Positions 1 to 48,658 of a stretch of DNA of 48,658 bases are shown here, piece after piece. The stretch is from positions 1-48,658 of the forward strand of contig JAIOAT010000022.1 in the NCBI GenBank assembly GCA_019873685.1. The letters are read 5' to 3'. Below the pieces are notes generated by a model. The model was given only the letters and a program-made list of their open reading frames with translations. It was not told the origin of the DNA and searched no databases. Each line of letters begins with the position of its first letter. The stretch's first letter is position 1. Source of the DNA: Chloroflexota bacterium. Lineage in GTDB: Bacteria > Chloroflexota > Anaerolineae > Aggregatilineales > Ch27. The position numbers and the translations under genes are program-made.

Positions 1-50
1 GAAGCAAGAGCGATTTTTTCGCCTTTTTCACGGGCAGCGAGGGCTGGCTG

Positions 51-95
51 AGAGAGCAGGAGGCCAGGAGACCGGGAAGCCAGGAGGTCGATTCT
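51..95. repeat. GA-rich dispersed repeat, copy 1
   Basis: This is a purine-rich tract built of variants of CAGGAG/CCAGGAG. It contains the 17-mer CAGGAGGCCAGGAGACC at 57-73, which is found again exactly at 47941-47957. A looser relative lies at 2348-2434. There are no regular spacers, so it is not a CRISPR array. Confidence 0.6.
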
Positions 96-261
96 CCGTA
101 CGGCAACCAATTCGGTGACGCCAGAGGCATTCGTTTACTTCGGTGTTCTTCACGGGCAGCGGCAGGTGCGGGGCAGCCAGCCGGGCATGATTCGGCAGCC
201 AGCCAACCTGCCACAGAACGCTTCGAGGAGAAACTTATGAATACCGATGGATGGGGGAGTG

Positions 262-336
262 ATGCGGGAAGTTGTCCCGCGCGATGGGCAGACCTACGAC
301 ATGTACTGCTATGGGCTGCTACGCCGCGAGTGGTAG
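262..336 (+). pseudogene. Possible ClpP N-terminal remnant (24 codons)
   Basis: A short frame starts at ATG 262, preceded by GGGGGAG, and ends at TAG 334-336. The peptide contains VPRDGQTYDMYCYGLLRRE. This resembles the N-terminal strand and first helix of ClpP-type proteases, where a conserved Tyr-Asp-(Ile/Met)-Tyr element precedes a Leu-Leu-(Lys/Arg)-(Glu/Asp) stretch. Nothing after the stop continues the family, so it could be a severed gene start or a chance frame. The resemblance is from memory and short, hence the low confidence. Confidence 0.25.
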
Positions 337-397
337 AGTAGCTCTCTTAGAAATCCGTAATAAAACCAGCCAGACACCCACAACCCGCGCCAAAATG

Positions 398-406
398 TGC
401 TAAGAT
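398..406 (+). promoter_or_regulatory. Extended -10 promoter of ferritin gene
   Basis: TGCTAAGAT lies about 60 bases before the ferritin ATG. The TGn extension followed by TAAGAT matches an extended -10 element. No clear -35 hexamer is seen 17 bases upstream. The same TGn-TA arrangement is repeated before several other genes in the window. Confidence 0.5.
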
Positions 407-463
407 CGGGTCACTCGCCCTGACAGGTGAGGTTGCGAATAGAACCAGAGAGGATAGTGTGCG

Positions 464-982
464 ATGTTAAGCGAGCGAATGGTTAAAGCCCTGAACGATC
501 AAATCAATGCCGAGCTGCATTCCGCCTACATCTACCTGGCCATGTCAGCCTACTTTGCTGATGCCAACTTCCCCGGCTTTGCCCACTGGATGCGCCTGCA
601 GGCTCAGGAAGAACTGGGCCATGCGATGAAGTTCTACGACTACATCATCGAGCGCCGTGGGCGTGTCCAGCTCACCGCGCTGGAAGCGCCGGCGACTTCC
701 TGGGAAACGCCGCTGGCCGCCTTTGAAGACGCTCTCAAGCACGAGCAATACATCAGCGGCCGGATCAACAAACTGGCTTCGCTGGCCCTGGAAGAGCACG
801 ATCACGCCACCGGCAGCTTCCTGAAGTGGTTTGTGGACGAGCAGGTGGAAGAAGAAGCGTCGGTCGATGCCGTCGTGCAGGACCTCAAGCGCGTACAGGA
901 CTACCCCGCTGGTCTGTTCATGCTCGACCGTGAACTGGGTCAACGCACGCCAGCAGCCGCTGAGGAAGCAGGCGCCGAATAG
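464..982 (+). CDS. ftnA: Bacterial non-haem ferritin
   Basis: A 172-residue iron-storage ferritin that oxidises Fe(II) and holds it as ferric mineral in a 24-subunit cytoplasmic shell. The length is normal for bacterial ferritins. The ferroxidase-site residues line up at the same numbers as in E. coli FtnA: Glu17, Glu50, His53, Glu94, Gln127 and Glu130, with Tyr24. They are visible in the motifs NAELHSAYIYL (15-25), EELGHAMK (49-56) and DEQVEEE (125-131). The start ATG has an upstream AGAGAGGA ribosome site. The gene stands alone, with an extended -10 promoter in front and a strong hairpin terminator (1016-1053) behind. No iron-responsive operator was recognised. Confidence 0.95.
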   Translation: MLSERMVKALNDQINAELHSAYIYLAMSAYFADANFPGFAHWMRLQAQEELGHAMKFYDYIIERRGRVQLTALEAPATSWETPLAAFEDALKHEQYISGRINKLASLALEEHDHATGSFLKWFVDEQVEEEASVDAVVQDLKRVQDYPAGLFMLDRELGQRTPAAAEEAGAE

Positions 983-1015
983 CGCCCGTTAAAGCGCATT
1001 CCACAGCCAACAAAC

Positions 1016-1053
1016 CCGGTCGTAGCCGCGGGAATTTCCGCCGCTACGACCGG
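1016..1053. terminator. Bidirectional hairpin terminator
   Basis: CCGGTCGTAGC (1016-1026) pairs perfectly with GCTACGACCGG (1043-1053). After one mismatch, an inner GCGG/CCGC stem closes a 6-base loop. The hairpin sits between the convergent ferritin and 1073-1690 genes. There is only a short T run on the plus side, so it may serve both strands imperfectly. Confidence 0.65.
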
Positions 1054-1072
1054 TCAGTTTACAGCGGAAGCA

Positions 1073-1690
1073 TCACCGATCGGGATCGAGCGTGTCGTCA
1101 GGCGGCACGACCCACAGCCACCAGTACGGATCGCGGGGATAGACCGCCGCCAGGTCTGCGCCCCACAGAAAGCGCCCGGCTTCCCCCTGCGCCAGGTAAC
1201 GGCGCAACCCGCCATCCAGGCGCTCAAGTTCAGCCCGCTGCTGGTCGGAAAGCCCCTCGCCCCCTTCCTGCAGCGCCTCCTGCAGATGGTGCAGGATGGT
1301 ACGGTGGCGGGCGGTGGTGGGCCAGTTCTCAAAGCAGTTAGCCGCCTCCTGCGCCTCGCAGTCGTTCAGAAATTGCTGCAACAGGTTGACGCGCATCTCC
1401 CACTCGCGGGCGATCTTGTTGAAATAATGGATGCGCCATTCCGTCCGGGCGGCGCGGAAGGCCGCCAGCGCGGAATCCAGGTGGGCCTGCTGGCGATCAT
1501 CCAGCCGGGCGCGTAACGCCGTCAGGCGATGCTGGCGCAACAGAAAGCCGCCAACGGTCAGGTGGGGCATCCCGCCCGGCAACCGCCCGGAAAGCGGCCA
1601 GAATAGTTCCTCTTCGATCAGATAAGGCGTGATCTGGTCGGCCATCGCCGTCAGGACGATGAGATCGCGTTCAGGATCATAAGCGGCCAT
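1073..1690 (-). CDS. Hypothetical protein, last gene of a three-gene operon
   Basis: A 205-residue protein with no family I recognise. The start at ATG 1690 (MAAYDPERD) is preferred because codons further upstream overlap the separate small gene at 1701-1853 and encode Cys/Trp/Gly-rich nonsense. The protein has an N-terminal region with the segment PHLTVGGFLLRQHRL, a central amphipathic, probably helical, part rich in Gln, Arg and Ala, and an aromatic C-terminal tail containing YPRDPYWWLWVVPPDD. The pattern DxxxxxLTAMADQITPYL near the start suggests a soluble helical fold. It lies 10 bases after the 50-residue membrane protein, so co-translation is likely. It could be the cytoplasmic partner of that membrane protein. 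Confidence 0.7.
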   Translation of the reverse strand: MAAYDPERDLIVLTAMADQITPYLIEEELFWPLSGRLPGGMPHLTVGGFLLRQHRLTALRARLDDRQQAHLDSALAAFRAARTEWRIHYFNKIAREWEMRVNLLQQFLNDCEAQEAANCFENWPTTARHRTILHHLQEALQEGGEGLSDQQRAELERLDGGLRRYLAQGEAGRFLWGADLAAVYPRDPYWWLWVVPPDDTLDPDR

Positions 1691-1700
1691 ACGGGGCGCC

Positions 1701-1853
1701 CTAGCCTGCGTTGAGCCACTGCGCGGAAAGCGGGGCGTGCTGCGGTTGCCGCCACAGGCTGACCAGGCGGCGACGCCACCACAGCCACAACAGCGCCAGC
1801 CCCAGCACCGCCACAAAAATCAGCCGGTAAAAACCTGTCCTGACGTTCGTCAT
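1701..1853 (-). CDS. Small single-pass membrane protein (50 aa)
   Basis: Translation from ATG 1853 gives 50 residues ending at TAG 1701-1703. Residues 11-26 (LIFVAVLGLALLWLWW) form one transmembrane helix. It is followed by the positive cluster RRR, so the short C-terminal tail probably faces the cytoplasm. Its ATG overlaps the TGA of the upstream gene (ATGA), the classic sign of translational coupling. The next gene begins 10 bases further on. The gene is easily overlooked because of its size and because it lies inside a longer frame on the same strand. Function is unknown. The position between two soluble proteins suggests an anchor or a small subunit. Confidence 0.65.
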   Translation of the reverse strand: MTNVRTGFYRLIFVAVLGLALLWLWWRRRLVSLWRQPQHAPLSAQWLNAG

Positions 1854-2248
1854 GGATTCAGCCGTACCACACTCTGGTACATCGGGTTGCCCTGAATCTC
1901 GCGCCAGCGCTCATGGCCGCCGTCGCGGTGCCATTCCGTGACCACCATACCATGGTTGTCGGTATACATCAGGCTGGCCGGCAATTGCAGGATATTGGAA
2001 AACGCGGTGATTACCCCCGGCAAGCTCTGCGGAGCCGTCAGGCGGAACCACTTACCCGGCTCCCACTCGATCACCAGCGGCGTACCATGGTAGACAGCCG
2101 ACATGCGGAAAGGCGGCTCCGCCCGCTCGGTCACAAAGTACACATCCCACAGGCGGGCCATCCACAGCGTGCCGTTGACCCGTTCCTGCAACAGGTAGGG
2201 GTTCTTTTCCGGGGTCTGGTAGAACCAGGTGCGTGCATTGGTAGCCAT
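1850..2248 (-). CDS. Hypothetical protein, first gene of a three-gene operon
   Basis: A 132-residue protein starting at ATG 2248 (MATNARTWFYQTPEKNPYLL), with a GAGAGG ribosome site about ten bases ahead. A longer upstream frame overlaps the divergent promoter region and reads through low-complexity DNA, so it is rejected. The sequence alternates hydrophobic and polar residues with many Trp/Tyr/Phe, for example WDVYFVTERAEPPFRMSAVYH, suggesting a beta-rich soluble domain. There is no signal peptide and no recognised motif. Its TGA overlaps the ATG of the 50-residue membrane protein. It is divergent from the formimidoyltransferase-cyclodeaminase gene. Confidence 0.7.
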   Translation of the reverse strand: MATNARTWFYQTPEKNPYLLQERVNGTLWMARLWDVYFVTERAEPPFRMSAVYHGTPLVIEWEPGKWFRLTAPQSLPGVITAFSNILQLPASLMYTDNHGMVVTEWHRDGGHERWREIQGNPMYQSVVRLNP

Positions 2249-2347
2249 CTGGCAGCGCCTCTCCAGCTCAGAGTCCAAGCGCACAAACAGGCCCAGTGTC
2301 CTGTGGCCACCAGTGTACCACACGCCCCCGCCGCCTGCACCCCGGAT

Positions 2348-2434
2348 AAGGAAGCCGGGAGGCCAGAGGCAGAGGCAGGTGTCAGAAGGCAGGACACAAA
2401 ACGGGAGGCCGGGGGGCCGGAAGACCAGGAGGTC
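2348..2434. repeat. GA-rich dispersed repeat, copy 2 (degenerate)
   Basis: A purine-rich tract with units such as GGGAGGCCAGAGG and AGACCAGGAGGTC, related to the tracts at 51-95 and 47927-48045. It lies in the divergent intergenic region, just upstream of the promoter at 2462-2470. Confidence 0.45.
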
Positions 2435-2461
2435 AGTACAATCGCCGGGGCGGGCGGCGTC

Positions 2462-2470
2462 TGGTATAAT
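2462..2470 (+). promoter_or_regulatory. Extended -10 promoter TGGTATAAT
   Basis: A perfect TATAAT at 2465-2470 with the TGn extension, about 50 bases before the GTG start of the formimidoyltransferase-cyclodeaminase gene. The -35 position (TCGCCG) matches poorly. The identical nonamer occurs at 30415 and 32298. Confidence 0.65.
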
Positions 2471-2519
2471 CCCGCCCGGCTTTTCCGCCTGCTGCAATAA
2501 TCGTGTGCGAGGGAGACAG

Positions 2520-4052
2520 GTGTCCGAACCGCTTATCGAGTGCGTCCCCAACTTCAGCGAAGGCCGCCGCCCGGAAGTCATCGAGCAGATTGTGGCCGCC
2601 ATCCGTGCCGTGCCCGGCGCAACTGTGCTGGATACCAGCAGCGACGCCGACCACAACCGCACGGTGGTGACTTTTGTCGGTGCACCGGAGGCGGTGGAAC
2701 AGGCCGCCTACGCCGCTATCGCCACCGCTGCCCGGCTGATCAACCTGGATGAACATCGCGGGGAGCATCCGCGCATCGGCGCGACCGATGTGGTGCCGTT
2801 TGTGCCGCTGCGCGGGGCGACAATGGCCGATTGCGTGGCCATCGCCCGCCGCCTGGGTGAGCGGGTGGGCCGCGAACTGGGCATCCCCGTCTACCTCTAC
2901 GAAGCAGCCGCCACCCGTCCGGAACGGCAGAACCTGGCGAACATCCGGGCGGGCGAGTACGAAGGGTTGAAGCAGACGATCGCCACCGATCCCGATCGTG
3001 CGCCAGACTTCGGCCCGGCGACGCTTGGCCCGGCGGGGGCAACTGTGATCGGCGCGCGCCCCTTCCTGATCGCCTTCAACGTCTACCTGAACACGGCTGA
3101 TGTCCAGATCGCCGACCGGATCGCCCGCGCCGTCCGCCACTCCAGCGGTGGGCTGCACTTCGTCAAAGCGATGGGCGTGCTGGTGGAGGGGCAGGCGCAG
3201 GTTTCCATGAACCTGACCAACTTTGAAAAGACGCCCGTCCACCGCGTCGTCGAGATGATCCGGCGGGAAGCCGCTCGCTATGGCGCGCTGATCACCCATA
3301 GCGAGCTGGTCGGCCTGATTCCGGAAGACGCCCTGCTCGACGCGGCGCAGTGGTACCTGCAGCTCGACCGCTTCACCAAAGATCAGGTGCTGGAGCGGCG
3401 GCTGGCGACCGCCCGCCTGGCCGAAGAGCCTGCTCCCGCGCCCACCGTGGACGCTTTCGCCGGGGCAGTTGCAGAAGGTACGGCGGCGCCCGGCGGGGGC
3501 GCGGTCGCCGCTGCGGCGGGGGCGCTGGCCGCAGCCCTGGCGGGCATGGTCGCCCGCCTGACAGCCGGCAAGAAGAAGTACGCCGAGGTTGAAGCGCAGA
3601 TGACCGCCATCGCCCGCGACGCCGACGCCCTGCGGCTCCGGTTGCTGCAGGCAGTGCAGGCGGATGTGGACGCCTTCGGGCGGGTGATGGAGGCTTACCG
3701 CCTGCCCAGGGAAGACGCTGGCCGGGAAGCCGCGATTCAGGCGGCCCTGATCGGCGCCGCAGGGGTTCCCCTGGGAGTGGCTGAAGCTGCCCTGGAGGCC
3801 ATGAAGCTGGCCGGGAACGCCGCCGCGCTGGGCAACCTGAACGCCATCACCGACGCTATGGCCGGTGTGCATATGGCCCTGGCGGCCATCGAGATCGCGG
3901 CGCTGAACGTGCGGATCAACGCCGCCAGCCTGACTGACCCGGAACGCGCCGCGGATTACGCCGGGCGCGCCGCCGCCATCGTGACCGAGGCCCGCGCTTT
4001 GAGCGCCGACCTGCTGGCTCGCGCGGTGGAACGGGCGGGGTTGGATGGCTGA
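2520..4052 (+). CDS. ftcD: Formimidoyltransferase-cyclodeaminase (fused)
   Basis: A 510-residue bifunctional enzyme of histidine degradation. The N-terminal half moves the formimino group from N-formimino-L-glutamate to tetrahydrofolate. The C-terminal half releases ammonia to give 5,10-methenyl-THF. The formimidoyltransferase domain (about 1-300) begins IECVPNFSEG and carries DADHNRTVV and HPRIGATDVVPF. The cyclodeaminase domain (about 310-510) has the Gly-rich APGGGAVAAAAGALAAAL stretch. The start is GTG 2520, with GAGGGAG five bases ahead. Any earlier start would lie upstream of the -10 element. No hutH, hutU or hutI gene is nearby, so the gene stands apart from the rest of the pathway here. 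Confidence 0.93.
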   Translation: MSEPLIECVPNFSEGRRPEVIEQIVAAIRAVPGATVLDTSSDADHNRTVVTFVGAPEAVEQAAYAAIATAARLINLDEHRGEHPRIGATDVVPFVPLRGATMADCVAIARRLGERVGRELGIPVYLYEAAATRPERQNLANIRAGEYEGLKQTIATDPDRAPDFGPATLGPAGATVIGARPFLIAFNVYLNTADVQIADRIARAVRHSSGGLHFVKAMGVLVEGQAQVSMNLTNFEKTPVHRVVEMIRREAARYGALITHSELVGLIPEDALLDAAQWYLQLDRFTKDQVLERRLATARLAEEPAPAPTVDAFAGAVAEGTAAPGGGAVAAAAGALAAALAGMVARLTAGKKKYAEVEAQMTAIARDADALRLRLLQAVQADVDAFGRVMEAYRLPREDAGREAAIQAALIGAAGVPLGVAEAALEAMKLAGNAAALGNLNAITDAMAGVHMALAAIEIAALNVRINAASLTDPERAADYAGRAAAIVTEARALSADLLARAVERAGLDG

Positions 4053-4088
4053 AGCAGCAGGCCAGAAACCAGATAACACACGGCAACA

Positions 4089-4110
4089 GGGGCGCAACAT
4101 GCTGCGCCCC
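4089..4110 (+). terminator. Hairpin after ftcD
   Basis: GGGGCGC (4089-4095) pairs with GCGCCCC (4104-4110) around an 8-base loop, 37 bases after the ftcD stop. No T tract follows, so it may be a transcript-end stabiliser rather than a strong terminator. Confidence 0.4.
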
Positions 4111-4159
4111 CGGTCGACATTATCGCGGCCCGGCGGGGCCGATTTATGATCAGGAAGGC

Positions 4160-5323
4160 GTGTTGAGAACCATCATGGAACCCATTGCTGCCCGCAGAAT
4201 AATGATCAGGCGTCCAGCGCTGGCGGCGGTCATGGCCGGGGTGATCCTGCTGGCGGGTTGCGTCGGCCAGGAACAGATGGGCACGCCGATGCGCGCTGCC
4301 GACCTGACCGCTACAGCGATCGCCGCCGTGCCAACACGCACCAATACGCCGGTGCCAACCATCGGCCCGACTGACACGCCCACCTCTACCCCGACGCCGA
4401 CGCCCTCCAACACCCCCACGGCTACCCGCACGCCTTTCCACACCAATACGCCGCGCCCCTCCCCGACGCCGCCGATCGTCGTCTCGCCTACCGGGCAGCC
4501 CGCCAGTGCCAGCGCCGGCGAGCCGACCTGGACGCCCCCGCCACTGGACCCGGCGCTGACCATCCCCGATCATTACTGGATGGCCCGCCCGATCCCGGCG
4601 GATTTCACTACCTGGGTCTCGCGCAACTACCCCTATGGCAGCACCAACGGCGGGCGGTTGCAGACGCATCACGGCGTGGACATCCAGAACGGCACGGGGA
4701 CGCCGGTGATCGCTGTCCAGGATGGCACTGTCGTCTATGCCGGGGACGATCTCGGCGCGATCTTCGGCCCGCAGCCCAACTTCTACGGCAACGTGATCGT
4801 CATCCAGCACGACTTTGTCGATCCGGGCAGCGGGGAGCCAGTCTATTCGCTCTACGGGCATCTGCTGGCGGTGAAAGTGGAAAGCGGGCAGCGCGTGACG
4901 CAGGGCGACGAAATCGGCCTGGTGGGGGCGGCGGGTGTCGCCCTGGGGCCGCACCTGCATTTTGAGGTGCGGGTAGGCAATCCCAGCAGCTACGCCAGCA
5001 CACGCAACCCGGAGCTATGGCTGCGGCCTTACCGCGGTTACGGCACGCTGGCCGGACGGATCACCGACGCGGCGGGTAACCTGCTGCGCGATGTGACGCT
5101 GGACGTGACCTCCGCTCGCGACCCGGCCTTCCGCCGCGCCGCCTTCACCTATGCCGATGACACCGTCAACGGGGATACGCAATTCGGGGAAAACTACGCC
5201 CTGGGCGACCTGCCAGCGGATTACTACAACCTGGTGGTGCGCTCCGGCGGGACGACCCTCTTCCGCGATCAGGTGTATGTCCACCCCAACCGCACAACCT
5301 GGGTGGAGATTCAGTTGCGGTAG
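4160..5323 (+). CDS. Lipoprotein M23 metallopeptidase
   Basis: A 387-residue exported lipoprotein predicted to cut peptidoglycan cross-bridges (LytM/M23 family) or to act as a cell-wall scaffold. A hydrophobic signal ends in lipobox LLAGC (Cys34). A Thr-Pro-rich linker (about 50-135) follows, then the M23 domain (about 145-290). Zn ligands are visible as HHGVD (His170, Asp174) and HLH (265-267), with His234 in LYGHL. A C-terminal beta domain (about 293-387, LAGRITDAAGNLLRDVTL) looks like a carboxypeptidase-regulatory-like fold. Start choice is uncertain: GTG 4160, ATG 4175 or ATG 4202 all keep the signal, and AGGAAGG at 4152-4158 best suits TTG 4163 or ATG 4175. It is convergent with the next gene. 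Confidence 0.88.
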   Translation: MLRTIMEPIAARRIMIRRPALAAVMAGVILLAGCVGQEQMGTPMRAADLTATAIAAVPTRTNTPVPTIGPTDTPTSTPTPTPSNTPTATRTPFHTNTPRPSPTPPIVVSPTGQPASASAGEPTWTPPPLDPALTIPDHYWMARPIPADFTTWVSRNYPYGSTNGGRLQTHHGVDIQNGTGTPVIAVQDGTVVYAGDDLGAIFGPQPNFYGNVIVIQHDFVDPGSGEPVYSLYGHLLAVKVESGQRVTQGDEIGLVGAAGVALGPHLHFEVRVGNPSSYASTRNPELWLRPYRGYGTLAGRITDAAGNLLRDVTLDVTSARDPAFRRAAFTYADDTVNGDTQFGENYALGDLPADYYNLVVRSGGTTLFRDQVYVHPNRTTWVEIQLR

Positions 5324-5332
5324 GCGCCCGCC

Positions 5333-5800
5333 CTACAGGGCGCGGAGGGGGAGCTGGCGCACGGATGCTTCCAGCGACGCGCCCTTGGCCTCGTTGTACG
5401 GCCCCAGCGTGCGCCACAGGACACGCCCGGCGCGATCCACCAGGGCGACCATGATCGCGCTCTCGTCGGGGATATCCAGTGCCCGGCGGAAAGCTGACTT
5501 GTCCAGGTAGAGGGTGATGGTTTTCTCCCGCGTGGCCCGGCTGGGGATGCCCAGGCGCATGCCCATATCCAGCAACACCTGGCGCAGGCGCGGCATTGCC
5601 CACACGACCGGCAGTTCATAGTAGCGCAGAGCCGGGTACGCCTGCCGCAAACGCCGGAGCAGCGGCAGCCACGTCTCTACGTCGTATTGCTGCGCCTGCT
5701 GGAAAGCGATCAGCACCACGTTATAGTCGCCCTCAAAATCGGCGGGCAGCCGGAAGCGGCGTCCCTGCAGGTTAGAACCAGCGACCTCTGGAAATTGCAT
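5333..5800 (-). CDS. Thioredoxin-fold (redoxin-like) protein without catalytic Cys
   Basis: A 155-residue cytoplasmic protein starting MQFPEVAGSNLQGRRF at ATG 5800, with AGGA eight bases upstream. A TATAAT at 5838-5843 overlaps the alternative ATG 5839 and so rules out that start. The order of segments fits an AhpC/TSA- or SCO-like thioredoxin fold: a strand with NVVLIAFQQAQQ, a helix, a strand ending YYELPVVW, and a C-terminal region with AIMVALVDRAGRVLWRTLGPY (strand-strand, 'VDRAGRV'). The position where redoxins carry CxxC or a peroxidatic Cys reads AFQQAQQYD and has no Cys, so redox activity is unlikely. It may be a structural or binding relative. I do not know its substrate. Confidence 0.7.
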   Translation of the reverse strand: MQFPEVAGSNLQGRRFRLPADFEGDYNVVLIAFQQAQQYDVETWLPLLRRLRQAYPALRYYELPVVWAMPRLRQVLLDMGMRLGIPSRATREKTITLYLDKSAFRRALDIPDESAIMVALVDRAGRVLWRTLGPYNEAKGASLEASVRQLPLRAL

Positions 5801-6025
5801 CCCGGAATCCTTACCACTACACCTCTGACGTATGGCCATTATAATCGCCGTCAGCGCCGCCGGAGCGGATTTTCAGCAAGTGTTCATCTTCTTCCCATGC
5901 AGCGTTAAGCCACCGGAGCGCAGAGCGCCAGAATCGGGGTACACTGGTAGCCCGGCAGCGATGCCGGTAGGTATTGGGCGAGCGCGTCTATCGCCCGGCG
6001 CTGGCCGGGCAAGGAGCATCAGCAT

Positions 6026-6415
6026 ATGGCCCGCATTTACCGCCACATCCCCCGCGCCCCGGATCAGCACATCGGCAATGTCGATCCGGCCAGCGGGCAC
6101 GTCTATTCGGAACAGTTCGGGCCGGACCGCTACCTGGGCCGGGTGGATTACGCCAGGGGCCACGTGTACCATCACCGCTTCGGCCCGGATGAATATCTGG
6201 GTCGCGTGGACGGGCGTGGCGGGGTCTTCCGCCACCGACGCGGCCCGGACGAATACGTGGGCCGCGTCGCCGCGGATGGCCGGTTGTACCGCCACCGCCG
6301 TCTGGCTCCGGACGTGTACCTGGGCCATGTCGACGACATGAAGCATCCGGTGGAAGGGGCGGCGGCGATTCTGTTCTTTTTCCTGGAGGCGGACGAGCGT
6401 GAAGCGGCTGAATAG
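6026..6415 (+). CDS. Tandem 20-residue repeat protein
   Basis: A 129-residue basic protein made almost wholly of about five tandem units of 20-21 residues, with consensus GPDEYLGRVDxxGxVYRHR. Units begin near residues 12, 31, 52, 72 and 93. The last runs into a hydrophobic segment AAAILFFFL and an acidic tail. AAGGAG lies about ten bases before the ATG. The regular alternation of Tyr/Val and charged residues suggests stacked beta hairpins, each repeat acting as one blade or rung. There is no signal peptide. I do not recognise the family. The gene is followed 21 bases later by a metallophosphoesterase, and the two probably form one transcript. Confidence 0.75.
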   Translation: MARIYRHIPRAPDQHIGNVDPASGHVYSEQFGPDRYLGRVDYARGHVYHHRFGPDEYLGRVDGRGGVFRHRRGPDEYVGRVAADGRLYRHRRLAPDVYLGHVDDMKHPVEGAAAILFFFLEADEREAAE

Positions 6416-6436
6416 ACCGGCAAGCGGGAGAGCAGT

Positions 6437-7273
6437 ATGAGCGTCCGGGCGCGCCTGGCGGCGCTCAGCGGAACGGCGCTGCTTTACGCGGCAGCTTACG
6501 CCGTGCGGGTTGAACCGTATGCGGTGCAGGTGCGGGCAATCACCCTGATCCTGCCGCGCCTGGAGCGGGTCTTTCACGGTTTCCGGCTGGCCCACATCAG
6601 CGACATCCACATCAACGGCTGGATGACCCCAGCGCGGCTGGCCGCGCTTGTCCCGTTGATCAATGCCCAGGGCGCGGATGCCATCGCTATCACCGGCGAT
6701 ATCCTCAGCAGCCATTCCCGCTATGATGCGGCGGCGCTGACCGCGGCGCTGGGGGCGCTGCGCGCGCCGGAGGGCGTCTTCGCCGTGCTGGGCAACCACG
6801 ATCACCGCCACCCCACCGGCCCGGAGGGTATCCGCCGGATGCTAGAAGCGGCCGGGATCGTGGAACTGGCCAACCGCGTCCACACACTGCGACGCGGCGA
6901 GGCTGCCCTGCATCTGGCCGGGGTGGACGACATGGCCTTCCGCCGGGCGCGGCTGGACCGCGTCCTGGCTGCGCTGCCGCCGGGTGGCGCAGCCCTGTTG
7001 CTGGCCCACGAGCCGGACTTCGCCGATATCAGCGCGGCGACCGGCCGCTTTGACCTGCAGCTTTCCGGCCATACCCACGGCGGGCAGGTGCACCTGCCGC
7101 CGTTTGGCCCGCTGGCGCTGCCCAGGTACGGGATGCGCTACCCGGCGGGCCTGTACCGGGCGCAGGAGATGTACGTCTACACCAATCGCGGGCTGGGCAC
7201 CGGGCACCTGCGGGCGCGCTTCAACTGCCGCCCGGAGATCACCGTCTTCACCCTGTGGGCCAGGAGCGCGTGA
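6437..7273 (+). CDS. Membrane-anchored metallophosphoesterase (YkuE/YaeI-like)
   Basis: A 278-residue calcineurin-like phosphoesterase. Two-metal ligands are all present: DIH (Asp56, His58), GD (Asp88), GNHDH (Asn120, His121), His191 in LLAHEPD, and GHTHGG (His212, His214). An N-terminal hydrophobic helix (about 7-22) without a cleavage site should anchor it, with the catalytic domain outside or at the membrane surface. Related YaeI/YkuE enzymes act on lipid- or wall-linked phosphodiesters, so an envelope substrate is likely but not shown. It follows the repeat protein closely and precedes a histidine phosphatase by 43 bases. Confidence 0.88.
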   Translation: MSVRARLAALSGTALLYAAAYAVRVEPYAVQVRAITLILPRLERVFHGFRLAHISDIHINGWMTPARLAALVPLINAQGADAIAITGDILSSHSRYDAAALTAALGALRAPEGVFAVLGNHDHRHPTGPEGIRRMLEAAGIVELANRVHTLRRGEAALHLAGVDDMAFRRARLDRVLAALPPGGAALLLAHEPDFADISAATGRFDLQLSGHTHGGQVHLPPFGPLALPRYGMRYPAGLYRAQEMYVYTNRGLGTGHLRARFNCRPEITVFTLWARSA

Positions 7274-7316
7274 TCACGGTCAGAGCACACAGTATTTTCG
7301 CAAGGTTAGCGGAATC

Positions 7317-8039
7317 ATGCACATCTACGCCATCCGTCATGGCCAGTCGGCCAACAACGCGCTGGACGCAGCTTCGGTCAGCGATTACATGCGCACCCGG
7401 CATCACGATCCTGAGCTAACGGCCACCGGCAGGGCGCAGGCTGAGGCCCTGGCGCGGCACCTCGGGGCGGGCGGCCCTGGCGCCGCACCCGCCATCGCCC
7501 GCCTTTACACCAGCCCGATGGTGCGAGCGCTGGAAACTACCCGCCCCATCGCCGCCGCGCTTGGCCTGACGCCGCACGTCTGGCCCGACCTGCATGAAAT
7601 GGGCGGCCTGTTCCAGGAGAACGAAGACGGCACAGATACCGGCTTCGGCGGCCCCTCGCGGGCGGCGCTGGCGGCCAGCTATCCCGGCTGGACGCTGCCA
7701 GAGGGCATCGGCGCGGCGGGCTGGTGGGAGGCGGCGCGGGGCCGCGAACGCTACCCGGAGGCCGCCGCCCGCGCCGGGCGGGTCGCCGACGCGCTGCGGG
7801 CGCTGGCCGCTGAAAGCGACGACGATACCGCCATCGCCCTGGTCAGTCACGGCGGCTTTCTGGATTTGCTGATTCGCGTCCTGCTGGAGCAACCCCTGCC
7901 GGAAGCAGATCGCTACCCGATGATCTATCTGCACAACAACACGGGCGTCAGCCTGATCGCGCTGGATGGCAGCGGGCCGGGCCGCCTGTACTTCCTCAAC
8001 CGGCTGGATCATCTGCCCGCTGACCTGCAAACCTTTTAG
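7317..8039 (+). CDS. Histidine phosphatase family (phosphoglycerate-mutase-like)
   Basis: A 240-residue phosphatase of the branch that forms a phosphohistidine intermediate. The motif IRHGQSANN gives Arg7 and nucleophile His8. Arg70 sits in SPMVRALET, the acid is probably Glu94, and the second histidine is His178 in SHGGFLDLL. The start is ATG 7317 because the signature must lie at the N-terminus. Earlier in-frame codons belong to the shadow of the preceding gene. A weak AAGG is the only ribosome-site match. The substrate cannot be deduced. The tail after the second histidine (MIYLHNNTGVSLIAL) is typical of bacterial broad-range members. It converges with the M20 amidohydrolase gene. Confidence 0.88.
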   Translation: MHIYAIRHGQSANNALDAASVSDYMRTRHHDPELTATGRAQAEALARHLGAGGPGAAPAIARLYTSPMVRALETTRPIAAALGLTPHVWPDLHEMGGLFQENEDGTDTGFGGPSRAALAASYPGWTLPEGIGAAGWWEAARGRERYPEAAARAGRVADALRALAAESDDDTAIALVSHGGFLDLLIRVLLEQPLPEADRYPMIYLHNNTGVSLIALDGSGPGRLYFLNRLDHLPADLQTF

Positions 8040-8061
8040 ACAGCAGCGTCTCCTGGCGGCC

Positions 8062-9315
8062 TTAATGCGCCCGTTCCTGTTCCCAGGCGCGCCCGGCCAG
8101 GATCAGCAGGGCGTTGAGGAGCGTGTTGGCCCCGTTGATGACGTCAGCGTCGCGGGTGTATTCACCAGGGTGATGGCTCAGGCCGTCCACTGACGGCACA
8201 AACAGCATCGCCGCGGGAGTAATGGCCCGCATGGCCTGGGCGTCATGCCCGGCAAAGCTGACCAACCGCGTGCAGCGCAGCCCCAGCGCCCCGGCAGCCG
8301 CTTCGATGGCCGCCACCACGTCCGGATCAAAGGCCGCCGGTTCCACCCCGCCAACGGAGGCGAACGCCACTTCCAGGCCGTGCACCGCCGCGCATTCCCG
8401 CGCCAGAGCAAAAAGCGCCGCTTCCATCTCGTCGAGCGTCTCCGCCACCGGATGGCGGAATTCCAGCGCCAGGCGGGCACGGCCCGGCACGATATTGAAC
8501 GCGCCCGGCGCGACCTCTACCTGCCCGCAGGTCGCTACTCCCGGCGGGAAATCAACGCTGACGATCTCCGCCGCCCGCGTGACAAACGACGCTGCCCCGC
8601 GCAGGGCATCCCGACGGGCAAAGAGCGGAGTCGTCCCGGCGTGAGCGGCCTGCCCGCTAAAAGTCAGCCAGAAGGAGCGGATGCCAACGATGGCCGTCAC
8701 CGCGCCGATCTCCAGTCCGGCGTCCTGCAGGCGGGAACCCTGCTCAATATGCAGCTCCAGGTAGCCGACCAGTGAAGCCGGATCGCGGCGGACGGTCAGC
8801 AGCTCTTCGCGGCGCAAACCAGCGCGTTCCAGCGCCGCGGCGAAGGCTTCCGGGCTGCTGTGGGGATGCTCCAGATCGGCTTCTGTCAGCAGGCCGGCGG
8901 CGGCCCGGCTGCCCAGCAGGCTGATGTGCGTCCCTTCCTCGTCGGTGAAGCTGATCGCTTCCAGGTGGAAAGGCAGCTGCAACCCGGCCTCCTGGATGGT
9001 GCGCAGTGCTTCCAGGGCGGCCAGCGCCCCCAGGGCGCCGTCAAACCGCCCGCCATAGGGCACGCTATCCAGGTGGGAGCCGCATAGCAGCGTGCGGGCT
9101 GTGGGGTCAGCGGCGGGCAGCACCGCCGAGAGGTTGCCCGCACCATCCTGGCGGCAGATCAGGCCAGCCGCTGCCGCCCGTGCGCGGAACCAGTCACGGG
9201 CCTGCAAATCAGTGGCGGAGAGCGCCGGGCGGTGCACACCGCCCTCCGGCGTCGCCCCGATGCGGGAAAGCTCACGCAGGTCGTCCAGCAGTCGCGAGGG
9301 GTTGACGGTCAACAT
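8062..9315 (-). CDS. M20 family N-carbamoyl-L-amino-acid hydrolase / allantoate amidohydrolase
   Basis: A 417-residue zinc or manganese amidohydrolase of the hydantoinase/carbamoylase branch of M20. Metal ligands can be read: His81 in GSHLDSV, Asp92 in GRFDGALG, the Glu126-Glu127 pair in TDEEGTH, His189 in ELHIEQG, and the C-terminal HHPGEYT (381-387). These ELHIEQG and FDG motifs separate the family from ordinary M20 peptidases. The start is ATG 9315 with GAGAGGAG upstream. An earlier ATG at 9387 would lack this. The substrate may be N-carbamoyl amino acids, allantoate or ureidoglycolate, and no pathway neighbour decides between them. Confidence 0.88.
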   Translation of the reverse strand: MLTVNPSRLLDDLRELSRIGATPEGGVHRPALSATDLQARDWFRARAAAAGLICRQDGAGNLSAVLPAADPTARTLLCGSHLDSVPYGGRFDGALGALAALEALRTIQEAGLQLPFHLEAISFTDEEGTHISLLGSRAAAGLLTEADLEHPHSSPEAFAAALERAGLRREELLTVRRDPASLVGYLELHIEQGSRLQDAGLEIGAVTAIVGIRSFWLTFSGQAAHAGTTPLFARRDALRGAASFVTRAAEIVSVDFPPGVATCGQVEVAPGAFNIVPGRARLALEFRHPVAETLDEMEAALFALARECAAVHGLEVAFASVGGVEPAAFDPDVVAAIEAAAGALGLRCTRLVSFAGHDAQAMRAITPAAMLFVPSVDGLSHHPGEYTRDADVINGANTLLNALLILAGRAWEQERAH

Positions 9316-9411
9316 TGGCCGGCTCCTCTCTCCGGGCAGGTCCGCTTGCGGTGAGCGGATAGTACCAGCAAACAGGAAGGGGTTCAACCACCGCCGAGGA
9401 GGGACGCCGCC

Positions 9412-10815
9412 TCAACGCGCCGGCGTGCCGCCTTCTTCCAGCGGCGCCTCGCCCGGCACAGGGGCAGACTCATCCGCCGCTTCAGCCGCTGGCGGACGGC
9501 GTGTCAACCGCACACGGTCGATGCGCAGGCCGTCCATCGCCGCTACTGCCAGCTCCACGCCGTCAACCTCAACCGTGTCGCCAAGCTGGGCGATACGGTC
9601 CAGCCGCCCCAGAATGTAACCAGCAATAGTCTCATAGTTGGGGTCGCTCAGGTTGAGGCCAAAGCGCTCATTGACCTCTTCAATCGGCGTCAGACCACTG
9701 AGCAACGCGCTGCCGTCCGGCAGCACCTCGATCTCAGCCGCCTGCGGCTCAAAGGCATCCTGCACATCGCCGACCAGCTCCTCCAGAAGGTCTTCCAGCG
9801 TGATCAGACCGGCTGTTCCGCCATACTCGTCCAGCAGGAGCGCCAGATGCTGGCGCTCCTGGCGGAAGCGATTCAGCAGGTCGCTGATCGTGATCGACTC
9901 AGACACGAAGAGGGCCGGGCGCACCAGGTCGCGCAGCGGCGTTTCCATCCCATTCTGGCGCACGACGCGCAGCAGGTCCTTGGTGTGCAGGATACCGATG
10001 GTCTGATCCAGGTCTTCCTCATAGACCGGGAACTTGGTCAGGTTGGATTCGGCCACACGGTCGATGACTTCAGCCAGCGGCGTATCCGCCCGGAAGGCCA
10101 CGATCTCGGTACGGGGGACCATCAGCTGGCGGGCGCGGGTTTCGCCCATGTCAAAGACGGCTTCCATGATGTCATCTTCGCCGCCGGCCAGCACCCCGCT
10201 CTGGGCGCTGGAGCGGATCAGGATTTTCAGCTCCTCGACCGAATGCACCAGCTGGTGGCCCTGCGCCGGACGCACCCCGATCAGGCGCAGCAGGGCGTTG
10301 CCCGTGCCGTTCAGGGCGCGGATGGGCAGGTGAAAGACCCGCGCCAGCCAGACGATCGGTCGCGCCACCCACAGGGCGGTGCGTTCCGGGTTCTGCAGGG
10401 CGATGGATTTAGGCATCAGTTCGCCCATCACCACATGCATGAAGGTGATGATCAGGAAGCCGATCGCACCGCCAATGGCCGCAGCTGAGGCCGTTTGCAC
10501 CGTCCCGTCAGGCAACAGATGCCCGATCGGTTCCAGCAGCCGCGCCATCAACGGTTCAATCAGGTGACCCAGCGCCGGTTCGCCGACCCAGCCCAGCCCC
10601 AGACTGGCCACAGTGATGCCCAGCTGGGTAGCCGCGATGTAGCGATCCAGATCATTGATCGCGCTGCGGACGACCCGCGCCGTGGCGTTGCCCTCTTCGA
10701 TCAGGGCTTCAATGCGGGAACGGCGGACACTGACCAGGGCAAATTCCGCCGCCACAAAAAAGGCGTTCAGCAACACCAGGCCAAGCGCCATCAACAGCCC
10801 GGTGAAATCGTTCAT
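9412..10815 (-). CDS. CNNM/CorC-HlyC family transporter-like protein, copy A
   Basis: A 467-residue membrane protein with three parts. A DUF21 (CNNM) transmembrane domain covers about 1-195. A CBS pair covers about 205-335, with VPRTEIVAFRADTPLAEVI and LALLLDEYGGTAGLITLEDLLEELVGDV. A CorC_HlyC transporter-associated domain covers about 345-435. The family handles divalent cations (Mg2+ or Co2+ efflux) and is sometimes annotated haemolysin. Its ATG overlaps the TGA of the upstream paralogue (ATGA at 10812-10815), so both are made together and may form a heterodimer. The C-terminal tail is Pro/Glu-rich. Confidence 0.92.
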   Translation of the reverse strand: MNDFTGLLMALGLVLLNAFFVAAEFALVSVRRSRIEALIEEGNATARVVRSAINDLDRYIAATQLGITVASLGLGWVGEPALGHLIEPLMARLLEPIGHLLPDGTVQTASAAAIGGAIGFLIITFMHVVMGELMPKSIALQNPERTALWVARPIVWLARVFHLPIRALNGTGNALLRLIGVRPAQGHQLVHSVEELKILIRSSAQSGVLAGGEDDIMEAVFDMGETRARQLMVPRTEIVAFRADTPLAEVIDRVAESNLTKFPVYEEDLDQTIGILHTKDLLRVVRQNGMETPLRDLVRPALFVSESITISDLLNRFRQERQHLALLLDEYGGTAGLITLEDLLEELVGDVQDAFEPQAAEIEVLPDGSALLSGLTPIEEVNERFGLNLSDPNYETIAGYILGRLDRIAQLGDTVEVDGVELAVAAMDGLRIDRVRLTRRPPAAEAADESAPVPGEAPLEEGGTPAR

Positions 10816-12170
10816 GATCGTTCAGCCATTTCCTTTCCGGCCTGCGCCGCTGGAGGCGCCTCCTCCGGCTCGCCAGCCGGGAGCAACCGGGTGACGCGCA
10901 CCTGACCGATGCGGCGCTGATCGACGGTAAGCACGGTCAGCCGCACTTCGTCCGTCTCGATCACCGTCCCCGGTTCCGGCACCTCTCCCAGCCGGGAGAG
11001 GATGAACCCGCCGAGGGTGTCGCTCTCGTCGGTGGGCAGGTTGACTTCCAGCAGGTGGTTGAGATCGTCCAGGTCCAGGCGGGCGTTGCAGATGTATTCG
11101 TGCTCATTCACCTGCTCGTAGGCGGCTTCCTCGTCCTGGTCGTATTCGTCCTGCACCTCGCCGATGATCTCCTCGATCAGGTCTTCCAGCGTGACCAGCC
11201 CGGCGGTGCCGCCGTACTCATCGACCACGATCGCCAGATGAACGCGCTTCTGCTGCATCTCCTGCAGCAGGCGCATGGCGCTCTTACCCTCCGGGACAAA
11301 GTAGGCCGGGCGCACCAGGTTGACCAGTGCGTCGCCATTGTCGCCCCGGCCCCACAGTTTGAGCAGGTCCTTGGCGTACAGCAGGCCGGTGATGTGATCG
11401 ATGTTGTCCTCGTAGACGGGGATGCGGGAGTGCCCGGCGGCCAGCACCGTGCGGATAACTTCCTCCAGCGGCGTGTTCAGCGGCAGGGCGACCATATCCG
11501 GGCGGGGGACCATCACCTCGCGCACGGAGGTCTCGTCGAGATGGAAGATCGAGTAGATCATTTCCTTCTCCTCGTCTTCGATGACGCCTTCTTCCTGTCC
11601 GGCATCGACGAGGGTCATGATCTCCTCTTCGGTCACGTAACGCACCTGCGCCTGAATGCCCAGCAGACGCACAACGCCATCGCTGAGGGCGCGGGCCAGG
11701 TTGGAAAACGGCAACAACAGCCGCACCAGCAAAGCCATCGAACGGGCAAAGTACGGGGCCAGGCGTTCAGCGCGGGCCGCGCCAATGGTGGCCGGGATTT
11801 GCCCGCCCACGATTAGCATCACCCCTGCCCCGAAGAGTAGAACTACCAGCTCGGCCAGGATCAGCGCCGTCAGGCCATCCAGCCCCAGCCCGGCCAGCGC
11901 CAGCGCCAGGCGCGGGGCCAGCCCGATCGCGGCCAGCCCCGCCGAAAGAAAGCGCAGCACCATGACACTCAGCTGGTAGGCATTCACCAGCGGGGAAGCA
12001 TCCGCGCTGACGGCCAGGGCCAGCGCCGCCCCACGCCGCCCGGCGGCGGCCATCTCCGCCAGGTCGGATTTGCGGGCGTTGATCAGGGCGTGATAGCCCA
12101 GCGCCAGCAGGGCGTTGCCCAGCAGCATGATCAGCAGCGCTGTTAAAGTGGGTATACTGCCTTCGTCCAC
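10812..12170 (-). CDS. CNNM/CorC-HlyC family transporter-like protein, copy B
   Basis: A 452-residue paralogue of the next gene with the same order: DUF21 membrane domain (about 1-190), CBS pair (about 200-335, VPRPDMVALPLNTPLEEVI and HLAIVVDEYGGTAGLVTLEDLIEEIIGEV), and CorC_HlyC domain (about 350-430). The start is GTG 12170 with GAGGAG a dozen bases ahead. An acidic insert (QDEYDQDEEAAYEQ) sits between the CBS and CorC parts. Divalent-cation transport is known for the family but the ion is not shown here. It is probably the second gene of a transcript beginning at glmU, 84 bases upstream. Confidence 0.92.
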   Translation of the reverse strand: MDEGSIPTLTALLIMLLGNALLALGYHALINARKSDLAEMAAAGRRGAALALAVSADASPLVNAYQLSVMVLRFLSAGLAAIGLAPRLALALAGLGLDGLTALILAELVVLLFGAGVMLIVGGQIPATIGAARAERLAPYFARSMALLVRLLLPFSNLARALSDGVVRLLGIQAQVRYVTEEEIMTLVDAGQEEGVIEDEEKEMIYSIFHLDETSVREVMVPRPDMVALPLNTPLEEVIRTVLAAGHSRIPVYEDNIDHITGLLYAKDLLKLWGRGDNGDALVNLVRPAYFVPEGKSAMRLLQEMQQKRVHLAIVVDEYGGTAGLVTLEDLIEEIIGEVQDEYDQDEEAAYEQVNEHEYICNARLDLDDLNHLLEVNLPTDESDTLGGFILSRLGEVPEPGTVIETDEVRLTVLTVDQRRIGQVRVTRLLPAGEPEEAPPAAQAGKEMAERS

Positions 12171-12254
12171 GATTGATGCAGTCTCCTCAGTATCCCGCCC
12201 GGCCTATGGCAGCAATGGGAACACCAGCACCGGGCCGGGACGGTTCGGGCCTGC

Positions 12255-13664
12255 TCAGCCTTCCTCCGGGCGGGAGCGGGCGCGTTCTTTTTCAGCGCGG
12301 CGCTGAGCGATCCGGCTGTCGCCGATGACCCGCGCCGGGACGCCAACAGCCACCTTGCCATCCGGCACCGGGTGACGCACCACCGCGCCCGCGCCTGTCT
12401 GAGCGCCAGCGCCCACGGTCACCGGCGCGATCAGCATGGTATCGCTGCCGATGAAGGCGCCTTCGCCAATCACCGTGCGATGCTTGCTCACGCCGTCATA
12501 GTTGCAGGTGATCGTCCCGGCGCCGATGTTCACGTTAGCGCCGACTTCGGCGTCGCCCAGATAGCTGAAATGGCCCATCTTGACGCCCGGCCCCAGGCGC
12601 GACTTTTTGACCTCGCCGAAGTTGCCCATATGCACGCCCCGGCACAGGTACGCACCGCCGCGCACACGGCCAAACGGGCCGACCTCGACCTCTTCCTCCA
12701 GCGTCGAGTCCTGGATAACCGAGGCGAACACCCGGCAGCGATCGCCGATCGCGGCGTTGACCAGCACGCTGTTGGGGCCGATCTCGCACGCCTCGCCGAT
12801 GGTCGTCCGCCCTACCAGGTGCGTGTTGGGCAGGATCACGGTATCCGGGCCAATGGTCACGTCCGGGCCGATGTAGGTCGTCGCCGGGTCGGCGATCGTG
12901 ACGCCATTGAGCATATGCTGGCGGTTGATTCGACGGCGGAAGGCCGCCTCCGCTTCCGCCAGGTGAACGCGGGTGTTGATGCCGATCAGCTCGTCGGGAT
13001 CGTCGCCTTCCACCGCCAGGACGGTGCGACCGTCGGCGTTCGCCAGGGCAACGGTATCGGTCAGGTAGTATTCGTGCTTGGGCGGTGTGGGGGTAATGCG
13101 CGGCAGCGCATCCCACAGCCAGGCTGCGTCAAAGACATACACGCCGACGTTCAGCTCGCGCACCTGCAATTCTGCCGGGGTGGCGACGGCTTCCTCAACG
13201 ATAGCAGCGACGCTCCCATCCGGGCGGCGGATGATCCGCCCGAAGCCGCGCGGGTCAGCGGCGACATAGGTCAGCAGGGTCACCGCCGGGCGGGCGGGGC
13301 TGGCGGTATGCGCCTCCAGCAGGCGGCGGAATGTCTCCGGGCGCAGCAGGGGCATATCCCCGTAGCACACCAGCACCAGATCGGCCTTACCACGCAGGAT
13401 CGGCGTCGTGACCTGCACGGCGTGGGCGGTGCCCAGCTGCTCCGCCTGTTCCACGCACACGGCCCGATCGCCGACATGGGCGCGGACGGCCTCGCTCTGC
13501 CGCCCGACGACCAGCACCGGCGGCTGGCCAGCAAGCTGCCAGGCGGCTTCAACAGCGTGATCGACCATCGGTTTGCCAGCCACCGGATGCAATACTTTGG
13601 CCAGGCGGGATTTCATGCGCGTACCCTGGCCCGCCGCCAGGATAACCGTCGCGAGGGTCGTCAT
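12255..13664 (-). CDS. glmU: Bifunctional GlmU (UDP-GlcNAc pyrophosphorylase / GlcN-1-P acetyltransferase)
   Basis: A 469-residue enzyme that acetylates glucosamine-1-phosphate and then couples it to UTP, giving UDP-GlcNAc for peptidoglycan. The N-terminal nucleotidyltransferase domain (about 1-235) begins with LAAGQGTRMKS (9-19) and has the Lys of KVLHPVAGKPM. The left-handed beta-helix acetyltransferase (about 255-455) shows hexapeptide repeats such as IGPDVTIGPDTVI and the catalytic region CNYDGVSKHRTVIGEGAFIGSD (shown in part). Length and domain order are normal. An extended -10 at 13843-13851 gives a leader of about 170 bases. The CorC pair follows on the same strand. Confidence 0.95.
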   Translation of the reverse strand: MTTLATVILAAGQGTRMKSRLAKVLHPVAGKPMVDHAVEAAWQLAGQPPVLVVGRQSEAVRAHVGDRAVCVEQAEQLGTAHAVQVTTPILRGKADLVLVCYGDMPLLRPETFRRLLEAHTASPARPAVTLLTYVAADPRGFGRIIRRPDGSVAAIVEEAVATPAELQVRELNVGVYVFDAAWLWDALPRITPTPPKHEYYLTDTVALANADGRTVLAVEGDDPDELIGINTRVHLAEAEAAFRRRINRQHMLNGVTIADPATTYIGPDVTIGPDTVILPNTHLVGRTTIGEACEIGPNSVLVNAAIGDRCRVFASVIQDSTLEEEVEVGPFGRVRGGAYLCRGVHMGNFGEVKKSRLGPGVKMGHFSYLGDAEVGANVNIGAGTITCNYDGVSKHRTVIGEGAFIGSDTMLIAPVTVGAGAQTGAGAVVRHPVPDGKVAVGVPARVIGDSRIAQRRAEKERARSRPEEG

Positions 13665-13842
13665 AGGGAAGTCTTGTCCTTGTCTGTAGCGGATAACAGG
13701 CAGCCCAGCGGAGGCCGTGCCAGCAGCCGGGAAACGCGATGCAGTTCAACGGGAGGGGGCAGGGCTATGCGTCTGGGGGGGTCAGCCGAATCGTCGGTCA
13801 CGTCACAAAGCTTTATTTGTCAACCAGTCTCAATTCGGACGT

Positions 13843-13851
13843 ATTTTATCA
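13843..13851 (-). promoter_or_regulatory. Extended -10 promoter of glmU
   Basis: On the minus strand TGATAAAAT matches TGn plus a TATAAT-like hexamer in the only AT-rich part of this region. No convincing -35 lies 17 bases upstream. It would give a glmU leader of about 170 bases. Confidence 0.4.
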
Positions 13852-13915
13852 TACGAAAACCACGGCTGACAACTGCGAGTTGAAACGTTGAAGCCTGACG
13901 CCTGGCCCAATAAAC

Positions 13916-13946
13916 TGTAGCGCCGGGGCATCCCCCCGACGCTACA
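13916..13946. terminator. Hairpin terminator after CBS-ACT gene
   Basis: TGTAGCG (13916-13922) pairs with CGCTACA (13940-13946). After one C/A mismatch, CGGGG pairs with CCCCG around a 5-base loop. On the minus strand it is followed by GTTTATT. The arm GTAGCGCCGG is identical to the start of the terminator at 29287-29314. Confidence 0.6.
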
Positions 13947-13976
13947 GACTACTCTCTTCTCGCCAATGCTCGGCGC

Positions 13977-14660
13977 TTACTTCTTCTTGCCGCCGAACAG
14001 GCGCGGCTCGTACTTGCGCGAAGGGCCAATGTCCAGCAGATCGGCCTGCGCCTCCTCCGCGATCAGCTTCTCCAGCAGCGCCCGGTCCGCGCCGACCTCT
14101 TTGATGTACACCTCAGCATAGCCCCCGCCCGGCTCCGGGAAGGTGACGATATTGAGCATGTTCCCGCCCGCCTTGGCCACCGCCGCGGCCACGCTGGCCA
14201 GCGCACCGGGTTTGTCCTCCAGGCGCACGGTCAGGGCCAGGCCGCGCTCATGCCCACCCAGCACATCCACAAAAGCGCGGAAGATGTCCGTCTCCGTGAT
14301 AATGCCGACGATCTCCTCCCCGCGCACCACCGGCAGGCAACTGAACTGGTTCTCAGTCATGATCCGCGCCGCTTCCTCCAGCGGGCAGTCCTCCCCCACC
14401 GCGTAGACCGGCGTGGACATAATCTGCCGCAGCTTGAGGTTGTCCAGCAGGGTGTAGATCTCGTAGATGCTCAGCGTAGTAGCGGGCGACGGCTGGTTGG
14501 AGAGCAGGTCGTTTTCCACCACGATGCCCACCAGCCGGCCCTGTTCCACAACCGGCAGATGGCGGATCTGATTGTCGCGCATCAGCTTGACGGCCTGGGA
14601 ATGGGTGGTATCCGGGGTGGCAGTGATCACATTGCGGGTCATACGGCGGGCGACGATCAT
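13977..14660 (-). CDS. CBS-pair and ACT domain protein (AcuB-like)
   Basis: A 227-residue cytoplasmic sensor-type protein. Two CBS motifs form one Bateman module (about 1-135): MTRNVITATPDTTHSQAVKLM with HLPVVEQGRLVGIVVENDL, then IMSTPVYAVGEDCPLEEAARIM with CLPVVRGEEIVGIITETDI. An ACT domain (about 142-215) follows, LTVRLEDKPGALASVAAAVA. CBS pairs usually bind adenine nucleotides and ACT domains bind amino acids, so it may report energy or amino-acid state. The AcuB name only reflects architecture. AGGAGG lies nine bases before the ATG. CATAAT at 14710-14715 is a candidate -10. The gene ends in the hairpin at 13916-13946. Confidence 0.88.
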   Translation of the reverse strand: MIVARRMTRNVITATPDTTHSQAVKLMRDNQIRHLPVVEQGRLVGIVVENDLLSNQPSPATTLSIYEIYTLLDNLKLRQIMSTPVYAVGEDCPLEEAARIMTENQFSCLPVVRGEEIVGIITETDIFRAFVDVLGGHERGLALTVRLEDKPGALASVAAAVAKAGGNMLNIVTFPEPGGGYAEVYIKEVGADRALLEKLIAEEAQADLLDIGPSRKYEPRLFGGKKK

Positions 14661-14709
14661 GGGGAAGCCTCCTGGGGGTTGCCCATCTGTCTACCGTGCG
14701 TCTGCGCTC

Positions 14710-14715
14710 ATTATG
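14710..14715 (-). promoter_or_regulatory. Candidate -10 of CBS-ACT gene
   Basis: CATAAT on the minus strand lies 50 bases before the start codon. No good -35 was found, so this is a weak call. Confidence 0.3.
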
Positions 14716-14769
14716 CCCGGCAGGCGCCCCCCGCGTCAAACGCCCCCACCCCGCGCCAGCCACGCCGCC

Positions 14770-15162
14770 TCAGGACACCTTGAGCACCTTGACCGGCTTC
14801 AGGCGCAGGACGCGCATATCCAGGTCTGACCAGGCCTCGACATCTCTGGCGGCCTGTTCCGGGTCTTCATAGTGAAAGGTGATCGTCCGGGTCCATGTGC
14901 CATCATCCTCCGTGATGGTCACATCACCTTTGATCAGGTAGCCTGCGCCATCGCCGGGATCGCCGCCAATCACCACCGCCGCCCGGCCATCAGCCCGCAG
15001 GTAGCGGATCTTGGCCGTCTGCTCCACGCTGATCATGACCACGTCCTCGCCGTCCAGGATGAACCACAGCGGCACGACATGGGGATAGCCATCCGGCCCA
15101 TTGACGGCCAGGCGGGCGATCAGCGGTTTCTTGAGGAATTCACGTGCCGATTCGTCAAGCAT
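14770..15162 (-). CDS. PNPOx-like split-barrel flavin/F420-binding protein
   Basis: A 130-residue protein of the pyridoxamine-5'-phosphate-oxidase-like fold. It opens with a helix (LDESAREFLKKP) and a strand ARLAVNGPDGYPHVVPLWFILDG. This is the hallmark of the family, in which Asn/Asp-Gly-x-Pro-His lines the cofactor pocket. VEQTAKIRYLRADGRAAVVI follows. Members bind FMN, F420 or haem. The small size and the F420-type oxidoreductase elsewhere in the window make F420 plausible but not shown. AGAAGGAAA lies ahead of the ATG, and an extended -10 (15202-15210) lies 40 bases upstream. It is transcribed alone. Confidence 0.82.
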   Translation of the reverse strand: MLDESAREFLKKPLIARLAVNGPDGYPHVVPLWFILDGEDVVMISVEQTAKIRYLRADGRAAVVIGGDPGDGAGYLIKGDVTITEDDGTWTRTITFHYEDPEQAARDVEAWSDLDMRVLRLKPVKVLKVS

Positions 15163-15201
15163 GGGGTTTCCTTCTCTTGTTGCTCATCAGCGCACACGCC
15201 C

Positions 15202-15210
15202 ACTATAGCA
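15202..15210 (-). promoter_or_regulatory. Extended -10 promoter TGCTATAGT
   Basis: On the minus strand TGCTATAGT lies 40 bases before the PNPOx-like gene. It has five of six TATAAT matches plus the TGn extension. Confidence 0.55.
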
Positions 15211-15412
15211 CTGCCGCGGCCAAGCCGCCGCTGATTTGCCCGGTAACGGGCAGGTACAGCGCATCCACGATCTATCTCCCGGCATCCCGGTCTACAGACC
15301 TCCCGCCCCCCCACCTTGCGCCCGGCGGCGGCCAGACCTACAATCCCGGTAGCTTCAGTCCCCTCTCTGGCGCGCGCCGAACAGTCGCCGCCCCATCAAG
15401 GATTTCCCCCCT

Positions 15413-16357
15413 ATGACAGCAGCACACCTGCCCCCTGTCCTTACCGCGCGCCCTTACCGCTATCCGGCAGACTTTCACGCCGTGCGCGATCTACTTGTAG
15501 AGACCTTCCCCATCACCGGCCTCGGCTTCAACTGGGAGATCCGACGCTGGGATGGCAGCCATTTCCATGATGCCGATCCGGTCAGCTGCGCTGCGTGGCG
15601 GAGCCAGATTCAGGTGTGGGAGACCGCTGAAGGGCGGATCGTCGGCGCGGCGCATACGGAGGGCGAGGCTGGCTACGCCCATCTGCAGATTCATCCCGAC
15701 TACCGGCCCGAACTGGAGTCGGCGATGATCGCCTGGGCGGAAGCTGAACTGGCCGCTGTAGAGGCTGACGGCACGCGGCAGCTCACCTTTTTCGTGCAGG
15801 ACTATGACGCGCCGCGCCAGCGGCTGCTGCGTGAGCGTGGCTACACCCGGCAGGAATCCGGCGGCGTACACCGGCGGCTGTATCCGGGGGAACGGCCCCT
15901 GCCAGCGCCGACCCTGGCAGAAGGCTACATTCTGCGCACGGTCGGGGCTGACGATCCGCAGGACGGTGACCGGATGGCGGCTCTGCTCAACGCGGCCTTC
16001 AACCGCGACTTCCATCGCGGCGCGGACTTCCTGGCCTTTGCCCGCAACGCGCCATGCTTCCGCCGCGATCTGCACCTGGTCGCGCAGACTCCCGACGGCG
16101 TGTTTGCGGCGCATGTCGGCGCGACCTATGATGAGGCCAACCGGCGCGGCCTGTTCGAGCCGGTCTGCACTCACCCCGCTCATCGCCGCCAGGGGCTGGC
16201 CCAGGCGCTGATGTTCGAAGGGTTGCGCCGCCTGAAGGCGCTGGGAGCCGTGCAGGTTACGGTAGAAACCGGGGACGCCCCCGCCGCCAACGCCCTGTAC
16301 GAATCTATCGGTTTCACCGAAGCCTATACCGGGCATTACTGGCGCCGAACGCTGTAA
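15413..16357 (+). CDS. Double GNAT acetyltransferase
   Basis: A 314-residue protein with two GNAT folds in tandem. The C-terminal unit (about 170-314) is intact. It has the acetyl-CoA-binding motif in HPAHRRQGLAQALMFEGL (Arg/Gln-x-x-Gly-x-Gly/Ala type) and the terminal ANALYESIGFTEAYTGHYW. The N-terminal unit (about 12-165) keeps the fold pattern but a weaker CoA motif, and ends in RLLRERGYTRQESGGVHRRL. Its role may be substrate binding or pseudo-catalysis. Such tandem GNATs are common in Chloroflexota and Actinobacteria, and the substrate is unknown. It shares a hairpin with the convergent pilin-like gene. Confidence 0.85.
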   Translation: MTAAHLPPVLTARPYRYPADFHAVRDLLVETFPITGLGFNWEIRRWDGSHFHDADPVSCAAWRSQIQVWETAEGRIVGAAHTEGEAGYAHLQIHPDYRPELESAMIAWAEAELAAVEADGTRQLTFFVQDYDAPRQRLLRERGYTRQESGGVHRRLYPGERPLPAPTLAEGYILRTVGADDPQDGDRMAALLNAAFNRDFHRGADFLAFARNAPCFRRDLHLVAQTPDGVFAAHVGATYDEANRRGLFEPVCTHPAHRRQGLAQALMFEGLRRLKALGAVQVTVETGDAPAANALYESIGFTEAYTGHYWRRTL

Positions 16358-16366
16358 AACACAGGA

Positions 16367-16388
16367 GGGCCGGCAGTATCGCCGGCCC
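16367..16388. terminator. Bidirectional hairpin between convergent genes
   Basis: GGGCCGGC (16367-16374) pairs perfectly with GCCGGCCC (16381-16388) around the loop AGTATC. On the minus strand the hairpin is followed by TCCTGTGTTTTAC, on the plus strand by C-rich DNA. Confidence 0.6.
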
Positions 16389-16416
16389 CCCATCCATCAC
16401 ACGTTCTATGGTGAGC

Positions 16417-17475
16417 CTAAGGCGTGCTCAGCACACAGCCATTGCTGCCGTCAAAGGCAGCCTCTTCGCCAGTGGTGACGACCATCGTCACCCGTTCGAG
16501 GGCCAGGCCATTGTTCCTGTCGTACTGCAGCGCAATCGGGAATATCCCCGCGGCAAAGGTGGGCCGCCCCGTCATCATTTGCCCCGCCCCGCTGCGGCTG
16601 ACGGTGAACGTGCCACGGGCGTCCGCTGGAACCAGCCCGATCCACAGGGGAACATTGTTGAAAGCGACGCCCGCGACGCTGGTATGGCTGTTGTGTCGCG
16701 TATAGGCAAAATCGATCTGCTGCACCCAGACGGGTTGCGCGTCGATGCTGGTCAATGTCACCACGGTGGCGCGCTGGTCAACATCCACCGGGGCCGATAG
16801 CGCCAGGTTCGCGCAGTTCAGGACATCACAGGCATCCCCCACACCATCACGATCGGCATCAAACTGCATCGCGTTGGCCGTGATCGGGCAATTGTCGAAC
16901 GCGTCATATACGCCATCGCTGTCGGTGTCTTCGCAGCGATCCCCTGCCGGGCCGCCAAAGGTGTTGGCCTGATCCGGGTTGGGGACGAGCAGGCAATTGT
17001 CCACCGCATTATCCACGCCATCGTTGTCGGAGTCGTCTGCGGATGCTGCCGGATCGCAGACATCGCCAAAGGAGTCGTGATCGGCGTCATACTGATCGGA
17101 GTTGGGAACCGCCGGGCAATTGTCGCTGGCGTCAGGCACGTGATCGCCGTCGTAGTCGCTAAACGGGCCACCGCTGCCCTGTTGCGCATCACCCGCCATG
17201 GCCCCGGCTGCGTCGCCAACCGCATCGCTGGCGAAGCTTCCGCCAGCGTGATTGACAGCCGCAGCGCCGGAATTGCCGCCAGCCGGATTCCCCACCAGCA
17301 CCGTCTGGTGGGGATCGGTCAGGTTCTCCACCACATTGCTGAAGACGTTGCCAACCGCCCGTCCCAGCAGCGAATAGGCCCCGATCATGACCAGCGCCGC
17401 CAGGCCGAGCAGAAGCATGTACTCCACCAGCCCTTGCCCATGCGACGCTCTCCCCAGGCGTCGTATCAGTGCCAT
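16417..17475 (-). CDS. Flp-pilin-like N-terminus fused to thrombospondin type 3 repeats
   Basis: A 352-residue exported protein. Residues 13-40 (GQGLVEYMLLLGLAALVMIG) match the Flp/Fap-type prepilin: a short basic leader, then the Gly-Gln-Gly-Leu-Val-Glu-Tyr motif and hydrophobic helix that normally build the Flp pilus core. A low-complexity Gly/Ala linker (about 60-105) follows. Then come aspartate-rich TSP3 Ca2+-binding repeats (about 106-220) such as DYDGDHVPDASDNCPAVPN and DADRDGVGDACD, and a beta-rich C-terminal domain (about 225-352). Ordinary Flp pilins are about 60 residues. This one carries a large calcium-binding head. No pilus-assembly genes (tad/cpa) lie nearby. A TATAAT (17581-17586) lies about 105 bases upstream. 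Confidence 0.8.
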   Translation of the reverse strand: MALIRRLGRASHGQGLVEYMLLLGLAALVMIGAYSLLGRAVGNVFSNVVENLTDPHQTVLVGNPAGGNSGAAAVNHAGGSFASDAVGDAAGAMAGDAQQGSGGPFSDYDGDHVPDASDNCPAVPNSDQYDADHDSFGDVCDPAASADDSDNDGVDNAVDNCLLVPNPDQANTFGGPAGDRCEDTDSDGVYDAFDNCPITANAMQFDADRDGVGDACDVLNCANLALSAPVDVDQRATVVTLTSIDAQPVWVQQIDFAYTRHNSHTSVAGVAFNNVPLWIGLVPADARGTFTVSRSGAGQMMTGRPTFAAGIFPIALQYDRNNGLALERVTMVVTTGEEAAFDGSNGCVLSTP

Positions 17476-17580
17476 CCTGATAATGCTCCTCCCGAACCGC
17501 AGTTTTGGAATAATGAGATTGCGTTGATAACCGGCTGATCGCTCAGCTGATCCCCATTCAGCACGACCAGACCACCGAGC

Positions 17581-17586
17581 ATTATA
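17581..17586 (-). promoter_or_regulatory. Candidate -10 of pilin-like gene
   Basis: A perfect TATAAT on the minus strand, about 105 bases upstream of the pilin/TSP3 start. A run of seven G precedes it, and no -35 is evident. Confidence 0.4.
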
Positions 17587-17649
17587 GGATGCCCCCCCGG
17601 TTGGCTGTGTGAATCTTTTCTAAATTTTGCGTAAAGACGGCTTCCCTGC

Positions 17650-17877
17650 TTACGGGAAAAGGGGGATGGCGGCGGTTACGCTGCTGGCGCGATCCAGCGA
17701 AGTGGGGGGTACTCCCGCCGGGCGTAAGCCAGCGCCGGACTCGATAGTCAGGGCGTCCGACGCCGGGCTGGCGACTTCCTCGCGCGGGCCGGTCGTTGAC
17801 CAGCCCAGCAGCAAGAGCAGCAGGCTGAGGAGCAACAGCAGAATCGCGATCAGGTTGAGGAAGAAGCGGCTATGCAT
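17650..17877 (-). CDS. Small single-pass membrane protein (75 aa)
   Basis: Translation from ATG 17877 gives 75 residues beginning MHSRFF. An unusually Leu-rich helix (about 8-26: LIAILLLLLSLLLLLLGW) is followed by a 48-residue polar tail rich in Ser, Ala and Pro. AGGAGCC lies ten bases ahead of the ATG. A longer upstream frame lacks a ribosome site and overlaps the divergent patatin promoter region. The helix has few positive residues around it, so topology is unclear. Function is unknown. It precedes the pilin-like gene on the same strand but is separated from it by a promoter. Confidence 0.6.
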   Translation of the reverse strand: MHSRFFLNLIAILLLLLSLLLLLLGWSTTGPREEVASPASDALTIESGAGLRPAGVPPTSLDRASSVTAAIPLFP

Positions 17878-18025
17878 CGGGGCTGGCTCCTGATCATGCG
17901 TCAGCGTGTGACAACAGAAACCCCATGCATGGTGGTTCGTTGCCCGGTTGCGGGCCGTTTGACAGCCGCCGCGATGTCCCGCACAATGCGCGGGTAGAGT
18001 TCGCACTGGCAGAACGGGGGGCACT

Positions 18026-19165
18026 ATGGCAATCCGGACACTCATCCTATCCGGCGGCGGCGGGCGCGGGGCCTTTCACATCGGTGTGCTGGATTACCTC
18101 AGCCAGGCCGATAAGCCGGGCGTCGACGCCGCGCATCAGGGGCCGTGGGAGCCGGAGATCATCGTCGGCACCTCGATCGGCGCGGTCAATGGCGCAGCCA
18201 TCGCCCAGGGCATGACCAGCCAGGAACTGATCGCTCGCTGGCGGGCGCTGGAAGAAGCGCATGTTGAAGGGCTGCCGCCGCTGATGGGGCCGCTGGCCCG
18301 CTGGTTTTCCAACCGGGTCTACCGGCGCATCCTCGACGAGCGCCTGCCTACCGTGCCCGGCGACGTGGCCACCTCCATGCCGCCGCCCGACACCTGGCCG
18401 CTGCTGCCCTTTCTGCCCGCGGCGCTGAGCAAGCGGCTGTTCGGACGCTGGGCTAACCTGCTGGATACCGGCCCGCTGCGCCGGACGCTGGCCGAAGACT
18501 GGGGCATTAGCCAGGAAAAGCTGGCCGCCAGCGATAAAACCCTGCTGATCAGCGCCACCAACGTCCAGACGGGTGAGCTGCGCGTCTTTGCCAACCGCCC
18601 GATCATCAGCCGTAAGACCGGCCAGGCCCGCACCGATACCGAAGTCGGCATCGATGTTGACCGCATCCTGGCCAGCTGCAGCATCCCGCTAATCTATCCC
18701 TGGACGCGCATCGGCAACGACTACTTCTGGGATGGCGCGGTGGTCGCCAATACGCCGCTTGGCCCCGCGCTGGACGCCGCGGCCAGCCAGTACGACCTGG
18801 AAGAGCCGATGGAAGCGGTCGTCGTGCTGATGACCCCCTGGTGGGAAAGCGGGCAAATCCCGCCTTCGCGCCAGGCGCTGCCCCGCGACTTCGGCCAGGC
18901 GATCACCTGGACGCTGGACTGGGCGCTGCTGGCTTCCTTCCGCGCTCATTTGCAGCTCCTGCGCTCCTTCAATGCCCAGATCGCCCTGGACGAGGCGGCG
19001 GGCGTCCCGCGCCGCTACCGCCGCATTGACGTGATCATCGCCGCGCCGGAGGAATTCCTGCCGGTGGAACGGATCATTGACTATGACGAAGACGCCAGCA
19101 GCGCATTGATCGCGCTGGGACGGGCCGCGGCTCAGGCCGCCTTCCAGAAGACCTTCCCGGCGTAG
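18026..19165 (+). CDS. Patatin-like phospholipase
   Basis: A 379-residue serine lipid acyl hydrolase with a Ser-Asp dyad. The oxyanion motif GGGGRG covers residues 10-15, nucleophile Ser50 lies in GTSIG (48-52), and Asp236 in DGA (236-238). The dyad is complete, so activity is expected. There is no signal peptide or N-terminal membrane helix. A long insert (about 80-170, PPLMGPLARWF to LPAALSKRLFG) may form a lid or membrane-contact part. The family releases fatty acids from phospholipids or other acyl esters. It is divergent from the small membrane protein and convergent with the lipoprotein gene. Confidence 0.88.
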   Translation: MAIRTLILSGGGGRGAFHIGVLDYLSQADKPGVDAAHQGPWEPEIIVGTSIGAVNGAAIAQGMTSQELIARWRALEEAHVEGLPPLMGPLARWFSNRVYRRILDERLPTVPGDVATSMPPPDTWPLLPFLPAALSKRLFGRWANLLDTGPLRRTLAEDWGISQEKLAASDKTLLISATNVQTGELRVFANRPIISRKTGQARTDTEVGIDVDRILASCSIPLIYPWTRIGNDYFWDGAVVANTPLGPALDAAASQYDLEEPMEAVVVLMTPWWESGQIPPSRQALPRDFGQAITWTLDWALLASFRAHLQLLRSFNAQIALDEAAGVPRRYRRIDVIIAAPEEFLPVERIIDYDEDASSALIALGRAAAQAAFQKTFPA

Positions 19166-19204
19166 AAGTCGAACCCTTCACCGCCCGGGGAGGCGCGCCC
19201 CGCC

Positions 19205-20119
19205 CTAGCCCGGCGGCGTGACCGACGGCTCGATCCCGACCAGCAGCGTGATCGTCCCCATCGAAGCCTGACCGTTGCCGTCCGTGACCACGAAGGTGAA
19301 GCTATCGATGCCGCTGAAGCCCGGCTGCGGAATATAGACGCGCATCGGCCCCGCGCCGTCCAGCGCCCCGTAGCGCGGCTCGCTCACCCGGTCGATCACA
19401 TAGGGCGGCAGGCCGCCTTCCCAGGTCAGGAAGACCGTCGTCGGCGTATCCGGCTGGACAACAATCGTCTGGCTGGCGGCGCGAACGCTCAGGGCAGCTC
19501 CGTACGGCGGGGTGGGCGTCACCGTGGGCGAAAGGCCGTAGCGGTTAGTGGGCAACGGCGTCGGGTTAGGGCAGTCAAGCACCTCCAGCGTCCGGTCTTC
19601 GGAGAGGGTTTGCTCCCCGCCACGCAGCACAACCACGCGGTAGAGGATCGTCCCGGCCCGCGTATACGGTCCCAGCGTCGCACCATATTCCGCCAGCCCC
19701 AGCGGCTGCATCGGCACACCGGGGCGGCTGGTGGGCCGGTCGATGTAGTACGACTGCAGCAATACCTGGGCTTCTGCCGGGGCGCTCAGCACGGCGCGGA
19801 CCTGAGCCAGCTGCGGCTGGCAGCCGGGATGCAGGCCGGTCACCAGCTGATCCGGGGCATGGCTGATGCTGACCACGCTAACCAGTGTCGGGCGCGGCGT
19901 CGGGGAGAGCGTCGGCGTGGCCGTCGGGAACGTCGCGGTGGGCAACACCGGCGGCGGGGTGGGCGTTGCCAGCGGGGCGACCGTCACTACCGCGGTCGGC
20001 GTCACGCTGGGCAGCACCAGCAGGGTCGGGACGACAATCGGCGGGCGGCCCTGGCAGGCGCTGAGGACCAGCCCGGCAACCAGCAGCAGGAGCGCAGCAC
20101 ACGCGATCTTACGGTTCAT
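19205..20119 (-). CDS. Lipoprotein with Thr/Pro linker and Ig-like C-terminal domain
   Basis: A 304-residue lipoprotein. The signal peptide ends in lipobox LSAC (Cys22). A Pro/Thr-rich spacer (about 28-80) leads to a middle domain with paired Cys and Tyr (HPGCQPQLAQVRAVL). A C-terminal beta-sandwich (about 215-295) with YIPQPGFSGIDSFTFVVTDG is typical of cadherin-like or bacterial Ig-like tandem repeats. It is probably displayed on the outer face of the membrane. Its ATG overlaps the TGA of the upstream MerR-like regulator (ATGA, 20116-20119). The pair is therefore co-translated, an unusual link between a regulator and a surface protein. Confidence 0.8.
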   Translation of the reverse strand: MNRKIACAALLLLVAGLVLSACQGRPPIVVPTLLVLPSVTPTAVVTVAPLATPTPPPVLPTATFPTATPTLSPTPRPTLVSVVSISHAPDQLVTGLHPGCQPQLAQVRAVLSAPAEAQVLLQSYYIDRPTSRPGVPMQPLGLAEYGATLGPYTRAGTILYRVVVLRGGEQTLSEDRTLEVLDCPNPTPLPTNRYGLSPTVTPTPPYGAALSVRAASQTIVVQPDTPTTVFLTWEGGLPPYVIDRVSEPRYGALDGAGPMRVYIPQPGFSGIDSFTFVVTDGNGQASMGTITLLVGIEPSVTPPG

Positions 20120-20766
20120 CGGCCTTCTCCGGAGGGGTGCACCCGGTCATACATCTGGGCGATGCCAAGCAGCAAAGCGTTGGTAAAACCACGCACCTGG
20201 CGCAGCAGAGCCAGCCATTCGGTCGGGGGCCGCGCTGTGATGACTTCCACAATATTGAGCGCCGCTTCATGGAGGAAATCGCTGAAGATGGTGAAGCCCT
20301 CCATCGCCTGGCTGAAGGTCAGGCCCTGCCCGATCAAGAAACGGGCGTATTCCTCACCCAGGCGGCGGACGCTGGCCTCGCGCTCCTCCCCCTCAGCGCT
20401 GTCGACCAGATACCCTTGCAGCGCTTCCAGCATGGCCCGCCCCCGCTGAGCCATCGACTGCCGAGCGACATCATCCATCCCGGTGTACCATGCCATCGCC
20501 TGCATCGATCCCTCGCTGATGTGCAGGCGCGTCCGGCCCAGGGCACTCTGGATGAGCATCTGAATCTCAGCGGGCGGCGGAGCCTGGCGCGTTTCCAGCC
20601 ACTGCAACAGATCCGCCCGACGGAAGCGGCGGTGGCCGCCCGGTGTGCGGCGCGCAGGCAGATCGCCCCGATCGGCCCAGTTACGGATGGTGGCCGGATG
20701 CACCCCCAGGAGTTCGGCGGCCTCCCGCAGGCTAACCCAGTCCGAGGAGACAGTCTGTCTGGACAT
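20116..20766 (-). CDS. MerR/excisionase-type DNA-binding regulator with helical C-terminus
   Basis: A 216-residue regulator. The N-terminus (about 9-58) is a MerR-like winged helix-turn-helix. Recognition parts are VSLREAAELLGVHPATIRNW and the wing TPGGHRRFRRADLLQWLE, which is the BldC/excisionase signature. Residues 70-210 are an all-helical domain without the Cys residues of metal-sensing MerRs and without a coiled-coil dimerisation helix, so the signal is unknown. GAGAGGAA lies upstream of the ATG. The leader contains an interrupted palindrome (20794-20826). It is coupled by ATGA overlap to the lipoprotein and divergent from pitA. Confidence 0.82.
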   Translation of the reverse strand: MSRQTVSSDWVSLREAAELLGVHPATIRNWADRGDLPARRTPGGHRRFRRADLLQWLETRQAPPPAEIQMLIQSALGRTRLHISEGSMQAMAWYTGMDDVARQSMAQRGRAMLEALQGYLVDSAEGEEREASVRRLGEEYARFLIGQGLTFSQAMEGFTIFSDFLHEAALNIVEVITARPPTEWLALLRQVRGFTNALLLGIAQMYDRVHPSGEGR

Positions 20767-20793
20767 AAGCGGATGTGTGTTCCTCTCTTCTGC

Positions 20794-20826
20794 GCCCGGT
20801 GTGCAGGCTGTTGCTGCCTGCCGGGC
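20794..20826. repeat. Inverted repeat in regulator leader
   Basis: GCCCGG (20794-20799) pairs with CCGGGC (20821-20826), and an inner CAGGC pairs with GCCTG around a 7-base loop, with a 4-base bulge on one side. It lies 30 bases before the MerR-like start. It may be a leader hairpin or an autoregulatory operator. Confidence 0.35.
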
Positions 20827-20979
20827 GTCGGAAATCTCACAGATTTTTGAAGGTTTTCGGAGGTAATTGTAGGCTTGAAACCGGTAATGGGCAAGCAGGC
20901 AAAGGATGCCGCCAGCGGATATCTGGCAGGCAGACCTCCGGAAGAAGCGACGACCGATTTCTTAAGACTATGTGATATA

Positions 20980-20998
20980 TTTAACAGTGTTTTAAAAT
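20980..20998 (+). promoter_or_regulatory. Pho-box-like direct repeat before pitA
   Basis: TTTAACAG, a 3-base spacer and TTTAAAAT form two half-sites at an 11-base period. The second overlaps the -35 position of the extended -10 at 21010-21018. This matches the geometry of PhoB/PhoP-type sites. A similar pair lies before the DUF47 gene at 22127-22145. Confidence 0.45.
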
Positions 20999-21009
20999 TT
21001 GGCACTTTC

Positions 21010-21018
21010 TGCTATACT
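21010..21018 (+). promoter_or_regulatory. Extended -10 promoter of pitA
   Basis: TGCTATACT lies 47 bases before the pitA ATG. There is no separate -35. The Pho-box-like repeat occupies that position, as at activator-dependent promoters. Confidence 0.55.
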
Positions 21019-21064
21019 GCTGCGCCAGGCCCGCGCCACTGACGAAAGGATAGAAGAGCGCCCT

Positions 21065-22048
21065 ATGCCCCCGGAAGTGCTGGTGTTGATCGCTATTGCC
21101 CTGCTGTTCGACTTCTGGAACGGCCTGATGGATTCGGCCAATGTGGTCGCTACGGTGATCTCCTCACGGGCGCTGGGGCCGCGTCTGTCACTGCTGCTGG
21201 CGGCTACCGCCAACGCCGCCGGGCCGTTCATCTTCGGAACGGCTGTCGCCCGCACGGTCGGCAGTGAAGTCATCGCCGAAAACGCCATGACCATCCCGGT
21301 GGTGATCGCGGCGCTGATCGGGGCGATCCTGTGGAACATCATCACTTTCACACTGGGCATCCCTTCCAGTTCCTCCCACGCCCTGATCGGCGGGATGGTT
21401 GGCGCGGTGTGGGCTGGCTATGGATTCGACGCCGTGCGCGTGGACGGGCTGACCAAGGTGCTCGTAGCCCTGTTCGTTTCCCCGCCGCTGGGGATGATGG
21501 CCGGGTACCTCATGGTGCGGCTGTTGCGCTTCCTGGCGTCGTGGTCGTCTCCGCGGGTGAATGTCACCTTCCAGCGCGGGCAAATCCTGACTTCAGTCGC
21601 CCTGGCCCTGGCGCACGGCACGAATGACGCCCAGAAAACGATGGGCATCATCACGCTGGGATTGCTGGCCGGGGGCGTGATCGACCGCTTTGAAGTGCCC
21701 GCCTGGGTGATCGGCATCAGCGCGGGGGCGATCTCGCTGGGCACGCTGCTGGGCGGCTGGCGGGTGATCCGCACGCTGGGACACCGCTTCTACAAGATTC
21801 GCCCCATTCACGGCCTGGGTGCACAGTCGGCCTCCGCCGGGGTGATCATCGGGGCGTCGCTGCTGGGCGGCCCGGTCAGCACGACCCAGGTGGTCAGCTC
21901 GTCGATCGTCGGCGCGGGCGCGGCGCAGCGCGCCCGGATGGTGCGCTGGAATGTCTTTGGCAACATCCTGGTCGCCTGGGTGCTGACCATCCCGCTGGCG
22001 GGGCTGGTCGGGGCGCTGGTCTATAGCCTGCTGCAATGGCTGGGATGA
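21065..22048 (+). CDS. pitA: Low-affinity inorganic phosphate transporter PiT
   Basis: A 327-residue integral membrane protein of the PiT family, which moves metal-phosphate or phosphate with protons. The two inverted family repeats are clear: DFWNGLMDSANVVATVISS near residue 17, and AHGTNDAQKTMGII near residue 180, with the GTND core. The start is ATG 21065. The upstream codons back to 20999 would lie inside the promoter. Bacterial Pit proteins vary from about 330 to 500 residues, and this is the short form. The DUF47 partner follows 208 bases later, a pairing known to control PiT transport. Confidence 0.92.
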   Translation: MPPEVLVLIAIALLFDFWNGLMDSANVVATVISSRALGPRLSLLLAATANAAGPFIFGTAVARTVGSEVIAENAMTIPVVIAALIGAILWNIITFTLGIPSSSSHALIGGMVGAVWAGYGFDAVRVDGLTKVLVALFVSPPLGMMAGYLMVRLLRFLASWSSPRVNVTFQRGQILTSVALALAHGTNDAQKTMGIITLGLLAGGVIDRFEVPAWVIGISAGAISLGTLLGGWRVIRTLGHRFYKIRPIHGLGAQSASAGVIIGASLLGGPVSTTQVVSSSIVGAGAAQRARMVRWNVFGNILVAWVLTIPLAGLVGALVYSLLQWLG

Positions 22049-22126
22049 GGCGCGGCGGGCGTGAGCAGACCTGAGGCATCTGGCAGTTGAATTTCGCGGC
22101 CTAATGTGTTAAAAAAGAAGTAGAGA

Positions 22127-22145
22127 TTTAACGCAATCTTAAACT
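22127..22145 (+). promoter_or_regulatory. Pho-box-like direct repeat before DUF47 gene
   Basis: TTTAACGC, a 3-base spacer and CTTAAACT repeat the TTAA core at an 11-base period. The second half closely resembles the CTTAACCT half-site known from cyanobacterial Pho boxes. No good -10 follows at the expected distance. Confidence 0.4.
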
Positions 22146-22255
22146 TGCGGGTGATTTCGGCAGCAGCCCGACGCCGTGCCCCGCCGTTTTTATCTACGGA
22201 GCCATTCCATAGCCAGCACGCCAGCAGGACGTTTACCGGAAGGAGCAACCAGGGT

Positions 22256-22909
22256 ATGAACTCCCCCATCGACAGGGTCAAAGAACGCATCCGGGCAGTG
22301 CTGCCACAACGCCAGAACCATTTCCTGCTGCGCCTGACGGAGCAATCGGCCCTTCTGGTGCAGGGTGGCGAGGCGCTGGTGACCTACATGCGCAAGCCCA
22401 GTAACCGCAACGCTCAGGCTCTGCGGGCCATCGAGAAGCAGGCGGACGAAGTGCGGCGCATTCTGATCGACGAGTTAAACCGCACCTTTGTCACCCCGAT
22501 CGACCGCGAGGATATCTTCCTGCTTTCCCGCGCTCTGGATGATGTACTGGACTACATGTACTCGGTCGTCAATGAGATGGACATCCTGGAGGTGCGGCCC
22601 AACGACTACCTGTTGGAGATGGCCCAGCTGCTCAACGACGCCGCCGCCGAACTGAACCTGGCCATGCAGCGGCTGGAGCATCACCCCGGCGTGGCGGAAG
22701 ATCACGCCGTGCGGGCCAAGCAGATCGACAACCGGATGGAGACGCTGTACGCTACAGCCCTGGCCGATCTCTTCCAGGGGCCGCAGGACCTGGGGCATGT
22801 GGTGCGGATGCTCAAGCTGCGCGAGATCTACCGCCATATGCTGCATGCCGTCGGCAGCAGCGACACCGCCGCCAACATCATCAGCGATATCGTGGTCAAA
22901 TTCTTCTAG
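22256..22909 (+). CDS. DUF47 (PhoU-like) partner of PiT transporter
   Basis: A 217-residue all-helical PhoU-domain protein of the DUF47/YkaA group, which pairs with PiT phosphate transporters and regulates or gates them. Acidic, metal-binding helices appear as EKQADEVRRILIDEL and PIDREDIFLLSRALDDVLDY. The latter is the family's most conserved stretch, with its R-E-D motif. The start at ATG 22256 has AGGG five bases ahead. It is separated from pitA by its own candidate Pho box, so it may be transcribed both with pitA and alone. A strong terminator follows. Confidence 0.9.
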   Translation: MNSPIDRVKERIRAVLPQRQNHFLLRLTEQSALLVQGGEALVTYMRKPSNRNAQALRAIEKQADEVRRILIDELNRTFVTPIDREDIFLLSRALDDVLDYMYSVVNEMDILEVRPNDYLLEMAQLLNDAAAELNLAMQRLEHHPGVAEDHAVRAKQIDNRMETLYATALADLFQGPQDLGHVVRMLKLREIYRHMLHAVGSSDTAANIISDIVVKFF

Positions 22910-22942
22910 GCGCCTTCTGACTCTCAATGCCCTGTTGCATCC

Positions 22943-22970
22943 GCCGCCCGCGCCACGGGCGGCGTTTTAT
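22943..22970 (+). terminator. Intrinsic terminator after DUF47 gene
   Basis: GCCGCCCG (22943-22950) pairs with CGGGCGGC (22956-22963) around a 5-base loop and is followed by GTTTTAT. Confidence 0.75.
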
Positions 22971-23089
22971 CCAGCGGCAAAACGGCTTATGATGGAAAGT
23001 GCAGGCATCCCATAACCTGAGCAGTCTGGCCGATCGGTTGCCTGCCCCACATCATGCGTAACGGTAGCCGGGGAGGAGGGCCACCGCCG

Positions 23090-23827
23090 ATGACCGCTAA
23101 CTCCGACCGTTTTCTCAGCGCGTTTGGCAGCATCGAGCACTACCTGCGAACCCTGACCGGGGAGCCAAAACGCACCCGCTTCTATACGCTGGTGGACAAG
23201 GCTGCCGAGACCAACGCAGCGGTGCGCCGCTACGCCGACGACCTCAAGGAATTCGCCGACCTGCGCAACGCCATCATCCACGAGCGCACCGATGAGCATG
23301 TCATCGCCGAGCCGAATGATATGGCCGTCCGGCAGATCGAGCACATCCAGCACCTGCTGGAACACCCGCCGCGAGTCATCCCGGTCTTTCAGAAACCCGT
23401 GTTGAGCATGCAGGCTGTCGATCCTATCGCCGCCGCTGCCTACGCCATGCTGACCCACAACTACTCGCAGTTGCCCATCTATGACGGGCCGGACTTCAGC
23501 GGCCTGCTGACCACGGAGAGCATCGCCCGCTGGCTGGGGCGTTGCGCCCCGCAGAGCCTGGTCAACCTGGAAGCAGTCACCATTGCCGAAGTGCTGGCCT
23601 GCCATTGCGCACAGGCTGGCCGCAACTATCGCTTCTTCAGCCGGGAGGATACCGTCTTTACTGCGCTGGAAGCCTTCCAGTCCTGCGAGCAATGCGGCCA
23701 GCGGCTGGACGCCATCCTGATCACGGAGCACGGTGGTGAAGCGGAAAGCCTGCTGGGCATCATCACCATCTGGGATGTGCCGCGCATCTACGAAACGATG
23801 GAGGAACGGATCGGGGCGGAAGTCTAG
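23090..23827 (+). CDS. HEPN-like domain fused to a CBS pair
   Basis: A 245-residue protein. The N-terminal helical part (about 1-90) has DLRNAIIHERTDEHVIAEP, with Arg59-x4-His64. This is the RNxxxH motif of HEPN domains, which in many cases are RNases or nucleotidyltransferase partners. The rest (about 95-245) carries two CBS-type motifs, with YSQLPIYDGPDFSGLLTTESIARWL and AILITEHGG..SLLGIITIWDV. The start is ATG 23090, with GGGGAGGAGGG ten bases ahead; ATG 23054 lacks one. It may cut or bind RNA under nucleotide control, or the HEPN part may be structural. It lies between the phosphate genes and tRNA-Arg. Confidence 0.72.
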   Translation: MTANSDRFLSAFGSIEHYLRTLTGEPKRTRFYTLVDKAAETNAAVRRYADDLKEFADLRNAIIHERTDEHVIAEPNDMAVRQIEHIQHLLEHPPRVIPVFQKPVLSMQAVDPIAAAAYAMLTHNYSQLPIYDGPDFSGLLTTESIARWLGRCAPQSLVNLEAVTIAEVLACHCAQAGRNYRFFSREDTVFTALEAFQSCEQCGQRLDAILITEHGGEAESLLGIITIWDVPRIYETMEERIGAEV

Positions 23828-23855
23828 CGGCAGCAGCAGGGGGGCGAATCAAAAG

Positions 23856-23929
23856 TGCCCCCGGACGGATTTGAACCGCCGACGCCAGGTTTAGGAAACC
23901 TGCGCTCTATCCTCTGAGCTACGGGGGCA
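23856..23929 (-). tRNA. tRNA-Arg (anticodon CCT)
   Basis: Reading the minus strand, 7-bp acceptor arms (TGCCCCC/GGGGGCA), a D arm, the anticodon stem CAGGT/ACCTG with loop TTCCTAA (anticodon CCT, reads AGG), and the T arm with TTCAAAT all fold as a 74-base tRNA. CCA is not encoded. A weak TGTCAGAAT extended -10 lies at 23964-23972. Confidence 0.95.
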
Positions 23930-23939
23930 GGGCTGGCCC

Positions 23940-24367
23940 GACGGGGCCGCCGGGCGCCCTGAGATTCTGACAGACGTTCCCCCCGCCGTCAAGACCGCGC
24001 CTGCCCGGCATGGGGACTCGCCCTGCCGGTCAAAGGCTACAAAGCGATTCTGGCGGTTTGCCGTAGCCATGCAGGCCACGCCTGTGGTATGGATTAGAGC
24101 AAATCGGCTATTTTTCGCAGGAATTTGTCAGGTAAAGCTTGGCAATTTGCGCCGGGGTGGGTACTATACGTGTTGCCGTGCGTGACGGGTATCAGCATCG
24201 CCCTGTCGCCACATCTCCCGGTGCACCGGGTGGGGGTTCCTGTGCCCGGCGGCCAGCCCAGAAGGTCAAAAACTGCTAAGCAAAGACTTGGCAGATTTTT
24301 TGTCTTTCAATTAAAATACCCGGTCAACGCCGGAGTATCGCACTTATGGATATAAGGAGAGCCGCAC
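23940..24367. other. Intergenic region upstream of peptide transporter operon
   Basis: No credible gene lies in these 428 bases. The only fair-sized open frame (24125-24355) has no ribosome site and an implausible composition. The region holds the tRNA promoter on the left and the operon promoter and ribosome site on the right. Confidence 0.55.
24288..24317 (+). promoter_or_regulatory. Promoter of oligopeptide transporter operon
   Basis: TTGGCA (24288-24293), an 18-base T-rich spacer and TAAAAT (24312-24317) form a sigma-70-type promoter about 50 bases before the TTG start of the first ATPase gene. Confidence 0.55.
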
Positions 24368-25363
24368 TTGACCATTCTAATGGAGGTCAAGAACCTCAAA
24401 ACCAAATTCCATACGCAGGAGGGGACGGTCCACGCCGTAAACGGCATCTCCTACACGCTGAATGAGGGCGAAACCCTGGGCGTTGTGGGGGAAAGCGGCT
24501 GCGGCAAAAGCGTTCACGCGCTCTCAATCATGGGGCTGATTCCCCAGCCGCCGGGCGAGGTCATGGCCGACGCTGTGATCTTCCGCGGGCGGGACCTGAT
24601 GAAGCTGTCTTCGGAAGAGATGCGTCTGCTGCGCGGGTCGGAGATCGCCATGGTCTTCCAGGACCCGATGACCTCCCTCAACCCGGTGCTGACCATCGGC
24701 TATCAGATCACTGAGGCGCTGAAGCTGCACCTGGGCATGGACAACCAGCAGGCCCGCGAACGCGCAGCCGAACTGCTGGCCATGGTGGGCATCCCCAGCG
24801 CCGCCAAACGGCTGGACGATTACCCGCACCAGTTCTCCGGCGGTATGCGCCAGCGGGCGATGATCGCCATGGCGCTCTCCTGCAACCCCCAGCTCCTGAT
24901 TGCTGACGAACCGACCACCGCCCTCGACGTGACCATCCAGGCCCAGATTCTGGATCTGGTCCGCCGCCTGCGTGACAAGATCGGCATGGCCATGATCTGG
25001 ATCACTCATGATCTGGGTGTGGTGGCCGGGCTGGCTGATACGGTGCAGGTCATGTACGCTGGCTATATCGTGGAGCGCGGCCCCAACCGCGAGATTTTCA
25101 AGGATACCCGCCACCCCTATACCCTCGGCCTGCTGGGGTCGCTGCCGCGCCTGGACCGCAAGGGCGGCAAGCTCTTCTCCATTGAAGGCGCCCCGCCAGA
25201 TCTGCGTATCGAGCCGAAAGGCTGCCCTTTTGCCCCGCGCTGCATCTACCGGGTAGAGAGGTGCTTGCAGGAAAATCCGTCGCTGGAACCGGCCAAGGAT
25301 GCGTTCCCGGGCCATACGGTGGCCTGCTGGGTCGATGTGCGTGAGGGAGAACCAACTCGATGA
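24368..25363 (+). CDS. oppD: Di/oligopeptide ABC transporter ATP-binding protein (OppD/DppD-like)
   Basis: A 331-residue ATPase of a type I peptide importer. Walker A GESGCGKS (41-48), signature FSGGMRQR (156-163), Walker B LLIADE (176-181) and an oligopeptide C-terminal domain with CPFAPRC are complete. The start is TTG 24368, eight bases after AAGGAG (24354-24359). ATG 24380 is the alternative. Its TGA overlaps the next ATG (ATGA). OppD and OppF proteins form the heterodimeric motor for the permeases encoded downstream. The substrate could be dipeptides, oligopeptides or nickel, and no binding protein is present to decide. Confidence 0.93.
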
Positions 25364-26397
25364 CCGCTACTGCCGCTGTAACTGCCACTAAAGGGGACGG
25401 CGCCAGCGCCGCAAAGAAGAAGGAAATCCTCGTCCGGGTTGAAGGGCTGAAGAAATACTTCCCCATCACTTCCGGCATCGTCATCCAGCGTCATGTAGGC
25501 GACGTGATGGCTGTGGATGACATCAGCTTCCACATCTACAAAGGGGAGACGCTCGGCCTGGTGGGTGAATCCGGCTGCGGCAAGAGCACCGCAGGCCGGA
25601 CCATCCTGCAGCTTTACCGCCCGACCGCCGGGACGGTCGAGTTTGAGGGCATCAAGCTGGAGCAGCTCAAGGGCGAAGATCTGCGCCGGATGCGCCGCCG
25701 CATGCAGATGATCTTCCAGGACCCTTACGCCTCCCTCAACCCGCGTATGACCGTTGGCCGGATCATCGCCGAGCCGCTGCAGGTCCACAATGTGGGCAAC
25801 AGCAACAAGGAACGCCAGGAACGGGTCGAGTACCTGATGGAGAAAGTGGGGCTGAACCCCTACTTCATCAACCGTTACCCGCATGAGTTTTCTGGCGGCC
25901 AGCGGCAGCGTATCGGCATCGCCCGCGCCCTGGCGCTGGAACCGTCGTTCATCGTCTGCGATGAGCCAATCTCGGCCCTCGACGTTTCCATTCAGGCGCA
26001 GGTGGTTAACCTGCTGGAAGACCTGCAGCACGACCTGGGGCTGACCTACCTGTTCATCGCCCACGACCTGAGCATGGTGCGCCACATCTGCGACCGCGTG
26101 GCCGTGATGTACCTGGGGCGGATTGTAGAAATCGCGGAGACGGAAGAGCTGTACACCAACCCGCTGCATCCCTATACCCAGGCTCTGCTTTCCGCTGTGC
26201 CGGTGCCCGATCCAGAGGTCGAAGCTCAGCGCAAGCGGATCATCCTCAAGGGTGATGTGCCGACGCCGATCAACCCGCCCAAGGGCTGCAACTTCAACAC
26301 CCGCTGCCCGGTGGCGGTGGATGTCTGCCATACCGAGGACCCCCAGCTGGTGGAGGTTCTGCCGGAGCACTGGGTGGCCTGCTACCGCGTGGGCTGA
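25360..26397 (+). CDS. oppF: Di/oligopeptide ABC transporter ATP-binding protein (OppF/DppF-like)
   Basis: A 345-residue second motor ATPase. A Lys/Ala-rich N-terminal extension (about 1-22) precedes the fold. Walker [10 protein letters not shown] covers residues 69-77, the signature FSGGQRQR 177-184, and Walker B FIVCDEP sits near 197-203. The C-terminal oligo-HPY part carries [13 protein letters not shown]. Translation is coupled to the preceding ATPase through ATGA (25360-25363). It is followed by a 304-base spacer with two hairpins before the lipoprotein and permease genes, so ATPase and permease expression may differ. Confidence 0.93.
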
Positions 26398-26701
26398 ACA
26401 GCACTGCAGACGGACCGGCTATCCATCTGCCCACCGGACAGGGGCGGATGGCGACAGAAAAGCCGGAGAAAGCACGCCGGCCGGATCGCCCGCAGGGACG
26501 CGGGCCGGCACGTATCACCGGCAGCGAACCTGATCGAGGCGGAAGGCCGCCGCGATCAGGTTCTCGATTCTCCGGCATCCGGCAGGTCAGGCGGATGGCA
26601 GCGTGCTGGCGCTGGAACAGATCAGGCGTGGGCCTGACCCCCATGCCTGAGATACCGGGAAGGCTTTTCTGAGATGAAACCCAAGGGAGAACCAACGGCT
26701 G
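26398..26701. other. Intra-operon spacer with hairpins
   Basis: No gene is seen. A GC-rich palindrome around 26474-26510 (GCCGGCC...GGCCGGC) and the long perfect hairpin at 26526-26563 are the main contents. A good ribosome site precedes the next gene. Confidence 0.55.
26526..26563 (+). terminator. Long hairpin inside peptide transporter operon
   Basis: GAACCTGATCG (26526-26536) pairs perfectly with CGATCAGGTTC (26553-26563). After one mismatch, GGCGG pairs with CCGCC around an AAGG loop. No T tract follows, so partial termination or mRNA processing is more likely than full termination. Confidence 0.45.
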
Positions 26702-27091
26702 ATGATGGATAGACGCACGTTCCTGGCCCTCCTGTTGTTCGTTGGCATGCTCAGCCTGGCGGCCCTGGCCTGCAACTCCGACCAGGAATGGATCATCCCG
26801 CGCACGGCCACCCCCACCCCCACCCCTACTCCCATCCCTATGGATACTGAGGCGGAATTTGCCGTCGGTGACACGGTTGAGATCGTGGCCACCGGCGTGT
26901 TTACCATCGCTCAGACCAACCAGCCGGAACCCGACCAGCGCAACAATCGGGTGATAGGCGGCGGGTGCTTCCCCGGCCAGAAGGCCCCCGTGCTGGATGT
27001 CGCCCAGGGTCCCGATGGCAGGATTTACTACAAGGTAAGCTGCATCCTGGATGGCTGGGTGCCGGCGGATAACGTCAAAGCGGTCGAGTAA
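26702..27091 (+). CDS. Small lipoprotein with SH3-like domain in transporter operon
   Basis: A 129-residue exported lipoprotein. The signal peptide ends in lipobox LAALAC (Cys24). A short Thr-Pro linker (about 34-46) follows, then a beta-rich domain of about 80 residues (VGDTVEIVATGVFTIAQT to DGWVPADNVKAVE). Its ending resembles the last strands of an SH3 domain. Two Cys (in GGCFPG and VSCILDG) may form a disulfide. It is far too small to be the usual 500-residue peptide-binding protein. It may be an accessory or wall-attachment factor. It lies 20 bases before the permease gene. Confidence 0.75.
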   Translation: MMDRRTFLALLLFVGMLSLAALACNSDQEWIIPRTATPTPTPTPIPMDTEAEFAVGDTVEIVATGVFTIAQTNQPEPDQRNNRVIGGGCFPGQKAPVLDVAQGPDGRIYYKVSCILDGWVPADNVKAVE

Positions 27092-27111
27092 GTAGAGGAG
27101 GGTAACGCGCC

Positions 27112-28101
27112 ATGAGCATGGGCAAGTTTCTGATCCGGCGCATCATCATGGCCCTGCCCGTCCTGCTCCTGATCATCTTCGTGTCTTTCGCGGTGATCCG
27201 GGCGACGCCGGGCGGGCCGTTTGACATGGTCGGCGAAGGGCGACGGGTGCCGCAGGCAGTGATTGACGGCCTCAACCGCCAGTACGGGCTGGACCAGCCG
27301 CTGATGACCCAGTTCATCCGTTACCTGGCCAGCCTGGCCCGACTGGACTTCGGGCCGTCGCTGGGGCGCTCATCGCTGGGCGAACCGGTCAGCGAGATCA
27401 TCGGGCGCGGTCTGCCCGTTTCGATGCAGGTAGGCGTCTTTTCCGTGATCCTGGGCTTTGCGCTGGGCATCCCGCTGGGGGTGCTGGCTGCTCTGTACCA
27501 CAACACCATCGTCGACTACGGCGCTACCTTCCTGGCTGTGCTGGGGACTTCCATCCCCAACCTCGTGCTGGGACCGCTGCTGATCATCATCTTCGCCGTG
27601 TCGCTAAACTGGTTGCCGGTCGCTGATGTCAATGGCATCTGGCGCAGCACGATTCACAACCCGGCGGTGATTTTCTCCTGGGACTATGTCAGCCTGGCCA
27701 TCCTGCCGGTGTTCACCCTGGGGACAGGGATGATGGCCGGCATCGCCCGGCTAACGCGGGCCAGCCTGCTGCAGGTGTTGCGGGAAGATTACATCCGCAC
27801 GGCCCGCGCCAAGGGCCTCAAGGAGCGCACGGTGATCTACGGGCATGCGCTCAAGAACGCCCTGATCCCGGTCGCCACCATCCTGGGGCCGCTGCTGGCT
27901 GCCGTGCTGACCGGCTCGTTCATCATTGAGCGTATCTTCAATATCCCCGGCATCGGTGGGGAGTTCGTCAGCAGCGTCGCCAGCCGTGACTATAACCTGC
28001 TGGTTGGCGTGACGATTGTGTATTCGGTCTTTCTGGTTGCCGGTAACATCCTGGTGGATGTGATGTATACCTGGCTGGATCCGCGCATCCGCTTCGATTA
28101 G
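27112..28101 (+). CDS. oppB: Di/oligopeptide ABC transporter permease (OppB/DppB-like)
   Basis: A 329-residue inner-membrane permease with about six helices. The N-terminal KFLIRRIIMALPVLLLIIF and the acidic loop VIRATPGGPFD are typical of OppB/DppB. The cytoplasmic EAA-like loop reads YIRTARAKGLKERTVIYGHA (about residues 228-247). GAGGAGGG lies ten bases ahead of the ATG. The adjacent SCP of the family, IERIFNIPGIGGEF, is intact. A perfect 8-bp hairpin (28120-28139) separates it from oppC. Confidence 0.93.
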   Translation: MSMGKFLIRRIIMALPVLLLIIFVSFAVIRATPGGPFDMVGEGRRVPQAVIDGLNRQYGLDQPLMTQFIRYLASLARLDFGPSLGRSSLGEPVSEIIGRGLPVSMQVGVFSVILGFALGIPLGVLAALYHNTIVDYGATFLAVLGTSIPNLVLGPLLIIIFAVSLNWLPVADVNGIWRSTIHNPAVIFSWDYVSLAILPVFTLGTGMMAGIARLTRASLLQVLREDYIRTARAKGLKERTVIYGHALKNALIPVATILGPLLAAVLTGSFIIERIFNIPGIGGEFVSSVASRDYNLLVGVTIVYSVFLVAGNILVDVMYTWLDPRIRFD

Positions 28102-28119
28102 GCGCGGGCCGCGGCCTGC

Positions 28120-28139
28120 GGGCGGGAAGCGTCCCGCCC
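28120..28139 (+). repeat. Hairpin between the two permease genes
   Basis: GGGCGGGA pairs with TCCCGCCC around the tetraloop AGCG. It lies between two genes that must be expressed together, so it is probably a stabiliser of the upstream message rather than a terminator. No T tract follows. Confidence 0.45.
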
Positions 28140-28205
28140 GTCATCTCACCCACATCGACCCTGAGTGGACTGCGGTCGTCAGGGCAGGACAAGGAGCTAC
28201 ACGCT

Positions 28206-29252
28206 ATGGCTGTGGCGGAGAGGGCCAAGCCCGTTCAACTGGGCGAAGAGCTACACTACAAATCGCGCTCGCTCTTTCAGGATTCCATGTATCGCCTGTT
28301 CCGCAACCGCGCGGCGATCGTGGCCATGATGATCATCGGCGTTCTGGTGATCATCGCTCTGACGGCTGACCTGATGGTGCAGTGGGGCTGGCTGGATCAT
28401 TACGCCCATCAACATCGCGGTTCCAGCCTGGTGGCGCCGCTATCCTGCGCGGTGGACGGCGACAAGGATGGCGACGGCGTGCCGGACCCGGTTCAGTTTT
28501 GCTTCCTGTTCGGGACGGATCGGCTGGGGCGTGACCTGTTAAGCCGCACTGTCTACGGCACGCGCATTTCCCTGCTGGTAGGTGTGGTCGGCTCGTCGGT
28601 GTCGCTGCTGATCGGGATCGTCTATGGCGTGATCTCTGGCTACTACGGTGGGCGCATCGACAACCTGATGATGCGCTTCGTCGACTTCCTGTACGGCATC
28701 CCTACCCTGCCGCTGATCATCATCATGCAGGTCTACTTCCGCGGGGTGCGCGAGCGCGCGGGGGAGATCGGCGGGCTGGGCCAGACCATGGTGCAGATCG
28801 ACCAGGCCATGGGCGGGCTGTTCTTCCTGTTCATCGCCCTGGGCATCCTGAGCTGGATCGGCATGGCCCGGCTCGCCCGCGGACAGGTGCTGGCCTACAA
28901 GCAAAAGGAATTTGTGGAAGCGGCGCGCTCTATTGGGGCGCGGGACGGGCGGATCATCTTCACCCACCTGCTGCCGAACATCATCGGGCCGCTGATCGTC
29001 TCGGAAGCGATGGCGATTCCGGGCTACATCTTCACCGAATCTTTCCTGAGCTTCCTGGGGCTGGGCGTGAACCCGCCGACTCCAAGCTGGGGCGCCCTGA
29101 TCACCGACGCGATCAACGAAGGCGCCATCCGCTTCCGGACGCATCTATTGCTCGTCCCGGCCTTTGCCCTGTCGCTCACCACGCTGGCTTTCAACTTCCT
29201 GGGGGATGGCCTGCGCGACGCGCTTGACCCGCGCCTGGCCGGGGAGAAATAG
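28206..29252 (+). CDS. oppC: Di/oligopeptide ABC transporter permease (OppC/DppC-like)
   Basis: A 348-residue permease partner of the preceding gene. The N-terminus has the OppC-type motif SMYRLFRNRAAIVAMMII. The large outside loop holds FLFGTDRLGRDLLSRTVYGTR, the strongest OppC hallmark (shown in part). The EAA-like loop reads KEFVEAARSIGARDGRIIF. An Asp-rich segment CAVDGDKDGDGVPDPVQFC between helices 1 and 2 is unusual. It looks like a TSP3/EF-like Ca-binding turn flanked by two Cys. An intrinsic terminator ends the operon. Confidence 0.92.
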   Translation: MAVAERAKPVQLGEELHYKSRSLFQDSMYRLFRNRAAIVAMMIIGVLVIIALTADLMVQWGWLDHYAHQHRGSSLVAPLSCAVDGDKDGDGVPDPVQFCFLFGTDRLGRDLLSRTVYGTRISLLVGVVGSSVSLLIGIVYGVISGYYGGRIDNLMMRFVDFLYGIPTLPLIIIMQVYFRGVRERAGEIGGLGQTMVQIDQAMGGLFFLFIALGILSWIGMARLARGQVLAYKQKEFVEAARSIGARDGRIIFTHLLPNIIGPLIVSEAMAIPGYIFTESFLSFLGLGVNPPTPSWGALITDAINEGAIRFRTHLLLVPAFALSLTTLAFNFLGDGLRDALDPRLAGEK

Positions 29253-29286
29253 AGCAAGTCAGGCTTCGATAGTTTCAGCGTTGCTC

Positions 29287-29322
29287 GTAGCGCCGGAATA
29301 CCTTTCGGCGCTACTCTTTTTT
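29287..29322 (+). terminator. Intrinsic terminator of peptide transporter operon
   Basis: GTAGCGCCG (29287-29295) pairs perfectly with CGGCGCTAC (29306-29314), followed by TCTTTTTT. It abuts the stop of the convergent holA gene. Confidence 0.85.
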
Positions 29323-30326
29323 CAGTCGCACAGGCCCGCGACCAGCATGGCCAGCGCCAGTTCTGGCGCGATCTGCCCGGTCTTGATCCGCCGGTCGAGG
29401 TCGAGCAGGTGGCGGTAAGTTTGCTCCAGCCCGTCCAGTGTAAAGCGCCGACTCTGTTCTTCCAGCTTGGCGGCGACGAAATTCTGCACGCGCAGCGCCC
29501 GCGCCAGGGCCGGGCCACGCCCGCCGCCGGACTCCAGATGTTCCCGCGCCTGAAGCAACAGGCGGAACTGGCGGATGATCAGGCCAAACAGGTTGAGCGC
29601 GTCCGTATCCTTGAGCAGCCGCAGCAACAGCCGGGTAGCCGTCGGGCCGTCGCGGCGGCCCAGCGCGTCCACCATCGGGAAGACGCTTTCCTCCGGCACA
29701 TAAGCGGTCACCGCGGCGACATGATCGCGGGTGATCACGCCTCCTTCGCCCACATAGGCCGCCAGCTTGAACAGCTCGTTGTCAGCTTTGGTCAGGTCGG
29801 CGCTGAACTGGTCACCGCGCACCAGGGCGACCAGCGCGTCCCGCGCCTCCGCCTCGATGCTGACGCCGTAATGGGCGGCGCGGGCCTGGAGCCAGGGGCC
29901 GACTTCGTTGAGGGCGGGACGGCGGAAGGCTTTGACATAGCCGCGCGGATCGCTGCGGGCCAGCTTGAGCACGGGGTGGTTTTCGCTGAGCGTCTGCCGT
30001 TCCACAAAGACCAACCGCGCCCAGTCCGGCAGGCCGGGAAGCTGGGCGACCAGCGCCTCCAGCGTGGCCTTGCCGCCGGATGTCTGCGCCAGGTAGGAGA
30101 GCCAATCGTTGACGATGGCCAGCCGCCGGTCGCTGAGGAACGGCAGGGCCGATACCGCGTTGAGTACGTCTGACAGGGTGGCCGTTTTGCCGTCGAAGGT
30201 GGTGGTGTTGAGATCGGCGGTGGCCGGGTCGTCGCCCATGCGGGCGCGCATGGCGGCTACCTCCTCCTCAAGGGTGAAAAGGTCTTCGCCGTGCAGGATG
30301 TAGTAAGTCGGGGTGGGTCTGGCCAT
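29322..30326 (-). CDS. holA: DNA polymerase III delta subunit
   Basis: A 334-residue clamp-loader subunit. It opens the beta sliding clamp within the tau/gamma-delta-delta' complex. The N-terminus YYILHGEDLFTLEEEVAAMR is the HolA start pattern. FLSDRRLAIVNDW near residue 80 is the conserved strand-turn. KAFRRPALNEVGPWLQARAAHYG and the C-terminal helical domain (NLFGLIIRQFRLLLQAREHL) complete the fold. There is no functional Walker A, as expected for delta. It is transcribed alone and divergent from the M50 protease gene. Confidence 0.92.
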   Translation of the reverse strand: MARPTPTYYILHGEDLFTLEEEVAAMRARMGDDPATADLNTTTFDGKTATLSDVLNAVSALPFLSDRRLAIVNDWLSYLAQTSGGKATLEALVAQLPGLPDWARLVFVERQTLSENHPVLKLARSDPRGYVKAFRRPALNEVGPWLQARAAHYGVSIEAEARDALVALVRGDQFSADLTKADNELFKLAAYVGEGGVITRDHVAAVTAYVPEESVFPMVDALGRRDGPTATRLLLRLLKDTDALNLFGLIIRQFRLLLQAREHLESGGGRGPALARALRVQNFVAAKLEEQSRRFTLDGLEQTYRHLLDLDRRIKTGQIAPELALAMLVAGLCD

Positions 30327-30414
30327 CGTTGCCCGTCCGGATGATCGCCGATGCTGAAGGGGATTATGCCTGCTGGGCGGGCCGGTGGCAAGCGCCGCGC
30401 CGGGGCAGGGTAAA

Positions 30415-30423
30415 TGGTATAAT
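30415..30423 (+). promoter_or_regulatory. Extended -10 promoter TGGTATAAT
   Basis: The perfect nonamer TGGTATAAT lies 50 bases before the M50 protease ATG. It is identical to the elements at 2462 and 32298. Confidence 0.65.
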
Positions 30424-30473
30424 CGCCGCCAGCCCGGTTCTTGCCGGGCCTGAGACGCGGGGAGGATGACCGT

Positions 30474-31208
30474 ATGTTCGCAGAACTAACCCTGGCCGTG
30501 CTGATCAGCCGCCTGATCGCGCTGTTGATCGGCACGACGCTGCACGAGTACGGCCACAACTACGTGGGCTACCTGATGGGCGATAACACCCCCGCCTATG
30601 AGGGCAAGCTAACGCTCGACCCGCGCAAGCACATCTACTGGCCGGGCCTGTTGATGTTTGTGGTGGTGGGCTTCGGCGTGCTGGGGACAGCGCCGGTCAG
30701 TCCGGGGCGGATGAGCTATCCCCGCGCGGGCTGGGCTGTCAACCTCAGCCGCCAGCAGCGCTTCGGGATCAGCGTGCTGGCCGGGCCGGTCGGCAACCTG
30801 ATTGTGGCCGTGATCGCCGCTCTGTTCATCCGCCTGATCGCGTTCACTGTGCCTGATCTGCTCGACCCGTTGCGGGACCCCAACCTGGCCCGTGTGCTGC
30901 CCGGTTTTGGCCGGGTGCTCTTTGACCTGGTGTGGTGGAATGTCCTGTTGTTCTTCTTCAACCTGGTGCCGCTGGGGCCGCTGGACGGGCGCTACATCCT
31001 GGGGATGTTCATCCCGCCCCGCCAGCAATACGCCTACGACAACTTCCAGAATCAGTTCGGGATGTTGCTGTTGTTCGGCCTGATCTTTGCCTCATTCCTC
31101 ATGCCGGGGGTGAACATCCTGGGCACGATCATCGGCGAGCCGACGATCCAGCTCACCCAGGCGCTAATTGGCCCGCAGGGGATCGCCGCCATCTTCCTGG
31201 GTGGATAG
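30474..31208 (+). CDS. Site-2-protease-like M50 membrane metalloprotease
   Basis: A 244-residue polytopic membrane protein. The zinc motif HEYGH (24-28) lies in the first helix, and the second metal motif NLVPLGPLDG (163-172, Asp171) in a later helix, as in M50B/S2P enzymes. About five hydrophobic helices and no PDZ or CBS domain make it a minimal rhomboid-sized member, like those found near spore or stress genes. The start is ATG 30474 with GGAGG nine bases ahead. It may cleave membrane-bound anti-sigma factors or peptides inside the bilayer. No target is nearby. Confidence 0.85.
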   Translation: MFAELTLAVLISRLIALLIGTTLHEYGHNYVGYLMGDNTPAYEGKLTLDPRKHIYWPGLLMFVVVGFGVLGTAPVSPGRMSYPRAGWAVNLSRQQRFGISVLAGPVGNLIVAVIAALFIRLIAFTVPDLLDPLRDPNLARVLPGFGRVLFDLVWWNVLLFFFNLVPLGPLDGRYILGMFIPPRQQYAYDNFQNQFGMLLLFGLIFASFLMPGVNILGTIIGEPTIQLTQALIGPQGIAAIFLGG

Positions 31209-31228
31209 CGGCCTGCCCGACCACAGCA

Positions 31229-31259
31229 GCGGGCGGGAAGCGCTCTGCTCCCCGCCCGC
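31229..31259. terminator. Hairpin between convergent genes
   Basis: GCGGGCGGG (31229-31237) pairs with CCCGCCCGC (31251-31259) around a 13-base loop, between the M50 protease and peroxiredoxin genes. No T tract is seen on either side. Confidence 0.5.
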
Positions 31260-31287
31260 AGTACTGAGTTCATAAATCAGCAGGCGC

Positions 31288-32016
31288 TTAGCCTTCGCCC
31301 ATCTCTTTCTTGGGGTCCCAGACTTCCCACACCTTGCCGACCAGCGCCGGGCCGGGCTTGAGCGTGGTCTTGCCGGGGCGCCAGCCCGCCGGGGTAACTT
31401 CGCCGGTGGCGCGGTGGTGCTGGTACGCCTGCACCTGGCGAATCAGTTCCACGACGTTGCGGCCCACCGGCGGGGTCATCACTTCCATCGCCTGGATGAC
31501 GAAGTCAGGATCGATCAGGAAACGCCCGCGAATGTCCACGCCGGCGTTTTCGTCATAGACGCCGTAGAGCGTCCCGATCCGGCCACCGGAATCGGAGAGC
31601 ATCGGCCAGGGCACACCGCCTTCGACCATCTTGCTCAGTTCCTGTTCCTGCCAGATCTTGTGGGTGAAGTGGCTGTCTGTGCTGACCGAAAGCACCTGGA
31701 CGCCCAGGGCCTGCAGTTCGGGGTATTTGACGGCAACTGCCGACAGTTCGGTCGGTCAGACAAAGGTGAAATCGCCGGGGTAGAAGCAGAGGACGATCCA
31801 CTGTCCCTTGTAGTCGGACAGCTTGACGGTCTTGAAGCCGCCCGCCTGATAGGCGGTCGCTTCAAAATCAGGTGCGGGTTTACCTACTCTTGCTTGCACG
31901 GTTTTCTTCTCCTCGGGTACGGCCTGGGCTGCCGGTGCGCCGGTCGCCTCTGGCGCGGCGAGCGGGCCGCGCGCGGGCGTAACGCACGAATAGCCAGGCT
32001 TGGCGGGTTCAGGCAT
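31288..32016 (-). CDS. Peroxiredoxin with in-frame UGA at the catalytic position (predicted selenoprotein)
   Basis: This AhpC/typical-2-Cys-like peroxiredoxin reads as one 242-residue chain if UGA 31756-31758 is translated. It would reduce peroxides in the cytoplasm. The UGA is codon 87 in [17 protein letters not shown], exactly the peroxidatic Cys of the family motif DFTFVCPTE. Both sides stay in one frame and keep family motifs ([35 protein letters not shown]). A SECIS-like hairpin follows at once (31728-31744). The resolving Cys of GEVCPANW is Thr (GEVTPAGW). The first 40 residues are an Ala/Pro-rich extension. The start is ATG 32016 with AAAGGAT ahead. The alternative is a nonsense mutation, which is unlikely to strike just this codon. 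Confidence 0.82.
31728..31744 (-). promoter_or_regulatory. Candidate bacterial SECIS element
   Basis: In the mRNA, CGGC and GCCG form a 4-bp stem closing the loop AGUU. Below it, after a U-U mismatch, G-C and U-A pairs extend the stem. The loop starts 17 bases after the UGA and has G as its second base, fitting the bacterial SECIS rules as I recall them (loop about 16-37 bases away, G early in the loop). Overlapping alternatives AACTG/CAGTT and CCGAC/GTCGG exist. Confidence 0.5.
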
Positions 32017-32174
32017 CGACGAATCCTTTCGGTTGGCCGGGGACGACACAGGGAAGGAATGGAAGGGCGGGATGAGGGCCAGCACGCCAGCGCAAAGGGT
32101 CGCCACCCGGACACTGCATCTCTCGCGTTCGCACCGGGGAAATGTGGAAACCGCTATGCAGGCGAACTATATCC

Positions 32175-32183
32175 AGTATAGCA
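32175..32183 (-). promoter_or_regulatory. Extended -10 promoter of peroxiredoxin gene
   Basis: On the minus strand TGCTATACT lies 159 bases before the ATG. It is the same nonamer as the pitA element. The leader is long and no OxyR-like site was recognised. Confidence 0.5.
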
Positions 32184-32297
32184 TGTTTCGCCCGGCGGCG
32201 CGGATGAGAACTGTCAGAATCGGGCTACGTGCCTGCGGTGGGGAACAGGGAGTAGGTAGTAAAGAAAGGTCGCTGCTGCAGGCGGCCTCCGGCGCTG

Positions 32298-32306
32298 TGG
32301 TATAAT
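32298..32306 (+). promoter_or_regulatory. Extended -10 promoter TGGTATAAT
   Basis: The third exact copy of TGGTATAAT, 72 bases before the HD-domain gene. Confidence 0.65.
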
Positions 32307-32378
32307 CCCGGCGATTTCGTGGAAGGTGTCAGCGCCGGGAGCAACGCAATTGAGCATGACCGATCGGGGAGAGCCGCC

Positions 32379-32900
32379 ATGACCGCCCGGACGCGCCTGC
32401 AACAGGGCTTACGCGCCCTGTTCTCCTGGTCACAGCCGGTTGACCTGGCCCTGGCGGAGGCGGTACTTTCCCCGGCGCAGATGGCCCTGTTCCGCCGCCT
32501 GCGGCGCAGCGAGCAACTGCACAGCCTCAACGTGCTACGTGCGCTACAGGCCGCCGGGGAGAGCGATCCCGACCTGCTGGCTGCCGCCCTGCTGCATGAT
32601 GTTGGCAAGACGATCGCCCCCTTCTCGTTGCCAGAGCGCGTGCTGGTCGTCCTGGTCGGAAGGCTGGCCCCCGGCCTGCTGGCTCGCCTGGGCCGGGAGG
32701 CCGAGCCGCGCGGCTGGCGGCGGCCATTCGCTATCAGCGTCCGCCATCCAGAATGGTCGGCCCGGTTGCTGGCCGAGGCGGGCAGCAGCGCCCGCGCCAT
32801 CGAGCTGGCCCGCCGCCATCAGGAGGCCATCCCCGACCCGCCACGCACCGAGATTGAGCGCCTGCTCCTGGCCCTGCAACGCGCCGACGACCGCAACTGA
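32379..32900 (+). CDS. HD-domain phosphohydrolase-like protein
   Basis: A 173-residue protein with the HD superfamily metal motif: His48 in EQLHSLNVL, His73-Asp74 in LLHDVGK, and further His123 and His147 in helices behind. The order fits a single HD domain acting on nucleotides or cyclic nucleotides, but it lacks the GYP signature of c-di-GMP enzymes. GGGGAGAG lies eight bases before ATG 32379. Earlier in-frame ATG 32319 has none. The insert LPERVLVVLVGRLAPGLLARL is hydrophobic and could sit on the membrane. The substrate is unknown. Confidence 0.8.
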   Translation: MTARTRLQQGLRALFSWSQPVDLALAEAVLSPAQMALFRRLRRSEQLHSLNVLRALQAAGESDPDLLAAALLHDVGKTIAPFSLPERVLVVLVGRLAPGLLARLGREAEPRGWRRPFAISVRHPEWSARLLAEAGSSARAIELARRHQEAIPDPPRTEIERLLLALQRADDRN

Positions 32901-33049
32901 TCCCGCGCCCTGCGCCCTGCTGAGTCGCCGGCCAGCTGCAACCGCTGTATGCTGAGGATACGGGCAGGGGCGTATTTTTGCGGTAGAGTATGCCCTGACA
33001 CAGGCAGGCAATACAGACCAACACAGAGATTGAGGGAAGGAACACACGC

Positions 33050-34096
33050 ATGGCTGAGGTCAAAGTCGCCATCCTGGGGCTGGAACGCACCGGCGCATCC
33101 TTCGGGCTGGCCCTGAAGCGTTACATGCAGGGCAAGGAGGCCCGCCACACGTTCACCATCGCCGGGCATGACGAGCGCGATTACAACGTCAAACACGCCC
33201 GGAGCAAGGGCGCGATCGACTCCGGCGCGCGCGGGCCGGTCGAGGCGGTCGCCGGGGCGCATATCGTGATTCTGGCCGAACATTACTACCGGGTGGAGAA
33301 GCTGTATCAGGCGGTTGGCCCGGCGCTCAACCCCGGTACGGTCATCCTGGATTTCTCCCCGCTCAAGCGCCCGTCGATCCGCTGGGCAGCGGAGGTCCTC
33401 TCCGCTGATGCGGAGACCGCTGCCTATCTGGTCGGCGTGACGCCCATCCTCAACCCTGAGGTGCTCTTTGAAGCCAACAGCGAAGTGGAAGCGGCGCGGG
33501 CCGACCTGTTCGATGGCGGCACGTTCATCGTCACCCCCGCTGCTGACTGCCCGGCGGAGGCCGTTAACCTGGCTACCGAGGTCGCCCGTATTGTTGGCGC
33601 GGATGTGCACTTCATGGACCCCGACGAGCACGACGGCCTGATTGCGGCGATGGAGGGCCTGCCGGCGGCGCTCAGCCTGGCCCTCTTCCAGACGCTGATC
33701 CGTTCCTCCGGCTGGGGTGACCTGCGGCGGCTGGCTAACCCGGCTTTTGGCCTGCAGACCAGTCTGTTGCGCTACCAGCACCCGGACTCGCTGTGGGCGC
33801 TACTGCAATACAACCGGGAGAATACCGTCCGGCACCTCTCCGCCCTGATCGATAACCTGACCGCCATCCGCGACGGTCTGCGCGAGGACGCCGAAGGGCT
33901 GGGTCTGGAGGCGCTGCTGGCCGATGCAGCCAGCCGCTACGAGGAATGGGAAGGCCAGCGGCGGGCTAACCGCTGGGAAAAGAAGGGCGATGAGGAATCC
34001 GTCACCACGGCGAGCGTGCTGGGCACGATGGGCGGGATGCTCTTTGGTCGGCGGCCCCGGAAGGCTGACGACGAGCCGGGCAAGAAGAAGCTGTAG
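33050..34096 (+). CDS. TyrA/prephenate-dehydrogenase-like NAD(P)-binding protein
   Basis: A 348-residue protein with an N-terminal Rossmann fold. The nucleotide loop AILGLERTGASFGLAL resembles the GxGxxG motif but has Glu/Arg inside, so the fit is loose. A helical C-terminal dimerisation part follows (about 185-330). In between, DEHDGLIAAMEGLPAAL corresponds to the conserved prephenate-dehydrogenase stretch D-x-H-D-x-x-x-A. A charged tail after residue 305 (KKGDEES, GRRPRKADDEPGKKK) is extra. No other aromatic-pathway gene lies near, so the substrate may not be prephenate. AGGGAAGGA precedes the ATG. Confidence 0.7.
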   Translation: MAEVKVAILGLERTGASFGLALKRYMQGKEARHTFTIAGHDERDYNVKHARSKGAIDSGARGPVEAVAGAHIVILAEHYYRVEKLYQAVGPALNPGTVILDFSPLKRPSIRWAAEVLSADAETAAYLVGVTPILNPEVLFEANSEVEAARADLFDGGTFIVTPAADCPAEAVNLATEVARIVGADVHFMDPDEHDGLIAAMEGLPAALSLALFQTLIRSSGWGDLRRLANPAFGLQTSLLRYQHPDSLWALLQYNRENTVRHLSALIDNLTAIRDGLREDAEGLGLEALLADAASRYEEWEGQRRANRWEKKGDEESVTTASVLGTMGGMLFGRRPRKADDEPGKKKL

Positions 34097-34119
34097 CCCG
34101 GCGTAGCGGAGATGAAGTC

Positions 34120-34827
34120 ATGGCGGCAGCGAGTGGGCAACCCCGCTGGCGGCGGCGGGTCTACTGGTTTACCCTCTTCGGGACAATCCAGTTCGTGATC
34201 CTGACGGCGCTGGCCATGCTGGCCTACCCCGGTGGGACGCATATCGACCCGGCCTCGCCGGGGTACGCTTTCTTCGCCAACTTCTTCAGCGATCTGGGGC
34301 GGATGCAGGCCCACAACGGCGCGCCCAACACGCTTTCGGCGGCGCTGTTTGTCGTCGCCTTGAGCGTGGCCGGGCTATCCCTGATCCTGTTCTTCCTGGC
34401 GGCATGGCGCGACTTTCAGGTATCGACGGGCCTGCGGGCGCTGAGCGGGATCGGCTCCGCGCTCGGCGTCCTGACCGGCGCGGGATTCGTGGGGGTGGCC
34501 TGGACTCCGGCGGATGTCTTTCCGGAGCAGCATATTGCCTGTGTGCTGCTGGCCTTTCGCGCTTTCCCCGTAGTGGCGATCCTCTACAGCGCGGCGATCT
34601 TCCTTCACCCCGCCTATCCGCGCCGCTATGGAGCTGCTTACCTGGCCTTTGCCGTCCTGCTGGCGGCGTACCTGTGGCTGCTGACCAACGGCCCGGCGCT
34701 CCATTCGGCGCAGGGGCTGCTCATCCAGGCAGCCGGGCAGAAGGCGATCGTCTACGCGACGATCGTCTGCATGGGCTACCAGGGGTTGGGCGCGCTGGGG
34801 CTGGAACGGGCCGCTGCCCGGCGATAG
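34120..34827 (+). CDS. DUF998-like integral membrane protein
   Basis: A 235-residue membrane protein with about six hydrophobic helices: 17-37, 71-92, 100-125, 138-160, 168-188 and 205-225. The loop FFANFFSDLGRMQAHNG after the first helix (residues 51-67) is the typical DUF998 pattern F-S-D-L-G. Its function is not known for the family. It starts 23 bases after the TyrA-like gene and likely shares its transcript. It converges with the winged-helix gene, leaving a gap of 16 bases. Confidence 0.75.
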   Translation: MAAASGQPRWRRRVYWFTLFGTIQFVILTALAMLAYPGGTHIDPASPGYAFFANFFSDLGRMQAHNGAPNTLSAALFVVALSVAGLSLILFFLAAWRDFQVSTGLRALSGIGSALGVLTGAGFVGVAWTPADVFPEQHIACVLLAFRAFPVVAILYSAAIFLHPAYPRRYGAAYLAFAVLLAAYLWLLTNGPALHSAQGLLIQAAGQKAIVYATIVCMGYQGLGALGLERAAARR

Positions 34828-34843
34828 CTACACTCGCCCGGCG

Positions 34844-35629
34844 TCACAGGCCCGGCTGCAGGGTCAGGTCAAACGTGTGCAGGCGGAAGGTCTCCGCCGG
34901 CGGCCCATCCACAGCGGTCAGGGTCAGTTGCAGACGGCCTGCCGGCTGCAAATCCAGCCGCGTGATCTGGTCCGCCTCGATGGTCAGGCGCAGCTTCCCG
35001 GCCCGGCGCGGCGTGATCTCAAAGCGTACCGGGACAGCCGGGCCTTCCGCCGGGGCGGTAGTATCGCTCTGGTCGGGAAAGATGTCCAGATCGCCGCTGA
35101 GCCGGAACAACACGTCCACATCCAGCGGGTGGCGCAGCGGTTCGGCTGGCTCATCGACGCGCACGAACAGGAAGGCGGGCTGCCCGACCGCCAGCGCCGA
35201 CGGCACAATCACCAGGGCACGGCGGGCAACGGTCTCAATGGCCGCCAGATCGACCGCGAGGTCGTCATCCGTGTCTTCCCAGACGTCCGCCGACGCGGTC
35301 ACACGGGTTGTCTCCTCGTCAGCCGGGGCCAGTTCCTCCGGCTCACCCTCCTCCACAAAGCCTTCCTGGAGGGCCTCTTCGTCATGGGCGGCAATGGCTT
35401 CCGCCGCCTCAATGCCCAGCTGGGTCAGGGCGTAGGAGCCGTCGTACTGCATCTCCACGTATTCGCGGGTGACCAGCCGGCGCAACGCCTTGCCGAAGGC
35501 GCGGTCGCTGAGGCCCAGTGCGGCGATGATCTCGGTGTCAAAGGCGGCGTAGGAATCCTGCCGGGCCAGGTAGCGGATGATATCCAGCGCGCCGCTGGGA
35601 AAAGTGGTCAGCTCAAACGGAAGAGCCAT
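34844..35629 (-). CDS. Winged-helix protein with acidic linker and beta-rich C-terminus
   Basis: A 261-residue protein. Residues 1-75 form a winged helix-turn-helix, with IIAALGLSDRAFGKALRRLVT as the recognition unit and YVEMQYDGSYALTQLGIEA as the wing. A very acidic linker follows (about 85-130; EEGEPEELAPADEETT). Then comes a beta-rich domain (about 135-261) with repeated 'RFEITPRRAGKLRLTIEAD'-like strands. That part resembles CHAT-/caspase-associated or effector C-terminal beta sandwiches, but I cannot name it. AGGGGG lies four bases before ATG 35629. Whether it binds DNA is not shown. Confidence 0.7.
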   Translation of the reverse strand: MALPFELTTFPSGALDIIRYLARQDSYAAFDTEIIAALGLSDRAFGKALRRLVTREYVEMQYDGSYALTQLGIEAAEAIAAHDEEALQEGFVEEGEPEELAPADEETTRVTASADVWEDTDDDLAVDLAAIETVARRALVIVPSALAVGQPAFLFVRVDEPAEPLRHPLDVDVLFRLSGDLDIFPDQSDTTAPAEGPAVPVRFEITPRRAGKLRLTIEADQITRLDLQPAGRLQLTLTAVDGPPAETFRLHTFDLTLQPGL

Positions 35630-35831
35630 CGTACCCCCTGCCTGCAATTCCTGGTGTCAACCGTCATGCTGCCAGTGTAATCAAGCCCGGCCAGTCCCGC
35701 AACCCAAAAGGCGGCCAGCCAGCGCTTAGCCCGCCTGTGCCCGGCGTGCCCGGCGGGCGTGCTGGCGCGGTCAGGGTGAGTAGAATCAGGGGCAGGCTTA
35801 TTTGCGTCTACTTACCAGCGGAGGAGTGACT

Positions 35832-36707
35832 GTGAAACTGGGTGTTGTCTTCCCACAGACTGAGATCGGCACGGATCCGGGCGTCATCCGTGACTACGCG
35901 CAGGCCGCCGAGAGCCTCGGCTATGATTACCTGCTGGCCTATGACCATGTGCTGGGGGCCAACCCGGAGCGCCCCGGCGGATGGCGCGGGGCCTACACCT
36001 ACCGCGACGCCTTCCATGAGCCGTTTGTCCTGTTCGCCTACCTGGCCGCCCTGACCACCCGCCTGGAATTCACCACCGGCGTGCTGATCCTGCCGCAGCG
36101 CCAGACGGCCCTGGTGGCCAAACAGGCCGCCGCCCTGGATGTGCTTTCCGGCGGGCGGTTGCGGCTGGGCATCGGCATCGGCTGGAATGCGGTCGAGTAT
36201 GAGGCGCTGGGCCAGGACTTCCACACGCGGGGCCGTCGCAGCGAGGAACAGGTCGCGCTCCTGCGCCGCCTGTGGACAGAGCCGCTGGTGACCTTTGCCG
36301 GGCGCGATCATCGCATCAGCGACGCCGGGCTGAATCCGCTGCCGGTGCAGCGCCCGATCCCGATCTGGTTTGGCGGCGAAGCTGACGCCGTTCTGCGGCG
36401 GATGGCCCGCCTGGGCGACGGCTGGATCTCCAATACCCGGACGCTGGCGCAGGGCCGCGAACAGGTCGCCCGGCTGCGTGAGTACCTGCAGGCCGCCGGG
36501 CGCGACCCGGCCAGCTTTGGCATCGACATCCGCATCAACGCCCGTCTAACCCCAGAAGCGGACTGGGCCGCCGAGATCGCCGGCTGGCGGGCGCTGGGCG
36601 CGACGCATGTCTGCGTCAACACGATGGGCATGGGCTTCACCCGCCTGGAGCAGCACCTGGACGTTCTGCGGCGCTTCATGGCGGTGGCCGGGGAATGGCA
36701 GGGCTAA
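35832..36707 (+). CDS. F420-dependent luciferase-like oxidoreductase
   Basis: A 291-residue TIM-barrel enzyme of the luciferase-like monooxygenase superfamily, F420-type. Motifs are AESLGYDYLLAYDHVLG near the N-terminus, TGVLILPQRQTALVAKQAAALDVLSGGR (shown in part) and LGIGIGWNAVEYEALG, the strongest family signature. IPIWFGGEADAVLRRMARLGDGWI comes later. The start is GTG 35832, with GGAGGAG six bases ahead. It may use F420H2 or FMNH2, and the substrate is unknown. It is divergent from the winged-helix gene. Confidence 0.88.
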   Translation: MKLGVVFPQTEIGTDPGVIRDYAQAAESLGYDYLLAYDHVLGANPERPGGWRGAYTYRDAFHEPFVLFAYLAALTTRLEFTTGVLILPQRQTALVAKQAAALDVLSGGRLRLGIGIGWNAVEYEALGQDFHTRGRRSEEQVALLRRLWTEPLVTFAGRDHRISDAGLNPLPVQRPIPIWFGGEADAVLRRMARLGDGWISNTRTLAQGREQVARLREYLQAAGRDPASFGIDIRINARLTPEADWAAEIAGWRALGATHVCVNTMGMGFTRLEQHLDVLRRFMAVAGEWQG

Positions 36708-36727
36708 CCCAACCCCGATAACAACAA

Positions 36728-36764
36728 AACCAGCCCTGCGACTGGCCTGGCCGCAGGGCTGGTT
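36728..36764. terminator. Bidirectional terminator
   Basis: AACCAGCCCTGCG (36728-36740) pairs perfectly with CGCAGGGCTGGTT (36752-36764). On the minus strand it is followed by TTGTTGTTAT, so it serves the PA14/SH3 gene best. It also ends the F420 oxidoreductase gene. Confidence 0.75.
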
Positions 36765-36785
36765 AAACAGTGACGCTTGCCGGGA

Positions 36786-38156
36786 TTAGCCGGTGATCGG
36801 GACGCTGGTCAGCGGCAGATCGCCCACCAGGGTGACAAACGCCGCGGAAACCCAGCCGGTCGTCCCGTTATCCTTACGGATCTGCAGCCACCCGGAGTCC
36901 GCCGTGCGGCCAATCACCTGCGCCCGCTCGCCGATGTTCAGGGCGTCGATGCGGGTCGTGTTGGTGCTCGGCCCACGCCGGATGCGCAGGCTGGCATTGG
37001 ACTGGACAAAGAGCAAGCCGCCGCTCACGCTGGCGGGGGCGCTGCTGCCCTGGGTGACCGGCAGCGCCGCGGCGTTACCGGTCAGGGCGATGTACGAGCC
37101 GCTGACCCAACCGGTGAAGCCGCTGGCGCTGATCTGGTACCAGGTGCCCGCTGCATTGCGCCCGATGACGCTGTATGTTTCACCGCTGCGCACCTGAGTC
37201 AGGATGTTGTGTTCCACCCCCGGCCCGGCCCGCACATTCAGCACCGGCGTGTTGATGATCGCCGTCACCGGGCTGGGTGCGGTGATTGCGCCAGCCCCTT
37301 CCCGGATCCAGTAGACCACGATGCGGGCCTGGTCGCCGGCCTCAAAGTATTCCACCTTGACCGTGTGCACGCCCGGCGCCAGGTCGATCACGCCGGAAGT
37401 CTCCCGGTAGGGCGCGGCAGCCCAGGCATCGACCACCAGTTGCCCGTCCACGTACACGCGCACCCCATCATCCGCCCCGGCCACAAAGCGGTAGCGACCG
37501 CCCTGCAGGTCAGGGAAGCCCCACCAGCGGGCGCTGAAGTTGTCCGGGTTGATCACGCCGGGGATGGGCGAGCCGCCGCCCCAGTTGTAATCAATGGTGC
37601 GCTCCAGGCGTCCGCCGGCCTGCGGCGGCTGCAGGTTGGTATTGTTGTAGTACTCGGCTGCCCAGCCGCCGGGCGCGGTTTCCGCGCTGGCTGGCCGCCA
37701 GGTCAGGAAGATCGACGCCTGATCGCCAGCATCGTAGTATTCCACGCGCACCCAGTAGGTGCCCGGCGCAAGGGTGATCTGGCCGGTGTGGGTTGTCTGC
37801 ATCTGGTCATACCAGGCGTTGATCACGATCTGGTCGTTGACATACACACGTACGCCGTCATCCACCGTGGCGATGAAGGTGTACGTCCCCCCGGCGAATT
37901 GCTGTGGGCCAGTCCAGCGCACGGAGAAGTTATCTTCCGGGATGATCCCCGGCACCGGGCTGCCCCCACCCCAGTCAAAGGCGATAGCGCTGTCCAGACG
38001 GACGAAGATCGCCGTCCCAGCCAGAAAACGGTTGTTGAAGTATTCGGCTGTCCACTCCCGCCCGGTATCCGCCGCCGCAGTGCCGACTTCCGGCCCCCAG
38101 GCGGCCCAGAGCAGAGCCAGGGACAGCGCGATCAAGAGAAACATCAGGCGACGCAT
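36786..38156 (-). CDS. Secreted protein with two PA14 and two SH3b domains
   Basis: A 456-residue exported protein. A signal peptide (about 1-28, MRRLMFLLIALSLALLWAAW) is followed by two PA14-type beta barrels. PA14-1 (about 35-165) and PA14-2 (about 170-290) share the motif DDGVRVYV(N/D)(D/G)Q(I/L)V(I/V)(N/D)AW and the loop YNWGGGSPIPGVINPDNFS or its variant. Two bacterial SH3 domains follow (about 305-370, LNVRAGPGVEHNILTQV; and about 395-455, LRIRRGPSTNTTRIDAL). PA14 usually binds glycans and SH3b binds peptidoglycan, so it is likely a cell-surface carbohydrate-binding protein. AAGGAG lies nine bases before ATG 38156. Confidence 0.88.
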   Translation of the reverse strand: MRRLMFLLIALSLALLWAAWGPEVGTAAADTGREWTAEYFNNRFLAGTAIFVRLDSAIAFDWGGGSPVPGIIPEDNFSVRWTGPQQFAGGTYTFIATVDDGVRVYVNDQIVINAWYDQMQTTHTGQITLAPGTYWVRVEYYDAGDQASIFLTWRPASAETAPGGWAAEYYNNTNLQPPQAGGRLERTIDYNWGGGSPIPGVINPDNFSARWWGFPDLQGGRYRFVAGADDGVRVYVDGQLVVDAWAAAPYRETSGVIDLAPGVHTVKVEYFEAGDQARIVVYWIREGAGAITAPSPVTAIINTPVLNVRAGPGVEHNILTQVRSGETYSVIGRNAAGTWYQISASGFTGWVSGSYIALTGNAAALPVTQGSSAPASVSGGLLFVQSNASLRIRRGPSTNTTRIDALNIGERAQVIGRTADSGWLQIRKDNGTTGWVSAAFVTLVGDLPLTSVPITG

Positions 38157-38368
38157 CGCAACACACTCCTTGTCACTCATTGAGCTTACAGCCTGATCCG
38201 TGTCCCGATGGTGCACCTCCCCGGTGGAGCGCCCGGCGTCAGGTCTTGCACCCCGCAGCCAGAGCGCCCACCGGAGGCGTTGTCATCTACTGCGTCTTCC
38301 TATTATCCCCGATTTACCGACGGCCTGCTTAACGGCCAACTGATGCTTGCCTGACGCTCCCGCTACGC

Positions 38369-39184
38369 TCATGCCGGGGAGGTCGGCCCGGTCGATGGCG
38401 GTCTGGACTTGCCCGCCTGCGACCTGACAATATCCAGCAGCGGCGATAGCAGGTCGATCGGCAGCGGGAAGATGATCGTCGAGTTCTTTTCCACGCTGAT
38501 CTCGGTCAGGGTCTGCAGGTAGCGCAACTGTAGCGCGGACGGCTCAGTGGCGATCAACCGCGCTGCTTCCAGTAGTTGCTGGGCGGCCTGGAATTCGCCT
38601 TCAGCGTGGATGATCTTGGCCCGCTTTTCGCGCTCGGCTTCGGCCTGGCGGGCCATCGCCCGCTTCATCACTTCCGGCAGCTCTACGTCCTTGATCTCAA
38701 CAATGCTAACCTTGACGCCCCAGGGGTCGGTCTGCTCGTCGATGATCTGCTGCAGGTCATGGTTGACCTCTTCCCGGTTGGCCAGCAGTTCATCCAGTTC
38801 GCGCTAGCCGACCACACTGCGCAGGCTGGTCTGGGCGATCTGGGCCGTGGCCTGGGTGAAGTTGCGGATGTTAACCACCGCTCGCACCGGATCGATCACC
38901 CGGAAGTAAACCACCGCGTTGACGCGCACGGTCACGTTGTCCTTGGTGATGCAGTCCTGCGGCGGGATATCCATTGTGACCACCCGCAGATCGACCTTAA
39001 CCATCTGGTCGATGAAGGGGATGATCAGGAAGAGGCCCGGCCCACGCGGCCCGCCGGCAATGCGCCCCAGCCGGAAGATCACGCCGCGCTCGTACTCCTG
39101 CACGATGCGCACCGCCGCGATCAACAGGCCCAGCAGCACGAGAACGAAGAACGCCAGGATGGTCAGCAACCCGAAAGTATCCAT
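38369..39184 (-). pseudogene. Slipin (SPFH/stomatin-like) interrupted by TAG
   Basis: A membrane-anchored SPFH-domain protein that reads as 271 residues if TAG 38804-38806 (codon 127) is ignored. The N-terminal helix (about 5-27), the SPFH core with [21 protein letters not shown] and [20 protein letters not shown], and the C-terminal part with [21 protein letters not shown] are all in one frame. At the break the family reads SVVGQ-x-ELDELL and this gene SVVG-stop-RELDELL, so CAG (Gln) became TAG by one C-to-T change. It could be a true nonsense mutation, a sequencing error or suppressed. The rest shows no other damage, which suggests a recent event. Slipins organise membrane microdomains. Confidence 0.75.
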
Positions 39185-39321
39185 GAACAGAATCCTTTTC
39201 CCTCACCGGTCAGGAGGCAGTATATCCGCCGGGGCAGCGGCAGACGCTTACACTGTACCACTGCTACCTGTTTCCATTATAGGCGCAAACTACGCTGACA
39301 GGCTGACGACAGGCTGACGCC

Positions 39322-39350
39322 TTGCCGGACAGCGCCGCCCCGGCTATACT
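39322..39350 (+). promoter_or_regulatory. Promoter of glycosyltransferase gene
   Basis: TTGCCG (39322-39327), a 17-base spacer and TATACT (39345-39350) form a sigma-70-type promoter 37 bases before the ATG. Confidence 0.6.
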
Positions 39351-39387
39351 GCCCGTGCAATGCGGGGCCGGGCATAAGGAGTCGGTC

Positions 39388-40149
39388 ATGACCAGAGTGA
39401 TGGTGTTGATCCCAACCTACAACGAGGCGGAGAATCTGGCCCACATGGTTCAGACGGTGCTGGCTCTGCCGGTTGAAGGGCTGGAGATCATGATCCTGGA
39501 CGATAGCTCGCCCGATGGCACAGGCGCCATCGCCGACGCGCTGGCGGCGGAGTATCCGGGCCGTGTCCATGCGGTTCACCGCCCGCGCAAGGAAGGGTTG
39601 GGCCGTGCCTACCAGGATGGCTTCGCCAGGGCGCTGGCCGCTGGCGCCGACCTGATTGCCCAGATGGACTGCGATTTTTCCCACCCGCCGGAAAAGCTGC
39701 CGGAGATGGTCGCCCGCGCTCTGGAGCCGGGCCACGATGTGGTGGTTGGCTCGCGCTATGTGCCGGGCGGCACGCTGGACACCGCCTGGGGCTGGCACCG
39801 CAAGCTGTTGAGCTGGTGGGCCAACCGGGTCTACATCCACCTGATCCTGCGCACCCGCGTCCATGATGCCACGGGCGGCTACCGCGTGTTCAACCGCCGC
39901 GTGCTGGAGGCGATCGATTTCCACTGGGTGCGCTCCAACGGCTACATTTTCCAGGCGGAAATGGCCTATATCATCGAGCGGCTGGGCTTCACCATCTACG
40001 AGGTGCCGATCCACTTCGCCGAGCGGCGGCTGGGCCGCAGCAAGATGGACCTGCGCATCCAGCTGGAAGCGGCGCTGCGCGTCTGGCAGGTGCTGGCCCG
40101 CCACCGCCACCTGACGCCCGCTGACCGCCTGCATCCGGCCCGGGCCTGA
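39388..40149 (+). CDS. Dolichol-phosphate-mannose-synthase-like GT2 glycosyltransferase
   Basis: A 253-residue GT-A fold enzyme of the Dpm1/polyprenol-phosphate mannosyltransferase group. It starts MTRVMVLIPTYNEAENL. The nucleotide-sugar sites are ILDDSSPDGTG and QMDCDFSHPPEKL (the DxD-like metal motif), with VVVGSRYVPGG and the family loop WWANRVYIHLILRT. There is no C-terminal membrane domain, so it is the soluble Dpm1 type. It transfers a hexose from a nucleotide sugar to a polyprenyl phosphate for envelope glycan or protein glycosylation. TAAGGAG lies eight bases before ATG 39388. Confidence 0.9.
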   Translation: MTRVMVLIPTYNEAENLAHMVQTVLALPVEGLEIMILDDSSPDGTGAIADALAAEYPGRVHAVHRPRKEGLGRAYQDGFARALAAGADLIAQMDCDFSHPPEKLPEMVARALEPGHDVVVGSRYVPGGTLDTAWGWHRKLLSWWANRVYIHLILRTRVHDATGGYRVFNRRVLEAIDFHWVRSNGYIFQAEMAYIIERLGFTIYEVPIHFAERRLGRSKMDLRIQLEAALRVWQVLARHRHLTPADRLHPARA

Positions 40150-40218
40150 GCGCTGTATGCACTGGCAACGCCGGCGCGTGTGCCGACGTTACGTATTCCC
40201 AGAGGAGTAGCTTATCCT

Positions 40219-40698
40219 ATGTCGATGCTGACCCCCGGACGTTTCATCCGCGGTATGAAGAAAACCCCCGCTCTGCTCAGTGCGCTGCTCAACGGCGTTA
40301 CGCAGGAGCGCGCTCTGGCCGCCCGCGATGGCGATGACGGCTGGAACGTGGTGGAGATCGTCTGCCACCTGCGCGACTTTGAGGAAATCTTCTTCATGCG
40401 GGCGCGGCGCATCGTGGAGCAAGAGCGCCCGGTGTTGGAACCGTTCGACCACGAACGGATGGCCATCGAGCGCCGCTATAGCCAGGAAGACTTGCGCGCG
40501 GCCTTTGAGGCTTACGCGGCCCGGCGGGCGGCCTTCCTGGACTGGCTCAAAGCCCGCGATGAAGCTGACTGGCAGCGGGTCGGTGTGCATCCGGAGGCCG
40601 GGGAATATACCCTGCTGGAGCAGGCCATGCAGGTGCCGTTGCATGATGTCGACCATCTGGAGCAGATCGCCCGTGTGCTGGGCCTGCCCGGTGCGTAA
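40219..40698 (+). CDS. DinB-family metal-binding protein
   Basis: A 159-residue four-helix protein of the DinB/YfiT-like superfamily. The metal triad is His50 in EIVCHLRDFEE and His142 plus His146 in HDVDHLEQI. Members include bacillithiol- or mycothiol-dependent transferases and maleylpyruvate-isomerase-like proteins, and the role here is unknown. AGAGGAG lies 11 bases before ATG 40219. It starts a run of three same-strand genes (DinB, nucleotidyltransferase-like, phosphodiesterase-like) with short gaps. Confidence 0.85.
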   Translation: MSMLTPGRFIRGMKKTPALLSALLNGVTQERALAARDGDDGWNVVEIVCHLRDFEEIFFMRARRIVEQERPVLEPFDHERMAIERRYSQEDLRAAFEAYAARRAAFLDWLKARDEADWQRVGVHPEAGEYTLLEQAMQVPLHDVDHLEQIARVLGLPGA

Positions 40699-40757
40699 GA
40701 ACGCGGCTGCGACCTCCCTGTAGAACCCTGACCCGTACCCTGAACGAGGGACTTCCA

Positions 40758-41561
40758 ATGCCATTAGGCGCCCATTACCCCACCGTTGCTCACCGGCGCG
40801 CTGCTGAAGCCATTGTCGATCACTTCGCCACGATGCCGGAGGTCGAAGCTGTCGTGCTGGTCAACTCCTGCGCACGCGGCAAAGCCACCCCTGATAGCTG
40901 TTTGGACATCAACGTGCTCGTCCCGACCCTGGGCGGGCCGGAAGGCTCCCCCGAATATGCCGCCTGGGAGGAGCCATGGCGCGCCTTCTACGCCGAAGCG
41001 CCGGTATTCCGCGAACTGGCGGCGGCGGGCCGCTTCGCTGAGGTGCACCTGGACTTCAAGAGCGGTCACTTTGCCCCCGGCGTTCACCTGATGGCCGGGG
41101 GGCCGGATTCCTTCGAACTGGAGGTGGGCAACTTCTGCGCCTACGGCTATCCGCTGTGGGAGCGCGGCGATGCCTTCCGGCGCGTGCAGGCGGCCTGGCT
41201 GCCCTACTACGACGAAGCGCTGCGCCGGGAACGGCTGCGCATGGTACGCTGGCACTGCGAAAACAACCTGGAGCACATCCCCCTGTATGCCGCCCGCGGG
41301 CTGGTCTTCCAGTGCTTTGACCGCCTCTATAACGCTTATGCCGAATTCCTGCAGGCGCTGTTCATCAGCCGGCGCGTCTACCCGATTGCCTACAACAAGT
41401 GGATTCACGAGCAGGTGGTGGAGATGCTGGGCCTGCCGGAGCTGTACAACGCCCTGTTGCATCTGCTGGCGCTGGAACGGCTGGATGTGCCTGCGCTGCT
41501 TGACCGCGCTGCAGCCCTGCGCGGCCTGCTGAACGCATATATCGACCCTGTGGCCGAATGA
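40758..41561 (+). CDS. Nucleotidyltransferase-fold protein (DUF4037-like)
   Basis: A 267-residue protein. The N-terminus (about 15-55) holds VVLVNSCARGKATPDSCLDINVL, a variant of the polymerase-beta-type nucleotidyltransferase motif GSxxRG...SDxD. One aspartate of the pair is replaced (SCLDI), so activity is uncertain. A long helical C-terminus (about 110-267), with RWHCENNLEHIPLYAARGLVFQCFD, resembles the DUF4037 or aminoglycoside-adenylyltransferase-like helical half. It may adenylylate a small molecule. It begins 59 bases after the DinB gene and ends 35 bases before the phosphodiesterase. Confidence 0.65.
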   Translation: MPLGAHYPTVAHRRAAEAIVDHFATMPEVEAVVLVNSCARGKATPDSCLDINVLVPTLGGPEGSPEYAAWEEPWRAFYAEAPVFRELAAAGRFAEVHLDFKSGHFAPGVHLMAGGPDSFELEVGNFCAYGYPLWERGDAFRRVQAAWLPYYDEALRRERLRMVRWHCENNLEHIPLYAARGLVFQCFDRLYNAYAEFLQALFISRRVYPIAYNKWIHEQVVEMLGLPELYNALLHLLALERLDVPALLDRAAALRGLLNAYIDPVAE

Positions 41562-41596
41562 GAGATACCCTCCGGCCCGGAGAAAGTTGAGCGCCG

Positions 41597-42910
41597 ATGA
41601 CCGCTGAATCCTCCCCGCTGGCCGCCGCCATCGAAGCGCGTATCCGCGCCAACCGCCTGATCGAGGTCCCCGCCGCCTGGGCGGATGAACTGGTCTTCCC
41701 CCACTACGGCGGCCTGTCGATCCTCAACCTGATCCATACCGTCGCCGGGATGCTTGGCGCGCCCCTGCCGCACAGCCGCCTGCTGGACGACGCCGTCTGG
41801 GGGGAGCGCGTCCCGGAGGGCATCGACCGCGTGGTCGTGATCATCGTTGACGGCCTGGCTTACCGCTGGTTGACCCGCTACATGGCTGCTGACCCGATCC
41901 TGGCCGCCAGCGTGGAGGCGCTCAGCGGCGGGCGCGGCCCCCTCCCGCTGACCTCCGTCGTCCCCAGCACGACGGCTACCGCCCTGACCACGTTCTGGAC
42001 GGGCGTCAGCGCAGCGGCGCACGGCCTGACCGGCTTCACCGTCTACCTGCGCTCGCTGGACATGCTGACCATCCCGCTGTTTTTCAGGCCATGCATGGGT
42101 ACGCTGCCCCGGGACAGCCTGGTGCGCGACTTCGGGGTCAACCCGATGACGTTCCTGCCGGTGCAGGGCTTCGCGGAGCATCTGGCGGCGCACGGCGTGC
42201 CGACCTACGCCCTGGTGCGCGGGGAATACATCGGCAGCGCCCTGACAGCCATGCTCCAGCGCGGCGTCCCGGAAGAACGCTGCTACACCCACACTGCCCA
42301 TTTCGACGAATGGCCGCGCCTGCGCCGCCTGCTGGCGGATACACGCGGGAAGCGCTGCTACGTCAATGTCTACCTGCCCGGCGTAGACACCGTCAGCCAC
42401 GCCTACGGGGCGGATTCGCTGGAAGCCGCCTATACGATCCGGCGGGAACTGGCCGAACTGGCCGAAGTCCTGGCCGATGACCGCCTGCACGACGACCGCA
42501 CGCTGGCCATCCTCACCGCTGACCACGGCCAATGCAACGCGCCGGACTGGATCGATATCTACCAGTCGCCGCCGGGCGCGCCGCTGGCCGATTCGCTGCG
42601 CGGCAGGCTGAGCGGGGAGGCGCGCCTGGCCTACGCCTTTGTGCGCGACGGCCAACGGGGAGCAGTCATCGACGCCCTGGAGACGCATTTCCGCGAGCGG
42701 GTGACCTGGCTGGATTCGGCGGCGGCGCTGCGGGCCGGGCTGCTTGGCCCGGAACCGCCTTACGTGGAGACCGCGCACCGCATCGGCGACCTGATCCTGA
42801 TCCCGCGTCTGGGGACGCGACTGGAACCTCCGCCGAAGAACCTGCTGAGCGTCCACGGCGGCCTTTCCGACCAGGAGATGCTCGTCCCCTTCCTCTGGCG
42901 GCGGCTATGA
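41597..42910 (+). CDS. Alkaline-phosphatase-superfamily phosphodiesterase (NPP-like)
   Basis: A 437-residue two-metal hydrolase. The predicted metal ligands are Asp85 in VIIVDGL, Thr125 or Thr126 (nucleophile) in VVPSTTATALTTFWTG, Asp264 and His268 in PGVDTVSHAYG, Asp309-His310 in TADHGQ, and His420 in HGGLSDQEM. The set matches type I phosphodiesterase/nucleotide pyrophosphatase proteins. There is no signal peptide, so it should act in the cytoplasm. Nucleotide, phosphonate or phosphodiester substrates are possible. It ends the three-gene run, and a hairpin follows. Confidence 0.88.
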   Translation: MTAESSPLAAAIEARIRANRLIEVPAAWADELVFPHYGGLSILNLIHTVAGMLGAPLPHSRLLDDAVWGERVPEGIDRVVVIIVDGLAYRWLTRYMAADPILAASVEALSGGRGPLPLTSVVPSTTATALTTFWTGVSAAAHGLTGFTVYLRSLDMLTIPLFFRPCMGTLPRDSLVRDFGVNPMTFLPVQGFAEHLAAHGVPTYALVRGEYIGSALTAMLQRGVPEERCYTHTAHFDEWPRLRRLLADTRGKRCYVNVYLPGVDTVSHAYGADSLEAAYTIRRELAELAEVLADDRLHDDRTLAILTADHGQCNAPDWIDIYQSPPGAPLADSLRGRLSGEARLAYAFVRDGQRGAVIDALETHFRERVTWLDSAAALRAGLLGPEPPYVETAHRIGDLILIPRLGTRLEPPPKNLLSVHGGLSDQEMLVPFLWRRL

Positions 42911-42939
42911 GGGGATGACCGGGCCAGCCGCCAAACAGA

Positions 42940-42969
42940 AGCAGCCAGGCCGCTAAGCGCCTGGCTGCT
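42940..42969. terminator. Hairpin terminator shared with tRNA-Leu
   Basis: AGCAGCCAGGC (42940-42950) pairs perfectly with GCCTGGCTGCT (42959-42969) around an 8-base loop. It lies between the phosphodiesterase stop and the 3' end of the convergent tRNA. The minus strand continues TTCTGTTT. Confidence 0.65.
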
Positions 42970-42972
42970 GTG

Positions 42973-43057
42973 TGCCGGAGGTGGGACTCGAACCCACAAG
43001 CCTGGTAAGGGCGATCGATTTTGAGTCGATTGTGTTTGCCTGTTTCACCACTCCGGC
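42973..43057 (-). tRNA. tRNA-Leu (anticodon CAA)
   Basis: On the minus strand, an 85-base class II tRNA has acceptor arms GCCGGAG/CTCCGGC with discriminator A. The anticodon stem ATCGA/TCGAT holds loop CTCAAAA (anticodon CAA, reads UUG). A long variable arm and the T loop TTCGAGT complete it. CCA is not encoded. An extended -10 lies at 43099-43107. Confidence 0.95.
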
Positions 43058-43098
43058 CTGCCCCGCGCCGCAGCATAACCGCAGCGCGTGACGCCGTT

Positions 43099-43107
43099 AT
43101 GATAGCA
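43099..43107 (-). promoter_or_regulatory. Extended -10 promoter of tRNA-Leu
   Basis: On the minus strand TGCTATCAT lies 42 bases before the tRNA 5' end, with the TGn extension and five of six -10 matches. Confidence 0.5.
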
Positions 43108-43188
43108 TAAAACCCGCCCGGCGACCAGATTCGTTTCACCGGAGCACACGGCGGCGCTGACTCCTTGCAGTAAGATAATCGCTATGAT

Positions 43189-43215
43189 TTGCCTGACTGA
43201 AAAGCCGCGTATAAT
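43189..43215 (+). promoter_or_regulatory. Candidate promoter of subtilase gene
   Basis: TTGCCT (43189-43194) and a perfect TATAAT (43210-43215) are separated by 15 bases, shorter than the ideal 17, so the promoter may be weak or activated. Confidence 0.4.
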
Positions 43216-43405
43216 AGAGGCACACGCGCTCACCGCTACTCTTTTTGCCCTCATAGCAGCGCTCATAGCGCGTGACAGTGCCTCATGGTATACGGCTCAG
43301 CGGCGCGATCGGCAAGGCAGGGATATCTCAGCGACTGGCGATGCGCCGGCAGAGCCGGGCCTCTGTTTCTTTGTTCGGGCTTTTGTTGCCCAGGGAGTAT
43401 TCATC

Positions 43406-44779
43406 ATGAAACGTATAATGACATTTGCTGTAGTGCTGGCGGTGCTATTCGCCGCCCTGCCGTTGACGACGGTCTCCGCCGGGCGGACGATCGGCGTCAA
43501 CGTGCTGTTCAATACCGAAGTGACCGCCAATTTGCTGGCTGACCTGGGCCGCTACGGGCGCGTCCGTGACGTGGTCTATGAGATCCGGGCCGTGACCCTG
43601 CAGGCCAAGGAAGAGAACCTGCCGGCCATCCGCGCGCTGCCCTACGTGGCCGCCGCCAACCCCGACGCCGAACGCAAGGGCGCCCCGGTAGATACAGTGC
43701 TGGTGGACAACTTCGCCAATGGCCTCAGCACGTGGGACCTGGACGCGATCAATGTGACCGACTTCGGTTTCAACAACCGCCAGGTCGCCTATGATGGCAC
43801 GGGCGTCTATGTGGCCGTGCTGGATACCGGCCTGCTCGACTCGTGGCGGCAGTACTTCCCGCAGGAGCGCATCGCCACCCAGTACGCGATCTCCTTCGGC
43901 GGCGGCGGTGGGGAGATGGGCTTCGTTTCCAGCCAGCCCAACAAGTGGGAACACGACCAGAACAGCCACGGCACGCACGTGACCAGCACGATCCTCGGCT
44001 ACAGTCTGCGCGGCACGCCGGTCAACGGCGTCGCGCCGATGGCGACGATCATCCCGGTCAAGGTGCTCAACCAGAACGGCTCCGGCTGGTCGTCGGTGGT
44101 GGCCCGCGGCATCACCTATGTAGCCGATCTGAAGAAGGATGGCGCGCTCGGTGATGCGCCAGTGGTGATCAACATGAGCCTGGGCGGCCCGGAGCTGGAC
44201 GCGATGGAGAAGGCCGCCATCGACTACGCGGTCAGCCAGGGCGTGATCATCGTCGCCTCAGCGGGCAACGAAGGTACGGCGGGCATGGGCTACCCCGGCG
44301 CGTACGAACCGGTCATCTCGGTCGCGGCCTCCGGCTGGATCGGGGAGTGGTACCCTGCGGGAAATCGCAACTGGTGGTGGAACGTCGATGATCCGGAGCC
44401 TAACAATGTGAATCTGTACTACATCACCGACTTCTCCAGCCGCCAGCTGCCCGGCCAGGACCTGGACGTGGCCGCGCCCGGCTCGTGGGTGGTGGGGCCG
44501 TACCAGGTCAACAGCGGCCAGCTTTCCTACTACTTCCTGGGCGGCACGTCGATGGCCTCCCCGCATGTGGCGGGCATCGTCGCTCTGATGGCCCAGAAGT
44601 ATCCGGCCCTGACCCCGGCACAGGCGGAAACTATTCTCACGGGCAGCGCGATCCTGCTCCCCCCTGGCTGCCGCACCGTCAACACGCCGTACGGGTACGC
44701 TCAACAGTTCTGCTGGGGCGCGGATGCGACCGGCGCGGGTCTGGCCACCGCTGACGCGGCCCTGGCGGCCACCCCGTAA
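43406..44779 (+). CDS. Secreted subtilisin-like serine protease (S8)
   Basis: A 457-residue secreted protease. A signal peptide (about 1-25) precedes a short I9-like prodomain (about 30-95). The catalytic set is complete: Asp140 in VAVLDTG, His188 in NSHGTHVTS, oxyanion Asn288 in SAGNEG, and nucleophile Ser382 in GGTSMASPHVAG. A Trp-rich insert (NRNWWWNVDDPEPNN, about 320-334) is unusual. The start is ATG 43406 with CAGGGAG 11 bases upstream. A longer in-frame extension to 43184 crosses the promoter and lacks a ribosome site. An intrinsic terminator follows. Confidence 0.92.
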   Translation: MKRIMTFAVVLAVLFAALPLTTVSAGRTIGVNVLFNTEVTANLLADLGRYGRVRDVVYEIRAVTLQAKEENLPAIRALPYVAAANPDAERKGAPVDTVLVDNFANGLSTWDLDAINVTDFGFNNRQVAYDGTGVYVAVLDTGLLDSWRQYFPQERIATQYAISFGGGGGEMGFVSSQPNKWEHDQNSHGTHVTSTILGYSLRGTPVNGVAPMATIIPVKVLNQNGSGWSSVVARGITYVADLKKDGALGDAPVVINMSLGGPELDAMEKAAIDYAVSQGVIIVASAGNEGTAGMGYPGAYEPVISVAASGWIGEWYPAGNRNWWWNVDDPEPNNVNLYYITDFSSRQLPGQDLDVAAPGSWVVGPYQVNSGQLSYYFLGGTSMASPHVAGIVALMAQKYPALTPAQAETILTGSAILLPPGCRTVNTPYGYAQQFCWGADATGAGLATADAALAATP

Positions 44780-44801
44780 CCGTCTCATGCCGTTAGGATG
44801 C

Positions 44802-44837
44802 ACCGGCGGGTCAGCGATGGCCCGCCGGTTGCTTTTT
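44802..44837 (+). terminator. Intrinsic terminator after subtilase
   Basis: ACCGGCGGG (44802-44810) pairs perfectly with CCCGCCGGT (44821-44829), followed by TGCTTTTT. Confidence 0.85.
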
Positions 44838-44984
44838 CCGGGCTGCTGCAAAAGCAGAGGCAGGAGAAGAAGGCCGGGGGCCGGGCAAGCGGCGCAGGCT
44901 CTGGCCGGGCCTCCCGGCGCACTCCTGTGCGAAGCGCGATTCTGCGCTACACTGGGGCGGCGGTTGGATGGGAAGGAAAGCGCT

Positions 44985-45836
44985 GTGTCCGCGTCAGTTC
45001 CTCCGGCAGTGGAATTTGAGGGCGTGTCCTTCGCCTATCCGGATGGCCCGCCTGTCCTGCGGGAGATCAGTCTGTCCATCCCGGCGGGCGAGTCAGTAGC
45101 GATCATCGGCGTCAACGGCAGCGGCAAGACCACTCTCCTGCGCCACCTGATCGGCCTGTTGCACCCCCAGCAGGGTTGTGTGCGGATCAACGGCCTGGAT
45201 ACACGGGAAGTCAGCGTGGCCATGCTGGCCCGGCATGTCGGCTTTGCCTTTCAGAAGCCGGAGCACCAGCTGTTCAGTCCGACCGTACGCGACGAGATCG
45301 CCTTTGGGCCGCGCAACCAAGGCCTGCGCGGGGCGGCGCTGGAGGCGCGCGTCGCTGAGACGCTGGCCCAGTTTGGCCTGGCTCACCTGGCCGATTACCC
45401 CCCGGCGGTGATGAGTTTCAGCCAGCGGCGGCTGATCGCGCTGGCCAGCATCGCCGCGCTGCGCACGCCGATCCTGGCCCTGGACGAGCCGCTGGTTGGG
45501 CTGGATGGGCTGTGGCGGCGGCGGGTGATCGCCTGGCTGCAGGCTCACCTGGCGGCGGGCGGCACGTCTTTGCTGGTGACTCACCAGCTTCGTCTGGCGG
45601 GCAAGGCGCGCCGCGTGCTGGTTATGCACCGGGGACGGTTGATCGCCGATGGCCCACCGGGGGAGATCTTCGCTCATCCGGAACTGCTGGCTGCCGCCGG
45701 TCTGACAGCGCATTTCAGCGTTGCGCTCGGCCATGCGCTGGGCCTGCCGCGTCCCGCCCTGCGTATCCGTGACCTGCTGGAGGCGCTGGTCGCGCCGCCG
45801 GAAGAGGAGCCGGGATTCCCGGCGGGTGACGCATGA
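44985..45836 (+). CDS. ECF-type ABC transporter ATPase with divergent signature
   Basis: A 283-residue ATPase of the energy-coupling-factor (CbiO/EcfA) type. Walker A is GVNGSGKT (42-49), the Q-loop FAFQKPEHQLFSPTVRDEIAFGP is the classical ECF form, Walker B is PILALDEP, and the switch His sits in LLVTHQ. The signature is odd: where LSGGQ is expected it reads MSFSQRR, so both glycines are lost. Catalysis may be weakened, or this may be one half of a hetero-pair. The start is GTG 44985 with GGAAGGA ahead. Its TGA overlaps the T-component ATG (ATGA). No S component or second ATPase is adjacent. Confidence 0.85.
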   Translation: MSASVPPAVEFEGVSFAYPDGPPVLREISLSIPAGESVAIIGVNGSGKTTLLRHLIGLLHPQQGCVRINGLDTREVSVAMLARHVGFAFQKPEHQLFSPTVRDEIAFGPRNQGLRGAALEARVAETLAQFGLAHLADYPPAVMSFSQRRLIALASIAALRTPILALDEPLVGLDGLWRRRVIAWLQAHLAAGGTSLLVTHQLRLAGKARRVLVMHRGRLIADGPPGEIFAHPELLAAAGLTAHFSVALGHALGLPRPALRIRDLLEALVAPPEEEPGFPAGDA

Positions 45837-46606
45837 GCCTCTCGGTGGATCTGTACGTCCCGACGGCATCCTGGCTGCACGCGCTGGATCCGCGCGTCAA
45901 GCTGCTGGGCGTGCTGGTTGGCTCGGCGGCGGCCTTTTTGCTGGAAGGGCCGCTGGCGCTGCTCGCCTACCTGGGCGCGCTGATCGCCATCCTGCGGCTG
46001 GGGCGCGTCCCGGCGGGGCGCATCCGCTGGGTGCTGCGCGGCCTGCTGCCCCTGACGGTGCTGATCCTGCTGATCCAGCCCTGGTTTGTGGTCGCCGGGC
46101 GCGAACTGTTGGCGCTTGGCCCCGTCCGCCTGACGACAGGCGGGATCGCCACGGGGCTGATGATCGCCATCCGGGCCAACGTGCTGGCGCTGCTGGCCCT
46201 GCTGCCGCTGTTCACCACCCGCCATGACGATCTGGTGCGCGGGCTGGTGCAGCTGGGATTGCCCTATACTACCGGCCTGACGGTGACGCTGGCCCTGCGT
46301 TACATCCCCATCGCCGCCGGGCTGTATACCACAATCCGGCAGGCCCAGGAAGCGCGCGGTCTGGACCTGAGCCGGGGCGGGTTGCTGACGCGGGCGCGCA
46401 GCTTCGTGCCCATCCTGACTGCGCTGGTGATCGCCTCTGTGCGGTTGAGCGATCAGCTGGCCATGGCGATGGCCGTGCGCGCCCTCAACTACGGCCCGCG
46501 CACCGAACGGCGCACGCTGGTCATGACCGGACGCGACTGGCTGGCGGCAGCGATCCTGGCGGCAGGGGCGCTGGCGCTGATTGTGCTGCGCGCGGCGTGG
46601 GGATGA
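45833..46606 (+). CDS. ECF transporter transmembrane (T) component
   Basis: A 257-residue membrane protein of the CbiQ/EcfT family, which couples substrate-capturing S components to the ATPase. About five hydrophobic helices are seen. The motif LDPRVKLLGVL (17-27) near the N-terminus is typical. The cytoplasmic coupling helix AQEARGLDLSRGG contains the Ala-Arg-Gly signature, and a second one, MAVRALNYGPR, follows. Translation is coupled to the ATPase gene by ATGA. Without an adjacent S component the substrate cannot be deduced. It may be a group II module serving several S proteins encoded elsewhere. Confidence 0.88.
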   Translation: MSLSVDLYVPTASWLHALDPRVKLLGVLVGSAAAFLLEGPLALLAYLGALIAILRLGRVPAGRIRWVLRGLLPLTVLILLIQPWFVVAGRELLALGPVRLTTGGIATGLMIAIRANVLALLALLPLFTTRHDDLVRGLVQLGLPYTTGLTVTLALRYIPIAAGLYTTIRQAQEARGLDLSRGGLLTRARSFVPILTALVIASVRLSDQLAMAMAVRALNYGPRTERRTLVMTGRDWLAAAILAAGALALIVLRAAWG

Positions 46607-46694
46607 ATTCGATTTTGGGTTGTGAAGGCGGTAACATTACGCGCCAGCTTGCATCTAAAAACTGTGCTTCTTGTGTTTTCAGGGAGAATGCTGC

Positions 46695-47846
46695 ATGACT
46701 GCCACACCGATCTTCTCAAAGGGCCTGGAAGGCATTATTGTTGCGGAAAGCCGGTTGAGCAAGGTGGACGGCCAGGCGGGGCGCCTGACCTACTGCGGCT
46801 ACGACATTGCCGATCTGGCGGCGCACGCCTCGTTTGAAGAAGTGGCGCATTTGCTGTGGAACCTGCGCCTGCCTAATGCCGCTGAACTGGCTGAGTTGAA
46901 GAAGAACCTGAACGCGCGTATGGCCCTGCCGCCGGACCTGCTGGCGCAGATGAAACTGTACCCGCGCACAGCCCATCCGATGGCCGTGCTACGCACCGCC
47001 GTGAGCGCCAGCGGCCTCTATGACCCGCTGGCGGAAGACAACAGCCCGGAGGCCAACCGGCAGAAGGCCCTGACCATCACCGCCCGCATCCCGACCATCC
47101 TGGCGGCGTGGATGCGCATCCGCGCCGGGCAGGAGCCGCTGGCGCCGCTGACGGGCGATGTCAAGCTGGCCGAGAACTTCCTCTACATGGCCACCGGCCA
47201 GACCCCCGACCCGACCGCGGTTGAGGCGGTTGACCGCTACATGATCCTGCTGGCCGACCACGAAATGAATGCCAGCACGTTCACCTCGCGTGCCGTCACC
47301 AGCACCAACAGCGATATGTACTCGGCGGTCACGGCGGCTATCGGCTCGCTCAAAGGCCCTCTGCATGGCGGCGCGATCGAGGCAGCTATGAAGATGTTCC
47401 TGGAAATTCAGGACTCCGGCCTGACCCTCCAGGAGTGGTTCCAGCAGGTACGCGCTGGCAGCCGCCGGATCATGGGCATCGGTCACCGCATCTACAAGAC
47501 GGAAGACCCGCGCGCCCGCATCCTGCGCGATTACGCCCGCACGCTGGCGGAAAAGACCGGCCACGGTCACATCTACCAGATCGCCTACGACCTGGAGCAG
47601 ATCGCCCGCTCCGATCCGTACTTCGTCGAGCGCAACCTGTACCCCAATGTGGACTACTACAGCGGGCTGGCGCTCTATGTGGTGGGCATCCCGGTGGACA
47701 TGCTGACGACCATGTTCGCCATGAGCCGCGTGGTTGGCTGGACGGCGCATATCATGGAGCAGGCCGCCGATAACCGCCTGATGCGCCCCAAGGCGCAGTA
47801 TGTGGGCGAGATGGGCCTAACTTACACGCCGATCGAGCAGCGTTAG
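46695..47846 (+). CDS. gltA: Citrate synthase
   Basis: A 383-residue citrate synthase joining acetyl-CoA and oxaloacetate at the entry to the TCA cycle. Length fits the short, dimeric Gram-positive/archaeal type (about 370-390) rather than the 430-residue hexameric type. The catalytic triad is visible as His224 in LHGGA, His264 in GHRIYK and Asp320 in NVDYYSG. His189 sits in ADHEMNAST. 2-Methylcitrate synthase is a near relative and cannot be fully excluded. The start is ATG 46695 with AGGGAG eight bases ahead. An intrinsic terminator follows. Confidence 0.93.
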   Translation: MTATPIFSKGLEGIIVAESRLSKVDGQAGRLTYCGYDIADLAAHASFEEVAHLLWNLRLPNAAELAELKKNLNARMALPPDLLAQMKLYPRTAHPMAVLRTAVSASGLYDPLAEDNSPEANRQKALTITARIPTILAAWMRIRAGQEPLAPLTGDVKLAENFLYMATGQTPDPTAVEAVDRYMILLADHEMNASTFTSRAVTSTNSDMYSAVTAAIGSLKGPLHGGAIEAAMKMFLEIQDSGLTLQEWFQQVRAGSRRIMGIGHRIYKTEDPRARILRDYARTLAEKTGHGHIYQIAYDLEQIARSDPYFVERNLYPNVDYYSGLALYVVGIPVDMLTTMFAMSRVVGWTAHIMEQAADNRLMRPKAQYVGEMGLTYTPIEQR

Positions 47847-47865
47847 CGCATTGTGGCAACGGCAG

Positions 47866-47893
47866 GGGCGCTCCACACGGGGCGCCCTTTTTT
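47866..47893 (+). terminator. Intrinsic terminator after citrate synthase
   Basis: GGGCGC (47866-47871) pairs with GCGCCC (47882-47887) around a 10-base loop, followed by six T. Confidence 0.8.
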
Positions 47894-47926
47894 GCTTCTG
47901 ACCCAGGGAATAGGTGGGAGATAAAT

Positions 47927-48045
47927 AGCAGGAGGTAGAACAGGAGGCCAGGAGACCAGGATGCAGGTGGCCGGGGTAAGAGTGGCAGGAGGCAAGGGTC
48001 AAGAGGCTGGAGACAAGGAATAGATGGCAGGAGATAAGCGACAGG
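47927..48045. repeat. GA-rich dispersed repeat, copy 3
   Basis: A purine-rich tract of loosely repeated GGCAGGAG/ACAGGAGG units about 16-20 bases apart. It includes the 17-mer CAGGAGGCCAGGAGACC (47941-47957) shared with 57-73. It lies between the citrate synthase terminator and the transposase gene, and the rest of that stretch (47847-48241) has no gene. Confidence 0.6.
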
Positions 48046-48241
48046 AGGTCGCGTTTCCTTGCTTTCCCCTTCCTGCTCCCCATTGCCCATGTTCTGTTCC
48101 CGTCTTCCCCCGTGTAACGCAGCCTGATCGCCGGGAGCCTCCGTGTCTTCAGGCAGGTCACCGGCGCAGTATTCTCAATAGAAATGCGACTCCGTGATAG
48201 AGTTGTAAGGACGAGCAAACAACCTGATCACAGGAGCCGCA

Positions 48242-48658
48242 ATGGATACAATAACACAGATTCACGTTGCGTGGGAGTTGTACAAAGCAGGGCATAGGGT
48301 GGCGGAGATTGCGGCCCAGTTGGGGCGCCACCGGGCGACGATCTACCGCTGGCTGAAGGGGATACGGCAACGGGGGATACGGGGTTATGTGGCCTACTAC
48401 AAGCAAGCGAAGAAGGGGCGGCGGGTGCGCAAGACCCATGGCTATGTGGTGCAACGGGTGCTGAGTGTGCGGCGGGAGTATCGGGGGTGCTGCGGGGAGA
48501 AGATTGTCTATCTGCTGGCACAGGAAGGGTTGCAGGTGAGCCGGAGTACGGTGTATCGCATTCTCAAGCGGCACCTGGCATTGCGCAAACACCATCGCCA
48601 ACCAAAGGGAGAGCCGGTGCAGCGGGCCAGCGGGCCGCGCCAGGTGGTGCAGGTCGAT
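48242..48658 (+). mobile_element. Transposase, 5' part (IS481/IS3-like), cut by window edge
   Basis: From ATG 48242 an open frame of 139 codons runs off the window. AGGAG lies five bases ahead. The N-terminus has two helix-turn-helix units: VAEIAAQLGRHRATIYRWLKG, as in IS481/Mu-type transposases, and KIVYLLAQEGLQVSRSTVYRI (in part). The last visible residues RQVVQVD match the first catalytic aspartate region of an rve/DDE integrase core. The family label is a best guess, since most of the catalytic domain is missing. The left end of the element is probably between 48050 and 48241, but I could not define its inverted repeat. Confidence 0.75.

Follow-up and report, generated by a model that had tools for sequence, protein, structure and literature searches.

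Proteins that join a HEPN domain to CBS domains were listed in 2013, and the text on these fusions proposes that they respond to nucleotides through altered RNA stability (Anantharaman et al., PMC3710099). A CBS+HEPN protein named DS-11 blocks phage (DefensePredictor, Science 2026, PMC13092281), and mutation of the CBS tyrosine Y157, like mutation of the catalytic residues of HEPN, abolished its defence. Its authors propose an adenine derivative as the regulator of the nuclease and state that no CBS-domain defence system had been characterised before (PMC13092281). Within the searchable text of open-access PMC papers, HEPN and CBS were found in one protein only in these two sources, and none of the open-access PMC papers searched was found to describe the family treated below.

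Here we analysed a 48,658-nucleotide stretch of Chloroflexota DNA (the window), in which one gene encodes a candidate fusion of this kind. Its features are given below.

23090..23827, plus strand: HEPN-CBS gene, 245 aa (P0001)
23090..23374, plus strand: HEPN-like helical domain, residues 1-95 (AlphaFold2 model; Foldseek, VIA)
23264..23281, plus strand: RNAIIH motif, R59 to H64 (conserved 15/15; aligned on HepT LRNIAVH)
23381..23545, plus strand: CBS motif 1, about residues 98-152 (PF00571)
23627..23809, plus strand: CBS motif 2, about residues 180-240 (second PF00571 stretch; limits by eye)

Predicted architecture of the HEPN-CBS protein

The open reading frame is a real gene under purifying selection, since dN/dS was 0.07 against the 96%-identical copy of G001, which belongs to the same genus; the two halves of the protein gave 0.084 and 0.065. 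An alternative in-frame ATG at 23054 would yield a product of 257 aa; the alignment of relatives begins at about the 23090 ATG. No convincing model for the N-terminal half or for the entire protein was found in Pfam, NCBIfam or PADLOC, and the CBS pair alone scored above the Pfam cut-off.

Conservation was read from 15 aligned full-length members, 28-96% identical to the window protein and counting it among them. They comprise the proteins of the window, G001 and G002, seven further Chloroflexota proteins, those of a Chlorohelix and a Rhodococcus plasmid, one from a Bacillota MAG, and two from bacterial contigs filed as phage. Left out were two near-identical plasmid copies that are truncated or frameshifted and in which the motif RNAISH is visible (L012, L014), a broken copy (L013), a copy at a contig edge (L017), L020 (identical with L011), repeats of the window, G001 and G002 proteins (L003/L019, L062, L063), and L028-L032, which belong to another HEPN-CBS family or are distant.

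The preliminary description had proposed a HEPN-like domain joined to a CBS pair, had taken RNAIIH (Arg59-x4-His64) as the HEPN motif, and had named the HEPN helical bundle and the conservation of the Arg/His pair as the points on which this could be checked. It held up on each of them: the motif is present as described, R59 and H64 are invariant, the predicted structure is a helical bundle whose matches are led by HEPN entries, and PF00571 identifies the CBS pair. By itself, an R-x4-H motif is at chance level and is no evidence of HEPN, as Rx4-6H occurred in 86% of shuffles of the window protein, Rx4H in 48% and RNx3H in 1.9%. A chance motif was rejected as the explanation on conservation and fold. 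L52, L58, R59, N60 and H64 are the same in all 15 full-length members, and R20, a further polar residue, is kept in 12 of them. Residues 1-95 modelled by themselves with AlphaFold2 (pLDDT 88.7, pTM 0.80) fold into helices at 3-23, 31-41, 43-47, 49-64 and 77-91, and R59-N-x3-H64 closes the third long one (49-64).

When this model was compared with the PDB by Foldseek, rows 1-6 were all HEPN (human sacsin HEPN and Shewanella HepT; prob 0.66-0.92, TMq 0.46-0.55, E 0.31-1.1), and at row 7 prob fell to 0.14. Rows 2-7 of the VIA comparison were named HEPN/HepT entries (Z 8.3-6.9, rmsd 2.7-3.3, 89-95 residues), with designed helical bundles starting at Z 6.8 and so tying with the lowest HEPN rows at Z 6.9, and with the VIA warning that helical matches scoring below about Z 13 may reflect no more than a common arrangement. 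Entries 1wwp and 2jpu, which we take to have a HEPN-type fold, also rank high in VIA; their titles do not name HEPN, and they were excluded from the HEPN tally. A profile search of the HEPN half against the PDB placed LRNaiVH on LRNIAVH of HepT in exact register with a weak E of 0.13-0.19, and the top of that search was TrwJ (E 0.077), which ranked above HepT and looks like a chance match. None of the curated models supports the HEPN call, the best being weak matches of the window protein to Pfam DUF3644 (E 0.093) and to CARF_HEPN (E 0.056). Each of these lines is modest singly; on conservation, the model, the structure comparisons and the HepT profile register combined, we accept the N-terminal half as a predicted HEPN domain.

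Such a domain might be nuclease-inactive and serve for dimerisation or for binding of RNA or a nucleotide, the protein then working through its CBS pair. Some HEPN domains are indeed inactive, the sacsin HEPN, which is a top structural match, is to our knowledge not an RNase, and R20 is incompletely conserved. Inactive HEPN domains, however, usually lose the catalytic-type R-N-H trio, and here all 15 members keep R59-N60-H64, which are among only ten positions of the entire protein that never vary. We regard an inactive domain as improbable.

The C-terminal half matched PF00571 at 33.7 bits (cut-off 24) in two stretches, and a profile search matched the window protein to solved CBS proteins. 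The adenosyl-ligand signature of CBS pairs is h-h-T/S-x-x-D/N. T141 of CBS motif 1 is T or S in all 15 members, with position 144 varying, and in CBS motif 2 T226 is found in 9 and D229 in 14 of the 15. The CBS half of the full-length model is poor (pLDDT 27-49), and the ligand cleft is not well modelled. CBS pairs can also bind c-di-AMP, according to the text of PMC10243994 on these domains. One of the CBS matches was PDB 9znf chain 4, a CBS protein of an archaeal 70S ribosome complex (SriA/SriB), and contacts between CBS modules and RNA machinery may be commoner than has been supposed. A separate second CBS-domain protein of 227 aa, read by eye, is encoded about 8 kb off in the window (13977-14660, minus strand).

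Relation to DS-11, HepT and other HEPN-CBS proteins

The window protein resembles DS-11 (NF053863, DS11_antiphage) in that one protein combines a CBS pair with a HEPN domain carrying R-N-x3-H. DS-11, however, has an extra N-terminal region followed by CBS and has HEPN at the C-terminus, whereas in the window protein HEPN comes first and CBS last. NF053863 scored 27.3 bits on the window protein against a cut-off of 260, and the match covered CBS only (positions 82-135 of 305). Four proteins in the 400 Chloroflexota genomes passed that cut-off (L033-L036), each with RNxxMH near the C-terminus; these four, together with L037, which lies below it (206 bits), made up the DS-11 alignments. With hhalign, the CBS halves of the two families aligned at a probability of 96.9, and the HEPN halves at 1.7, which is not significant, with the motifs falling in register. 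Membership in DS-11 was rejected on score, domain order and HEPN profile, and sequence comparison suggests that the reversed arrangement is likely a fusion separate from DS-11.

The fusions listed in 2013 share with the window protein the joining of HEPN to CBS (PMC3710099). The text of that survey names alr3009 as an example, giving CBS and HD for it, and introduces the Pelobacter example (gi 118580987) after a sentence that deals with the addition of HD domains; both were set against the window protein by description only.

HepT of the MntA-HepT (HEPN-MNT) system is among the best solved structural relatives, with a shared fold and LRNIAVH in register. It differs in its genomic partner, as no nucleotidyltransferase gene lies beside the window gene, which is accompanied by DUF47, tRNA-Arg and an oligopeptide ABC ATPase. 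It differs also in the tyrosine at His+2, which is the AMPylation site of HepT (Y104 in a PDB title) and is absent from the HEPN-CBS family: position 66 is Y in none of the 15 members, being R in 10, H in 2, and T, P and K in 1 each. An HEPN-MNT pair was rejected on the missing partner and the missing tyrosine, and the HEPN-MNT mode of control therefore does not apply.

A second Chloroflexota HEPN-CBS family has the domain order of the window protein; in hhalign the two aligned at a probability of 99.4, over a stretch that begins at the motif helix and takes in the CBS pair. The match stops short of the first HEPN helices, and the proteins are partial matches to the model of the window family. 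L028, L030, L031 and L032 of this second family carry RNCLAH, and L029 carries RNLLTH, in each case before the CBS pair; these proteins perhaps make up a wider undescribed HEPN-CBS group.

Phosphate-uptake neighbours and the tRNA-Arg site

The HEPN-CBS gene is flanked by the following features.

21065..22048, plus strand: PiT-type phosphate permease (PF01384, E 6e-80); a neighbour, not thought part of the system
22253..22909, plus strand: DUF47/PhoU-like (PhoU_div) protein (PF01865, E 8e-15); a neighbour, not thought part of the system
22942..22964, plus strand: terminator-like hairpin, 9 G-C pairs then TTTT, between the DUF47 and HEPN-CBS genes
23855..23928, minus strand: tRNA-Arg(CCT), convergent, 27 bp past the HEPN-CBS stop; the same in G001

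The phosphate-uptake neighbours reported earlier were confirmed as PiT and DUF47, but the tie to nutrient state that had been drawn from them did not survive comparison with other genomes. Such a tie would make the gene part of a phosphate regulon, its product sensing adenylate and adjusting the PiT/DUF47 system or its mRNA. The gene does lie on the same strand as DUF47, 180 bp downstream, in an order common to G001, and a consensus scan listed no sigma-70-like plus-strand promoter between the two genes, so that read-through from DUF47 is possible. Against this stands the hairpin between them, which is weak support, being a consensus match only from a scan whose 5 sites are not above chance in number (3.1 in shuffles, sd 2.1). 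The main grounds for rejecting the phosphate link are the loci of G007, G003 and G004. Four of the eight relatives searched have a DUF47 protein; the HEPN-CBS gene accompanies it in G001 and is lacking in G003, G004 and G007. PiT adjoins DUF47 in G003 and G007, and the G004 contig stops inside DUF47. PiT, DUF47 and tRNA-Arg(CCT) are consecutive in G007, which is an empty site without the HEPN-CBS gene, whereas in the window and in G001 the gene sits between DUF47 and the same tRNA-Arg. The gene has different neighbours in G002 (60% identical), as it has in the remaining contexts inspected. The G007 site largely refutes the phosphate-regulon reading, to which we assign very little probability, and the gene most likely lies beside the phosphate genes by accident.

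Set against the window and G001, the G007 site indicates a gain of the gene in the former two, or else a loss in G007, at a position beside the tRNA. A search of the tRNA-Arg insertion from 22850 to 24400 found no attachment repeat, and site-specific integration is therefore not claimed. The GC and GC3 of the gene are like those of its neighbours.

Distribution, genomic contexts and the enterococcal branch

The HEPN-CBS family is patchy in distribution. In the order, 121 genomes were searched and 3 carry it, the source genome of the window among them; in the phylum, 14 of 400 genomes match at E <= 1e-8, where nine matches are full-length (that of the window counted) and five are partial, starting at model positions 53-71. 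Five of 72,556 plasmid records hold the gene, three of them as truncated or broken copies. Three queries found no relative in viral_contigs. L015, L016 and L017 (OR849199.1, OR846607.1 and OR847038.1) are filed as Listeria/Enterococcus phage genomes and are bacterial chromosome, as their lspA and rluD and, in L016 and L017, their pyr genes indicate; no phage-borne copy is therefore claimed. L002 was rejected as a family member, as it looks by eye like a pyrophosphatase with CBS alone in common, and L006-L009 were weak matches. The tree was poorly resolved, with good support for 3 of 12 inner branches, and horizontal transfer is therefore not claimed from it.

Fourteen contexts were counted after G001 had been merged with the window, G202 with G444, L014 with L012, and L015/L017 with L016. 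Restriction or defence genes surround the HEPN-CBS gene in 6 of the 14, and the other 8, the window included, look ordinary, a split that was drawn after inspecting the contexts. In G434, an Eco57I/type IIG-like methylase piece lies directly upstream of the HEPN-CBS gene, which is followed by HARE-HTH, an unknown gene, GmrSD and an SNF2 helicase whose PLD match is below threshold. The order in G238 is PLD-SNF2 helicase, type IIG enzyme, DUF488, DuOB and then the HEPN-CBS gene. The Chlorohelix plasmid has a type III methylase and, later, an Eco57I/type IIG-like methylase piece that lies directly upstream of the HEPN-CBS gene and overlaps it, and the context on a Rhodococcus conjugative plasmid includes an HNH-type gene and a PLD-DEAD helicase. 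A type III methylase lies near the truncated copy on Rhodococcus pGA2, and SIR2-HerA adjoins the broken copy on C. glutamicum pBL90. No partner gene is found repeatedly in the contexts inspected, and the window itself, its neighbours scanned, is not a defence island.

The contexts were also scanned with PADLOC at E <= 1e-10. The 43 ORFs of the six defence contexts matched 159 models, and the 76 ORFs of the eight ordinary contexts matched 8. Of these 8, mad3 matched three ORFs and the rest one ORF each: PD-T4-2_B, mad2, mad8, two phospholipase effector models, an oxidoreductase (C3a156) and a TIR effector model. In the window, the ABC ATPase accounts for mad3 and mad8 and the patatin gene for the phospholipase matches; a transporter of L016 also matched mad3, the TIR effector match is an ORF of L049, and no ORF was traced for PD-T4-2_B.

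With the precedent of DS-11 and with some relatives in restriction or defence clusters, adenylate-gated RNA cleavage in a defence setting is plausible. The reading that we favour, with moderate confidence, is that of an adenylate-gated HEPN RNase which acts on its own in stress or defence, like DS-11 with the domain order reversed. The protein would act as a homodimer, since CBS pairs and HEPN domains both dimerise, and the two R/H pairs would form a single composite RNase site. An adenine nucleotide (ATP, AMP, Ap4A, c-di-AMP or similar) in the CBS cleft would hold the RNase off or turn it on, and as nucleotide pools shift under infection or stress, cellular RNA would be cut and growth halted. 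A compact family (about 240 aa) of reversed order, its HEPN site invariant, offers a second and independent system in which to ask whether the adenine-nucleotide level is used by cells to unleash RNases.

The contigs L015-L017, which are enterococcus-like chromosome, bear on a different reading. In L016, the order is fhs, HEPN-CBS gene, lspA, rluD, pyrR, permease, pyrB, pyrC and pyrAa, with permease, pyrC and pyrAa assigned by eye. L015 and L017 share HEPN-CBS gene, lspA and rluD, with pyrR onward also present in L017 and with another ORF, not fhs, upstream in L015. The gene order given for E. faecalis V583 in the passages on its pyr genes has pyrR as EF1721, followed by EF1720 pyrP, EF1719 pyrB, EF1718 pyrC and EF1717 pyrAa (PMC2902013, PMC5383250). 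Counting back from pyrR makes rluD EF1722, lspA EF1723 and the HEPN-CBS gene EF1724; the enterococcal gene is thus probably EF1724, as judged from its position and its CBS annotation. In the data of PMC7701990 on this locus, EF1724 is a CBS domain-containing protein with a value of 0.020 (the insertion measure dVal, as we read the table), is classed as Fitness Important in broth, and is among the core genes distinguishing enterococci from Vagococcus. Polarity on lspA is a possible source of the fitness effect. If the identity with EF1724 is true, a branch of the family is important even where no phage is present.

The protein could be pictured as a housekeeping regulator of RNA processing or decay, whose HEPN site would trim or degrade RNA during normal growth and would be tuned by adenylate through the CBS pair, with the copies in defence clusters as secondary recruits. 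This would suit the position just before lspA-rluD-pyrR and the pyr genes in the enterococcus-like contigs, the importance of the probable orthologue in phage-free broth and its place in the genus core (PMC7701990), and the 8 of 14 contexts that look ordinary. It sits poorly with the absence of the gene from nearly all relatives searched, a misfit with an important general function, and with the 6 of 14 contexts that are defence or restriction clusters, and the equation with EF1724 itself comes from gene order and a CBS label. We consider a housekeeping role rather unlikely and retain the stress or defence RNase as the preferred reading.

A wider proposal, which we offer tentatively as one possibility, is that the protein belongs to a so far undescribed family of adenylate-gated RNases with an origin in a fusion separate from DS-11, with some members in restriction-type defence cassettes and on plasmids and an enterococcal branch (probably EF1724) that is a core growth gene. 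If this were true, nature would have joined HEPN to CBS at least twice as energy-reading RNA cutters, and the enterococcal member would be a domesticated immune RNase. The probable core enterococcal member offers a testable bridge from immunity to growth control.

Two further observations concern single loci. A patatin-like phospholipase gene of the window (18026-19165, plus strand, 379 aa) matches PADLOC phospholipase effector models at E 1e-18; no cyclase was seen beside it by eye, and it is probably an ordinary patatin. In the restriction cluster of G434 (L048 9462-10441), the HARE-HTH gene (90 aa) shares 4 bp with the end of the HEPN-CBS gene, and HARE-HTH is a possible partner in that lineage.
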